From Crocodylus rhombifer (Eukaryota; Chordata; Crocodylia; Crocodylidae), in NCBI GenBank assembly GCA_038503035.1, contig JAVSML010024593.1, positions 156,571-220,570 of the forward strand: DNA of 64,000 nt, given 5' to 3'. Position 1 is the first letter of the stretch. The number at the start of each line of letters is the position of its first letter. This document shows positions 1-64,000 of the stretch, in pieces. The notes beneath the pieces are model-generated. The model was not told the DNA's origin and did not search any database. It saw nothing but the letters and a program-made list of their open reading frames with translations. The translations under genes were made by a program, and so were the position numbers.

Positions 1-1706
1 CCCGGGTCCTCCTTCCTCCCCTTCTTGAAAATGGGAACCACATTGGCCCTTTTCCAGTCCTCCGGGACTTGACCCGTGCGCCACGAGCGTTCAAATATTC
101 CCGCCAGTGGCTCTGCAATGATGTCGGCCAGTGCCTTCAGTACCCTCAGATGGAGCTCATCCGGGCCTGCCGACTTAAAGGCATCCAGTTCTTCCAAGTG
201 ACCCTGCACCACCTCAGGGTCCACGCATGGAAGTCTGGTGCCTTGCTGCTGCCTCCCTACACTCCCAGTGAGAGACTTGTCATGCCTCTCGCTTAGGAAC
301 ACTGAGGCGAAGAACTCGTTGAGGAGTTCAGCCTTGTCCCCTCTGTCCGTCACCAATTGTTTCTGCCCATTTAGCAGGGGTCCTATTCCTCCCTGGGCCT
401 TCCTTTTACTCCCTATATATCTAAAAAACAATTTCTTATTGTCTTTTACTTGGGTTGCCATCCTCAGCTCCATGGTAGCTTTGGCCTGTCTAACTGCCTC
501 CCTACAAGCACGAGCAGAAGAGGTATATTCCTCTTTGGTGATCTCTCCCTGTTTCCACTTTTTATGTGCTCCCCTTTTGGCCCTTAGTCTGCCCTGGATT
601 TCTCTGGTCAGCCAGGGAAGCCTCCTGGCCCCTTTCCCTCTTTTACCTCTCACGGGGATCGTCTCACTTTGTGCTCGAAGGATAGTTTCCTTAAGGCACA
701 GCCACCCTTCTTGGGCTCCCATCATTTCAAAACTACTACTCTGTAGTGCGTCCTTCACTAATCGCCCGAGTTCACTGAAATCAGCTTTCCTAAAGTCCAG
801 CACGTTCACCCTACTAGTTACCTTACCCACTCGACGCCTTATGTTGAATTGTATTTTTAGGTGATCACTGTCCCCCAGATGGCTACCGATCTGTAGGTCC
901 CCTACTATGTCATCCCCCGTTGCCAATACCAGATCCAGTAAGGCATTCCCCCTAGTGGGACCATGTACCTCCTGCGTCAGGTGGAGGTCCTGTACACAGG
1001 TTAGAAACCTGTGTGAGCGGTGGGACTTTGCTGTCTGTGTCTCCCAACAGATGTCCGGGTAGTTTAGGTCCCCCATGACCACCGCCTCTTTAGCTTTTAT
1101 GGTCTCTGAGAGTTGCCTCAGGAGCCCCAAATCTATTTCTTCCCCTTGATGTGGGGGTCTGTAGCAGACCCCTACCACCAAATCCTTTTCTCCTTGCCCC
1201 CCATGTAGCCTAACCCACAGTCCTTCTACTTCCTCATCCTTTGATTCTGTCTTGATGAGGGTTGATGTATATTGCTCCTTAACATAGAGCGCAACCCCTC
1301 CCCCCCTTTTCCCCACCCTGTCCTTTCTGTACAATCTATAGCCCTCGATATGTACCGCCCAGTCATGGGATGAATCCCACCAGGTTTCCGTCAGCCCCAC
1401 TAAGTCATAGGCGTTTAGTGCAACCAGGAGCGCTAGTTCATCCTGCTTGTTCCCCATGCTCCTAGCATTAGTATATAGGCACTTGAGCCCTGCGACTGGT
1501 GCCTTTGCTGCCCCCCGACTCCAAGTCCCAAAGGGCTCTTTGTCTCTTACCTTCTCGTTCCTTACCTGTGCCGTATTGCTGTCAACCCCCTGTCTTTCAT
1601 GTTCCCAAAGCTCTCTTTCTTCAGGCTGGGCTGTCCTTGTTGGTGCCACCTGGTTTGGTGGTCCACAGCTTCCCCCGCCCTCATCTTCCCCTCCCCCCCG
1701 ACGAGC
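1..1706 (-). CDS. CR1 ORF2 protein, partial: endonuclease plus start of reverse transcriptase
   Basis: I translated the minus strand codon by codon from 1706 to 1 and found no stop in about 568 codons; the frame runs off the window. ORF2 proteins nick target DNA and copy the element RNA at the nick. The APE-type endonuclease starts near 1481 (CLYTNARSMGNKQDE). Its expected signatures are all present: LTETWW (catalytic Glu), YRPP, GDLNYPD near 1068 (Asp/Asn) and GDSDH near 866-861 (Asp/His). The linker follows (KDNKKLFFRYIG), then the first RT block ([16 protein letters not shown]) at the edge. No AUG precedes the endonuclease: the first ATG, at 1457-1455, lies inside the conserved ARSMGNK motif. 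The frame is the same as ORF1, separated only by the ORF1 stop at 1709-1707. One extra G in the G7 run at 1699-1693 would explain why the -1 frame is not used here as it is in copy H. Confidence 0.9.
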
Positions 1707-1728
1707 CTAGTTTAAAGCCCGCCGGAGG
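1693..1728 (-). promoter_or_regulatory. Candidate -1 frameshift site and hairpin at the CR1-A ORF1 stop
   Basis: On the minus strand ORF1 ends in codons GCT TTA AAC TAG, giving the slippery heptamer T TTA AAC at 1716-1710 in the correct register. The RNA can form a 14-bp stem (1728-1715 with 1708-1695, G-U pairs allowed) around the loop UAAACU (1714-1709), so the stop codon straddles the loop-stem junction. Ten nucleotides after the heptamer begins a G7 tract, followed by G4, G3 and G5 runs. The sequence features are direct observations; the recoding role is inferred. Confidence 0.55.
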
Positions 1729-2770
1729 AGATCCGCCAACCTGTAAGAAAACACACGCTTACCTTTGGGGGACAGGTGAAGCCCATCCCAGCTGAGCATG
1801 TCCCTTGTTGTAATGTGTGGGTCATTGTCCAGGAAGCCGAAGCCTGCCTCGAGACACCACTGCCGAAGCCGCCAGTTGGTCTCTCGGATGCAGTTCTCAT
1901 GCCGTCTGCCGCGTCCGTTCACTGGTAGGATGGAAGAGAATACCACCTGTGCACCGAATTCCCTCAGCACACCGCCCAGAGCCTGGTAGTCCGCCATCAG
2001 GTGATCGGAGGTTCTCCTGGCTGCATCATTAGTACCCACATGGACAAGGACCATGGGGTAGTAATCGGTGGGCTTGATCCTGGCCTGGATTACCTCCGTC
2101 ACATCCCGAATCTTAGCTCCAGGCAGGCAGTAGACCTCTCGTGCTGAAGGGTCCTGGCGACAAATGGGCCCTTCCGCACCTCTCAGGATGGAATCGCCTA
2201 TGACAAGCACGCGTCTCCTCCTCTTCTGGGTCCTCTCGGATCTCTTGATCTGTTTGGAGTGTGAAGAATGTGGCGTTTCTTCCTGCCCAAGGGTTTCCTC
2301 CTCCCTTTCCATCTCCTGCAGAGTCGCCAAGGCCTCATACCTGTTCTCCAGCCAGACTGGAGAAGCTGGTACCTGCTCGCTGCGAGCTGCTCCGGTCCTG
2401 GCTGTGACCGTCTGTCACTCTGCTGTGGAGGTCCTTCCCTGGGCTGCTTCTCCCTTGGGTGCCTGGTCCTGCAGGGAAAGGAAATAACTGTCAATTTCCT
2501 CCTCCGCCTCCCTGATCCCCCTCAGCCTGCTAACCTCCTCCCGGAGCTCCCTCACCTGTGCCTCCAGAGCCCTAAGCCGGGCACCTGCCGGACAGGTGTG
2601 GGGGCTCCCAATCTCTGCCCCCCCGGCCCTGCTGGGGATCCCCCGCAGGCCAGGAGGTAGGGGGACATCAGCTCCCCCATGGGCTCAGTCTGGGTGGAGG
2701 CCTCAGACCAGCCCCGGTTAGCCTTGTCCCCCCGGGCAGAGGCCCTAGCAGCACTCCTTGTAGACACCAT
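1707..2770 (-). pseudogene. CR1 ORF1 protein, esterase type, with one frameshift and one nonsense codon
   Basis: ORF1 of CR1 elements encodes an RNA-binding protein that carries an SGNH/GDSL-like esterase domain. The probable start is the ATG at 2770-2768, which begins about 70 codons in one frame. After an indel near 2680 the reading moves to the frame that ends at 1707. In that frame a heptad-rich segment (LEAQVRELREEVSRLRG), probably a coiled coil, precedes a TGA at 2417-2415. From 2330 to 1707 an intact 207-codon segment holds the esterase blocks: VLVIGDSILRG (nucleophile GDS), VHVGTNDAA (GTND block) and WDGLHLSPKG (Asp/His block). The C-terminus RLADLLRRALN resembles RLAYLLQRALN in copy H. 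Domain assignment is firm; the exact start is inferred. Confidence 0.85.
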
Positions 2771-2905
2771 TCTAAGCTGCTGTTTGTAGACCTGTGTGGT
2801 CTTTACGTCCTACCCGTACAGGAGTCCCACTCCTGGCCCTCCTGGCCCGCCCACCGGCGCGAACACCTGCGCAAAAGCCGGCGCGCTCTTACAGAGTGCT
2901 CCTGT
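2771..2905 (-). promoter_or_regulatory. CR1-A 5' untranslated leader, probable internal promoter region
   Basis: The sequence between the ORF1 ATG and the 5' end of the element is GC-rich and CpG-bearing (for example GCGCGCCGGC and GTTCGCGCCGG on the minus strand), unlike the AT-rich DNA beyond 2906. CR1 and other LINEs carry internal promoters in this position. No TATA box or defined initiator could be picked out, so promoter function is inferred from position and composition only. Confidence 0.35.
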
Positions 2906-4879
2906 TTGAAACTGAACACAATATGATAGATGGCTATGTGGTCTGTGTTGTCAGTGTTTCCTGCCACACTAAAAGAGGCAAAGTCATGTGCTATAAGGGC
3001 CCCACATTTTGGTAAGAGAGGCTCTGGAGCACAAGCTGCAGAGCACAACATGCCCTTCCAGCAGTAATATTGCAGTCCCGGGCAGCAATCCTACTGAGTC
3101 AGGTAGTGTTTATAGTTTGGGCCCTTGCCTATTATGACCCTTCCAGCATGGGATGGACGCTACTGTACAGCCCTGTGGTTCTCACCCTTCTTAGATACAA
3201 GATACCCCTCAATAGACTGCAGATTTCCTTCAGCTCTTAGTTTTCACTTGTTTTATTACTACAGAAAAAAATACTACAGGAATTCTTCTGTTGCAGAGAA
3301 CCCAGAGAGACCACAATGGGTCAGAATGTTTTTAACACCATGGATTCCTATTTGAAATATCTGGGTTGATCTTGTGAACCTCACAGCATCCTTGAAAAGA
3401 TCTCAAGGAACTCCAGGGTGTACCCTGGTTGAGAATCTACACCTTTGCTTTTTTTCAAGCCAAATAGATGATATAAAGAGCTATGAACGTGCCAGTATAT
3501 CTTGGATTTTCAGAAAACTTACAGATGTGGTCTCATGGAAACAAATCCATAGCTAACCATTTTCACATCATGGCTTCTTAGGAGTTATATTTAAGAATCC
3601 TGATGTTTACTTTTTTGAAATGATGATTAGGAAGTGCAATGAAATCTGAGATATCTTTCAAACACCAAAATGACAACTGTTACTTAATTCTTTCTACTTC
3701 AGTTACCACAGTATTTCCATTTGTTATTAAACAATTTTATAGATGGCTCTTTTTTAGGCATAATAATAACTAAGCAAAAACAATACTATATAAACATGCA
3801 GAGTGAAATCTTTGTAGCAACAGCAGAAGAAAACTCCTAATGCAAGCAAGACAACAGCAAGATCCTGAGATTTTACAGTGGTCATTTAAGGAGCCATAAA
3901 AAAATGGCTTGCTTCATTAGACTTCAAAGCACAACACAGAAAATAGGGCACAGAAATGTCACCAAGCCAGGCTGGATTTAGCTGATAGAGTGCTTTGTAC
4001 CTCTGAAAAACAATTCATACACTACAAGAGAGTTAATTAAGAAATGGTGCAGGAATAGTCCAACCAGAGATTTACATCAAAATGACCTGATATAGATAAA
4101 AACACCTACTCACTACACCTTGTAGAGGTTACAATCTCTACAGAGGCATGTAAGAAAGGCCTTGCAGTGGACAGCTTCAGTCTTAAAGCTCTAAGTGACT
4201 ACACTGATCCATGCTTTCATGGATCGATGTAGAAATGTTATAAGATAAAAGTAAATGTCTACAAAGATTTTGTGAGTGATGTAAGGATTTGAAGTGCTTA
4301 GAAGCACACTGTTCCCAGACAAAGTAATTTAACTGCCACGTTATGTTGCAAGAAGGTTATTTCATGAAGTCTCACTAGGCAACCACCCGACATAGAAGCA
4401 GGAGGGCATTCATGCACAGAAAATCCATACTTCTTTTGTTCCTGGTGGCTCACTCATTTAAAAAAATAAACATGTAGTCTTCTTGTAGGTAAGAGGACTA
4501 GCAGACAAAAATCCTGGGTTATTTTCCTGCTTCGTAATACGCATCGGTTACATAGGCGTGGTGCCTCAGTCTCTCCACATGGAAAACAGATAAGATTTTT
4601 CAGCCAAGGAGTCAGAGGGTTTAGACCAATGAACCAGTTAAAGTGAGTTAAAAAGTATCATGCAAGTATGAGGAGAGAAGAACTTCAAACCAAGCCTGAT
4701 ATCCAGATGTGGAGTGAGTAGTTCCTGGTTCTTGACAGCTGAGTATACTCCAACTATAAAGGGCCAAGACTTGTCCTTTGAAAAAACAATCCTAAAGCCT
4801 TCCTTGATAAAGGATGTTTCTTTTGTTCTCAAAGGCTTTGTGTAACCTACATGAGAGAAATGTTACAATCTATGCATTT
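2906..4879. other. AT-rich non-coding DNA, nothing recognised
   Basis: No coding signature, RNA gene or clear repeat family was recognised. Short open frames here show no protein-like features. Confidence 0.5.
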
Positions 4880-4924
4880 TCCTTTGCCTGAAGAAAGACA
4901 CATGAGCCTGAAACCTTTCAAATG

Positions 4925-6163
4925 GCAGGTCCTGTCAGACCAACCTGGTGGCCTTTTATGATCAGATCACCAGATCATTAGATGCAGGGGTAGCAGTGGA
5001 CATAGTCTTCCTGGACTTCTGGAAGGCTTTTGACACTGTCTCTCATCCCGTTCTCATTAAGAAACGGGGGGGCTGTGGTGTAGACACCCACACAGTCAAA
5101 TGGGTCACCAACTGGCTGGAGGGCCACAACCAGAGGGTGGTGGTGGATGGGTCCTTCTCAACATGGAAGGACGTGGGCAGTGGGGTTCTGCAGGGCTCGG
5201 TCCTCGGGCCCGCACTGTTCAACATCTTCATCAGTGATTTGGACAAGGGGGTAAAAAGCACCCTGTTCAAATTTGCTGATGACACTAAAATGTGGGGGAC
5301 GTGGGCACACTGGAAGGATGCAACAGGCTACAATTGGACCTAGACAGGTTACAAGGGTGGGTGGACGAGAATAGGATGGGTTTCAACACAGACAAGTGCA
5401 AGGTGATGCACCTTGGGAGGAACAACTGGCACCATACCTACAGGTTGGGGAACTCCCCTCTTGTCAGCACGGAGGTGGAAAAGGATCTGGGGGTCATCAT
5501 TGGCTCCAAGATGAACATAGGCCGGCAGTGTGGGGAGGCAGTTAGGAAGGCCAACCGTACCTTGTCATGAATCCAAAGATGCATCTTGAGCAGATCCAGA
5601 GAGGTGATCCTCCCCCTCTATGCGGCACTGGTCAGGCCGCAGTTGGAGTACTGCGTCCAGTTCTGGGCGCCACACTTCAAGAGGGATGTCGACAGCATGG
5701 AGAGGGTCCAGAGGAGGGCCACTCATATGATCAGGGGACAGCAGGGCAGGCCCTATGAGGAAAGGCTACAGGACCTGAACCTGTTCAGCCTCCACAAGAG
5801 AAGGCTGAGGGGGGATCTAGTAGCCTGTTACAAACTAGTCAGGGGGGATCAGCAGGCATTGGGGGAGTCCCTGTTCCCCTGAGCACTACCAGGAGTGATC
5901 AGGAATAATGGTCACAAGCTGGCAGAGGGTAGGTTTAGGTTAGATATCAGGAGGCGCTACTTCACAGTCAGGGCGGCTAGGATCTGGAACCAACTTCCAA
6001 GAGAAGTGGTGCTGGCTCCTACCCTGGGGGGTTTTAAGAGGAGGTTAGATGAACACCTTGCTGGGGTTGTTTGACCCCAGTATTATTTCCTGCCATGGCA
6101 GGGGGTCAGACTTGATGATCTGCTTAGGTCCCTTCTGGCCCTAGAAACTATGAAACTATGAAA
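4925..6163 (+). mobile_element. CR1 LINE copy B, 5'-truncated
   Basis: A 5'-truncated CR1 starts inside the reverse transcriptase coding region and runs to a typical CR1 tail (GGTCCCTTCTGGCCCTAG followed by AAACTATGAAACTATGAAA). It belongs to the same tail type as copies E, G, I and J. It is inserted into the older repeat described at 4880-6225. CR1 usually inserts without clear target duplications, and none was seen here. Confidence 0.92.
4948..5882 (+). pseudogene. CR1-B ORF2 reverse transcriptase fragment
   Basis: Three overlapping frames (4948-5343, 5292-5570, 5586-5882) encode successive parts of the CR1 reverse transcriptase. Visible RT blocks are the palm motif [32 protein letters not shown], and the catalytic FADDTKMWG. 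The C-terminal region follows ([45 protein letters not shown]). Two frameshifts, near 5300 and 5570, and the missing N-terminal half make it inactive. Confidence 0.9.
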
Positions 6164-6225
6164 TAAAGGGAAAAATTGTAACCATTTAGCTGGTATAATA
6201 AAAGATATTGCCTCTACCAAGAGTT

Positions 6226-7352
6226 CTGAATATTTGTGTAACCTCAGCATGGTCCACATGTTAATGCACTTGCTGGTATGCAATTTTACTGTTACCAAAA
6301 CCTGTTCAGGTCCTGATTAGCAGCCTAGAGAGGGCTGTGTTGTAGCTTACTTGGCCATTCTCAATTTAAGACCTGATTCAAAGCCCATTGACTTTCATGA
6401 GCAGCCCCCAGTCTATACTTTATATGCTTGTAGCATAAGACTGATTTTTTAGGTCCTGATTATTGTTGCAGTGTTTTTTTTTGGGGGGGGGGGGGAATGT
6501 TGTTTTTTATCTGTGAAGCTCTAAATCACTCAGATCCTGTTTGTCTATTTTATCTATGAGATTTCTTATCTTCTCTTCCATTCTGCAACAGTTGTGGCCA
6601 GCAGGGGATCCTGAACTGGGTTGGGAACTTGGTATAAGGGTCTTTGGAAGTTGTTTCTCAATCTTAGTGCTTAACAGCCAGCATTTGTTAGGCAAATATG
6701 ATGTATCTCATCACTACCTTCAGGAAGTGATTTCTGAAGGTAGTTTGGAATTCTGGTAGGGGTTGTAATGGGAAGTCAATTAACTTTACATTGATGTCAT
6801 CATTGTGCAGAAAGCTGTCCGAGATCTGCAAATTGTCACATTTGCCTTTTCAGGAAGGTACCTGGGGAATGGGTGGAGCCCTCACAGTGTACTCGGTAGG
6901 TGGAGTATTCAGTATTAGCTCTTCCTTGTTGAAAGTTGTCTTTTACTATTATTTTCAGTAAACTGTGTTAGAGTTTCTGGACTCTCTGATGTGTTGATCA
7001 AGCTACCAAATGACAATCAAGTGGAGTGGACGTTTGGGTAACTAATCTATCGCTGTGTGTTTTTTTCCGAAAGTTAACAAAGGCTCCTAGAGCACTGATG
7101 GGGGCAGAGGAAGATCCAGATTTCCCAAAGAGGGTAGGGGAACCCACACTTCAGGGGTAACTGCACCCCCAGTTCCCAACTTCCTCCATTCCCACGGTTG
7201 CAAAGCTAATTAATTAATTGACTAATCAGGGTGAAAGGGGTGGGTAAGTGAGATTGATAACTAGTAAAGCTGTTTGCTTCAAAATTGGAATTTATTAACA
7301 GGAAAGAAAACTCAAAGAGTAAAAGGAATGGGGGCATATTTATACAGTTTTC
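6226..7352. other. Non-coding DNA with a T/G homopolymer
   Basis: No gene recognised. A run of nine T followed by about twelve G lies at 6474-6494, and a short (AATT) stretch at about 7208-7220. Confidence 0.5.
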
Positions 7353-7822
7353 TGGTGGGGCTTCTCAGATATCCTCTTGCTTTCTGCTTCTTCCAGGTGC
7401 CTTCCCACTTCACAGTGATTTATCTCAGCTGCCTTCCTAACAGACACCCCACACTGTAGCACTTACATTGCAACCTTAAGTCTTGGGTGACTGACAGTTA
7501 CTACGGGCCATGCAATTATAACCTTCCACCAATCATCCCTATTCAGCAACAGCCTTTCACCAATCACTTTAATTCAGCAACTGGTCCTGTCAATCACTCT
7601 CTCCTACAATTTCTGTATCACTCATCTCTCCCTCAACCAATCACTCCCTCTCTTGCAACTCATACTTTGATTCATTCTCCTGTCAACCACTCTATGAGCC
7701 CGCCAGATATAGTGTTGATAACTGCAAGTGCTTGATGATTTGAAGTAGGCCAGTGGGTCACACGGAGTACACCCTTAAGACAATTTCAGCTTTTGGGAGT
7801 TGAGAACAAGCCAGGTGCTACA
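7353..7822 (-). repeat. LTR-like repeat copy 1, probable 3' LTR of an endogenous retrovirus remnant
   Basis: On the minus strand this segment begins TGTAGCACC and ends CCCCACCA, the TG...CA ends expected of an LTR. A purine-rich stretch (AAGGAGGAAAT) abuts the TG end, as a polypurine tract does beside a 3' LTR. A diverged second copy lies at 11758-12227. Several inverted CCAAT boxes (GATTGG) and a TATAAT-like box are present. Envelope-like debris lies upstream on the same strand. Retroviral identity is inferred from these points together; an unrelated dispersed repeat remains possible. Confidence 0.5.
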
Positions 7823-7844
7823 ATTTCCTCCTTGAGAGTGGTTC

Positions 7845-8715
7845 TTCTTGAGCAGGGGTGGGCAATTATTTTGGCTGGAGGGTCACTTTATGAATTTGGG
7901 TGAGCTGTTGTGAGCTTGGGGGTGGGGGAGGGTGGTCCTGACCTAGCCCAATAGGGCAGCGGGTGGGGGTCAGATAGCCCAGCCCAGCCCAGCCCAGCCC
8001 AGCCCATCCTGTCCATCCCCTGTCCACCCCTTGCCCACTGCAGGGGTGCTGGATTGAGTGGGTGGGCAGGTGCGATCTGCATGGAGACCAGCTGGGAGGC
8101 CCGTGGACTGGGTGTTCTCAGCTGGGTAGACTGGCTGGGAACACAGGTAGGTGGGGAGCAGCATTTGGGAATGGGATGGCTGGGTAAGCAAAGATTGTGG
8201 AGCAGTGACAGCATGGGCCCATGGCTGGGGCAGAGTTGTAATCTGCTCCACACATGTCCCTGCCTGTGGAACTTGTCCCCATCATAGGGATGTGCAGGGA
8301 GCAGATCATAGCTCTGCCCTGGGCCCCAGCGTGATGCATTCACCGCACCATAATCTCAGTCCCAGCCCTGGCCCCTGCCCAGCTGTCTTGCTCACAGGTG
8401 CTACTCCTGTGGCCCCATCCCACCAGCGCGGCTGAGTGCACCCTGCCATGACTTGTCTCTATGGAGACCCCACCCACCCATTCCTTCTGATGCCCCCAGC
8501 AGTGGATGTGGGGCAGATGGGCCAGCGTGCCTAGGCAGAGGTCAAGTGGTGTGGGCATCTAAAAGGAGCTGTTGCTGTGGGGGCTGCTGGGAAGTGTAAT
8601 GTCACCCCCTGTGTCTGGGCTAGGTGGGATGAGGGACCCATTAGGAGCCAGATAAAATCCCTTGGTGGGCCAGATTTAGCCTGTGGGTCGTATTTTGCCC
8701 TCCCCTGCTCTTGAG
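7845..8715. mobile_element. Non-autonomous hAT element 1, with 8-bp target duplications
   Basis: The element proper is 7853-8707. It starts CAGGGGTGGGCAATTATTT and ends TATTTTGCCCTCCCCTG, giving short terminal inverted repeats of the CAGGGGT type. It is flanked by TTCTTGAG (7845-7852) and CTCTTGAG (8708-8715), an 8-bp duplication with one difference, which is the hAT signature. No transposase frame is present. It interrupts the region between the envelope remnant and the purine-rich tract of LTR copy 1. An AGCCC tandem run lies at about 7979-8006. Confidence 0.85.
7979..8006. repeat. (AGCCC)n microsatellite inside hAT element 1
   Basis: Five or more tandem copies of the 5-bp unit AGCCC. Confidence 0.85.
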
Positions 8716-8756
8716 GTACCACTATCACAACCAGTCCAGGTTATGGGTACTGGGTG

Positions 8757-9614
8757 CTACAGACCACACCTGCTCAATGCCTGCTGACTGCAGCCTACAG
8801 AGGAGCCCATTTTTCTTGGTGTTAGTGCTGTCACCACAGTCCAACTTCTGCCTTGATTTGTCATAGGAGTAGGCTTTACACTGTCTGTTTGCGCCTTTCC
8901 CTGAGTCAAAATCATCAACCTGGCATGAATGCGCTTTATAGTTACTATCATAATTGTCATAACAATAACAATAGTTACTTGAACAAGTATAATGAAAATG
9001 ATGGGGTATAATATAACATTAAACACTCCAGTAGCTGATGGAGACCCCCAAATAGCACTTCCCATAAATAGTGCTCTCCAGCTTCCTCTATCATTTCTAG
9101 CACCGAAACAATACTTTTTCCATTGTTCTGTATTGCAGTCATCACTTTACATTGGGACTCTCAATTAATAACCTCTCCAATTTATCATGCCTCAGCAACT
9201 GTTGGACCAAACATATGTCCATCCCTATAGGGACAGGAGTGATTTGTTGATGCAGGGTAAAATTTTGTAACAATATATGAATAATAAACATTGAAGCAAT
9301 AAAATTAAACTTACAACCATACATTCACGTTACACTAAAAAAAAATCGATACAAGTCTTTACTAGTTGGATTGATTAATCTGTTGTCCAATTGTCTTTTC
9401 CTTTTGGAGACCATAACCCCCATCCTTGAAGTTTAGTGAAATTAACAAACATAATTTCACTACAGCATAGCTGTATTACACCTGGTGTAATATTATTACT
9501 CGCTTGACGTCTGGTGGCATTGTCAACATAACATCCTGCCTCACTTCTTGCCAGGATAACAATATCGATGACCTGGATCCATAACAGGTAAAGCATCTTT
9601 GACCTATGAAACAA
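8757..9614 (-). pseudogene. Retroviral envelope-like remnant (endogenous retrovirus)
   Basis: Three minus-strand frames are read in order: 9614-9375, 9324-9142 and 9065-8757. The first carries several N-glycosylation sequons (NAT, NIT, NFT, NWT) and cysteines. The last has one strongly hydrophobic segment of about 25 residues followed by basic residues and a tail of about 60 residues, the layout of a type I envelope transmembrane anchor. The frames are not all in phase and stops separate them, so the gene is broken in at least two places. The LTR-like repeat downstream on the same strand supports a retroviral origin. I could not assign a genus. A cellular membrane protein pseudogene is the alternative. 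Confidence 0.4.
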
Positions 9615-9658
9615 AATGAAGATGCAGTTGAGACGTTTGCTTCACTAACAGTCAAGTA

Positions 9659-9687
9659 ATTATTATTATTATTATTATTATTATTAG
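9659..9687. repeat. (ATT)n microsatellite
   Basis: About nine tandem ATT/TTA units. Confidence 0.95.
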
Positions 9688-9847
9688 GAATTCTACTTCC
9701 CCTCCAGGCTTTTAGAAGAATGGCAGTAGGCTCCCCAAGTGCCAGAGCAGAATAGGATGCACAGATTTTATTAGCCAGCTCTTATCAGTTTCTCACATGA
9801 TGTGGATTTTTTTTTATTATGATGCCAAGGCTCTTCATTCACCCATG

Positions 9848-10582
9848 CTCTATACCAGAGTGAGCAATTATTTCAGTTAATGGGCCACTTAAGTTTTAGT
9901 GATCCACTGAAGGCTGTACACACAAAATTGTTAAAATGATATAATTTAAAAAATATAGAAATAAAAACCAAATCACATACTAAAAAGAAAACATCTACTA
10001 TAACATATTTTAATTTTATTTCAAAAACAGTTTTGTCTTGATTTATGTTTCTTGAGTAGTGTATATAGAGGTGATTGCATAATAGCTCAAAATAAAGTCT
10101 TACATTTGTATATTGTGTGTTAGGGGGGCAGGGGAGGAGGCAACTACAGCCAAATGACTCCTGCCCCAGCATGCAGGGCTCCAGCTCCAGGTGACCTTCC
10201 ATCTATTTGGCTCCCTGCAGATGGCTGCTCATCGTGCCAGGCAAGCGAAGTGGGTGGAAGGCAGCTGGGAGCTGGAGCCTGAGCTACCTGGCTATAGCTT
10301 CCACCCAACCTGAGGCCGTAAAGCAGGAACAGGAAGTAAAGGAGGTCCTGGAGGCAGGAGCAGCTCTGCCAAGAAGCTGTGTGCATAGCCTGGGGCTGGG
10401 GTGGTACCATCAGAGGATGCGGGCTGGGTGCAGGTGGGAGTGCAGTGCAGGCTGCCTTGGGTGGGATCAGGCAGGGCTTGGTCTCATGCAGAGTGCCATG
10501 GGGACAGTCACGGGCCGGTTACAATTAGTTGGCAGGCCAGATCTGGCCTAAGGGCCATATTTATCCAGCCCCTGCTTTAAAC
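9848..10582. mobile_element. Non-autonomous hAT element 2
   Basis: The element proper is 9856-10574. It begins CAGAGTGAGCAATTATTT and ends ATATTTATCCAGCCCCTG, the same ends as hAT element 1. Flanks CTCTATAC (9848-9855) and CTTTAAAC (10575-10582) agree at six of eight positions, consistent with an old 8-bp duplication. The inner motif GCATAATAGCTCAAAAT is shared with the copy at 23851 and, in altered form, with the copy at 32544. No coding capacity. Confidence 0.8.
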
Positions 10583-11149
10583 AGAATTTTGAGCTTTGGA
10601 TTTCACTGAGGCCAGGCAAGTGGAAGCTGGGTGTTACAGTTCCTAAATTTGTAGGAACCTAAATTCTTTACTGAATCCAGTATAATTACCCCTTGATCAT
10701 ACACCCAATGTAATTATAAGACTAAATCGCCTGGAGACTACTGTGCTATATCTTAAACTGCTTTTTAAGCTATGAGACAATCCTGTTTTCAGAGAAATAC
10801 AAACACTTTTGCTCAGGTTTTACTTTGTCCAGCTCATCTCTATTTTCAAGAGCTTCCTAATTACAACATATACAACTGTCATCTGTATCAAAATGTTGAC
10901 TACGTCCTGAGTATCTATTATTTGTTATTTATAAATAACAAGATATTTTTATAGCAAAATTGTATCTACAGTAACCAACTGAATGGCACAACCCACTTTC
11001 AGGGGGGTTTAAGGGCTAAAATAACAGTTTGAGAATAGAGTTAAAATCAAAACACATTTCTAAAGAAAGGTATTTACCCAAATAGAATAAAAAGGCTTAC
11101 TATTCCCCCCCGCCCCTCAACTTTCTGCTGTTTATTGTTTTGGCTTGAA

Positions 11150-11329
11150 CTACCATTTAGGCTCCATTCTTTCTTTTTCAGCTGCTTCATATTTAGACAA
11201 AGGAACAACAGCTGGAGCACCAGAGTTTTTTTTAGCAGTTTCTTTCAATATTTCTCCATCCACTTCAATATGACCTTGTTCTGGTTTTCCATCTGACTCT
11301 TTTTTCCTTTTCTTCCTTTTGCCAGGCAT
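11150..11329 (-). CDS. 59-codon basic open reading frame of unknown function
   Basis: From an ATG at 11329 the frame runs without interruption to a TAG at 11152-11150. The N-terminus is very basic (PGKRKKRKKE), resembling a nuclear localisation signal. The rest is acidic and alanine-rich, ending with KYEAAEKERMEPKW. An AATAAA signal follows about 12 nucleotides after the stop. It looks like the end of a real mRNA (retrocopy or last exon) rather than random sequence, but I do not recognise the family. No poly(A) tail was seen after the AATAAA. Confidence 0.35.
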   Translation of the reverse strand: MPGKRKKRKKESDGKPEQGHIEVDGEILKETAKKNSGAPAVVPLSKYEAAEKERMEPKW

Positions 11330-11344
11330 TAAGGGTGGGATGCC

Positions 11345-11720
11345 TGCTTTGATGCACTGTACTTATAGCATGTTGCAGCAGGCTCAATTAATCAGTTACT
11401 GAACCTGATCAATTACAGACTCGATTAATTGAGTCTGCTGGAGCATGCTAATTAGCACGCTCGAGTAGCCTCAGCATCTCACGTATTTGGTAATTCAGTG
11501 TCCCAGTGACTCAAAATGGCAGTGGGGGTGCTTTAACTAAAGCTCATCAAGCGTTTTAGTTCAAAATAAGGTCTGCCCCCATCATCATTTTGAAGCGCGG
11601 GATGCTGAATATATGAGACACTACAAGTGTTTTAATTACAGCGATTCCAGAGAGAAGATCTAATTAAAGCTCTACACTAACGCCAACACTAATTAATGTT
11701 CTACACTAACACCAATGACA
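11345..11720. repeat. Candidate foldback element
   Basis: An inverted repeat lies at 11367-11392 and 11424-11449; its inner 17 nt (CAGCAGGCTCAATTAAT against ATTAATTGAGTCTGCTG) differ at one position. The rest of the segment is AATTA-rich and non-coding. The shape suggests a non-autonomous DNA transposon, but the ends were not fixed and no target duplication was found. Confidence 0.4.
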
Positions 11721-11757
11721 GGTTCTTCAGTTTTCTTTTTCATTTTAGTTTTGGATT

Positions 11758-12227
11758 TGGTGGTAGCCCCTCAGATATCCTTTTGCTTTCTGCTTTCTGT
11801 TTCTTCTAGGTGACTTCCCTCTCTGCAATGATTTCTCTCAGTTGCCTTCTTCACAGAGTTGCCTTCTCTCACTGTTGCACTTACATTGCAACCTTTTTTA
11901 TGTTTTGGGTGATTGATAGTTACTACACATCATGCAATTATAATCTTCCACCGGTCATCACTATCCAGCAACAGCCTTTCACCAATCACTTTTCCTCAGT
12001 AAGTGCTTGTGTCAATCACTCTCTCCTGCAATTTCAATATCACTCATCTCTCCCTCAGCCAATCGCTCCCACACTTGCAGCTCACATGTTGTTACATTCT
12101 GAACCCCCCAGATATAAAGTTGACTACTGTACATGTTTGATGATTTAAAGTAGGCCAATGGGTCACCTGGAGGACACTCTTAAGAAAACTTAAACTTTCA
12201 AGAGTGGAGAACAAGTCAGTGGCTACA
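11758..12227 (-). repeat. LTR-like repeat copy 2
   Basis: Homologous along its length to the repeat at 7353-7822, with shared blocks such as CTCAGATATCC, TTGCACTTACATTGCAACC (GTAGCACTT... in copy 1) and AGCAACAGCCTTTCACCAAT. The minus strand begins TGTAGCCAC and ends CTACCA. If copy 1 is a 3' LTR, this could be the matching 5' LTR of a largely deleted provirus. No primer-binding site was recognisable just inside it and the outer flanks do not match, so a solo element is equally possible. Confidence 0.45.
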
Positions 12228-12751
12228 TCACCAGTGCAGTAAGACCAAGCTGTGAGAACCTCTGGGGATTTTTAAGCCCCTAAAGAGGGTAAAAATCCCC
12301 CCTCCTTTTCCCTTCTTGCTCAGTGATATGTTCCCTCCGCACCACTGTTCCCTCCTTTCTTTCTCCACTGTTCCAGGGCAGGGAAGCTCCAGAGCCCGCT
12401 GGGCTGAGTAGGAACTGGGCTCAGCTGGGGAGGGAATAGGAGCAACAAGATGGCTGAAAAGTAGTTCCTCCCACCCTACCCAGTCCTAGAACAGGCATAC
12501 TGCCACAGTCCCTGTCCTCAGCTGAGCCCAGGGAAGGGGGCCAGAATGGCTCTGGTGGTTTTCTATTCCTGGCATACCAGGGAAAGGGAGGTGGAAGAAG
12601 GGTTGGGCAGGGGGCAAGTTCTGAGCAGGAAGGGTAAGGGAGAGAGGTTTTTTACCTACTTCAGGGAGTTTAAAAAGTTCTTGGAGGCTCCCATGGTGTG
12701 GTGTAATCCAGAAGCGGGGGGTACAGCTGCATCACTGCACCAGCGGGAAAA
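12228..12751. other. Non-coding DNA, nothing recognised
   Basis: Moderately GC-rich sequence with no protein-like frame and no repeat family that I recognise. Confidence 0.4.
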
Positions 12752-14013
12752 ATAATGCAACAGAGAAACCAGCATGGATTTGTAGCAGGTAAATCATGCC
12801 TGACCAATCTGGTTTTGTTTTATGACAGCGTCACAAAATGCTTAGATGCAGGAGTAGAGGTGGATGGCATTTTCTTGTACTTTAGCAAGGCCTCTGATAT
12901 GGTATCTCATCCCATTCTCATAAAGAAATTAAAGGGCTGTGATATAGATGTTTACACAGTCCAGTGGGTGGCAAATTGGCTTACCAGTTGCACCCAGAGG
13001 GTGGTAGTAGATGGGTCGGTATCAACCTGGAAGGATGTGGGTAGTGGGATCCTGCAGGGTTTAGTCCTTGGACCTGTACTGTTCAATATCTTCATCAGTG
13101 ACTTGGATGTGGGTTTCAAGTGTGCTCTGTCCAAGTTTGCGGATGACACTAAATTGTGGGGTGAAGTTCACATTCCGGAGGGTAGGGAATGATTTCAGGC
13201 AGACCTGGACAGGTTAGAAAAGTGGGCAGTACACAATAGGATGCAATACAACAAGCACAAGTGCAGAGTGCTGCACCTAGGGCACACAAATATCCAGCAC
13301 ACATACTGGTTGACAGGTGACCCTCTCAGCAGCACAGATGTGGAAAGGGTTCTCAGAGTCATAGTGGACTCCAAGATGAATGTGAGTCATCAGTGTGATA
13401 AAATCATCAGCAAAGATAACTGCACTTTATCATGCATCAGCAGATGCAGGACAAATAGAACCAAGAAGGTGATACTTCCCCTCTATGCAGCATTGGTCAG
13501 ACCACAGATGAGTACTGCATCCAGTTTTGGGCACTGTACTTCAAGAAGGATGTTGATAGATTCGAGAGGGTCCAGAGGAGAACCAATCATATGGCCAAAG
13601 GCTTAAAGAACAAGCCCTATGAGGAAAGACCTGGACCTCTTCAGCCTCCACAAGAGAAGGCTGAGAGGTAATCTTGTGGTCACCTACAAATTCATTAGGG
13701 GGATGCAACAAGGGATCAGAGATGCTCTGTTCACCAGGTCTCCTCTTGGGGTAACAAGGAACAATGGTCACAAACTGACAGAAAGCAGGTTTAGGCTAGA
13801 CATCAGGAAAAACTTCTTCGTGGTAAGGGTGGCCAAAATTTGGAATGGGCTTCCAAGGGAGGTGGTGCTCTGCCCTACCTTAGGGGTCTTTAAGAAAAGG
13901 CTGGATAGGCATCTGATTGGGGTCATCTGACCCCAGCACTCTTTCCTGCCTAGCCAGGGGGTTGGACTCAATGATCTGTTGAGGTCCCTTCTGACCCTAG
14001 CATCTATGAATCT
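12752..14013 (+). mobile_element. CR1 LINE copy C, 5'-truncated, second tail type
   Basis: A truncated CR1 starts within the reverse transcriptase and ends with GAGGTCCCTTCTGACCC then TAGCATCTATGAATCT. This tail differs from that of copy B and matches the small fragment at 59645-59717, so it belongs to another CR1 subfamily. Coding identity to the other copies is visible throughout but the sequence is more diverged. Confidence 0.9.
12755..13930 (+). pseudogene. CR1-C ORF2 reverse transcriptase fragment
   Basis: Frames 12755-13192, 13241-13606 and 13619-13930 encode the RT palm to C-terminus: [30 protein letters not shown] (a decayed version of the DFxKAFD block), [18 protein letters not shown], catalytic [11 protein letters not shown], then NNGHKLTESRFRLDIRKNFF and KIWNGLPREVV near the end. 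A stop near 13192 and two frame changes separate the pieces. Not functional. Confidence 0.88.
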
Positions 14014-15384
14014 CAGGACCTGCCCCTGGAAGGTGTGTTTCCATTGCACAGTGGAAAAAATCTGAAAATTAATTAATTAGACCTGTAGAGGACAGAGATG
14101 GACTGAATGCCTCTGGAGTACAGATCTGGCAACTCACAAACTAGACAGATCCAGCTTCTGGCAGTGGGAGCCAAGCAAAAAGGAACTCTTGTGATTAACT
14201 TTTCCATCTCATCTGCTGTTATTTTGAGATCTTGCTGTTCATAAGCTCGGTGGCTTTGAATGTTCACTGTTATCTGCTTCTCAGGCAAATGAGGCAAGGG
14301 CAGAATCTTCATCCTGACCAACACATTCTAGTTTCTCCTCATTAGAATCTCAGCATGGGTTTTGCCTATCTTATGTGGAAAGCTGCATAGTTTAGGGAAG
14401 AGGTTTTGAAATGGTCAGATTTGTAAGGCGACACACTTCAGTGAAAGATCAGAATAAACCAGGCTAAAGACAAACAATTTATGCATCTGACAAGCTAGTG
14501 AGGTGTTCCATGATGGATGATGAAAAGGAAAAGGCTTTTGTAGAAGCAAAAAGGAGCATTTTCTTTGGTACTTAGATGGCCGTCAGTTTTGTAGAATCTA
14601 ACTGCTGCAATAAATTCTTTTTTTTAATGAACTTAGTCTAAAAACAGAAATCCACTGAGATAAAGAAGTACTACAGTGTCCATAGAAAAGATAAATGACT
14701 GCCCAGGCTTACACAGGAAGTCTGTAACAAAGCAGAATTGAATCCCTGCCTCCCAAATCATAGGCCATGGATCAGCTACTTATAGCCTGTGGTCCAGATA
14801 TAGCCCATGGACCGTGGGGCTTCTGCTGCATTTTGATGGTATTAATTCCCTCATGGGCTTCTCTGTGACATTTTTACTCTGGTGGGTCGCCTCTAGGAAA
14901 CAATTTATCTTCAGAAAACCCGAGTCAGGTAAGCAAGTATTATTGTTTCTTTTTTACAAATGGGGAATTGAGACAGAGAAATGAAGGACAAAATTATTGA
15001 ATATGTCCACACGTTCCCCATCCGAGATCCCCATTAGGTTCCCTATCCGAGATCCCAAAATGCTAATATTTCCTTAAAACTTAACATTTTACAATGCTTC
15101 ACATGATCAACACATTGTTCCCATTGACTTGATATCAGACTCTTGTGACTCAGAGGAAGCACTATGCTAGGAACAAAAAATTCAGGATGTTTTTGGCTTA
15201 AATTATGGACACAGCTTCTTATAGGAGCTATAGATGACATCCAACAAAGGACTTAGACAGAACAATCTAAACCAAAACTACAATTCTGAAAACCTCCGGT
15301 CAGCTTCTGCCTAACCCTGGAGCTAGCTAACCTCCATAGGCAATTAATTTTTCTACTTTAAAGTTTTGAAGTGCTTTGAACTGG
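14014..15384. other. Non-coding DNA with a possible hAT scrap
   Basis: No gene recognised. At about 14765-14815 the motif GTGGTCCAGATATAGCCCATGG resembles the end of the hAT family in this window, but no matching second end was found. Confidence 0.4.
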
Positions 15385-15481
15385 GTGGGATGATATAGTT
15401 GGGGATAATCCTTCTTTGAGCTGGGGGTTGGACTAGATGACCTCATGAGGTACCTTGCAACCCTAATTATCTATGATTCTA
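15385..15481 (+). mobile_element. CR1 3'-end fragment
   Basis: A CR1 3' tail with GGTTGGACTAGATGACCTC and the terminal TATCTATGATTCTATG. The octamer-like ATTCTATG ending is typical of CR1. Only the untranslated end is present. Confidence 0.8.
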
Positions 15482-15672
15482 TGGGTGCATCTACATAAGA
15501 AACATAAATGTGCCTTGTGAAATTACTGTGCAGTACAGGCACACGTCTACATGTGTACCCCCTTACTACACAGTAATTTGAACTAATCACGCCTAAATTT
15601 GATACCTGCAAATGCGGGTATCAAATTTAGGCATGATTAGTTAATGTGCAGTAACACATATGTAGACACAAC
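15482..15672. mobile_element. Foldback MITE with a 29-bp hairpin
   Basis: Arms at 15581-15609 and 15614-15642 pair at 27 of 29 positions around a 4-nt loop. Outside them GTCTACATGTG on the left and CATATGTAGAC on the right extend the inverted symmetry. The start GGGTGCATCTACA resembles other short inverted-repeat elements here (50475, 34476). Outer limits are approximate. It abuts the CR1 tail at 15481. Confidence 0.6.
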
Positions 15673-17375
15673 TCAGTGCAGCCCCAGACCCCACCACGAG
15701 GAGTGGCTGGGTCTTTAGTGCCGGGTCTGCCCAGCCACTAGGGGTCTGGCCTGAGCCCAGCCCCAGGGCCTCTGGCAAGCCACCTCTCCTGTTCTGTGAC
15801 TGGCTGCTCTCTGGCAGCCTCTAGCTGCAGGGTATAAAAGCCTGTAGCCATTTTGTGTCTTGGGAGGGAACCTGTTCTTTGTCCAGGCACCCAGCAGGCC
15901 ATGTGTGCCCCCTAGACAGGGCACAGGCTGGGCACAGACTGCGTCTGCCTGGCCTGTTCCCTCTGCAGAGCTGCTGCTTGGCCACAGGTGAGTCTTGCAA
16001 AGGGCTGCACCTTGCTGCACCCTTGCCCAGTCCTGAGATTCCCCCATGGCTGCTGCCTGGCTGTCTCTGGCAGCAGGGCCAGCACCTGCTCCTTACTGCT
16101 GCTCACCTTCAACAGAGTCTCTTTGCAGGTGCTGTGATGGAGAGCTTCTGCCACAAGGCTCCCAGTCCCTGTCCGTGCCCCTCTGCTGAGACTCCTGAGC
16201 ACACAGGAACAGCTGTGCGTGGGCTCAAAGAGTTGACGCAGGATGAGAATGCCATTTTCATCATTCTTCCCATTGAGTCTTGGCCCCACCCATGTGTGTG
16301 AGCCTGTGCCAACCTCCTGGGCCCCCAACTGGTTGGGGGAGGAGGTTGGTGACCTTGTGGTACACTGGGGCCATGCCAATGTGCAGAGATAGTTCACACA
16401 GGGTGGGTACCAAATGCCTAGATTTAAGAGGTGGTATGTGTGAGTGAAGGCACTCCCAGTCAGCACAGTAGTGCTGCATTAAGGTCAAAGCTTTGCGGGC
16501 ACAGTGGATGGCTGTGACCAACTACAGTCATTGGTCTGGCAGTGCCTCTAAAACCATGGTCTTTATGTGAGAGCTGACCTGTATTTTGGTGCCCCAGAAC
16601 TCAGGCTGCAACTCTGCAAGTGCCACCAGCAGGGGTAGCCTGGCTGAGCCCTTGCCCTGCTCTAACTTCTCCAGTGACACATCACCAGAGGAGGAGCCCT
16701 CAGGCCTTCAGCACCTGGCCCCATCCTCCTCCCCACTTGCTGCACCCAATGGCAGCTTGGGGAGCCCTGGCCAGCAGCTGCCTTGGTCTTGATGTAGCCC
16801 CAGACCCCACCATGAGGATTGGCTGGCCATGACACTCCCAGCTGCCAGCAGCACCAGTCCCTCCCTGGGGGGTGGCTCTGGCCAGGCATTAGCCCACTAC
16901 ACACTGCGGGCTATGGACACCAAGTGCAGCTGGACACTGTTGCTGATGGGGAGGCCCACACTGAGCTGCCAGCCTTGCCAGCCCTGGACACATGGTAAGT
17001 CCCAGACTGGAGGAAGGCCCTCCCAGTCCCTGCTCCTGCACCTGGCCCCAGCCCCTGGCCCTGCTGTATACCCCTGGCCTGCCTGCACTCCCCTGGCCCC
17101 AGGTTCCCTCCCACTACAGCACACAAGGAGGTAGGACACAGTTCAAAACTTTATTCAGTATCCTGTGTCCCCACAGCTGAGTGGGTATGGGCCTCTCACA
17201 CACCAAAGAAAGTGTCAATGCCAGCAACAATGTCCTCCTCAGCAGCGGGGGGGCAGGGGGAGGAGGGACAGAGACATGTAGCACTGTGGCAGTAGCAGAG
17301 GTTGCAAGGCAGCCAAGGCTTTCCCTCCATGCCAGTATCTGGGGGAACATTTGTTCACCGGAGTGCCCTGAGGGA
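15673..17375 (+). mobile_element. PIF/Harbinger element copy 1, decayed
   Basis: This GC-rich block is homologous in parts to 24504-25860: the Myb-like region at 16325-16565 and a downstream segment near 16830-17030 that resembles 25500-25700 (for example CAGCAGCACCAG and CACACTGTTGC in both). The reverse-strand motif CTGAATAAAG at about 17143-17155 may be a poly(A) signal for the minus-strand gene. No transposase frame was recognised before the sequence gives way to a CR1 tail at 17376. Limits are approximate. Confidence 0.5.
16325..16565 (+). pseudogene. Myb/SANT-like DNA-binding domain of Harbinger copy 1
   Basis: Plus-strand frames encode NWLGEEVGDLVVHWG, VQR then FTQGG, and CCIKVKALRAQWMAVTNYS. 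These align with the corresponding region at 25012-25270 and with the trihelix Myb/SANT-like proteins that accompany Harbinger transposases. In-frame stops interrupt it, for example between VQR and FTQGG and just before CCIKVKAL, so it is a pseudogene. In active elements this protein binds transposon DNA and brings the transposase into the nucleus. Confidence 0.5.
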
Positions 17376-17643
17376 TGATGAGGTCAAATGGTTATAAACT
17401 ACTGCAAGACTGTTTCAGGCTGGACATAAGGAAGAATTTCTTTACTGTCCAAGCCCCCAAGGTCTGGAATAGCTTGCCATCAGAGATGGTTCAAGCACCT
17501 ACTCTGAACACCTTCAAGAGTAAATTGGATGCTTATCTTGCTGGGATCCTATGACCCCAGCTGACTTCCTGCCCTTCAGGCGGGGCACTGGACTCAATCT
17601 TCCAATGTCCCTTCCAGCCCTAATGTCTATGAAATCAATGAAA
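17376..17643 (+). mobile_element. CR1 3'-end fragment, copy-H type
   Basis: Contains the last coding codons (the LDIRKNFFTV region, then VWNSL...) and the tail CAGCCCTAATGTCTATGAAATC. This tail matches that of copy H at 51516. 5'-truncated to about 270 bp. Confidence 0.85.
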
Positions 17644-18670
17644 TCATTGTAGCTCAGGATCCTGAACCAGGAGTGCATATGTGCCTGGGGCTCCCAAGTC
17701 TCCCAGATCTAGGATTTTGAAAATGTGGAGGGTGACCACAAGCTGCCCTTTGCTGACCTGGTGGGGAGCAGCCCATCAAAGGGGAAGAGGGTCAGGTAGA
17801 GCCTGAGGCTTGGCCACCCCAGAGAGCCCCACAGGAGTGGGGACAATGAGTAAAGGGGTGGGGAGCAGCCCCTTCCCCACCCCAGTAGAGGAGTTTGGGG
17901 AGTTCCAAGTCCTGTGTGCCCCTGCTCCCCCTTTTCCCTCACCCAGACCTTGCAACTGCAGAATCATAGGGAATGACTTCCATGCTCAGGGCAGGGAGGA
18001 GAGGGGGAGAGAGAATATTAAGTTGATCTCGGGGGAGTGGCAGTGGTGATGGTGATGTTACCTGCTATGTCTCAGGCTCTCTGCACTCCAGCTGCTGCTA
18101 CTGTAACCCAGGTGCAGGAAGGAGCTCCAGCTGGCGGACAGGCAGCAAGGTATCTAAGGAGCAGGGCCAAGCAGGGCCAAGCAGGGGAGGGCAGGCTGGT
18201 GGTCTATGGGGACTCTGTGCCACTGGGTCTGGTGCATGCAGTATACAGGAAGCCTGTCTTTGCTTCACAGGAGCAGAACCCACAGGTGTGCTGCAGCAGC
18301 AGAGAGTCTAAACCATAGTAGGTAACATCGCCATCACTGCTGTCACTCACTGTTAGTTAGCATCATATACTGTTCCAACCCCATTCTGCTGTGGCCAGGA
18401 TGGATACACTATACCATTACCATGACCCAGCCTGCCATCACTACAATAAGGCCTACCTGTCATCAAATTGGAGAGAGCCCCAGGGAATCATGCCAGCTCC
18501 CTCACCGCTGCTCCCCCACCATGAGGAGCCAGATCCCTCTTCCCTACACCTGCAACAGGAATCAAAGAGGGTCACCACACCCTCCCTGGATCCACCCCTG
18601 CATCTAAAAAACATGAGATGGGGGGAGGGCGGGGTGAAGACTGAAGGTGTGTACAAATGGTACATTTAGA
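17644..18670. other. GC-rich non-coding DNA
   Basis: No gene recognised. Three tandem copies of a 10-bp unit (AGCAGGGCCA) lie at about 18162-18191. The block may be more decayed Harbinger sequence, but I could not show this. Confidence 0.4.
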
Positions 18671-20906
18671 TCACCCTAACTAAGATCTGGGTACCTATAC
18701 ACATGATTATTTTCACCATTTAAAGCATTCTAAAACTATCACTAAATACATGTGGGTGACTTTAGAAAGTTTTGAAAATGGTGGAAATCACCTTAATTAA
18801 ACCTCATTGTATGTGTTTTAAAAGTAAGGTGAACTGTAGTACTGTGTCTCAGTGTACCTAGTTTGTCTTTATTGCACGTGTATTTAACTGAGCTTTTCAA
18901 AGCGGTAATGACTAATTGCTGCCACCTGGTGTAGCTAGCTCTGGGTTCTGGTATCAGCATGCCTCAGAGCAATCTCCTTTGTATAATTAAAAAAATAGAA
19001 AACAAAAATAAAAATGATCACCTTGGTGAGAAACTCGCACCAAGCCATGGAATGTCTACTTAAAGTTTTAAGGGGTGTAGGTTTTACGTTAAGTAAAGCA
19101 CAAAAGTTACAGCACTGTTGGAAATGCCTGCCCTGCACATGTATAGGTACCCTATATGGCCAGAAGTGCAACTATTTGCAGAGGTTAGGTTGCTCTAAAA
19201 ATGACATGCCTGTTCTAAAGTAAGTTCTTGTCACATGAGAACTAACTTGAGATCTGCAAGGGGTTAACCCAACATAAAATGGGTTAATCTGGCCTAATGA
19301 ACACTTGCACATATTCCCAGCACAGCCCCAGGGAAAGTCTGGAAAAGCCCAGCCACTATCCACAGCCCTGAGTCTGTGCTCTTTTACCACCTCCCTGTCC
19401 AACCCTGACCAAGCTATTTTTACCACCCCTTACAATCCCCTGTAAACTAGGCAAACTCTTTCGCAGATCTCCCTAGACCCATCACCCCCACCCTTTGTGG
19501 ACCTGTCAATTCCACCTCCCCTCACTCCGACTCATCCCCAGGTCCCCTCCACCCCACCTTACTTGCCTCTGGCTGCCCACGCCTCCTCCTGGCAAGCTGC
19601 AAACACTTTCCTGTGTCGATCCTGACTTAGGTTTAGGTGGCATAAACTAAGACAACTAAACCTGAACAAGATCACACAAACACTTGTTCGCACCCCTAGT
19701 TACAAGTTGAGACCTTGTTGAGACAAGGTTTTTCTAGAATGTCAGGGTACAGGGATGCACAGAACAAGATGCCCAAATCACAAATTCCTAGTCAGCAACC
19801 ACGTGGAATTTTGTTTCAGTTTTCAAATGGATTTGTTAGAATTTCCCACAAACTTTCTATTGTTCACTAAAACCAGAAGAGGTTTTTTACATATTCCAAG
19901 GAAAGGTGATTTCAGGTTTTGACCAGCTGTACTCTTTATGCATTATGCACATCATTCACAAAGGGCTTTTCTCCCACTTTTTGTTCTCTGCATCCTTACT
20001 CTTTTCTCTGGTACGAAATTAGTTCCCACCCTGCAAACTTGACAATGCATTTTTAATGTTATACCCCTAGATGGCTCAACTGAAGTACTGGTTGAACGGC
20101 TTTAAAGAACATGCCAGTTGTAGCAAGCTGTAACTATTTACAGCCTTTCACAGGTCACCTAAGTCATATTTGCTGGTTTTGCTCCCTAGTATCACACATC
20201 CTTGTTTGTTTATGAAAAGAAGCATTTGAAAAACTAATAGCAAGTCTCCAGATAATTGCACAAGGAAATTTCTGTTTGTAAAATTATTATGAAATAGCTA
20301 TAGGAAAGGGTACAAACTTAATCGACATAGATCATTGCTTCAATTTTCAACACATGTTTTGTGCTTCATTTTGAAGTATTTCGCTAGCTCTAATAGGATG
20401 AATGCTATTCATGGTATCTTCGGAAGTGTACTATATTTAAGTTTGGTGTAGAGCTAAAATGAAGCTATAGTGTTGTGCATAATTTAAAGTTATTTAATCT
20501 GAAATTGGTAAACTGGTGTCCCTAAATTACTAGCCTTACGTGATAAGAATCTGGTATGGCTGTATTATTTGCCTGAAATCTTTTGTGTGCTTTCACTGAC
20601 TATGCGTCTTAGTCATATCTTCTGCCTTCTGGTGCAAGTACTTGCTCTTTAAAAATCCACATTACACAGTACATAAGAGGAGCCTTAGTCACTATTCCTT
20701 ATTTTCATTATTTGCATATGTGCCATAAACACATGAGGTAAAAAGTTCCACATAGGTAAGCAACAGCTTTCAATTAATATTTCTAAATATTCAAAATCGT
20801 TCCTTTGTTTATTTTAATGTGTAAAAAGTCTAGACTGTGCTCATTCTTAGAAACCTAACAGCTTCTTCATAAGTACTACATTGTGGTATGCCATTGTTAT
20901 TACTGG
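18671..20906. other. AT-rich non-coding DNA, nothing recognised
   Basis: No coding or repeat signature recognised. Confidence 0.5.
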
Positions 20907-21420
20907 ACAACAGGGGTGTGTCCAGCTATGCGTGGATGTTTGGTTCCCTGGGGAAAAGTAGCAGTGGCACACCTTGTGCCGCCGCTACTTGTCACTGGAG
21001 AACGCCTGTGCCACGCGTGGTTTCCCCAGGTGGGGTAGGGGGAACTGGGGCCAGCACCGGGTTGGCCCCAACAGCCTTAGCTGGGGTCCTGGGAGCATCC
21101 TGGGACTGTAGCCACAACAATTCTGCTGTGCAGAGCCTGACTGGGAGCAGTGCATGCTGTCCAAGTGTGCGCTGCTTTGGTTTTTTTCCCTTGGTTTTTT
21201 TTGACCCCTGGATATCCAAGAGTCAAAAAAACCTGCAGAAAACCCCCTGGCATAGCACATGCTTTGGCAGCACATCCTTGCAGTGTAGAGAACACTGCAC
21301 TTTGTGGTATATGGTGCTGCAAACATGTTTGCACAATCCACCTTGTCTGGTCTGCATTCAAAGCAAAACCTTAACTGGAATACAAAACAAACAACAGATG
21401 GCGGCACTTTCAAATTGTTC
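20907..21420. repeat. Candidate foldback-rich non-autonomous element
   Basis: A GC-rich island within AT-rich DNA holds two strong hairpins: 20955-20994 (AAGTAGCAGTGGCACA against TGTGCCGCCGCTACTT) and the near-palindrome at 21193-21233. Such clustering suggests a foldback DNA element. Ends and target duplications were not found. Confidence 0.35.
21193..21233. repeat. 41-bp near-palindrome
   Basis: GGTTTTTTTTGAC pairs with GTCAAAAAAACC around the inner palindrome TGGATATCCA. It is a strong cruciform or hairpin candidate. Confidence 0.8.
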
Positions 21421-21627
21421 TTTATAAAGGGTAAAATACATTTGCAAACTTCAGAATGAGAAGCCTGGATCATTGTCTTTAAAAACTGCCTTCTAAATAG
21501 CTGCCCAGCTGTTTGTCCACATTAAAGGTCTTATGCTCAAAACTGAGGAGTCCTGACAGGTGCAGTTAAACAACAGGAGCCATGGGTGTTTCCCACCTCC
21601 ATGAAGCTGGCCTTAAAAAATCTAAAA

Positions 21628-23556
21628 CATATAGTTTCATATTTAGTAGGGTCAAAAGGGACCTGAGCAGATCATCAAGTGGAACCCCCTGCCATGGCAG
21701 AAAAGTGTACTGGGGTCAAATGACCCCAGCAAGGTATACATCTAGCCTCCTCTTAAAGAGCGCTAGGGTAGGAGCCAGCACCACTTCACTTGGATGTTGG
21801 TTTCAGATCCTAGCCGCCCTGACAGTGAAGTAGCGCCTCTTGATATCTAGCCTGAATCTATCCTCTATCAGCTTGTGACAGTTATTCCTGGTCACTCCTG
21901 GTAGTGCTCAGGGGAACAGGGACTTCCCCAATGCCTACTGGTCCCCTCTGACTAGTTTGTAACAGGCCACTAGCCCCCCCTCAGAGCTTTCTCTTGTGGA
22001 GGCTGAACAGGTTCAGGTCCATCAGATGTCCTCGTAGGGCCTGCCCTGCTTCCCCCTGATTATGCGAGTGGCCCTCCTCTGGACCCTCTCCATGTTGTCC
22101 ACATCCCTCTTGAAGTATGGCGCCCAGAACTGGATGCAGTACTCCAACTGCGGCCTGACCAGTGCCTCATAGAGGGGGAGTATCACCTCCTTGGACCTGC
22201 TCAAGATGCATCTGTGGATGCATGACAACATGTGGTTGGCCTTCCTGACTGCCTGTCCATGTTTATTCTGGCATCAATAATGACTCCAGTATCCTCATCT
22301 GTCTCTGCTGACGAGAAGGGACGAGAAGGGAGTTCCCCACCCTGTAGGTATGCCGCTGATTCTTCCCCCCCAGGTGTGGCACCTTACACTTGTCAGTGTT
22401 GAATCCCATCCTGTTCTCATCCACCCACTCCGTAACCTGTCCAGGTACAATTGCAGCCTATTCCTCCCTTCTAGTGTGCCCACTTTCCTCTACATCTTAG
22501 TGTCATCTGCGAATTTGAACAGGGTGCTTTTTACCCCCTCATCCAAGTTGCTGATGAAGATGTTGAACAGTGAGGGCCTGAGGACTGAGCCCTGGGGGAC
22601 CCAACTGCTCATATCCCTCCAGGTTGAAAATGACCCATCCACCACCACTCTCTGGGTGCGGCCCTCCAGCCAGTTAGTGACCCATTTGACTGTGTAGGTC
22701 TCAACACCACAGTCCTCCAGTTTTTTAATGAGAACGGGGTGAGAGACAGTGTCGAAGGCCTTCCTAAAGTCCAGAAAGACTACTTCCACTGCGACACCTG
22801 CATCTAAGGATTTGTTGACCTGATTATAGAAGGCCACCAGGTTGGTCTGACAGGACCTACCTCTAATGAACCCATGTTGGTTGCCCCTAAGCATAATCTC
22901 CCCTGCTGGCCTCTCATGGACATGCGCCATGATAATTCTCTCAAAAAGGTTACCCAGGATTGAGGTAAAACTAACTGGCCTATAGTTTCCTGGGTCCTCC
23001 TTCCTCCCTTTATTGAAGATAGGAACCACATTAGCCCTTTTCCAGTCCTCTGGCACCACACCAGAGTACCACGAGCACTCATAAAGCCGTGCCAGGTGTC
23101 CCACAATGACCTCTGCTAATTCCCTCAGCACTCTGGGGTGGAGATCTTTTGGACCAGCTAATTTAAATACATGCAGTCCCTCCAGAAGTTCTCTGACTAG
23201 ATCCTCACTGACCCTAGGTCTGGGTTCGCCTCCCCTGGGGCCTATGGGGGACCCGGTGGGTGGGGTTTACCCGGTCCCTGCTCAGGAAAATGGAGGCAAA
23301 GGAATTGTTAAATAGGTTAGCTTTGTCATCTGGTGTGATGACTAGATTTCCTAGTGTGTCTTGCAGGGGCCCCTCATTACCCGGTACCTTCTTTTTACCC
23401 CCTATGTATTTAAAAAAGGACTTCTTGTTCTCCCTGATCTGGGTAGCTAGTCCAAATTCCATATCCACCTTGGCCTTCCTGACCGCCCCCCCTGCAGCCC
23501 TGAGCAACAGAGGTATAGTCCTCCCTGGTGATGGCCCCTCCCTTCTATTGGGTATA
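21628..23556 (-). mobile_element. CR1 LINE copy E, 5'-truncated
   Basis: Read on the minus strand it runs from the endonuclease-RT linker (near 23556) to the 3' tail at about 21628 (GGTCCCTTTTGACCC then TACTAAATATGAAAC). At about 1.9 kb it is one of the longer copies. The 5' limit is where similarity to the linker AAVRKAKV stops. Confidence 0.9.
22022..23556 (-). pseudogene. CR1-E ORF2 reverse transcriptase, broken
   Basis: The longest piece, 23131-22490 (213 codons), spans the RT fingers and palm: [54 protein letters not shown] and the catalytic KFADDTKM. Upstream, 23214 to about 23550 holds the linker (AAGGAVRKAKV, ENKKSFFKYIGGKKK). Downstream, the region around 22483-22295 and the frame 22231-22022 continue the C-terminal half ([17 protein letters not shown]). 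The catalytic aspartates are intact but frameshifts and stops separate the pieces. Confidence 0.88.
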
Positions 23557-23850
23557 TGCCTCTGTTTTATGTTTTCAGGTTCTTTCTCATGGGCAACTCT
23601 TGGTGGTCTTCTGCTGCTATTCTTGTTCTTTTTTCCCTTTTGCATCTTTATTGTGATAAATCCCAATCCTGCACATTTAATGCAATGGAGGAACCCCATC
23701 CTAGTCCCTTTTTGTCAGTCATATAAGACTGAAAAATCTGAGAAATCTCTGTCTAACTATAATATGAACAAAAATGACTTTAAAACATTGGAATGAGGAA
23801 ATACTGCATTTTCTCACATTCAGCATGCCTTGGAATATAATGCACACCTT
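23557..23850. other. AT-rich spacer with a possible DNA-transposon scrap
   Basis: No gene recognised. The stretch CTGCATTTTCTCACATTCAG...ATAATGCACACC (about 23802-23849) looks like part of a repeat, but I cannot name it. Confidence 0.3.
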
Positions 23851-24503
23851 GTTTTGCCTGCATAATAGCTCAAAATGAAGTCTCACTCTTGTATACTGTG
23901 TTGGGGGTGTGTGTGAAGGGGGAGTAAGAGAGGTGGGTATGGGGTTTGTGGGGGACTATTGGTGTGTGTATGTGGGGTGTGAGGGGGTGTGGCTGGTTGG
24001 TTATAGTGGGTAGGTGATTATGGGCAATTTGTGGGGAAGTGTTTGTGAGGGTGAGGGGTGTATGTGGGTGCATATGGGGTTTGTGAGAGGATGTGGGATG
24101 TGTGGGGGAGAGAGTGTCTGGGGGTGTGCATAGGGGTGTGTAGCTGCACAAGTGTGTGGTTGTGTGTGTAAGGGCAGCACTGCCACTGCTGAGACTAGGT
24201 GGGTGAGCCTGGAGCAGGCATGGGGCATGCAGGGTCAAGGCTGTGCAACTTTCATCCCTGCCAGTACCACAGAGCTGGGGCCAGCAGTGGCAGAAGCTGG
24301 AGGGAGCTGCTACCACCTGGGCTGCCTAGAAAAGCAGTTCAGCTGCAGTTCTGCCCCAGCCCCATTGCATGCTCAGGGGACAGCAGGATGCACCACAATC
24401 AGATGTTGCCTGGGTTAGGTGGGACTGAGGGACCCACCATGGGCCAGACAAAGACCTGCCACAGGCTGGATCTGGCCTGCGGGGCATATTTTGCCCACTC
24501 CTG
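23851..24503. mobile_element. hAT element 3, one end missing
   Basis: The motif GCATAATAGCTCAAAATGAAG and the ending GCATATTTTGCCCACTCCTG are shared with hAT elements 2 and 1. The opposite terminal repeat is absent. The interior from 23900 to 24175 is a GT-rich variable tract (GGGTGTGTGTGAAGG and similar) like that beside the assembly gap in hAT element 4. Confidence 0.75.
23900..24175. repeat. GT/GGG-rich minisatellite-like tract inside hAT element 3
   Basis: Irregular tandem units of GGGTGTGTG and GTGTGGGG on the plus strand. The corresponding position in two other copies is a gap of ten N. Confidence 0.7.
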
Positions 24504-25011
24504 GACTATCCCAAGGGCCTGGGGCCTGGCCAAATCCATGACAACCCCAGCCCCAGGCCCTTAAAAGTCTGTAAGTACTGTGAGCCCTAGGGCACGCGTG
24601 CAGAGAGCCTGCGCCAACTGCTAGCCACTAGCTCCCCCTGCACAGGCTACAGACCAGCTCTGGTAGCCTTTCTGCATGCCACACAGCTACCAGGGTCACA
24701 CCATCTATCCCTGCAGGGTGCTACAGGCTCCTGCCAGCACCTGGGCCCAGCTGCAGCCAGCTCCTCGCCATCAGAGCCAGCTCTCCAGCTAGCTACAGGC
24801 AACACCCAGCAACCTGCCCAGACCCTGCAGGTGCTTCAGTGCACCACCTCACCATGTGGCTGCCAGTCCCACACTGTGTCCCTGCGCTGGGTGCTAGAGG
24901 CAGCTGCCCAGGCCCAGTAGTACTGGTACAACCATGCGGAGGCCCAGCAAGCCACCATGGGAGCCAGGATCACCTCTTCAGTGACACCACATACTGTCTC
25001 CTGGGGCTCCA

Positions 25012-25641
25012 ACTGGTCAGTGCAGGAGACTCATGACACTGTGGGGCAAAGCGGAGGTGCAGAGGAAGTTCACATTGGGCGGGCACTCCAACATGCATGT
25101 GTATGTGAGGTTGTCAGGCTGAAAGTGGGCTGTCAGGCACGACCTGTCAGCATGGCAGTGCTGCATAAAGGTCAAGGCTTTGTGGGCACAGTGGGTCACC
25201 ATCACTGACTACAACCATCAGTTTGGGAGTGCCCGCAAGTCTGTGCCCTTTATGCAGCAATTAGACACCACACCATCCTCATGCCCTGGGACCCAGGCCA
25301 TAGCTGTGCTGTTCCACAGCACAGGAGGCCTGCTATGGGCTGACACCCAAGGCAATGTGTCACTTGGGGAGGGCCCACTGGGCCGCCAGAATCCTATCCT
25401 ACTGAGCTCCCCACCCCCAACATCCTTCATCAGCTCAGAGAACCCAGGCCAGCACCTGCCCTGCCAGTTTTACAGCTTCAACTCTGGCTATGAGGCCTGG
25501 CCAGCCATATCAGTTCCAGCTACCAGCAGCACCAGCTCTTTCCTGGGGAGAGCCCTACCCAAGCACTCACGCACTGTGCCCCTCCAACCAATGACACAGC
25601 CAGAAGCTACACACTGTTGCAGCAAGTGGGGACTGACCTAA
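25012..25641 (+). pseudogene. Harbinger Myb/SANT-like DNA-binding protein
   Basis: The trihelix Myb/SANT-like domain is readable in three short overlapping frames: NWSVQETHD (about 25012-25038), LWGKAEVQRKFTLGGHSNMH, and CCIKVKALWAQWVTITDYN leading to SARKSVPFMQQLD. The last part continues in an open frame to a stop at 25641 with a Ser/Pro/Thr-rich tail. At least two frame changes break the domain. The partner transposase lies convergent on the minus strand. Family assignment rests on the conserved VKAL and DYN motifs and on context. Confidence 0.55.
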
Positions 25642-25859
25642 GCCATCAGGCACACCAACCCCACATACATGGTAAGCCCCATACTGGGGGAAGGACCCTG
25701 TTGTTGGGGTGGGAGGGGGAACAGGTTCTGTTATTGGGGAGGGACAATAAACTGTTTGTGTCAGGGCAATAAAGTGTTTTTCGGAGAATTGTCTGCAGTG
25801 AGCATAGTTCTGTGGGTGGCCAAGGGGCAGAGGTCCTTTACTGGCTGTCTAGGCAGGCT

Positions 25860-26580
25860 ATAGCACAGAGTGCAGAAGCAGATGGTCAGGTGGTCAGTCA
25901 GTGCCTCTCCCAGTGTTCTGGTCCCTGCTGGTGGGACCACCTCATTCAGGGACTTGGTGGAGAAGGCCCAATGCTATCACTGTTACCAGAGTTGGTGCTC
26001 CCATTGGCAGGCATCCTCCACCTGCTGCACCTCCTCCCCCAGGCCTCATAAATGCAGCACACAGGCTGTGATGACCTGAGGGATATTGGCCTCAGTGACA
26101 GTTGAGACAGGTGGTGAGAGTGTGCCAGTATCCCTTCAACCAGCCAAAGGCACACTGCACAAGGGCATGGGTCTTGCACAGGCACCTGTTGAAGTGAGCT
26201 TGGTGGGGTTCAGCTGGCCAGTGTAGGGCTGCATGAACCAGGGGAGGGGTGGGTAGGTGGGTTCCCCAATGAGCAGAAACAGGACCACCATGGTGCCCAG
26301 CTGGAGCTCTGGCACCCCAACACGAAATGCCCACTCTGCAGCAGGGCTGGCAGGATGGAGTTCCAAAACATGCAGGCTTGTGGGGTGGACAGGTGATGGG
26401 GATGTGGGTCCCATTCAGGACCACAGTGTACTGGGGGAATCCCAGGGCTCAGAGCCCCATCACCACTACCAGGGAGTTATACATGCAGAGCACTGGGTAC
26501 CCAACATGTCCTGGAGGGTGGTTGACACCTCCAGGATGGCCTTCCCAGCAGTGGCCTTGCCCATGCCAAAGTGGCTGTAT
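25860..26580 (-). pseudogene. HARBI1-like transposase, C-terminal part
   Basis: The minus strand reads through recognisable blocks of the PIF/Harbinger DDE transposase. They are HFGMGKATAGKAILEV near 26575, NGTHIPITCPPH (26420 region), GEPTYPPLPWFMQPYT (26250 region), CAFGWLKGYW (26150 region) and QVITACVLH (26080 region). The blocks fall in different frames, so the gene is broken. The family expects DGTHIPI, GDPxYPLLPW and VECAFGRLK, and all three catalytic acidic positions differ here (D to N, D to E, E to Q). The N-terminal part is displaced to 28313-28900 by CR1-F. Confidence 0.7.
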
Positions 26581-26581
26581 C

Positions 26582-28312
26582 ATAGACTCATAGAAGTAGG
26601 GTTGGAAGAGCCCTTGTAGATCTTCAAGTTCAGCCCCCGCCTGGGCAGGAAAAAAACTGGACTCAAATGAGTCCAGCCAGGTAGGCATCAAGCCTCTTCT
26701 TAAAGACCTCCAGGGTAGGAGCCAGCACCACTTCCCTAGGAAGTTGGTTCCAGCTCCTAGCCGCCCTAACTGTGAAGTAGTTCTTGCGGATGTCTAATCT
26801 AAACCTACTCTCCAATAACTTGTGTCCATTATTCCTTGTTATGCCAGGGGGTGCTAGGGAAAACAGTGTCTCTCCCAAACCCTTCTGGTCCCCCCTAGTG
26901 AGTTTACAGACAGTCACCAGGTTCCCCCTCAGCCTTCTCTTGTGAAGGCTGAACAGGTTTAGGTCCCGCAGTCTTTCATTGTAGGGTCTGCCCTGTTGTC
27001 CCCGGATCATGTGGGTGGCCCTCCTCTGGACCCTTTCAATGTTGTCCACATGCCTCCTGAAATGGGGCACACAGAACTGAATGCAGTACTCCAGCTGTGG
27101 CCTCGCATTGTCAGCCCATGTTCACCTTGGAGTCAATAATGACTCCAAGATCCCTTTCTGCCTCTGTGCTCTCAAGAAGGGAGTTTCCCATTCTATAAGT
27201 GTGCTGCTGGTTTCTACTGCCCAAGTGCAGCACCCTGCACTTGTCAGTATTGAAACACATCCTGTTTATGTTAGCCCACCCCTGTAACCTATCCAGATCT
27301 TGCTGCAATCTTTCCCTCCCTACTAGCGTGCTCACCTCACCCCAAATTTTGGTATCATCAGTGAATTTAAACAGGTTGCATTTCACCCCATCGTCCAAAT
27401 CGCTGATGAAGAAATTGAACAGCGCAGGCCCAAGGACCGAGCTCTGGGGGACTCCGCTGCCCACTTCCCCGCAGGTTGAATATGACCCGTCCACCACCAC
27501 CCTCTGAGTATGACCCTTGAGCCAATCTGCAATCCATCTGACTGTGTAGGCATCATGCCACAGTCGCCTAGTTTTTTAATGGGGATGGGGTGGGCGATGG
27601 TGTCAAAGGCCTTGTTGAAGTCTAGACAGACTACATCTACGGCAACACCTGCATCCATTGCCTTTGTGACCTGATCATAAAAGGTAATCAGGTTGGTCTG
27701 ACATGACCTGCCCCTAATGAAACCGTGCTGGTTGCCCTTGAGCATCATCCCTGAAGCCAGCCCATCACAGATGTGCTCCTTGAGGATCTTCTCAAAGAGT
27801 TTCCCTAAGATTGAGGTAAGACTGATGGGCCTATAGTTGCCTGGGTCCTCTCTCTTCCCTTTTTTGAAGATGGGGACCACATTAGCTATCTGACACCTGG
27901 CCCGAGCACCACGAGTGCTCATAAAGCCGTGCCAAGGGCCCTGCAATAACCCCAGCTAGCTCCCTCAACACCCTGGGGTAGAGAGCATCTGGACCCACTG
28001 ACTTGAACACATCCAGCCCCTCCAGAAGCTCTCTAACTTGGTCTTCCCCAACCTGAGGTCTGGAGGAGTTCCTCTCGAGTACGTCTTGCATCACAGCAGG
28101 GAAGTCCCTGTCCCTGCACAAGAAAATGGAGGTGAAGAATTGGTTAAAGAGGTCCGCTTTCTCCTCTGGCGCAACCACCAGATTGCCCAGAGTATTTTGC
28201 AGGGGCCCCACATTACCCGGTGCCTTCTTCATCCTCCCTATATATTTGAAAAAGGACTTTTTATTATCCTTGATCTTGGATGCTAGTCCTAGCTCTAAGT
28301 CCGTCTAGTCCT
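26582..28312 (-). mobile_element. CR1 LINE copy F, inserted in the Harbinger transposase
   Basis: On the minus strand it runs from the RT linker near 28312 to a tail ending CTACTTCTATGAGTCTATGA at about 26580. This tail is a third CR1 type. At its 5' junction (28286-28332) the unit CTAGGA is reiterated. The flanking transposase coding sequence resumes on both sides with little or no target duplication. Confidence 0.9.
26663..28232 (-). pseudogene. CR1-F ORF2 reverse transcriptase, broken
   Basis: Four frames follow in order: 28232-27882, 27946-27383, 27500-27111 and 27070-26663. They show [74 protein letters not shown] (the alanine of FADD is threonine here) and NNGHKLLESRFRLDIRKNYF. Frameshifts near 27900, 27450 and 27100 inactivate it. 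Confidence 0.88.
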
Positions 28313-28332
28313 AGTCCTAGTCCTAGCTCTAT
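28286..28332. repeat. CTAGGA-type tandem repeat at the CR1-F 5' junction
   Basis: AGTCCT units occur three to four times in a row, flanked by two copies of the longer unit TAGTCCTAGCTCTA. It looks like local template reiteration at the point where reverse transcription ended. Confidence 0.75.
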
Positions 28333-28900
28333 GTCCACTGACATAGTGGGGGCTGGAACGCATGGCCAGCTTCAGCAGGGTGATGGCCAGCTGAGTGTCT
28401 GTGGGTAGGAGCTTCTGCATGGTGGTATCCTGCCACTCCACATGCAGGTCTACTAGCTCCAGGAGGTCCAGGAAGGTGGTCCAGATCATCCAGAATGCCT
28501 CCAGCCACTGCTTATCCCAGGTGGCCTCAACCATGTGCAGCCACCAGTCCTGGCTGGCTCAGTGAGCTCAGAGACAGGGGGTTAGAGGCCCAGGAGGGCA
28601 TGGACAGCCCCCACAGTGGCATCCAGAAGCATGTTGCCGGTGCATCTGCTAGGGTCTAGCTAGCAGGAGGGGGTCAAGGTGGCATCTGTGTGGTGGCAGG
28701 GGGCCTGGGATGGTGCAGTGAGGCTGGCCAGGTGGTCAGTGCATGGGGGGGAGCTAGCAGAGTTCAGGCTGCTGTGGGCCAGATGGTGGTCACTGTAGCG
28801 GGCCAGCAGAGTCAGTATGGTGGCCAGCAGGATCCCATGGTGCTGGGCACATAGGCAGAGGAAGAAAAAAAATTTGGGGATGCTAAATGTGCCCCCTTCC
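28313..28900 (-). pseudogene. HARBI1-like transposase, N-terminal part
   Basis: The minus-strand frame 28534-28295 reads KQWLEAFWMIWTTFLDLLEL and LAITLLKLAMRSSPHYVSGH, matching the helical region that precedes the FGxGK block in HARBI1 proteins. Farther upstream, to about 28900, the sequence is a Ser/Pro-rich N-terminus-like frame that I cannot place firmly. The continuation of the domain is at 26580, across CR1-F. Confidence 0.55.
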
Positions 28901-30180
28901 ATGGAAAAGTCTGTGGGGGGAGGGGAAATGGCCATGGCAGGGGAGCGGCATTGCCTGGCACCACACTGCACCGGCCCTGGCTGCCTCCCAGCCCTGGCGC
29001 ACCAGTCCCAGCCCCAGATCTGGGCCCATCCACCTCCTGTCCCCAGCTGGCTCCTGGCCCTGGCTGCATTGGCCCTAGCTGCCTCTCTTCCCCGGCCCCA
29101 GCTGCACACCACCTGGGGGGAGCCCAGAGCCGGGAGCAGAGCAGGTCTAGCCTTAGCTGCACTGCTAAGCTGGAGGGCTTCTTGACTCCACGCCTCCCTG
29201 CTCCCATTATTTTAAAAGTGGTGGGTGCAGTTATGTGCACACAGCCACTGGGTAGGCCAGGCAGTGAGGCACATGGTGCTGCTTTAAAAGAAGTGGCAGT
29301 GAGGCAGGGAGGCAGGGAGGCAAGGAGCAGACTGCAGCTCACAGCTGCAGTCTGCCCTTGCCCCATGCCAAGTTTGGGGGGCCACGTGCCCCCCCAAAGG
29401 CTGCCCCCACGCCACACCTCTGGAGGGGCTGCTGGGCTTCCATTGTCCCATGACCCAGCCTGGCCAGGGCCCAATTCCCTGTGACTGGGGTCCCAGCCAG
29501 GCTGGGTTGTGGAGCAATCAGAGCCCATCAGCCTGTCCAGGAATGCAGTGTGGGGGAGCTGGGAGCAGGGTGGAACACCCCCAGTGGTGGAAGCCACCCA
29601 CCCATACCCCTGGAGGAGCTGCCAGGCTCTGTCCCAGCCCAGTCGGGGCCCCAGTCATGATGAATCAGGCCCCAGCCAGTCCGAGTCATCAGACAATCCC
29701 CATAGTACAGCAGGGATGGGGCAGGGATGAATGATTTGCCTTTCCCCTACCCCACTCTCTCCTGCACTCTGGGGGTCTCGACCGCCTCTCTTCCCTGACC
29801 CACCCCCCCGAGCCCAGGGTGATAAAGAAGATTAAAAGAAACTTACCTGCCTGCATGCAGCTGGGCCAGCTGCGGTGCTGGCTGTGAGTGCAGGGTATCT
29901 GAGTGTGACCACCCCTTGTAAAGGAACCCACATGCAGCCTAAGGCTATGCCTGCTGCTGCCACCTGTTTGGGGTGGGGCTGAGCACCATTAGCCCCACCC
30001 CACTTCTGCCTCCTATGGCTGGGCATCACTGCCAGGGAAAGGGGCCGGAGCAGCTAGGATGTGAGTAGGTAAAAGAGCTGTTGTATGCTGCCCCTGGTCT
30101 GCATAGTTGTGGATGGAGCCTCCAACTCCCCCCGGTGGTGGCAGGGGCCTGTTGCAGGGCTGCAGAAAGTGGGAGCAGTT
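28901..30180. other. GC-rich non-coding DNA
   Basis: No gene recognised. Long Pro/Ser/Ala-rich open frames on both strands reflect high GC content and lack domain signatures. The stretch may include the end of Harbinger copy 2. Confidence 0.4.
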
Positions 30181-30311
30181 TGCTACTAGGAGCAGCAAAT
30201 ATGCTCCCACTTCCCTGCATGTGTAGATGCCTGCCCAGGAGCATTTACTCATGAGTAGTTTATCATGAGTAAGCTTCTCCCACATCAGATGCATCTGTAA
30301 ACACCCAATGA
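30181..30311. repeat. End of a non-autonomous DNA element (candidate)
   Basis: The minus strand begins GGGTGTTTACAGATGCATCT, then GCTTACTCATGATAAACTAC and CTCATGAGTAAATGCTCC. The ACTCATGATAAACTACTCATGAGT portion is itself an imperfect inverted repeat. The GGGTGTNTACA start resembles other inverted-repeat elements in the window. The other end was not located. Confidence 0.35.
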
Positions 30312-32535
30312 GTAGCAGCAGCAAGGGAGCTGAGCCTGTTCATTGTTCTGCTCCTTGTGGATAGCTGAAGATTTTAATTTCAGCTTCACCTGATAAGTGG
30401 GAGAACTTGTTCTTACCATATTTCTGATATATGATGTACACTACGATTTCCAACAGTTGTTTTTCTGGGGTGAAAGGTATATATTATATGAATAGGTGGA
30501 TTCAAGATTTTGTGAAGAAGAGGTGTAGGAGCAGGAAGCAGTGCTGCAGGGATGGCTGCATCCCAGCTCCATGCCCCGCTTCTGCCCCCTGGAGCGGGCA
30601 GACCTTGCTGAAGTAAGTTCCCAAAGTCCCCAAAAAGGTAAGAATCCCATTCCCCCTGACCTCAGCATCTGGGTACATCTCTTCCATTCTCAGTAGCACA
30701 TCTCCTCCCCTCCCCTCTCTTTCTCTCCTCTCCCCATCTATTATTCTCTTCCTGCTCACTGCTCTGCTGTCCCTGGATGACCCAGGAATGGTAAAGGAGA
30801 ATCAAGAGCTGTTTCTGCTTCACTCCAGACAGAAACAGGGGTGTTTATGGGTGGGTTTCTCCCCCCTGCCCATTCCCCCCAGGCTGCGGTTTGGGAGCAT
30901 TGTGGGGTGGGGGGCTCTAGAACCACTGCAGCTGGGCTTGGCAGGGGACAGCCACACTAGTGGTGGGGGTCCCCCCAGACCACCCTTGCTTCCAGGCTAG
31001 CTGAGAGACCCTGCAGAAACTGAGCAAAAAGGAACAGTTGCATGCCACTGCTGCTATTCCTGGCTGGAACAGACAGGAGTAATTTTAGAGCCTCCTGCTT
31101 CCCCTGATCATGGACCAGTTGGGTACAGTGGCAGTAGTGGACAAGGAAGTGCAGGGGGAAAATACTTACATTTTTGAAGAACTTAAAAAATCCCCAGCTG
31201 GTACTCCTGTCACAAGATTGGAAAGTGAAGGAGGTGCAGCTATGCTGTTGAATCCCCTCTGGATCCACTCTTGGCTATATGTGGTAATTAGGAACAGTTT
31301 TTTTATTACAAAAACAAGTTTTGTTCTATTATTTTTATCAGTTCTGCACTACTAAATGGGGCTTAGAAAGCTGAAATGTATTCCATACTGAAGAGAAGTG
31401 TTACTGAATGTTCTAGGGAAAATTTGTTTCATTTCATAATCACAGAGATTTGCATTACATTCAAGGGCAGTCAATTTTGAATAAGTTCTCTCACTAAATC
31501 TGCAGTGAGTTCAGCATGTAACAGATGTGTAACAGATTTATCCATTAGTAAGGACACCTCTTCAAGATGAATTACTTATTACCTAAGATTCAATTTTGCA
31601 TTGAGTTTGGTATGTGTCATTTTGATTCCCTGGGAACCTACTAGTGATCTGGGACTGAAATGCCGGAAAGAAAATATTGTCCTGAATAATGTTCAAGGCC
31701 AACTCTGTTCCGTAGGGATATATCCAAGCTCCAAATCATTAATTCCACTGGGAATCTTGCCAGAAGAGTATTAAAATCGACATGGAAGCTGAAGTAATAA
31801 GCAGAGAGGATGAGAAAAGAAGGCTATAAAAAGACAAGGAGAGAAAAACAGAAGTTGATATCAAAGAGGAAAGCTAGATGGGCGGGGCAGTGGAGAAAGT
31901 TAACAGTAATGTAAAGGAAGACTTTTACAACTAAAGATATTGAAGAACTTGACCAAGAGAGTACTGCTGCTCTCATTTTAAAGACTGGGAGTGCTGAGAT
32001 GCAGAGATTCACCCTGGGGAACACAACTAGCCAGTTTCTACTTGAGGTAGGAACCAATGGGGTGGATCCAGAGGGTTGCAGTGGTGCAGCTGCACCTCCC
32101 TTTGATTCCTGGCCTACCCAAAGCTTAAAAACAATTGCCTGTCAGTGGCAGCAGACTTCTAGTCAGGCAGTGCTGAAGAAGTTATTTGACTTCATGGCTC
32201 ATGATGATCTAATCCTAATTCCTTCTAAACTCTTCATTGTACCAATGTTAACAACCCTTTCTCTTTTTTTAATGGTCTTGATGTTTCAATAATTAAGCTA
32301 CCTCTTCTTCTGCCATTCTTCTGTTTGCTAGTTGCTCCTGGTAATGGAGCTCCCATTTCACATCCCTGCAGACTGTTTTTAACTCTAGCTAGATGCATTA
32401 ACTCAGGTGAATGTTAATTTAGGTGTAGAAATAACTTGCAGTGAAGCAGTGCATACGCTGTATAGGTGCTCAAGAATGCTATATTTGTTTTATGAATCTG
32501 AAAAAGAGATGTACATTTAATTCTAATGATGATGA
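30312..32535. other. Non-coding DNA
   Basis: No gene recognised. A motif around GGATCCAGAGGG occurs at about 31257-31266 (reverse strand) and 32065-32076, suggesting fragments of one dispersed repeat. Confidence 0.4.
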
Positions 32536-33279
32536 GTCTAATGCAAGGATGGGAAATTATTTCAGCAAGAGAGCCACTTACTGAGTTTTGGCAACCTGTT
32601 GAGGGTCACGTTGGTAGTCCCGACCCTTGATGGGTGCCCTGCCCCCTGGTTGCAATCTTGTGACCAGAAGTCCTGCCCCCTAACCTCTGACCTTTGCCAA
32701 CAGAAGTCCCTTTCCTTGCCCCTGGAAATACTCCTTTCAATAAGAGGTTTTGCCATCTCAAAACCAGAAAAAGTACCAATTTATATTCTAAAAATCAAAC
32801 ATCTACAATATTCATTAGTTTGATTTAAAAAAAATTGTCTTGATTTACATGTGTGTTTGTAGTGTACACAGAAGTGATTGCACAATAGCTTAAATCAAGT
32901 CTTACTCTTGTATATTGTTGGGGGTGGGGGCATGGGTATATGTTTGTGGAGGGCTGTTAGTGGATAGGTATGTGGGAGAGGGTGTGTGGGTGGGAGTGTG
33001 AGTGTGGGGTGTGTAGATATGTGGGGTGTGGGTGGGTATGGGGTTTTTGCGGGGCCTATGTGTGGGGGAGAGNNNNNNNNNNGGGGGCTGGGGGCAGGGG
33101 CAGGCTGGCCTTGCTGGTGCTACTACCCTTGGCTCCTGTCATCTTTGACATTCACCTGGGAGCAGATATATGTATATGCATTTTATAAATTTTTTTTAGG
33201 GGCCCCATGGGCAGGATAGAAAGGTCTGGTGGACCATATCCAGCCCATGGGCTGAATTTTGTCCACTCCATGTCTAATG
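32536..33279. mobile_element. Non-autonomous hAT element 4, containing an assembly gap
   Basis: The element proper is about 32544-33271. It starts CAAGGATGGGAAATTATTTC and ends GAATTTTGTCCACTCCAT, the diverged hAT ends of this window. GTCTAATG stands immediately before and after it (32536-32543 and 33272-33279), a perfect 8-bp duplication if the last G is counted as flank. It holds a GT-rich tract and ten N at 33073-33082. Confidence 0.8.
33073..33082. other. Assembly gap (10 N)
   Basis: Ten N lie between a GT/G-rich tract and a G-rich tract inside hAT element 4. Confidence 0.95.
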
Positions 33280-34475
33280 AAACAGCATCTCTTTTCTTTT
33301 TTTGGGTTAGGTTGTTTTGCTTTTATACATTAATATAAAATATAGCAAATCAATACATATTCCAGTAAAGTTATATTTGTTGTTAGTTCAATCTTAAACT
33401 GGTCAATGTAGCTCCAGGCCCCTAGCATATCAATAAAACTTCTAGTTTCTTTTTAACTGGAGAAACATATATATATAGTGTTATATGTCAAGATGCACCA
33501 GAATATCTGCACTGCCAACTCCCCCACTTCAAGATCCTAGATCTGCCCATGGGAACAGTCATATGCTTTCAGTGTTGGGTAATAAAAGTGCTATGGCTAC
33601 TTCCATAACAGCACCTGGAAATGTGATTTACTGGTACTTCAAGTATTATTGCATTAAATGTACTCTCTGTGTTCCTAAGGATCTCCTCATTTTATCATCA
33701 CTTTAAGTAAATGTTTCCATGCGTTTGTATATCTTGATTATAGAAAAAAAAAATCAAGCTTTATTTAGTTTTGGAGCAATTAGGTTTTGTCATAATCATT
33801 TTTGGCAGGACTTTATCTCTTATGATGTTCCCCAGATACCATATGTAATGGAAATGTTGTGGGTTTATTTCTTTGCAATATCTGTGCTGAACCTCAGTAA
33901 AAATGTTTATGCCACATTATGCTGTTATGGCAACTGCAGTTAAGTTCTAAAATGACACTCAGAAAATAAGGTCTCATATGTATCGAGTTGCTATGGAAAC
34001 ACATTTTCTGAGAGCAACCTGTTTTAAGAAAACCAATCTGTAATGTCACACCTCCTTTTGGAAACATCTGGACAATAAAGTGTGGGCTACATTGGCACTG
34101 TAATACCAGTCAAATGGCAGGGGAATATGGCTGGGCAGGAGCATGTGCCTGTGGCTGTGCCTTACACAGATGGGGTAAGTCTCCCCACCCTTCAATGGGA
34201 TAGGTGGTAATAGATCTTCCTCATGGGCACAAGGTATTGGCATGACCAAAGAACAACACTGACAGGTCCCAAATGCTTCTCTACCCCAGCCTACCAGATG
34301 AGCTGTATTAGTAGTGGGAGCAACATTTGAAAAATGTAATTCTGGTCCATAATCCTGCATAAGTTATCAAACCATGTGCCCACTCTTATTTCACTTTCAG
34401 TGCCTAATGATTTGCACTGATATGTCTTCAAAATTGTTCCATAAATATGCCGTTCTGCATTTTCACACACATTTA
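33280..34475. other. AT-rich non-coding DNA
   Basis: No gene recognised; a short (AT)n run lies at 33467-33478. Confidence 0.5.
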
Positions 34476-35077
34476 GGGCACATGCAGACATTATTGGGAC
34501 CTAATCTATGATCATGTGGCTTACTTTAAGTCAAATGATCCTCGATCAGGTTCCACTCGTGCAGATGTTTGCTGGTGCTGGGAGCTGCTCCAGGAATGCA
34601 ATCTAAGTAAGTCAGGGTGGGGAGAAGGATGAGTGGGATTGGGAGAGCTGTTGGGAGGGGAGAGGGGTTGGCAGGTCAAAGGAAGGGCCTGGTTTGTGAA
34701 TCCGGGGGGAGGGGGGGCTGGCAGGTCCGCAAAGGTCAGGTCACTGTGGAGGTTGTCCATTGGGAGGGGGTGGGGGTGAGGGGTCAGGGACTAAAAGTAG
34801 CCTGATTGGTGGAGGGGGGGGGCAGGTACAGAGCAGCCCCAGGGCTAGGGCAAGTTTTTCCCAGCCCTGGGGCTGTGCATCAAATGTGTATAGATGTTCA
34901 GTAGATTGGGCTAACCCATGCCTAAAGTAATTTAGTACACCTCAGATGAACTAAGTTTGATCAGGCCAGACATTTTTTGCCCAACGTAACTTCCCTGAAC
35001 ACGTGTACAGATCAACACTTGGATCAATCTAACTTTGGTTAGGTTGATCTAAGTGCAACATCTGCACATGCCTTTAC
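34472..35077. mobile_element. Terminal-inverted-repeat element, possible Harbinger-type MITE
   Basis: The element is about 34476-35073. The left end GGGCACATGCAGACATTA is the imperfect complement of the right end CAACATCTGCACATGCC. TTTA lies directly outside both ends, allowing a 3-bp TTA duplication of the PIF/Harbinger kind. The interior is G-rich and non-coding, with a near-palindrome around ATCAATCTAACTTTGGTTAG close to the right end. Confidence 0.55.
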
Positions 35078-35965
35078 ATAACTTTCTTTAAAAATCTGTC
35101 CAGTATATTTCACCAAGTTGTATTCAATAGGCAAAATAGTAACAAAGTTGAAAGTAGTAAATTTAACTATAAACAAACTATGAAAACTAAATTCAGACTT
35201 GAAACCAAATTTTGATTCCAATATAGTTATGGAGTAGAATAGTATCACCATGTACTAATTCTCATATAGTAAAATCATAGAACATTTAGACACTTCAGTA
35301 GCTTTATGTACATGCATAGCATCCTTGATCTTACTAGAGTGACTCATGCACATAGGTGTTTGGAGGGGCAGGGCTCTGTAATATTTTCTCCATCTTTCTT
35401 TATTCCAATCTTGTTGTTTTATGCTGTGGGTGATCTTCCTCACTTAGATTTATTCTATGATAATACTTTTCCTGATGTGGTATTTATCATCATAATTTTG
35501 TCACTACCCCCAAAGTGCTTATGGAACATCCTATACAAACTCACACCACCACAAGTTTTAGATTCTAGGTCCCATCTCTAACCAATATAGTGTATAGTGT
35601 AATATACATGTTTCTATGTGTGCATGTGTACTTTTTAGTCTATGTACAATTTTCTTCTAGGTAAAGGAAAAGAGAAACAATTATTTACTGACTTATTTGA
35701 TTCTATGCCCTCACCCCTCCCTCTCCCAAAAAAACCCTCAGGGAGTCTTCCAATTCTAGTAATTTTCTTTAATCTTGAATATGGAATTCTTATTGTTTAG
35801 GATAAACTGAACTTCAGATCTTCAAAAGATTGTCACGTGCCATTTTTTAGTTGATGCATGTTTACAGTAAAGCAGGTGTATAGACTAGTACTATGTCAGT
35901 GAAGGCAGTATAAGCGTCTGGAATGCAACAAGAAATAGATCTCAATACAAGCAGTTAATTGCTCT
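35078..35965. other. AT-rich non-coding DNA, nothing recognised
   Basis: No coding or repeat signature recognised. Confidence 0.5.
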
Positions 35966-36770
35966 GCCTAAAGCAGGGCTGGTCAAAATACAGTCCATGG
36001 GCCAGATCCAGCCAACCGACTGACTGGATCTGGATCTGGCCTGCAGGTAGCCCCACAGCACTCCACATGGGACTGGACCCTATGCCCATGCTGCACTCCT
36101 ACCCTTGCCCGCTGGCCTATGTCTTGATCAGCATATGCAGCTTCCAGCAGGGTTGTTTCTGGTGCAACTCTGCTTCCTTTGCCTCTAGCAAGAGCTTCCT
36201 GGCTAAAGCTTCCCTCCCACCACCACCTGGAGCAGTGAAGCAAGGGCAGGAGTGGGAGGAGGAGCCACAGCTGGAGGCAAAGGGAGCAGAGCAGCACCTG
36301 GCATGAAGGTGCGTGTGTGTATGTATGCTGGCCAGAGCCTGTGTAAGTGCAGCTGTTCTGCTCCTCTTGCCTCCAATGGCAGCTCCTCCTGCTCCTGCCG
36401 TGCCACTCTGGGAGTGTTGGGGGGAGCTTCAACCAGGTGGCTCCCACCTCAATATGTGGGGCTCTGGCTCCAGCTCCTGGCTGCCTTCCATTTGCTCTGC
36501 TCACCCAGTACAATAAACAGCAATCTGTGGACAGGTGGTGGAGTGGGTGGAAGGCAGCTAGAAGCTGGAGCCAGAGCCCCATTCAGGAGCAGCCCAGTTG
36601 AAGCTTCCCCCAACCTGCCCAGAGCAGCACAGCAGGGGGAGGAGCTGCCACTGGGGGCTAGGAGAACAGAACAGCTAGGGATGCTTCAGCAGTGTGGCTC
36701 CTGATGGAGGTGAAGAGAGCAAAGCAGCACCCAGTTGGCTGCAACCACACCTGGAACAGCCCTGCCAGAA
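35966..36770. mobile_element. hAT element 5, reverse orientation, second end not found
   Basis: Starting at 35974, CAGGGCTGGTCAAAATACAG and GGGCCAGATCCAGCC match the reverse complement of the right end of hAT elements 1-4. The interior is a GC-rich, partly repeated block (CAGCTCCTCCTGC-type units). No opposite terminus was recognised, so the element is truncated or diverged. The 3' limit is approximate. Confidence 0.65.
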
Positions 36771-37869
36771 GTTGCCTGCATGAGGTGGAAATGCTGACCT
36801 TCTGTATCCTGTCATTTTAACCACATTAGGATGAGACTTATTTTTACTGTGCAAGAGAAGCTTTGTTTCTTGAGGTGTCATAATGATACACAAAAGCCTA
36901 AAATTCAAACCCTGCCTCCTCTGTGGCTATAGAAGGTGGGAAACGTATATGCTGGGAGTGGAAAATGCCCTCCCTGTCTCTGTGTATGTTCTATACTGCC
37001 ATCGTGTGTTGCTGGGTTTAGGTGGACCTCCAAGCTTTCTTCAGTTTTGGCTAAGAAAAGCCTTCATGCAATGGCTCCACAGTTGCCCTGTGGTCTGATT
37101 GGGAGCCTTGCTTCTCATTTATCCCTCTTAGACCCTGGCCCAGCTATTTGTTTCATTGCTTGTCAGTGCTTTAGCATAAGGGAAAACCCAGCCGCTAAAA
37201 CAGTTATTGCTATTTGGCTCCCAAAAGAAGGAAAAATTCCCTTTCACAAGTGCAAATCTATTTTTATTTTTAGTTGGTTTGGGACTACTACTATAGCAAT
37301 GCACTGAGTAGTTGTTCTGGTTCTAAGTTTTAAATTGCATGATTATGACAGCAGCAAGAAACCTAGAGATTTTTGAAACTCAAGAGTTATATGATTACCA
37401 AAGCAGGTTTTGAACCTTTCTTTTCAACTGCAGAGGAAGAGGCCAGAGTTTTGAGGCTGATATGTTGGTGATTTGCAATATGGAACTTGCTGCCTGTAGC
37501 TGATAGTAGGCTATTTTCAGTTCTCTTCAAAAATGCCTGTGTGATAATTACTTGTAGTCAATAAACAGCAGGAGAAGAACAGACTTAGGCAAGAAATATT
37601 CACCTCCACACTCACACTTGTTTTACCCTTATTGGGTATGTCCACACATGTAGGCACGTGCACTTGCAGAAGCTCAAACAGAAGCAGCACAAATTTGAGC
37701 CTGGGCTTTTTGCCTCAGTGTAGGTGCCCAGACATGCACTTTGCTGTGGGGCAAATTGTGACACTTGGGGCAAAATAACCCTGCCTGGCTCCTCACAGAT
37801 CTGTAGCCAGGGGGAGCCTGGAGCCAGCACCAGTACTGGTCCCAGCAGTATAACAAGCTGCCCTGACAA
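36771..37869. other. Non-coding DNA
   Basis: No gene recognised. At about 37632 the motif GGGTATGTCCACACATGTAG resembles the start of the inverted-repeat elements at 50475 and 34476, without a matching second end. Confidence 0.4.
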
Positions 37870-38987
37870 GTAGCTCAGGGCTACTTACCCTCAGCAGCTT
37901 CTGGGAGGATGTTGGCCACACCCCTTTCTGTCACAGGCTGCTGCAGGCTTGTTCTCAGGAGCTTCTGGGGAGAAGATAGCCGGGACCCTTCCTGCCTCTG
38001 GCTAGTGCTAGATGCTGGCTTATTCTCAGAGCTTTTGGGGATAAGTTGGCTTCACCTCTTCCTGCTTTGGGCTGCTGCTGTTGCTGCCCCCCCATGGGTG
38101 GGGGTCCTCTGCTGCAAGCCATATGCTGTTGCCTCCCCTTGGTGGGGGGAGGGTATTACACTGCACCACACCCCAGCAAAGCATCCTAGCTTCTGCACTC
38201 CTGCTCCAGCCTGTTGCCCAGCTCACTGTGAAGCCACAGTTGAGGGACAGCCCGGTGAAGGAGCCTGCACTGCCTGTGGGCCCCTCCTCCACCATCACTG
38301 CCAGTACCTAAAGGTGCCTTGCCTACCCAACTGCCTTTACAGGCTACTCTCCACCTTCACCTCCATTTTTACCTGAAGCACACCCTGAGTGGCTTAACCC
38401 ACCACTGCTGCTGTTGCTACTGCTGTTGCTGTCTGTTCTGCTGCTGCCCCTCTCAGGAGAGAGGGAGATTCCCTACTGCACCAGTTTGCACCATTCAACA
38501 CCACATCTGCACTAAATTACTCCCTAATTGACTGATTCTTCCTGCCCTCACTCACAGCTGCTTCACTGCAAATGATCCTGTTTGTTTTCCTGCCTATTGC
38601 TCTGCTGCTGAGTGCCTGGATGGAGGCCTGAGGGGCTTCTGGACTGATCTTCAACAAATGCAGCCCCTCCACTGCTCTGGCAGCCTTCCCTGTGTGTTTT
38701 TTGTCCTTGTGTGGTAAGTCCTGTAGCCCACTCCCCCTGCCTTGGTGTTTTGTTGTGTGCCTGAGTAAGCCAGCTAAAGTCTCCTCCTCAGCCTGTGTGT
38801 GTCTTTCCCCCTCCCCCACATTCCCCAAGTATAGTCCTCCCAGTTTTTTTTTCTGTGAGGCTGTAGCTCAGTGAGCTACAGTTTCCCCCACCCTTCTTCC
38901 ACAAACCCAGCCTCCTTCTGTTAGATTCCCCATCCCTACTATGTATGTTGGTTTTCTTTATTGTTTTTCCCTGTGTCATGTGATGCA

Positions 38988-41497
38988 ATGACAGGGCAAG
39001 AATCTTCCGGGGGGAAGATACCCCCCCCCCAAAGAGCTTCCTGCAGGCCCCACTATTTGGGGCAGATGCCAGACAAGCCCCCAGGGGATGTATGCCCATA
39101 CAGCTCCCACCCCGGAGGCAGATTCCAACCAACCTCCTCCAGGGGTAAAGAAGCAGGGGCAGGCAGGACTCTGGCAGGAAGCCAACAGGGCCAGGGGATC
39201 TCCCCTAGCTAGCCATACCCCCTGATGATGGGGGAGGGGGCTTGGGAACCCCTCCAGGGTAAGGGCAAGGGCAGTGGGAAGGGCTCCTCTTCAGCCCCTT
39301 CCACAGCTGGAGGTGGGAAGGGCAAGGGCCCTACCCCCAAGTCTAGACCACCAGTACCTGAGGAGACCAGGTGCACTACACCAGCCAAAACAATCACACA
39401 GCCTGTCCTTGGCCCTAGCCCCACAAATGTGGCCCCTCAGCAGGGGATTCACAGATATGCACAGGCAGCTTCAGAGTGACCCAAAGCTATGGGGCCTGGA
39501 CCCTTCACTGTTGGGCTCCAGTTCAGCTGGTAAAGCCCCCTTTCTAGCACTTACCTGCAGGCACAGGGTGAAGTGCCAACTGCCCAACTGGGAGGACCTG
39601 CACTTTAAGACATGGATGCAGGCCCTGGCTCAGGTAGTGAGGGCCCCCCAAGATTTTAACGGCCTCCCACTTCCATGGCAAGGGGGTCTTTTTCCTTGCC
39701 TTGGAGGCCACTGCACAAAAGGCAGTGGAGAGGGGGCTCATGGTGGAGGTTGAGTATGTTCCCCTTCAGCCCCTAGAAGAGCTGGGGTCTGGGGTGGTCC
39801 TCAGCTCCCTCCCTCCCTCCCTATATCTTTAATTGAGCCCTGCTCCCCCAGCTTCAAACCCGAGGGAGAGTTATCTCTCTGGTGGTGTCCCTCTTGCTGG
39901 GGGGACGAGACCCTGGCTTCCACCGTGTGCACTCTTTCGAACACCAATATATATCCAGCTGGTGGTAGGAATGCAGCTAGGTGCTAAGGGGTGCCTCATG
40001 ATTCCTTTTCAGGGGGGCCCTGGTGAGGGTTTTCTATAAACTGGGGGACCTGAGATGCTTCTGGTGCCACGCCCTGGAGCGCTTGTCACGAGTGTCCCAT
40101 GGGCCAGGAGGGGGAGGGCAGCTGCAGGTCACACTGGTGAGAGGGGTGTCCCCGCCACTGGTACCCCTCCTACCTCCCCTGTACCCAAACCACATCATAC
40201 ATTCCCCTGTGAGCTCAGGGGACCCCATCCCCAAACTGAGTTTGGTGCGGTCCCAGAGAGGACATCACCTGCGAAGGAGAGAGAAGGAGAAGGACTCCCC
40301 TGCCCTCAACCATGCCCCCTGGTGTAGCTGCCACTCACCCCCAACTGTCACCTTCTCCTACTGGAGAGGACCACCCCATGGCTGAGTGGGTGCAAGGTCC
40401 CCTCTGGGTGCAAAACCAAGAGGAAGGTCCGGGCTTGGTTGGAACCTTCTGACATGGAGGACTCCTCCCCCACTCCCAAGGCCACCACATGCAGGGAAGG
40501 AACATCCCAGCTTCCAGGGGCCTCCCTGGCTATCCCTCACACCCCATCCCCTGGAAAGATCAAACAGGTGATCCCTGTGGAAGAGGCTTTGGGGCTGCTG
40601 GACAGTCCTAAACAGGAGCCCATGAAGGAAGCCCCTCACTCTGCTGGACAGGGCCTACCCTCTGAGACCACAGGCACTGAGGCTGAGGCCTCAGCCAACC
40701 CAAGGGAAGGTCCAGCAGCGAAGCACCCCTGCAACAATCTGGTGGAGACAGAGGCCCTGGGGCTCACCCCAGTGAGTCCTGAGGATGGAGGTCCCTTTTC
40801 CCAGGACCCTGAGGCAGACGCCAAAGCCACCCTGGTACCTGATGGGTCTCTTCCTGCCCCTCCCAGAAAAAACTCACTTCCAGCCTGCCTCATGGTCCCG
40901 CCCCAGAGGGGATTGGGGTGGAGTCCCCTAATCAACAAGCCGATCTTGTCATGGACACTGCACAGATCACTTGGTGCTCCAGCTCTACCCCACCATCTTG
41001 TGAAGGAGCCCCACCCCCACCTGTACCCCTGTCCCAAGGGGTTGCAGAGCTCTCCCAATCCCAACTGGAGTCTGGGGTCTTAGTGGACTGGAGGGGTTCA
41101 GACACTGCCTAAGGAGCCTGCTGAGCCTTAGGACCAGGAGGAGGATGCCCAAGAACTGGCAGGCTCCATGGAGCCTGTGGACCTCTCAGTCCCGGCAGAC
41201 CCCCAGGGGTGAGCTACTTGCATTTCTTGACCGCGACTACACATGGCGGTCTGCCAGCAAGGTACAGCTTGCCTTGAACTGCTGGGGAGATTTTGATGGC
41301 ATCTTTGCCAATGTGAGAACACTGGTGGGAGAAGGCAAGGGGCCCAAAAGCTGCAATGCCTGGATCTATAGGTGGGCCTGCAGTTTCATAGACATCCTCT
41401 ATACTTATGGGAGGGTGTTCTGTGAGCTGGTGAACCCCACACCAGGTGTTGAGGTGCTTGAGGCCCCTGCTGAAGCACCCACTCCATTCCCCCAGCA
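38988..41497 (+). pseudogene. Tx1 ORF1 protein, broken
   Basis: The likely start is the ATG at 38988 (TGQESSGGKIPPP). Fragments in changing frames continue through a Pro/Gly-rich N-terminal region. Next comes a segment near 39540-39770 with the motif LTCRHRVKCQLPNWEDLHFK. A cysteine-bearing block near 40050 (LRCFWCHALE) looks like a decayed CCHC zinc knuckle of the kind Tx1 ORF1 proteins carry. The last part (40439-41500) is acidic and Pro-rich. Many frameshifts prevent expression. In active elements ORF1p binds the element RNA. Confidence 0.6.
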
Positions 41498-44400
41498 ATG
41501 AGGTCATTTAAGATCACAGCCCTCAACCTCCATGGCTGCTGTGGATCTTTGGAGATGCCAGGTGCTCTCCTTCAGGAGAGAGGAAGGGTACCCCATGGTA
41601 TTCTTGCAGGAGACCCTGATGACTCTGGCCGATGAGCCTAATTGGTGGCTGGAGTGTGGAGGCAGGATCTTTTTTAGTCATGTCTTGGCCACCTCTTGTG
41701 GGATGGCCACCCTGTTCTTCTCAGGCCTGCAGACAGTGTTTCTCCAGTGTTGAGGTGGTACCTGGCTGCCTACTGTACCTCTGGGTCCAAGTGCAGGGGC
41801 TGGTCCTGAACCTTCTGAACATGTATGCTCCTGAGAAAGGTCCAGAGTTGGTTGATTTTTTTTTTTTTCCATTGGATGGCCACTTACATCAGCACCTTCA
41901 ACCCTCATGAGTGCCTGGTCCTTGGCAGGGACTTTAACATCACCCTAGAAGCATAAGACCAGGGAGATCATGATGGACTACTCCCTGGTGGATGTCTGGC
42001 ATGCCTGTCACCCTACTGACCGCCCCGCCCGCCTTCATCTATGTGAGGGTGGGGGAGGAGCCGGCATGCCACTCCCAGCTGGACTGGATTTATATCTCTG
42101 ATGCACTTTGCCCAGGCCCACTCCTCTGGCATCTGGCCAACCCCTTTCAGTGATCATCACCTTGTCTGGGCCTAGGCCACACTAGGGCCTGGATGTCCAG
42201 GGTCAGCCTACTGGCATTTCAATGCCAGTCTGCTGGAGGATGTGGGCTTCAGAGAGGTTTTCTGGGAGTTCTGTCTGGCCAGGCAGGAGCAGCGGGCAGC
42301 TTTCCCCTCAACTCAGAGATGGTGGGACGTAGGGAAGGTGTGCATCTGGCTCTAGTGTTGTTGCAACTATGCTAGAGGGCACACCTGGCAGAGGGAGATG
42401 GTCCGGGAGGAGCTTGAGCAGGACGTGCTAGAGCTAGAGAGGCACCTGGCCACTAACCCAACCAACCCGTCCCTCTGCGAAGAGTGTCAGGAGAGATGGG
42501 AAAAGCTTCGTGCTCTGGATGATCACTGCATCCACGGTGCATTTGTTTGCTTGTGTGTCCAGCTCCTTCAGGAGATGGAAGAAATGGGAGCCATGGTCTC
42601 TGTCCTGGAGAAGAGGCAGGGGGCCAAGAAGTACATCACCTGCCTTCTGATGGTACCCCCCTCACGAATCCAGCTGAGATGTGCCGGTGTGCACAGGGCT
42701 TCTATGAAGAGCTCTTCTCCCTGGATCTGACTGATGCTGAAGCCTGTCAGACCCTGTGGTAGGGGCTCCCACAGGTCAGTGTGGGAGACTGGGAATGGCT
42801 GGAGGCTCCTCTCACTCTGGCTGAGTTTTCTGCCACCCTCTGCCTGATGCCTAGCAACAAGGTGCTGGGCCAGGCATCAACAGGCTGACCACAGAATTCT
42901 ACCAGGCTTTCTGGGATGTCCCCAGCCTGGACTTTGCTGTGGTCCGGTCCAAAACTGAGGGAAGTGGGGAACTCCCCCTGTCATGATGGAGGCCTGTGCT
43001 GATGCTTCTGCTAAAGAAGGGGGATCTCCATGACCTGAGAAACTGGAGTCCCATGTCCCTCCTGTGCATGGACTACAGGGTGGCAGTGAATGCCATGTCA
43101 CTGTGACTGTGGTTAATGCTGATGGGCATGATCCTTCCCAACCAATACTCAGTGCCCGGACATTCCATCTTCAAGAAGCTGTACCTCTTTCAAGACCTCC
43201 TGGAGCTAGCATGCTGGGAGTGCCTGTCTTTCACCCTCCTGTTCCTGGACCAGGAGGTGTTTGATGGAATGGATCACTGGTACCTCACAGGTACACTGTG
43301 GGACTTTGGCTTTGGGCCCCGCTTCATGCAGGCTCTCCAGCTGCTATACACCTCTGTAGAGTGTTTTGTCAAACTCAGCTGGACCCTTATGGAATCCATC
43401 CTGTTCAGGAGAGGGGTACATCAAGGCTGCCCACTGTCAGGCCAGGTGTACACCTTATCCTGGAGCCCTTTCTTGTTCTCCTGCAGAGGCAGGTGGTGGG
43501 GTTGATGCTCCAGGAGCCAGCGGTGCAGCTGGTTCTGTCAGCATATGCTGATATATTCCTCATGGTCCAGGACTCAGGGGACCTGGCATGGGTAGAGGCC
43601 TGCCAGGCAGTGTACTCAGCAGCCTCCTCTGCCCAGGTCAACTGCATTAAGAGCTTCGGCCTGGCAATGGGTGACGGGTGGCAAGGTGGGCTCACTCCCA
43701 CCCATACTCCACAGGATCTGTTAGAGCATGGGCTCGCTACTCTACTTGGGGTCTACTTGTCCCCCACAGACTCCTTGCCACTGGAGAACTGGTATCAGCT
43801 GGAAGTGAGGCTGGTGGAGCGGCTCCAGGCATGGGCAGAGCTCCTGAGGTGTCTCTCCCTGCGTGGGAGAGTGCTGGTGCTGAACCAGCTGGTCCTGTCC
43901 ACGTCTGGCACTGCTTACACACCCTGACCCTGCTCCCCGAAGTCCCGGCAGGGTTCCAGAGATGGGCACTGGAGTTGTTCAGCCAGGCCCTGACATTCCA
44001 CCTTCATGGCCTGCAGCAACTGCTATACGTTGTCAGTAACCATGAGGCCACTTGGTGCACACCTTTCTCTGCCACTTCTGGGGGCTCTAATATGGGGGCT
44101 TCTCTCTGCAGGACCTGTGAGGGCTGCCAGAGTTCTACCAGAACCTCCTCTCCACCTCCAGGTCCCCTGCAACACTTGCCTAGGGCACCAACCTGCTTGT
44201 CAAGCCCCTCCGCTGGAAACCCCAGCTGAAAGTGCTAACAGTAGAGGCACGCTGCTTGCAACAGAGGTTGATGCTGGATGGTGTCACCTGTATTGGAGAC
44301 CTCCTGGACCATGATAAGCAAGAGTGAGTGGACCCCGCTGCACTGGGCCAGTGCATGGGTCTACCCACAACACATGCGACCTGCTGTCTGGTCCAGGAGG

Positions 44401-45064
44401 TGAAATCTGTCCTACCTCCTGATACCCTTGCCCTTGTCAACCAGGTCCTGTGCAGTGGCAGTCCCTGCCCCACTTCCCCATGTCCACCAGCCCACCAGAG
44501 TTTGTCATGGGGCTGGCACCTTGCCCAGCTTCACAGTGCTCCCCACTCCACCACCTAAGCCAGCTGGAGGACACCAGGCCAGTCCATTTTTCCACTGTTC
44601 ATTGCCCCCACCTCTACACGCTCATGTGCCACATGATCCATTATGCCGCCTTTGCGTCCCACCCACACACCAAGTGGTGGGACCTGCTCAGTGATGGCAT
44701 GTCTGGGGCACCCCAGTGGCTGTGTCTGTACTCCACCCTCATCCCACTAGCTCCTGGGAACTTCAGCTGGTGGCTTTTCCTTGGAGCCTTTCCAGTGGTG
44801 AGCTTCATGGACACCCCAGTCTCCTGCCCCTTCTGCGGGCAGAGGGAGACCCTGGTGTACATGACCCTTGAGTGTGCCAGGCTGAAGCCCCTCCACCTCC
44901 AGAACCTCCTGTTGAGATTCTGGTTGAATTTAACCCCCCACCTTTTTGTTTTTGGTTACCCCATCTGTGGCCCCCACCAAGTCCCAGGACCTCCTGGTCA
45001 ACTTCCTCCTGGCCCTAGCCAAGTAGGCCCTGTACTTGACTGGGAAGGTGCCCAGAGACTGTGA
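41498..45064 (+). pseudogene. Tx1 ORF2 protein: endonuclease and reverse transcriptase, broken
   Basis: Starts with MRSFKITALNLHGCCG at 41498, the N-terminus of an APE-type endonuclease; VFLQETLMTLADEPNW carries the catalytic Glu. The DNA-binding linker follows (ELERHLATNPTNPSLCEEC). RT blocks are seen at 43116-43927: QGCPLSGQVYTL, AYADIFLMVQDSGD and LNQLVLST. The catalytic YADD is YADI here, with the second aspartate lost. A C-terminal zinc-finger-like block CPFCGQRETLVYMTLECARL lies near 44825. There are at least eight frame changes or stops. Confidence 0.8.
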
Positions 45065-45357
45065 GGCCACTTTTCTGTCACTTATCTGTGCACATTTCCA
45101 GGCAGAGCACCAGTGGGCAGCATCCACTGGCTCCTTTAATGCCTTTGAGGACCACCGGGTGTGGCCCGGGGGGGCTCTGCTCAGTGTCCCCCTCAGGCGC
45201 ACTTATTTTCACATTTTAAACCTTTCACCCAGACAACATTCCCACCCTGTTTTTGCCTTGGTAGTCCCAAACATTTTGTTGTGTTATTCATTCACTGGCC
45301 CCACACCAGAGGGGCCACTAATTAGTCTGGTGGGCCTTAGGGCCCACAGCATTTAAG

Positions 45358-46797
45358 TAACACAGATACACAGGAAGGGACCTGAGCAGATCATCAAGTC
45401 TGACCCCCTGCCATGGCAGGAGAAAGTACTGGGGTCAAATGACCCCAGCAAGCTGTTTATCTAGCCTCCTCTTAAAGACCCCCAGGGTAGGAGCCAGCAC
45501 CACTTCTCTCAGAAGTTGGTTCCAGATCCTAGCCACCCTGGCTGTGAAGTAGCGCCTCCTGATGTCTACTCTGAATCTACCCTCTCCCAGCTTGTGACCA
45601 TTATTTCTAGTCACTTCTGGTACTTCTCAGGGGAACAGGAACTGCCCCAATGCCTGCTGGTCCCCTCTGACTAGTTTGGAAATGGCCACTAGATCTCCCC
45701 TCAGCCTTCTCTTCTGGAGGCTGAACAGGTTCAGGTCCCTTAGCATCTCCTCATAGGGCCTGCCCTGCTGCCCCCTGATCATGCAAGTGGCCCACCTCTG
45801 GACCCTCTCCATGCTGTCCACATCCCTCTTGAAGTGCAGCACCCAGAACTGGATGCAGTACTCAAACTGTGGCCTGAACAGTGTTGCAGAGGGGGAGGAT
45901 CACCTCCTTGGACCTGCTTGAGATGCATCTGTGGATGCATGACAAGGTATGGTTGGCCTTCCTGACCGCGTTCCCACACTGTTGGCCCGTGTTCATTTTG
46001 GCATCAGTAATGATTCCAAGATCCTTTTCTGCCTCTGCGTTGATGAGAAAGGAGTTCCCCATCCTTTAGGTACGCTCCTGGTTCTTCCTCCCCAGGTGCA
46101 TCACCTTGTACTTGTCAGTGTTGAAACCCATCCTGTTCTCATCTGTCAACCCCTGTAACCTGTCTAGGTCTGATTGCACCCTCTTCCTCCTTTCTAGCAT
46201 GCCCACTTCTCCCCACATTTTAGTGTCATCTGAGAATTTGAGCAGGGTGCTTTTTACCCTGTTGTCCAAGTCACTGATGAAGATGTTGAATAGTGCGAGT
46301 CCAAGGACCAAGACCTGCCCACATCCCTCCAGGTCAAAAATGACCCATCCAGCACCACTCTCTGGGTGCGGCCCTCCAGCCAGTTAGTGATGCATTTGAC
46401 TGTGTAGGTGTCAACGCCACTGTCCCCTATTTTTTTAATGAGAAATGGGTAGGAAACAGTGTTGAAGGCCTTCCTAAAGTCCAGAAAGACTAAGTCCACT
46501 GCTACCCCTGCACCTAAGGATTTGGTGACCTGGTCATAGAAGGCCACCAGGTTGCTCTGGCAGGATCTGCCTCTAATGAACCCATGTTGGTTGTCCCTAA
46601 GCATAATCTCCCCTGCTGGCCTCTCATGGACATGCGCCAGGCTTCTCTCAAAAAGGTTACCCAGGACTGAGGTAAGCCTAACTGGCCTATCATTTCCCAG
46701 GTCCTCCTTCCTCTCCTTTTTGAAGATGGGAACCACATTGGCCCTCTTCCAGTCCTCTGGCACCACACCAAAGCACCACGAGTGCTCCTAAAGCCGA
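45358..46797 (-). mobile_element. CR1 LINE copy G, 5'-truncated
   Basis: Read on the minus strand it runs from the RT start ([20 protein letters not shown] near 46766) to its 3' end at about 45360, directly beside the Tx1 3' end. It is the same subfamily as copies B and E by the sequence preceding the tail (GATGATCTGCTCAGGTCCC). The usual terminal AAACTATGAAA is replaced by TGTGTATCTGTG. Confidence 0.88.
45627..46766 (-). pseudogene. CR1-G ORF2 reverse transcriptase, broken
   Basis: Frame 46766-46254 gives the fingers and palm ([35 protein letters not shown]). Frame 46311-46066 gives [11 protein letters not shown] and FSDDTKMWGEVG, with serine in place of the alanine of FADD. Frame 45842-45627 is the C-terminal SMERVQRWATCMIRGQQG block. 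Frameshifts separate them and part of the VPQGS block is deleted near 46315. Confidence 0.87.
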
Positions 46798-49700
46798 CAA
46801 GATTTAGAAATGTTCCTAGCTTTGTAGGGGACATCAACCAGAAGGTAAACTGAATTTTAGAAACTACTGGATAAATGTCCGTCAAACTACGTTTTTTTCC
46901 ACTGATAATTTTATGACTGTTTAATTTTGTCACTCAGTATCCTGCAGGCTGAATTGTATAGATGAAGTTTTGAATAGATCAGGATTTTTAACTTACCCTA
47001 TGCCTTGGAATGAACTTCTTAATAAAGTGGTGATTAGTTTTATTTTCTGAGTCTAAGGAAAAAAATACAGATGCTGGGCTTTTTTTTTCTTTTCTGAGAG
47101 GTATTTTGTTAATCAGCTTATGTGGAGTCTGTGTGAGCTGCAGGTATTCACTTGAATAGAGGTACGTAACCACAGATTTAAGAGCCTAACTTTTGACACT
47201 TAGATTTGAAAACTGTGGTTTTTCAATAGTATTGCTAAAATGCGTAGCTACCACTCTGTGTTTCATCTGAAGGGAAATCTTCGAATTTATTACAGTACAT
47301 TTACTAAAATGAACAAGTAACAAGAAGGCACAAGCAAAATGGTAAAAGAGTTCCAAAAAAGCCTATTCTGTTTATTTCTAAATCAAAATGTAAGAAGTAC
47401 CTGGGAAACCAAAAATATAAATGGAAAATATCTGTGCAAAAAGTACACTGTGACTGAATGTGTGTAAAAAATACCAGTAAACAAAAAGAAAGGAAATGGA
47501 AAGGATAGTGCTAACAGATTTTGTCGGCCAATTTCTATTATTTTGAAGCTCAAGAAAAAACATTCAATCTGCAAAACAAAACTGGATAGTTGTTGCATAA
47601 ACTCTTTCTGAACAAAAGACAACGTAGAATAGATGTGAAGAAAATTACAAATGACAAATCTCAAAGGTCAGCTTTAGGACCTTGGTTATTAGTTTGTACC
47701 AGATCCTTGTTGTTTATTAAAAATAATTGGATAATTTCCCCAGTGAGACTTGAAATATATAAGTATTGGGGAAGATAACCCTTAAAAGACACACGGCTCC
47801 AAAAAGTCTCACTTAACAAGCACTATTTGACTTTTTCCCAAGCTAAGCCTTTTATTTCTAACTAATGAAAGAAAAAATGTTGATGTCTTCTTGTTCACAG
47901 AAGTATGTAGTCTGATTTTTGTCATGAGCTGTCAAGTTAATGAGAACTGTGAATTAAGATTCTACCTGATTTAACAAAGACTTCTAAAAGAAAATTGATG
48001 ATTTGTTCAACAACAGACATCTAGAATAACACTATATAAACCATTCTTGTTCTAAGTTAGTTGTACTGTAGTTCTCATGGAAAAAATATATAGGATTTTT
48101 ATATCTAATGAAGGTGCAGAATTTAATAATAACAAAATCTACTGATTCTCAGAGATATAGTGAACAGTACTGGAAACATTTTAAAATGAATCCTTTACTA
48201 TTCCTATAAATGCAAGGAAACAAATCCAATCCTGAGTTCCTTTCTGTGCTGCAAGGCAAGTTGCCAACAAGCTTAGTGTTCTGTAAGTACATCTTGGACT
48301 AAAGAATGCAGCAAAAAATATCATATACAAATACAAAAATATCCATAATTGAAAATAGTAGAGGAAATGTGAAAACCCCAAATTTAGTTCTGCATGAGCA
48401 ATATACTATGCAAAACAAGGTACTTAAGTTTTTTGCCTGAGCACTTGTGTGACATCTAAAAGTTGCAATAGTCCCTGGATTAGGACAGGTCTATTAGTAA
48501 AGAGTGAATCGTGAACTGACTTTCGACTGTGTTGTGCCACTGTACACAAATCAGATATGATTTACTTTTCATTTCATTATGCAGCATGATGTGAGTGACA
48601 CATCACATGTCACAAAATGCAAACGCCTCCTCATATTTTTATAAGCAGTTTCCATCCAACTGGGTTCCTTGGTGGACGGTGAAAAGGCAAATATGACTAA
48701 CTTGTAATTTATATTGAATATTACTTGGATGATTACTTAATTAGAAGTCCTGGCAATAGTAAATCTGTCAGACATAACAAATAATGTGTATTGATGAGTA
48801 TTATTGATTTACTGATGTCCTGAGATAGCTGAAGAATGTACAATACTAAAAGCAGAGGAACCGCATAACTTCAGAAGCTTTTATTTTGATGTATTCCAGG
48901 AAGTAGTTGGAATGAATGTCTTCTGGGTTTTGAAGTGTGCTAATAAGGCCATTAGCCTAATAACACTCACTGTAAAAGGAAAAAATATTCTGTTCCAATA
49001 TCCCTTTGTAAACACCTTCCCTAAAGTGTCACACACGAGACCTAGATAATTGTAGATCTCAGTTCAAAATCAAAGCAAAAGATTGAAATCTATACAAAAA
49101 TGGCTTGTAAGTTCAGGTATTTTTTCTCCTTTTTATGGTCGTATGTAGTAATTACCGTTACTGATAAAGAAAGTAAAATATTAGTAACAAGTCGCACACA
49201 GACTTCCTAAAAATGGTCTTATGCTCTGTTACAGACTGGATCACAGGCTATCCCATGTCTCCTTACTTAAAATATTCTCATAAAAAAACTGAAAGTTAAA
49301 AAAATATCTCAGGAGTGTTGGACTGGTCCAAATCTCATAATTGGAACCACTTGCCATGGGAAAATGCAGTTTTATAGAAACGGAACCATTTCACAGGACC
49401 ATATTGATTTCAATCTTTAGAGAGGGATTAAATGAATTGTTTCAATTTTATTTCAAATAATTTCATTTTGTCTTCTCTATTCGTTCTAAATATATGTATT
49501 GTTTTATATTATTTTGACATAATTGTAATGAAATGTTTTGATATTTCTGAACCCAATATTTTTGCAATTTTTATTCCATGAGAAATTTTCAGATGTTAAC
49601 TTTTCGTTTCAATTCAGATTAAAGACAAATATTAAAATATTGAAATTTTTTCAGAATGGAGATTCTGTTTGCCACCTAGATCTACTCATAAAGGATGTTG

Positions 49701-49855
49701 AAAATTAATTAAATATAAGACAGTCTTGCTCACCTTACTATTGTGAGTTCCATTTGGCCCTTAATACTTAACATGTTGTGAGATCGTGTGACTATAAAAC
49801 ATTTCCTTCATAAAGATGGAGATGACTGGAGATTGCTACAGTTTGATGCTGGTCA
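46798..49855. other. AT-rich non-coding DNA, nothing recognised
   Basis: About 3 kb with no protein-like frame, RNA gene or repeat family that I can name. It could be intronic. Confidence 0.5.
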
Positions 49856-50036
49856 TGGATTAGAAGCCTGTCTAGTTGGGTCATCATGCTATTATAGCTG
49901 TGGTGAAAAAAGAAATGTTTGTTTAGCAATATCTTCTATTAGACCATGTTCAGAGTTGGAAGACATATTAGATAAGCTTTCAAGCAAAAAATGCCTTTCT
50001 TCAGGTCTGGGAAAGAAGCTAAATAGCCTTAGCTAA
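49856..50036 (-). repeat. Old interspersed repeat, minus orientation
   Basis: On the minus strand it reads ACCTGAAGAAAGGCATTTT, GCTTGAAAGCTTATCTAATA and GGTCTAATAGAAGATATTGC. These are the same elements as at 4880-6225 and 50403-50472. The plus-strand open frame 49788-50036 is the antisense of this repeat and is not a gene. Confidence 0.45.
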
Positions 50037-50402
50037 ATAATAGAGTTAAACAAATGCAATTATTTTATCAGACAAGTAATTAAAAATAGTCACTTAAAGA
50101 AAAAGAGGCTAGTTAATTTGTAAAGCAAAAAAAAGTTATCAAAAGTAGGTACAAACCAAGTAAAGCTGAAGTAGATAACTTTAATTATGTAAAAGAATGA
50201 GAGCATTCCAAAGGGAAGAAAGACATTATTATACATGGAGTAAAGAGAGGTAAGCAGAAAGAGCACGTTAGTAAATTGTAACAACTATTGTGTTGAGTTC
50301 ATGGTTTTTATGGTACAGTAAAGTTACTGTTTATAATTTTTTGTTCCCAGGCCTATCTTCTAAAGGTATTGCATAGGTTTCTTTTGAGTACAGGGATGGT
50401 AA

Positions 50403-50472
50403 GGTCAGATGAAGCACTTTGTTCTATGAAAAGTGTTCTCTTCCCAACTATATGGTTTGACCAATAAAAGAT
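50403..50472 (+). repeat. Old interspersed repeat, short copy
   Basis: GATGAAGCACTTTGTTCTAT and GGTTTGACCAATAAAAGATA correspond to the same old repeat. Confidence 0.4.
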
Positions 50473-50474
50473 AC

Positions 50475-50743
50475 GGGTGTGTCTACACATGCACTTAATT
50501 AAGAACAATAAACTCTGGAGCAGTTGGAGCCAGAGTAAACTACTTCCAAGCTCAGTGTCTATATGTGCATTTAATTGCAGTCAATTACTCCTCCATAAGA
50601 TATACCATCCCCGACAGTCTCCAGCAGTACTGTTTTATGGCAGTGTTATTTTATTGAGGCCTAAAACCATCACACATGTATATGGGGATGTTTTACTCTG
50701 CAGAAAATTAGTTTACTCAGAAATAAAGTGCATGTGTAGATCC
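50475..50743. mobile_element. MITE with terminal inverted repeats
   Basis: The left end contains TCTACACATGCACTT and the right end AAGTGCATGTGTAGA, 15-nt perfect complements at or near the termini. The 270-bp interior is non-coding. No target duplication was certain. Confidence 0.65.
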
Positions 50744-51515
50744 AGCTGCTGTGTAGGGCATTAACATCCTGATTTTTCAAAGAATGCAGGCAAACTAAGT
50801 AATGAAATAAGTGGTCACCTTTAAAGTCTCACCAACTTCCTTGAGCAATTAAGTTATTATATCTATTATACAGCAGTGTATCTGTGTCCCAGGAAATGAG
50901 GGCTGTGTCCACCATATGCTAGCCCTGTATTGTGTTGTGCACCAGCTATTTTGAAATAGCTACTCTTAGCAGGTACACCTATTCCTGCATGTACAGGATG
51001 TTTGGTGAGCCTCATGGGTCCTCACGAACAACTGCCTCAACACCTTGCATTTTGAGCAGCCCTGCTACCATTTCCACAAGTGCCCACAGGATACAATTAC
51101 CATGGGGATGCATTTGAAGACCAACTGGCTGTAGTAGCTTGAATGGAGCACCTGCTGGTTCTCCATGTCTCTCCAAATGACAATCAGGTCAACTACTTTG
51201 TCCTGGTTCCAGTTTGTACCATGCTTGCAGATGATGGTAGAAATAGCTGTGGAGCTATCTCTTAAGCTCAGGGTGTCCTTCTGAGATGTGTAGAATTCAC
51301 CTCTAGATTCCAATGTTGAGCTTGACCATGTGGGTATACTCATGGCTGGTGAGTATGGAAGGGCTGGCATGTCACCATGGAGGGCTATAAAAAGGTGGGC
51401 ACTATTACCTGTGATCTGACACCCTCGAAGCTGTAGTGTTCTGCTTCCTGTGCTAGGGTGGCCACCCCATGTTCAAGAGTATCTGGAGTTGTGCTAAGAG
51501 TGAAATGCCTGGAGT
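50744..51515. other. Non-coding DNA, nothing recognised
   Basis: The minus-strand frame 51370-51065 has no recognisable domain and I do not call it a gene. Confidence 0.45.
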
Positions 51516-51610
51516 AGATTTCAAAGATTTCATAGACATCAGGGCTGGAAGGGACCTCGGGAGATCGTCGAGTCCAGCCCCCTGCCCAAAGGGCAGGAAG
51601 TCAGCTGGGG

Positions 51611-54515
51611 TCATAGGATCCCAGCAAGATAAGCATCCAATTTACTCTTGAAGGTGTTCAATGTAGCTGCTTGAACCACCTCCACTGGCAGACTGTTCCA
51701 GACCTTGGGGGCTCGGACAGTAAAGAAATTCTTCCTTATGTCCAGCCTGAAAAGGTCTTGCAGGAGTTTGTGACCATTCGACCTTGTCATCCCTTGGGGC
51801 GCTCTGGTGAACAAACGTTCCCCCAGGTACTGGTGAGCACCCCTGATAAACTTATAGGTGGCCATCAGATCACCCCTGAGCCTACGATTTTCCAGGCTAA
51901 AGAGTCCCATGGCTCTCAGCCTATCATCGTAAGATCTGTTTTCCTGACCTCTGATCCTGCGTGTGGCTCTCCTCTGGACTCTCTCCAGCTTCTCCACATC
52001 CTTTTTGAATTGTGGAGCCCAAAACTGGACGCAGTACTCCAGCTGCGGCCTCACCAAGGCCGAGTACAAGGGGAGAATGACGTCCCGGGATTTGCTCGAG
52101 AAGCATCTATGGATGCAAGCCAGCATTTTGGTTGCTTTATTAGCCACAGCATCACATTGCAGGCTCATGTTCATCTTGTGGTCAATGATGACCCCAAAGT
52201 CTCTTTCTTCTGTAGTGCTATCCAATGTAGCACTGTCGAGTCTATAAGGATGCTGCAGGTTTTTCCTCCCAAGGTGGAGAACCTTGCATTTTTCGGTGTT
52301 AAACACCATCAGGTTCTCATCTGCCCATTTGCTGAGCTTGTCCAGGTCAGCCTGGTTCATCCGCCTATCTTCTGGCATGGGTGCTTTGCCCCAAAGTTTG
52401 GTGTCATCGGCAAACTTGGCCAGTCCACTCCTGACTCCAATGTCCACATCGTTAATAAAGATGTTGAACAGTATGGGTCCAAGGACAGAGCCTTGAGGGA
52501 CCCCACCAGTCACAGGGCACCATGATGAGTGACTGCCATCAATTACAACCCTCTGGGTCCGACCACGGAGCTAGTTTCCCAGCCAGTGGATCGTGGTGGA
52601 GCCAAGACCACAACTGGGCAGTTTGGCCAAGAGGTGATCATGGGATACCAGATCAAAAGCTTTTCTGAAGTCAAGATATATGACATCAATCTCTTCTCCC
52701 TCATCCAGGTAATAGGTCACCTGGTCATAGAAGGAAATGAGATTGGTCAAACAAGACCTACCCACAACAAACCCATGCTGGCTATCCCTTAGGATGTTAG
52801 CCTGGGCCAGTCCCTCAAGGATGGCCTCCTTAATAAACTTTTCTAAGATCTTCCCCAGGATAGAAGTCAGGCTAATGGGCCTGTAATTAGCTGGATCCAC
52901 TCTCCTCCCTTTGTTGAAGATCGGCACCACATTGGGCTTCTTCCAGTCTTTGGGCACTACACCAGAGGGCCAGGAGTTTTCAAAGATCCATGCCAGGGGC
53001 TGGGCTATGACACTCGCCAGCTCCTTGAGTACCCTGGGGTGCAGATTGTCAGGGCCAGCTGACTTGAAGGTATCCAGCTTCTCAAGGTGTTCCTTCATGA
53101 AGTCAGCATTTATGGAGGGTAGGGGATCCCCATCACCCGGATCTCCCTGTCCCAAAGCAGGCATGGGCGTCCCATGTGACTGATGAAAGACTGATGCAAA
53201 GTACCTATTTAATAGGTTGGCTTTTTTCTGGGCACCAGTTGCCCCATCTGGTGTAGCAGGGGTCCAACGTTGCCCTTGCTTTTCCTCCAGCTCCCCACAT
53301 ATCTGAAAAAGGACTTTTTGTTGTCCTTGATGCTTGAAGCTAGTTGGAGTTCAGTTGCAGCCTTGGCTTTCCTGGTTTGCTCCCTGCAGGACTGGACCAG
53401 CGCAGAATAATCCTCCTTGGAGGTGAATCCTGTCCTCCATCCTTTGTAGGCTTTCCTTTTTAGCCGCAGGAGGTCCGCTAGGTCCCTAGAGAGCCAGGAA
53501 GGCTGCTGTGCCTTCTTGCTGCCTTTCCTCCGTGTTGGAATAGATTTAGCTTGTGCATTGAGGATCACTTCCTTGAGGAGCAACCACTCTTCTTGAACTC
53601 CCATCTCCCTGGGGTCATGGTCCCTAAGGGCCTGACCGACAAGCCTCTTGAGCTTGTCAAAGTTGGCTTTTCTGAAGTCAAGGACTTCTGTGTTGCTGAC
53701 TGACTTGCCAGCTTTACGGCGGATGGTGAAGGTGATCAGCTCATGGTCACTGTCACCCAGCTTCCCATCGATCACTAAGTCGCCGTTTAGGTTGTCCCCC
53801 GTAGCCAGTACCAGGTCGAGCAGCGCTTTGCCTCTCGTTGGCCCATAGACTTCTTGAGTCAGGTAGAGGTCATCCACGCACGAGAGAAAGTTTTGCGACC
53901 GCTTGGATTCTGCTGAGTTATCTTCCCACGAGATGTCCAGGTAATTGAAGTCACCCATGACAACCAAGGTCCTGGAGCAAGCGGTCTCAGTCAGTTCCTG
54001 GGTGAACTCCTGATCAAGCTCAGGACTTTGAGTGGGAGGTCTGTAGTAGACTCCCACCATTGTGTCCCCTGTGCCGTATTCCCCATGAATTTTTACCCAG
54101 AGGGTCTCTAGCTGTCCACGCTGGTCACCAACATCAGCTTGCAGGGACATGTAGATTTCCTTCACATAGAGAGCTACACCCCCACCCCTTTTGTCAACAC
54201 GATCCCTCCTGTACAGGGTATAGCCCTCTATACCCGTGGTCCAGTCATGGGTGGAGTCCCACCAGGTCTCTGTTATCCCAATGATGTCATAATTCTTTGC
54301 GCTGAGCAGGAGGATGATCTCCTCCTGCTTGTTGCCCAGGCTCCTGGTATTAGTGTACAGGCAAACAAGTGTCCCCTTGGGGGCTCTTGCCTTGCCCACA
54401 GATTGTGTCAGGGCTGGGGCAGGGGTGGGCTCCCTTAAGTGCCTTGGTCTGCTGACTCTGCAAGGGTCGCTCAGCGGGCCAGCAGTGGCAGTAGTCCCCC
54501 CATCCCCCAGCGGGC
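51611..54515 (-). pseudogene. CR1-H ORF2: endonuclease and reverse transcriptase, two lesions only
   Basis: The endonuclease frame is open from within ORF1 down to a stop at 53211-53209. It shows CLYTNTRSLGNKQEE, ITETWWDS, GVYYRPP, MGDFNYLDISWED and GDSDHELI. A 1-nt frame change near 53215-53235, beside an A-run, moves reading to the RT frame (53164 to 51611). That frame is broken by a single TAG at 52573-52571, in a position where other copies have tryptophan after the WLGN-like block. The RT carries [34 protein letters not shown], the catalytic [11 protein letters not shown] and the C-terminal [17 protein letters not shown]. No AUG occurs upstream of the endonuclease. Expression probably depended on ORF1 by frameshifting. 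Confidence 0.9.
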
Positions 54516-54536
54516 TTAGTTTAAAGCCCGCTGGAG
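54472..54536 (-). promoter_or_regulatory. Candidate -1 ribosomal frameshift signal at the CR1-H ORF1/ORF2 junction
   Basis: ORF1 ends in codons GCT TTA AAC TAA. T TTA AAC (54525-54519) is a classic X XXY YYZ slippery heptamer in the ORF1 frame. The ORF2 frame is the -1 frame relative to this and is open from upstream of the heptamer into the endonuclease. A 13-bp perfect stem (54536-54524 with 54517-54505) closes the loop UAAACU (54523-54518). A second GCCCGCTG at 54479-54472 could pair with the same left arm, offering an alternative downstream structure. The G-tract starts 10 nt after the heptamer, as in copy A. Recoding is inferred. Confidence 0.6.
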
Positions 54537-54952
54537 CAGGTAAGCCAGCCTGGCTGAAAAGAGCCTCCTCCCCAGGGGGAGAGGTGAGGCCATCTCTTCC
54601 CAGCAGCTCGCTGCCTCTCTCACCAAAGAGCGGGCTGTGGTCATGGAAGCCAAAGCCTTCCCGATGGCACCAGCTTCACAGTCTTTGGTTCACTGCGTGG
54701 ATCCTCCTCTCCCTCCTCAGCCCATAGCCCGAGACTGGGAGGATCAACGAAAACACCACCTGAGCTCCCAGACCCCTAAGCCCCGCTCCCAAATCCCTGT
54801 AGCACCTCATGACTTGGCTGGGGGTGCTCCGAGCCATGTCATTTGCACCCACATGAATAAGGAGAATGGGATAGTGGTCTGTGGGCCGGAGGAGCTGTGG
54901 GATCCTCTCCACAATGTCTCAGTTGCTAGCCTGTTTGCCCTAGGACACTGGA
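54516..54952 (-). pseudogene. CR1-H ORF1 protein, 5'-truncated esterase domain
   Basis: Frame 54912-54676 carries the GTND-type block as HVGANDMAR and the following VVFSLILPVSG block. The C-terminal part lies in other frames after a stop at 54678-54676, including GRDGL (the Asp/His block region) and the end RLAYLLQRALN. That end closely matches the ORF1 C-terminus of copy A, RLADLLRRALN. The nucleophile GDS block is lost to 5' truncation. Confidence 0.75.
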
Positions 54953-55425
54953 CCATGATAGCCACAAAGACACACTCCACAATGTGCATGGAAAAGTGAT
55001 GGCACATTTTATCCTGCATTCTTCAGTGGGAGTTGACTTGAGACAGTTGATATGTACTTCTGTAAGCTAGCACTTAGGCATGGAACAAAATTTTTCTCCT
55101 GGGAGAAATATGATGTCTGTTTATGGCCAAAGAAATCTGCTTGTTTAGGTACTATACAAACACAGAACAAAGAGAATGCCAGCCCCCAAGTACTTATTTA
55201 TGACTTTAAAAGCTTTATCATTTCAAATATCAGGAGCAAAACTGAAACTTGAAGTATGGGTGTATTTTAAAGATATATGCCACATGTGGCAGGAGTCAGT
55301 TTCTTATTCAACCAGGGTTCTTCAATGTTTTGCCAAAAAGAAGAAATTGCATTTTACTGTATAGCAGAATTTATTAAAGGCCCATGCAATCAGTTCCAAA
55401 GTTTCAAACTTAGGGTTCTAGTACA
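54953..55425. other. AT-rich non-coding DNA, nothing recognised
   Basis: No coding or repeat signature recognised. Confidence 0.5.
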
Positions 55426-55574
55426 GGGGAGGGCAAAATATGGCCCAAAGTCTGGATCTGACCCACCAGGCCAGTCTATCCAGTCTTCAGGGCCCCTGAA
55501 AATTTAGAATATTAAAATTCATCTGCCCCTGGCTGCCTGTCAAAGATAACAAGCTCCAGCAGTGGCAGGAATGT

Positions 55575-56862
55575 AGGGTCCTGGCTGGTAGAGGGAGCCA
55601 GGTGTCCAAGGAGAGTGGTCACTTGTTAAGGAGATGATCCTCCAAGCCCAAAGGGAGGTAATCCCAACACAGATCAAAGAGAGCAGGAGGGCACATAAGC
55701 CCCCATGGCTCACCAAAAGCATCCGGGAATGTTTCCCAGCAAAAAGGCAGGTGTACACCCAATGGAAGGGAGGGGCCATCACCAGGGAGGACTATACTGC
55801 AGTTGCTTGGGGATGCAGGGGGGCAGTCAGGAAGGCCAAGGCGGAGATAGAACTGGGACTAGCTTCCCAGATTAAGGACAACAAGTCCTTTTTTAAATAC
55901 AGAGGGGGCAAAAAGAAGGTTCTGGGTAATTTGGGGCCCCTGCAGGACACGTTAGGAAATTTGGTTGTCACACCAGATGACAAAGCCAACATATTTAATG
56001 ATTTCTTTGCCTCCGTTTTCCTAAGCAGGGACCGGAACAGTCATCTCTCCTCTAGGTCCCCCTGAGATCCCAGGCGGGGCACACCTAGGCTAAGGGTTAG
56101 TGAGGACAAGTGCAAAGTGATGCACCTGGGGAGGAACAACTTGCACCATACCTACGGGCTGGGGAACTACCTTCTTGTTAGTACAAAGGCAGAAAAGGAA
56201 CTTGGAATCATCATCGACTCTAAGATGCACATGGGCCGGCAGTTTGGGGATGCAGTCAGGAAGGCCAACCGTACCTTGTCATACATCCACAGATGCATCT
56301 CAAGCAGGTCCAAGGAGGTGATCCTCCCCCTCTGTGCAGCACTGGTCAGGCCGCAGTTGGAGTACTGCGTCCAGTTCTGGGTGCCGCACTTCAAGAGGGA
56401 TGTCGACAGCATGGAGAGGGTCCAGAGGAGGGCCACTCGCATGATCAGGGGGCAGCAGGGCAGGCCCTACGGGGAGAGGCTATGGGACCTGAACCTGTTC
56501 AGCCTCCAGAAGAGAAGGCTGAGGGGGGATCTAGTGGCCTGTTACAAACTAGTCAGAGGGGACTGACTGGGGAAGCCCCTGTTCCCCTGAGCACTACCAG
56601 GAGTGAGCAGGAATAACCGTCACAAGCTGGCAGAGGGTAGATTCAGGCTAGATATCAGAAGGCACTACTTCACTGTCAGGGCAGCTAGGATCTGGAACCA
56701 ACTTCCGAGAGAAGTGGTGCTGGCTCCTTCCCTGGGGGTCTTTAAGAGGAGGCTAGATGTACACCTTGCTGGGGTTGTTTGACCTAAGTACTCTTTCCTG
56801 CCATGGCAGGGGGTCAGACTAGATGATCTATTCAGGTCCCTTCTGACCCGAGAAACTATGAA
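55575..56862 (+). mobile_element. CR1 LINE copy I, internally deleted
   Basis: The first part (55575 to about 56065) is the endonuclease-RT linker, ending near DKANIFNDFFASVFLSRDRN. At about 56065-56108 the sequence jumps to the late RT region (KCKVMHLGRNN), so most of the RT palm, including the FADD block, is missing. The tail (GACCCGAGAAACTATGAA) is the copy-B type. Confidence 0.9.
55634..56566 (+). pseudogene. CR1-I ORF2 fragments flanking an internal deletion
   Basis: Frame 55634-56065 encodes MILQAQREVIPTQIKESRR through AVRKAKAEIELGLASQIKDN and FFKYRGGKKKVLGNLGPLQD. Frame 56117-56566 encodes the C-terminal domain: [39 protein letters not shown] and [19 protein letters not shown]. The catalytic core between them is absent, so no RT could be made. 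Confidence 0.88.
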
Positions 56863-57043
56863 GCTCAGCTGGCTTCCCACTCTCTCTGCAGTCCATCCTG
56901 ACTCCATAGAAACCCTGCCAGCCTGGCCCTGCACTTCTGCCACCCCACATTGGGTCCCTGCTGGTCCTGGCCCCAGGACACCAGCATAGGCCCCATGCTC
57001 CCACCCATATGTCACTACATTCTTCATGCCCAATTGCTGCCTC

Positions 57044-57778
57044 TTCATAGTTTCATAGTAGGTAGGCTTGGAAGGGACCTGAGCAGATCACCAAGTCCAA
57101 CGCCCTGCCATGAGCAGGAACGAATGCTGGGGTCAAACGACCGTGGCTAGGTGATTATCTAGCCTCCTTTTGAAGACCCCCAGGGTAGGGGCAGGCACGA
57201 CTTCCCTTGGAAGTTGATTCCAGATCCTAGCCACCCTGACTGTGAAGTAGTGCCTCCTGATATCTAGCCTGAATCTACTCTCAGTCAACTTATGGCTGTT
57301 ATTCCTCGTTACTCCTGGTAGTGCTCGGGGGAACAGGGACTCCCATAGCCTGCTGGTCCCCCTTAGTCAGCTTGTAGATGGCCACCAGATCCCCTCTCAG
57401 CCTCCTCTTGTGGAGGCTGAACAGGTTCAGGTTCCATAGCCTCCACTTGTAGGGGCCTGCCTTGCTGCCCCCTGATCATGCAAGTGGCCCTACTCTGGAC
57501 CCTCTCGATGCTGTCCACATCCCTCCTGAAGTGCGGTACCCAGAACTGGATGCAGTACTCCAACTGCAGCCTGACCTGTGTTGCATAGAGGGGGAGGATC
57601 ACCTCCTTGGACATGCTCGTGATGCACCTGTGGATGCATGATAAGGTGCAGTTAGCCTTCCTGCCCATGTCCCCACATTGGCAGCCCATGTTCATTTTGG
57701 AATCAATAATGACACCAAGATCCTTTTCTGCCTCTGTGCTGACTAGAGGGGAGTTCCTGAGCCTGTAGGTGTGCTTCT
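57044..57778 (-). mobile_element. CR1 LINE copy J, 3' fragment
   Basis: Minus-strand 3' end of a CR1, with C-terminal RT codons (KVDLGVIIDSKMNMG-like and LQLEYCIQFWVPHFRRD motifs) and the tail ACTATGAAACTATGAA. It lies tail to tail with copy I across a spacer of about 180 bp. Confidence 0.88.
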
Positions 57779-58091
57779 CCCCTGCCTGCCATAGCCATTT
57801 CCCTGCTTTCCTGTCTGCAGCTGCTGCTGGTTCCCTCCACACCCCCCACCAGTCACTGGCACCACATGGTTCCTGACTGCATTGCCAGGCTGCAGGACTC
57901 ATTATGAGCTGCCCTGCCCCCTGCAATTCTTGGCTGGCTCTGTGCAGTTCCTGTCAGGCTGGGCTGGCTCGTACGGCATCCTGTGGTCTCAGCTGTGCAG
58001 GTGTGATGTGATGCCAGAGCAGCGAGCAGAGGGGACGGACAGGTAAGCAGCAGAAGGGCAGCAGTGGCAGATGGAGGGGGAAGTGGCAGCA

Positions 58092-58101
58092 NNNNNNNNN
58101 N
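58092..58101. other. Assembly gap (10 N)
   Basis: Ten N lie between GGGGAAGTGGCAGCA and a C/A-rich tract (CCCCCCACAAACCCACAC) inside hAT element 6. Confidence 0.95.
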
Positions 58102-58442
58102 CCCCCCACAAACCCACACACCCACAGCCCTCCATAAACCTATACCCACCAACCCATACCCCCAAATATTTTTGGAAATCAAATTAATGAATGTTGTAGT
58201 AGATGTTTTATTATTAGAACATAATTTGGTATTTTTCTGGTTCTGAGATGGTAAATCCCCTTGTTGAAAGGAGCACTGCCAGAGTGGAAGGGGAGGGACT
58301 TCTGGTGGCAAGGATCAGGTGTTAGGTGGTGGGACCCAAGGTGGTGACCAGGGGGCAGGGTTACCCTTGCGGCCCTTGACAGCTTGCCAAAACCTGGTAA
58401 GTGGCCCTTCACCTGAAATAATTGCCAATTCCTAATCTAGTA

Positions 58443-59644
58443 TTAAGGGTCTAGATCTATACTTGGAAACAGAATAACTATGAGGTATCTGAGGCAAGTA
58501 TTTTGGTGCCAAACAAAAGCAGTCATGGAACATATAAACCTGACACTAACCAGTGAAGGGTTAATGTGCTTTTTTGGGGCCCAATTTGCTGTGCCCTGCT
58601 TCAACTACAAAAGCTTTCAGGCTTATCTGGGGTAGATCAGCTCATCTGAGAGAGGCTAGGTGTTAGTTCTCTGAAGGAAGTACTGGAGAAGGCGAAACCT
58701 TAATCAGAGCATACTAGATTCTGGAGCTTTCCTGATGACAGGTAAGCCAATGGCAGAGCTATTGAGTTTCTTTCTTTTCTCAGACTGCTGTTTTTCCTGG
58801 CATATTTTTTCCTGCTGCACCTAGGACCTGCTTAGTGTCTGGGACTACTAACGTGGACAAGCTCCTGGTGGAAGACAACCATGCTCAGCAAAGCACTGTT
58901 GGTTTGCTTCCTGCCTGAGTCCCTGCAATCATATAAGCCCTAAAGCAATATAAATCACACCATGCTGGAAAATTAAGACTTCTGAAAAAGCAACAGACCC
59001 TATTTCTTTTTTATTCTTATCTTACAATATGGAAATGCTCCTCCAGTGAGCTGAACAAATGTTCTGTTACTTTATAGATTGCAAGCATAAAAACATCCTC
59101 TTAGCTGATGACTAAAAGATTGTATTGATTTTGGGGATCGAATGTGGGGTACATACATAGTAGCAAAAGTATTAGGAGTCAGATTTTTTTAAGGTATATA
59201 GGTTCTAAAGTGTAGCTGCAATTTTCTCAAAGTAGCTGCTTTTTCTGGTGAAAAAATTATAGAAAAATCATCCCTTTCAAATTTCTAATCTTCTTCACAC
59301 ATTCCTGCATTGCTTTTTGCACAGCTAAGCATAACTACTCAATGCATTTAATGGAATTCATTATTACCTTTGCAAAGAAGCAGGATAAAAAATGTGAATG
59401 AAAGTTTAAGGTGTGATAGTGCTGTGTGGATGAAAGTTTAAGGTGTGATACCGTCCTATGCCGACAGGGTCAACCTCATTCCTGATTTATTTCCATGGAA
59501 GTCAGATGATTGTGGAATTACACTAGGATAAGTTTGGCTTGTGTAGCTTCCAAGAATCACTTTCAATAGAACATTACCTAATGAAAGCAAACCTACTATA
59601 AATACTACTTAAAGTGTGGGGAAAAAGTAATCAAATCTAAGTAA
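58443..59644. other. AT-rich non-coding DNA with a short direct duplication
   Basis: No gene recognised. A 21-bp unit containing AAAGTTTAAGGTGTGATA is repeated at 59398-59418 and 59430-59450. Confidence 0.6.
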
Positions 59645-59717
59645 TTCCTGCCACAGGCAGGGGATCAGACTCAGTGATCCATTGAGGTCCCTTCTGACCC
59701 TAGCATCTATGAATCTA
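59645..59717 (+). mobile_element. CR1 3'-end fragment, copy-C type
   Basis: CCACAGGCAGGGGATCAGAC, then GAGGTCCCTTCTGACCC and TAGCATCTATGAATCT. This is the same tail as copy C. Confidence 0.85.
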
Positions 59718-62700
59718 AGGTGGCAAGAAAACATTAAATGCGTAGGTTGGGGGTGGGAAACATAAAAAGGGTAGACAGTTAAAATATTTTATCTATGATT
59801 TAAGTGGTTGGAATAACACAATCTTATATTCTATTAACCCTGTTAATAATCTGTCTCTTTCACAGACCATTGTGCCTGGTCACCTGGGTGGCTCAGTTAT
59901 TATCTAACCAGGAAGAAAGGTATGGGAAAAGGAGACGGGCTCACTGACATTATTTAGGAGAACCAAGTGTTGAAAGCAGTAGAGTTTTCCCTTGCCTCAT
60001 GCACACAGGCTGTACTCCTATCAGTGTTACCCTAGTATATTTCAGAATTAATTGATTGAGATGGCTTAGAGGTTCACTCCTTTCAAAGGCCCGAACAGCT
60101 TTCCCTGCATGAGTTAAACCTGTGTCAGATTAAGTCTTTCTGTGCATTTGTAACATCTAGAATTTTCTTAAATGATACTTGTAAATCTGCCATCATTGTG
60201 TGATTCCAGGAACCGGGGATCCAGGCATATACCTTGAGCAGCCCTGCCTTCATCCAGTCCTGAGCGAGTCTATTATTTGTTGCAATTTACTGTACCAAAT
60301 TCTAACATTATGATAGTTCTACCTATTTTGTTGTTCAAGATACCATAGCTTTTAATGAATTATACCTTTTGTTGAACCATTTCTTATCTGACAGAGTTCT
60401 AACAGTAGCTCTGCTTTTGTCTATAATATTTTTAGTTTGTCACAAAGTCTGTTTATTCTGTTTTAATTTTCTTTTTGTATAATAAAAGTGCATACAAAAA
60501 TAAATTAAAAATATATCTTATTAAACTGTCACCAAAAATACCTCTTACCTCATAATCACAGACAGAGAACATGAAGTAGCACAGACTGAAATTTAGTTTT
60601 GTACCAGGCTTTATCTCTAGAAATACTTCAATACGTCTTCTTGACACCTATTTGGTAATAGCACTAGTGAGACAGAAAAGAATTGATTTTCTGAGGGGAT
60701 TACATGCTACAAAGACTTCTATCTTCCTATTTTTTGTGTGTGCTTCTTGTTTTACTCTGCGAATGGGTACATTGTGTTCAGTCTGAATTTGAGTGAAGTA
60801 CTGGAAATAATTTTATTTTAGCAAATCTATTTCCTGTGCACTAATTCACCTAAGCGTCTAATTTAACTATGCATCCTGTATCTGTACCCTTTTCTTAGAC
60901 ATAATCACTTCAAAACTTATTCTAGCTTTTCATGATTGATTAAAATCTCAGTCTTGTCTGTACTTAGTATATTACCTGGTATTTTTTAATATTTTATTTG
61001 TGGTCTAACTTGCAACATATTAATGAATATTTTTATTATTGTAGACTCATAGTACTGGAACTGCATTATGAGAATATTAATGTAAATTGGCACAAGTTGA
61101 TTTTGTAATCTGGATTTAAAACAATGTGTTTAACAGAATGATATGTGGGGGGGTTTTACTTTGTTTTGTTTTTCTGTCTTCCTTATTCAATGCAGTTTAT
61201 AATGCAGGTAAAATTGTGTGAGAAGACTGCACAGTGAAACTGCAATATTTGCAGCTTCTGTACAAATGATCCTTTTGTAACGAATCAAAAAGTGGTATGA
61301 GTTAGCAGATCCTAACTAGTCTGCCAAACTGTTACATGCAGCTTAATGTAGGGCAGCTGGTGAGGCATGGAAGCATTCTGTTGAAGGGTTGCAAAGGGCT
61401 GCAGATGCAAGACAGGACGCTGTGTTGACAGCAGTACAGTTCTTCCCTGCCTCATGCGTACACTAAATCCTCTACTGGAGCATTAAATGTAGGAATTAAA
61501 CTGAGCTGTTAAAGGATGTAAACCTTGCCCAGTGTCTATTCATGATACGAATAATGGTTCAATATTACTTGGGTACATTTTGTACCCATGAAATTTGTAC
61601 AGTTGCTTATACCCAAAAGAATTACTGTAAACACAAATCTTATACCATGTTATTGTAATGAACTCATTACACTGTACACTGCAATTGTGGATGCAGACTA
61701 AACATTCAAAATATTCAAAACTATGTATCTATCTATTATCTACATGTATATCATTGCTACAGGTAATATTTGTGGCCAGATTTTTAAAGGTAATTATGTA
61801 TCTAAAAATGAAGTCAGGCACTTCGTGGAATATGTAGGTGCCTAATTCTCACTGACTTTCAATGAGACCTAGGCACCTAAAGTACCTAAAAGTCACTTGA
61901 AAATGGAACTGAGAACCATAAGTGACTTTAATTACTCTTGAAGAATTTACACTAGAACTAATGCAAAATTTGTAACTTTTCATATCTAGAAATAGATAAT
62001 GAAAAAATGACAACATTTGACTAATGATTTGTGAATCCTTTGGCACCTGGCTTCAGAATCAATAAAGACATTTCGAGATACTAGTGTTGTAACCAGCCTG
62101 TTGAAATTTACAGTATGGAGTAAATTCTGCCTTTTTATGCACACATACAATGGATACAGATGCTTGAGGATTCCCTTAGGAAGCAAGCACCGAAAGTTAA
62201 TCCCTTCAAGGCAGAGGGACAGGAATTATAAAGGTGTAGACGGTGAAAGTGTACTCTAGCCTAGGGAATTATCAGCAAGGAATAGCTGAGTCCTGGAGGC
62301 TGACTCTGAATAGTAGACCCAGACAAAGGGCCTGGTCAGAGAGCAAAAGGGATCAGGCTGTGTCAAGTAAAACCCCGACCGGCACCCTGAAACTTATGAA
62401 GGTGTTTCCTTAAATGAATGCTACTGTGAGTAGATATAGAAGCCCAGGTATAACATGGCAGAAGGACAGGTCTGCTCACCTCACAGGGACAAACCTAACA
62501 TCAAAGTCATGGCAGATGAATAAGGGGAGGTGAAGGTGGGTTGGAAGGCCACTGGCAGGCATACGGACCCCCCTGGTTTGCCTACACATGCACCTAATGT
62601 TATAGTTCCTAAGCCAGTCTACTGAAAGTTTTAAAACTGTAAACAACCTATGGGAACTGTGTGGTGTTCAGTGGAATTCGTGCTCTAGTGCAGAAATCCC

Positions 62701-64000
62701 CAGGACAGAAATTAAAATTTTACAGCTCTAAGACTGTAAGTACTGATATTGGACACCAAAATATATCTGCTTCTCAAATCCAAACTTGAGTAATCAGGTT
62801 TTTAAAAAGGGCCCCAAAAATAAGAATCAGAAGAAGAAAAACCATTAATGTATGAATTCTTGATTCATTATTGTGTAAAACATACATTACCACAAAGGAG
62901 GGATGACAAAATATCCTTTGAGATCAATCTCTACTCTTTGGCTAAATACAAACAGTCAAGAAGCTGGAGGCTGAATCAATTCAATCTTTGCAGGTTAGTC
63001 TTAAGCTGCATACATTAAACCGGTAAGCAAGTGAACAGATATTCACTTTTGATTCCAGAAATGCAGCCACGTGCCTGGAGTGGCTCAAGCCAGAAGCCAG
63101 GGGGAACTAGAGCATGCCCCCCTGCTCACCTGGAGCAGATAGCTTGGGCCAAGGCTAGCCTGCCCACCCTGTGAGGGGTGGAGGCACAAAGCATCATAGG
63201 ATGCTGGGGGACTGTGAGTTAATTTGAATCTGGAGGGGATCTGGGAAAGAAATTCAATAAACTGAGTTAACCTAAATCAGTTATGTCTTCTACTACATCC
63301 ATCCAGCTTTATCCGAAAGCAGTCTCAGCCATTTTGAAAAAGGTTTATGTGCACTGAACTTCTGTTGTGTTACAGATTTTAACTAGTTTCCAATCCCTTA
63401 TACTGGTTTATGTGTAATTTCTGTCCCTAGCCTTTAAGCACTGCATTACTTATCCCTTGTCTCAAGCATCAAAAGGTAAGCAACATGAAAAGCAAGAATG
63501 TAACCCCAGTTGTATTGTTGTTTGCCGCCACCAGTAGCAAAATTGGTAAATAAGATCAATTAAAGCTACCAGTAGTATCAGGATATAAATACAGTTGGAC
63601 ACTTTCCAACATGTCTTACAATTTATGCCATTAGTAAGAGTTCAGCTCAAGAGAAGTTAATTTCCTGGTTTGCATTCACATACGTTTTTACATTTCTGCC
63701 CTCTTAATCCCATCTTCAGCTATAGCCTGTTTTTGTGAGATCTATTGACATGGTTGAAAATGAAATAAGAAAAAGTTCTGTCTCAGAACCAACATGTGAG
63801 GCAAGCACCCCATGGTAAAGCAAAATGGAGAAATGAAAAATGAAAAGTTAGTGGAGAAGGAGAGCAAGTAAAGAGAAAGATTCTTTCTCTTCTCTTTGCC
63901 CTTGCCTTTCCCTTTCCTCCTTTGAATCCTTCTCACTTTACAACGGGAAAACAAGATCTCCAAAATTCAAACATAAATGACATAATTTTTGCTTCATTGA
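59718..64000. other. AT-rich non-coding DNA
   Basis: No gene recognised. Two diverged copies of a stretch of about 50 bp, around CCTTGCCTCATGC / CCCTGCCTCATGC, lie at about 59966-60020 and 61420-61470. They indicate an old dispersed repeat. Confidence 0.5.

What the first reader, a model, noticed from the sequence alone, without database searches (positions are those of the whole stretch)
54472..54536. Slippery heptamer U UUA AAC places CR1 ORF2 in the -1 frame of ORF1
Seen directly on the minus strand: ORF1 ends GCT TTA AAC TAA, the heptamer is in the correct X XXY YYZ register, and the -1 frame is open from before the heptamer through into the endonuclease with no stop. No AUG starts ORF2 ahead of the endonuclease. 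Known: UUUAAAC is an efficient -1 frameshift site in other systems such as coronaviruses. Inference: CR1 ORF2 is made as an ORF1-ORF2 fusion by programmed -1 frameshifting. I do not know of this being described for CR1-clade LINEs.
Basis: partly seen in the sequence, partly recalled or inferred. Interest (0 to 1): 0.88.

Follow-up and report, generated by a model that had tools for sequence, protein, structure and literature searches.

The report
Ribosomal frameshift site in CR1 retrotransposons
A common jumping gene of reptiles, birds and frogs ends its first gene on a short "slippery" word that probably lets some ribosomes slip back one letter and go on into its second gene, a trick best known from retroviruses and coronaviruses.

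Summary
TTTAAAC (window 54519-54525, minus strand) abuts the ORF1 stop in X XXY YYZ register; the endonuclease frame is -1, with no stop and no AUG between. But this copy is decayed: most of its ORF1 esterase lies in the ORF2 frame, so it alone proves little. A second CR1 copy (window 1-2600) has the same CTTTAAACTA at its ORF1 end, but its ORF2 is in frame 0. Relatives decide. Of 120 listed ORF1 homologues, 104 reach the C-terminus; 94 have Ala-Leu-Asn there, 90 stop right after it. Nineteen of 213 ORF2-search proteins read Phe-Lys-Leu upstream of the endonuclease, the same heptamer in the -1 frame; six of the 19 have no Met in between. A two-frame test on ORF1 proteins that lost the stop supports offset -1 in a bird-like and a turtle family (20/21 and 18/27 residues compatible, 0 of 300 shuffles); two further proteins were uninformative. 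Best reading: programmed -1 frameshifting makes an ORF1-ORF2 fusion. No frameshift assay was available. No stimulator was established; a 13-bp hairpin around heptamer and stop and a G tract at +10 are candidates. DNA of relatives could not be fetched.

The parts
54519..54525 (-). copy A slippery heptamer TTTAAAC, register T TTA AAC in the ORF1 frame
54516..54518 (-). copy A ORF1 stop TAA, flush against the heptamer
54516..54578 (-). copy A last 20 ORF1 codons plus stop (PLGRRLFSARLAYLLQRALN*), ORF1 frame
   Evidence: resembles alligator P0139
54579..54918 (-). copy A decayed ORF1 esterase remnant, lying in the ORF2 (-1) frame, with one in-frame stop
   Evidence: boundaries approximate; indels inferred
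53209..54675 (-). copy A open frame (stop to stop) that carries the -1 reading through the heptamer and the ORF2 endonuclease
   Evidence: Pfam PF03372 and PF14529
53743..54327 (-). copy A ORF2 endonuclease domain (PF03372 match)
   Evidence: residues 117-311 of 488
51611..53350 (-). copy A rest of ORF2, reverse transcriptase, broken over two frames
   Evidence: PF00078 in both pieces
54505..54536 (-). copy A hairpin, 13 bp, 6-nt loop; heptamer and stop sit in the loop and top of the stem
54496..54508 (-). copy A G tract GGGGGATGGGGGG, starting 10 nt after the heptamer
1710..1716 (-). copy B slippery heptamer TTTAAAC
1707..1709 (-). copy B ORF1 stop TAG, flush against the heptamer
1710..2414 (-). 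copy B ORF1 esterase part, open over 235 codons, ends ...LLRRALN; an in-frame stop lies just upstream (2415-2417)
   Evidence: PF13472
1696..1727 (-). copy B equivalent hairpin, 13 of 13 pairs kept
1672..1699 (-). copy B G tract, starting 10 nt after the heptamer
351..1706 (-). copy B ORF2 endonuclease part, here in the same frame as ORF1 (by eye, a net one-base difference from alligator P0020 in the G tract)

Best explanation
The site is a programmed -1 ribosomal frameshift signal of esterase-type CR1 LINEs. Most ribosomes read ORF1 to ...Arg-Ala-Leu-Asn and stop at UAA or UAG. A fraction slip one base back on U UUA AAC with Leu and Asn tRNAs in the P and A sites, read CUA next, and go on through a linker (33-91 residues in the 19 proteins) into endonuclease and reverse transcriptase, giving an ORF1-ORF2 fusion (...Ala-Leu-Asn-Leu...). 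The stop flush against the heptamer may itself favour slipping. Shown here: heptamer and register in two copies; Leu-Asn-stop in crocodilian, turtle, lizard, snake, bird and frog proteins; FKL in the ORF2 frame in lizard, alligator, turtle and bird proteins; -1 offset by a two-frame test in two families; no shared AUG among the 19 proteins. Inferred: that slipping occurs, its efficiency, and that the fusion is the working ORF2 protein.
For:: 104 of 120 listed ORF1 homologues (of 283 found) reach the profile end; 94 have ALN there and 90 of these end with it; the other 10 are TLN 2, CLN, SLN, VLN, AVN, ASN, ALS, ALI one each, and one (P0182) without residues there; the final Asn ranks first of 329 scored positions (101 of 101 aligned; counting the ALS and ALI proteins that the local alignment cut short, 101 of 103), Leu tenth (101 of 103), Ala 34th (98 of 103); 19 of 213 ORF2-search proteins hold FKL upstream of the endonuclease (Podarcis 1, Alligator 2, Gopherus 1, Grus 4, Limosa 4, Mycteria 4, Anas 1, unnamed 2); 12 of the 19 have GEG exactly three residues later. 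Leu-Asn in one frame and Phe-Lys in the other force TTTAAA then C or T; two-frame test. P0192 (unnamed source, Grus-like, stop read as Cys) against P0322: 20 of 21 residues compatible at offset -1, 0 of 300 shuffles; against four Grus proteins 12, 14, 15 and 16 of 21, 0 of 300 each. P0209 (Lepidochelys kempii, stop read as Trp) against P0090 (Gopherus): 18 of 27, 0 of 300. For these pairs other registers and offset +1 gave at most 9. Against all 19 FKL proteins the best partner of P0192 was P0322 and of P0209 was P0090; no Met between heptamer and endonuclease in copy A and in 6 of 19 proteins; elsewhere Met offsets differ between families; the heptamer's TTA is the only TTA among 22 Leu codons of copy B ORF1. 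(passages of PMC5009743): U_UUA_AAC is among the most shift-prone words with mammalian ribosomes, and in pea enation mosaic virus changing a stop 3 nt past the shift site to sense drastically affects frameshifting.
Against: No assay, ribosome profile or peptide was available. Neither window copy has intact ORF1 and ORF2 at offset -1: copy A joins the esterase to the ORF2 frame, copy B has ORF2 in frame 0. A protein that spans the heptamer can only be in the -1 frame, so the 19 FKL proteins are an ascertained set; one of them (P0026) has an odd upstream stretch and no GEG. Only the two-frame test escapes this, and 2 of the 4 ORF1 proteins given to it did not help (P0163, named as an isoform; P0238, 8 residues). 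The pairs were picked after I saw the match by eye, and the shuffle control is lenient: some cross-family pairs also beat most shuffles with lower scores (P0209-P0072 12 of 25, 0 of 200; P0163-P0300 12 of 25, 2 of 200; P0163-P0072 12 of 25, 3 of 200). The downstream fold of copy A is not better than shuffles (z +1.1), nor are the G-tract folds. The conserved end is not unique: L329, L332, G321 and R335 near it are conserved too. The homologues are related copies, not independent samples, and the lists were cut at the best 120. The -1 frame of the main turtle family and of frogs was not seen directly.
Confidence: 0.78

Rival explanations
1. Termination-reinitiation or internal initiation: ORF2 is made as a separate protein by ribosomes that restart after the ORF1 stop, as in SART1 or mammalian L1.
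For: Other LINEs do this (SART1 and L1, passages of PMC5972666; L1 passage in PMC5009743). 13 of the 19 FKL proteins have a Met somewhere in the linker.
Against: No AUG in the ORF2 frame between stop and endonuclease in copy A or B; Met positions in the linker are not shared between families and 6 of 19 proteins have none; the Met of ARSMGNKQ lies after the conserved YTN strand of the endonuclease. A reinitiation site would not need TTTAAAC or a fixed -1 frame.
Confidence: 0.13
2. Stop-codon readthrough: ORF2 is in the ORF1 frame and the UAA or UAG in the hairpin is suppressed.
For: In copy B the endonuclease is in frame 0 behind the TAG, with no stop and no Met between, and a stable hairpin surrounds the stop. 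In copy A too the esterase remnant and the endonuclease share a frame, though that frame does not contain the TAA.
Against: The two-frame test gives -1 in two families, and P0020, P0006, P0246 and others read FKL to the endonuclease in one piece. By eye, copy B differs from alligator P0020 by a net single base in a G-rich run, the kind of change expected in a dead copy.
Confidence: 0.03
3. The word is a by-product: ORF1 needs Ala-Leu-Asn at its C-terminus, and ORF2 is expressed some other way, for example from truncated or read-through host transcripts.
For: The ORF1 C-terminus is conserved as protein, and other nearby residues (L329, L332, R335) are as well; DNA for codon-level tests exists here for two copies only.
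Against: Ala-Leu-Asn-stop could be written 144 ways by the code, yet the -1 reading FKL in lizard, alligator, turtle and bird proteins requires TTTAAA (reasoning); positions 333 and 334 just before Arg-Ala-Leu-Asn vary (58 and 51 of 103); the linker is open in -1.
Confidence: 0.06

Closest known systems
-1 programmed ribosomal frameshifting at U_UUA_AAC (coronaviruses; review PMC5009743, passages seen)
   Same: Same heptamer in the same register; downstream enzyme ORF in -1; no AUG of its own.
   Different: ORF1 stop directly abuts the heptamer, so the frames hardly overlap beyond it; no 3' pseudoknot or other stimulator established; the carrier is a vertebrate non-LTR retrotransposon.
Gag-Pol frameshifting of LTR retrotransposons and sirevirus gag-pol junctions (passages of PMC5009743)
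   Same: Retroelement enzyme ORF behind a structural ORF; sireviruses have a conserved stem with covariant nucleotides at the gag-pol junction.
   Different: CR1 is a LINE without LTRs; the hairpin here is seen in two crocodilian-like copies only.
ORF1-ORF2 coupling in SART1 and mammalian L1 (passages of PMC5972666)
   Same: Two-ORF LINE whose second ORF must be reached on one RNA.
   Different: Termination-reinitiation is observed for SART1 (an overlapping stop-restart site) and proposed for L1; CR1 shows no shared AUG here and a -1 frame.
Take-off stem-loop of T4 gene 60 bypassing (passages of PMC5009743)
   Same: Shift site with a stop codon immediately 3', in or by a small stem-loop.
   Different: There a long gap is hopped in a phage mRNA (gap length recalled as 50 nt); here a one-base slip is inferred, and the hairpin is not shown to act.
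CR1 clade LINE with esterase ORF1 (type IVB, CR1 subgroup 7; passages of PMC4120745)
   Same: Esterase ORF1, endonuclease and reverse transcriptase ORF2.
   Different: The passages seen do not say how ORF2 is translated.

Membership tests
-1 programmed ribosomal frameshift signal | X XXY YYZ heptamer in register with the upstream frame | tested here: met
   T TTA AAC in both window copies; forced by LN-stop plus FKL in relatives
-1 programmed ribosomal frameshift signal | downstream ORF open in the -1 frame from the heptamer | tested here: met
   copy A; 19 of 213 proteins; two-frame test. Copy B fails: its -1 frame has a stop 12 codons on
-1 programmed ribosomal frameshift signal | 3' stimulator (pseudoknot, stem-loop) a few nt downstream | tested here: inconclusive
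   copy A downstream fold z +1.1; G tract at +10 in both copies, z from -1.7 to +0.4 against mononucleotide shuffles; pseudoknots were not searched
-1 programmed ribosomal frameshift signal | measured frameshifting | not testable with these tools
   needs reporter or peptide data
CR1 LINE with esterase ORF1 | SGNH/GDSL esterase in ORF1 | tested here: met
   PF13472, copy B, 6.3e-12
CR1 LINE with esterase ORF1 | APE-type endonuclease and reverse transcriptase in ORF2 | tested here: met
   PF03372, PF14529, PF00078
CR1 LINE with esterase ORF1 | placement in the CR1 clade by RT phylogeny | not tested
   closest proteins are sauropsid retroelement ORFs; no tree was built, the clade name is from the finding and recall
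termination-reinitiation (SART1 kind) | AUG overlapping or close to the ORF1 stop | tested here: not met
   no such AUG in the ORF2 frame of copies A and B; not at a shared place in relatives
gene 60-like take-off hairpin | stem-loop enclosing shift codon and stop, conserved by covariation | tested here: inconclusive
   13 of 13 pairs in both copies, one two-sided change, but chance 0.06-0.14 under random transitions

The most novel reading that the evidence does not exclude
All tetrapod esterase-type CR1 LINEs, probably since before frogs and amniotes split, make ORF2 only as a frameshift fusion, with an unusual signal: heptamer, stop flush behind it, and a G-rich stretch starting 10 nt further (possibly a natural RNA G-quadruplex stimulator), to which crocodilian copies add a hairpin that closes over the heptamer and stop.
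Probability: 0.2. Interest if true: 0.82.

Novelty: new member of a known kind. Interest (0 to 1): 0.62.

Why it matters
CR1 is described as the most abundant transposed-element family of birds, crocodilians, turtles and snakes (abstract of PMC4316615). How LINEs reach their second ORF is only partly understood; for SART1 and L1 restart mechanisms are reported or proposed. If CR1 uses retrovirus-like frameshifting, that would set its ORF1:ORF2 ratio, predict an esterase-endonuclease-RT fusion protein with a unique junction peptide, explain why several CR1 ORF2 gene models lack a sensible start codon, and give the element one small, testable control point.

Tried and rejected
DNA of relatives: the genome search on the window's own assembly was asked 16 times with the same request and never answered. 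Genome contigs gave no CR1 by DNA pattern or by alignment; viral contigs none by protein or alignment; a 14-base pattern hit 76 viral stretches, none encoding CR1 by tblastn at 1e-3. Plasmids and E. coli genomes: no match at DNA level. Phages: 12 records with weak matches, all under 60% identity and falling in the reverse-transcriptase part.

Hairpin as proof of RNA structure: rejected as proof. The stem is strong (22 and 13 of 25,538 windows of 46 nt fold at least as well, the copies' own windows included), but keeping 13 pairs under five random transitions has chance 0.06-0.14, and a ribosome on the heptamer would already have opened it (inference). From the amino acids, bird and lizard junctions do not look able to form it (inference by eye, no call).

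G-quadruplex: allowed by the folding model in both copies but not better than shuffled G-rich sequence.

Start of ORF2 at the Met of ARSMGNKQ: rejected because it lies behind the YTN strand, whose Asn I take (recalled, by analogy with L1) for a catalytic metal ligand.

Literature: searches with CR1/ORF1/ORF2/frameshift (7 papers, passages of 2 opened), esterase and stop codon (14, 2 papers, 1 opened), non-LTR and slippery (31, 1 paper, opened), chicken repeat 1 with ORF1/ORF2 (32, 11 papers, 5 opened), CR1 and programmed ribosomal frameshifting (52, none), TTTAAAC/LINE/ORF2 (53, 1, not opened), reinitiation (54, 8 papers, 2 opened), PsCR1 (66, 31 papers, 20 listed, titles unrelated, none opened), CR1/frameshifting/ORF2 (77, one phage paper, not opened). 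Passages seen, never a whole text: PMC5009743, PMC4120745, PMC2734521, PMC4316615, PMC1925062, PMC5972666, PMC2612034, PMC4255032; none of those passages describes frameshifting in CR1 translation. Kapitonov and Jurka 2003, Kajikawa 1997 and Haas 1997 are not held, nor are PMC540276 and PMC47316, so prior mention cannot be excluded. I recall, unchecked, overlapping ORFs in the mosquito CR1-clade element T1.
Full report
What is there. On the minus strand the window carries a CR1-type LINE (copy A, about 51.5-54.9 kb). Its ORF2 pieces match endonuclease (PF03372, PF14529) and reverse transcriptase (PF00078), and the esterase of ORF1 is recognised in a second copy (PF13472). The first ORF ends ...CGG GCT TTA AAC TAA at 54516. 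The word TTTAAAC at 54525-54519 is in X XXY YYZ register, the stop follows at once, and the frame one base back is open from 54675 to 53209, through the heptamer and into the endonuclease, without a Met between heptamer and endonuclease. The closest protein to copy B ORF1 is alligator P0121 at 91% over 93% of the query, so the window is probably from a crocodilian (inference).

Copy A is dead. The bulk of its recognisable esterase lies in the ORF2 frame; only the last 20 codons before the stop align with relatives in the frame that ends at TAA (compare alligator P0139). ORF2 is split into three open stretches. A second junction is in the window: copy B, 1-2600 minus. It ends ORF1 with ...LLRRALN and TAG, and has CTTTAAACTA at the same place, but its endonuclease is in frame 0 and its -1 frame meets a stop 12 codons after the heptamer starts. 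Set by eye beside alligator P0020 (FKLGSPGEGEDGG...) it has a net single extra base in the G-rich run. So neither copy on its own shows two intact ORFs at offset -1, and the case rests on relatives.

ORF1 side. The copy B esterase found 283 proteins, of which the best 120 were listed. Of these 120, 104 reach the end of a profile built from 19 of them; 94 have Ala-Leu-Asn at the end, and in 90 the protein stops there. The named sources with this ending include crocodilians, turtles, lizards, a snake, many birds and two frogs. In the profile alignment (123 domains) the last Asn ranks first of 329 scored positions, Leu tenth and Ala 34th; of the residues before them several vary (319, 327, 331, 333, 334), but others are conserved too (G321, L329, L332, R335). 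A C-terminal tripeptide this constant is what one expects if the bases are under selection, though protein constraint alone is not excluded. In copy B ORF1 the heptamer supplies the only TTA among 22 Leu codons.

ORF2 side. Two ORF2 searches (120 of 122 and 120 of 236 hits listed) gave 213 distinct proteins. Nineteen hold Phe-Lys-Leu upstream of the endonuclease: Podarcis 1, Alligator 2, Gopherus 1, Grus 4, Limosa 4, Mycteria 4, Anas 1, unnamed 2. In 12 of the 19 the residues GEG follow exactly three residues later; of the rest, five belong to a Grus-like family with its own linker, and P0026 and P0090 differ. FKL is TTY AAR YTN; with Leu-Asn-stop in the other frame the bases must be TTTAAA followed by C or T. 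Six of the 19 have no Met between FKL and the endonuclease strand; in the others the Met positions differ between families. One record, P0090 from Gopherus, runs from the esterase straight into FKL and the endonuclease, but as a gene model that may be how the annotator joined them.

Is the offset really -1? A protein that spans the heptamer can only be in that frame, so the 19 are a biased sample. I therefore used the four ORF1 proteins that read on past ALN in frame 0, and asked how many residues of an ORF2 protein can be encoded by the same bases in another frame. P0192 against P0322: 20 of 21 at offset -1, none of 300 shuffles as good; against four Grus proteins 12, 14, 15 and 16 of 21, none of 300 each. 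P0209 (turtle) against P0090 (turtle): 18 of 27, none of 300. For these pairs other registers and offset +1 gave at most 9. These pairs were chosen after I saw the match by eye. Run against all 19 FKL proteins, P0192 and P0209 again had P0322 (20 of 21) and P0090 (16 of 25 there) as best partners. The shuffle control is lenient: some cross-family pairs with lower scores also beat nearly all shuffles (for example P0209-P0072 12 of 25, 0 of 200; P0163-P0300 12 of 25, 2 of 200). P0163, named as an isoform and perhaps spliced, and P0238, with 8 residues, had no clear partner. So 2 of 4 stop-less ORF1 proteins were informative, and both say -1.

Structure. Heptamer and stop sit in the loop and top of a 13-bp hairpin in copy A (z -5.6 for 46 nt) and in copy B. 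Five differences between the copies, all transitions, keep all 13 pairs, one by a change on both sides, but chance gives that in 6-14% of trials. A G tract starts exactly 10 nt after the heptamer in both copies, about where GEG is encoded in relatives; the review says that natural use of G-quadruplexes to reach new frames was not then known but anticipated (PMC5009743, passage). The copy A downstream region alone does not fold better than shuffles (z +1.1), nor do the G-tract folds stand out. So the stimulator, if one is needed, is open. The stop flush with the heptamer is another candidate: the review reports that a nearby stop matters in pea enation mosaic virus.

How it most likely works. 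Ribosomes translate ORF1; most stop and release the esterase protein. Some slip on U UUA AAC and make a fusion of ORF1 with linker, endonuclease and reverse transcriptase. Shown: the word and register in two copies, its conservation by two-frame inference, the -1 offset in two families, the lack of a shared AUG. Inferred: the slip, its rate, the role of the fusion, and the extension to every tetrapod family.

Known or new. -1 frameshifting at this word is well known. For CR1 I found no mention in the passages and listings that I saw of the held open papers, but five CR1 papers that I asked for by id are not held. I call it a new member of a known kind, with an unusual feature: the stop abuts the heptamer.

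Noticed in passing
window 1-2600 (-): A second, different CR1 copy cut by the window edge, with an open ORF1 esterase part and the same CTTTAAACTA junction.
   Followed up: yes
window 17332-17645 (+): CR1 3' fragment 87% identical to the end of copy A, the closest match to copy A in the window; about seven other CR1 fragment places, mostly at 63-67% identity, lie on both strands.
   Followed up: no
ORF1 homologues: The C-terminal Asn of the CR1 esterase ORF1 ranks first of 329 scored positions for conservation.
   Followed up: yes
P0147: A protein filed under Klebsiella pneumoniae, from a contig of 2,932 bases, is a CR1-like ORF1 ending RRALN: most likely vertebrate DNA contamination.
   Followed up: no
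P0089, P0017, P0041: Proteins matching CR1 ORF2 bear host-gene names in public records (cyclic GMP-AMP synthase isoform, mitochondrial enolase superfamily member 1, adaptin ear-binding coat-associated protein 1).
   Followed up: no
window 57853-58314: N bases (20 in the window), seen in part as XXXX in an ORF translation; looks like a small assembly gap.
   Followed up: no
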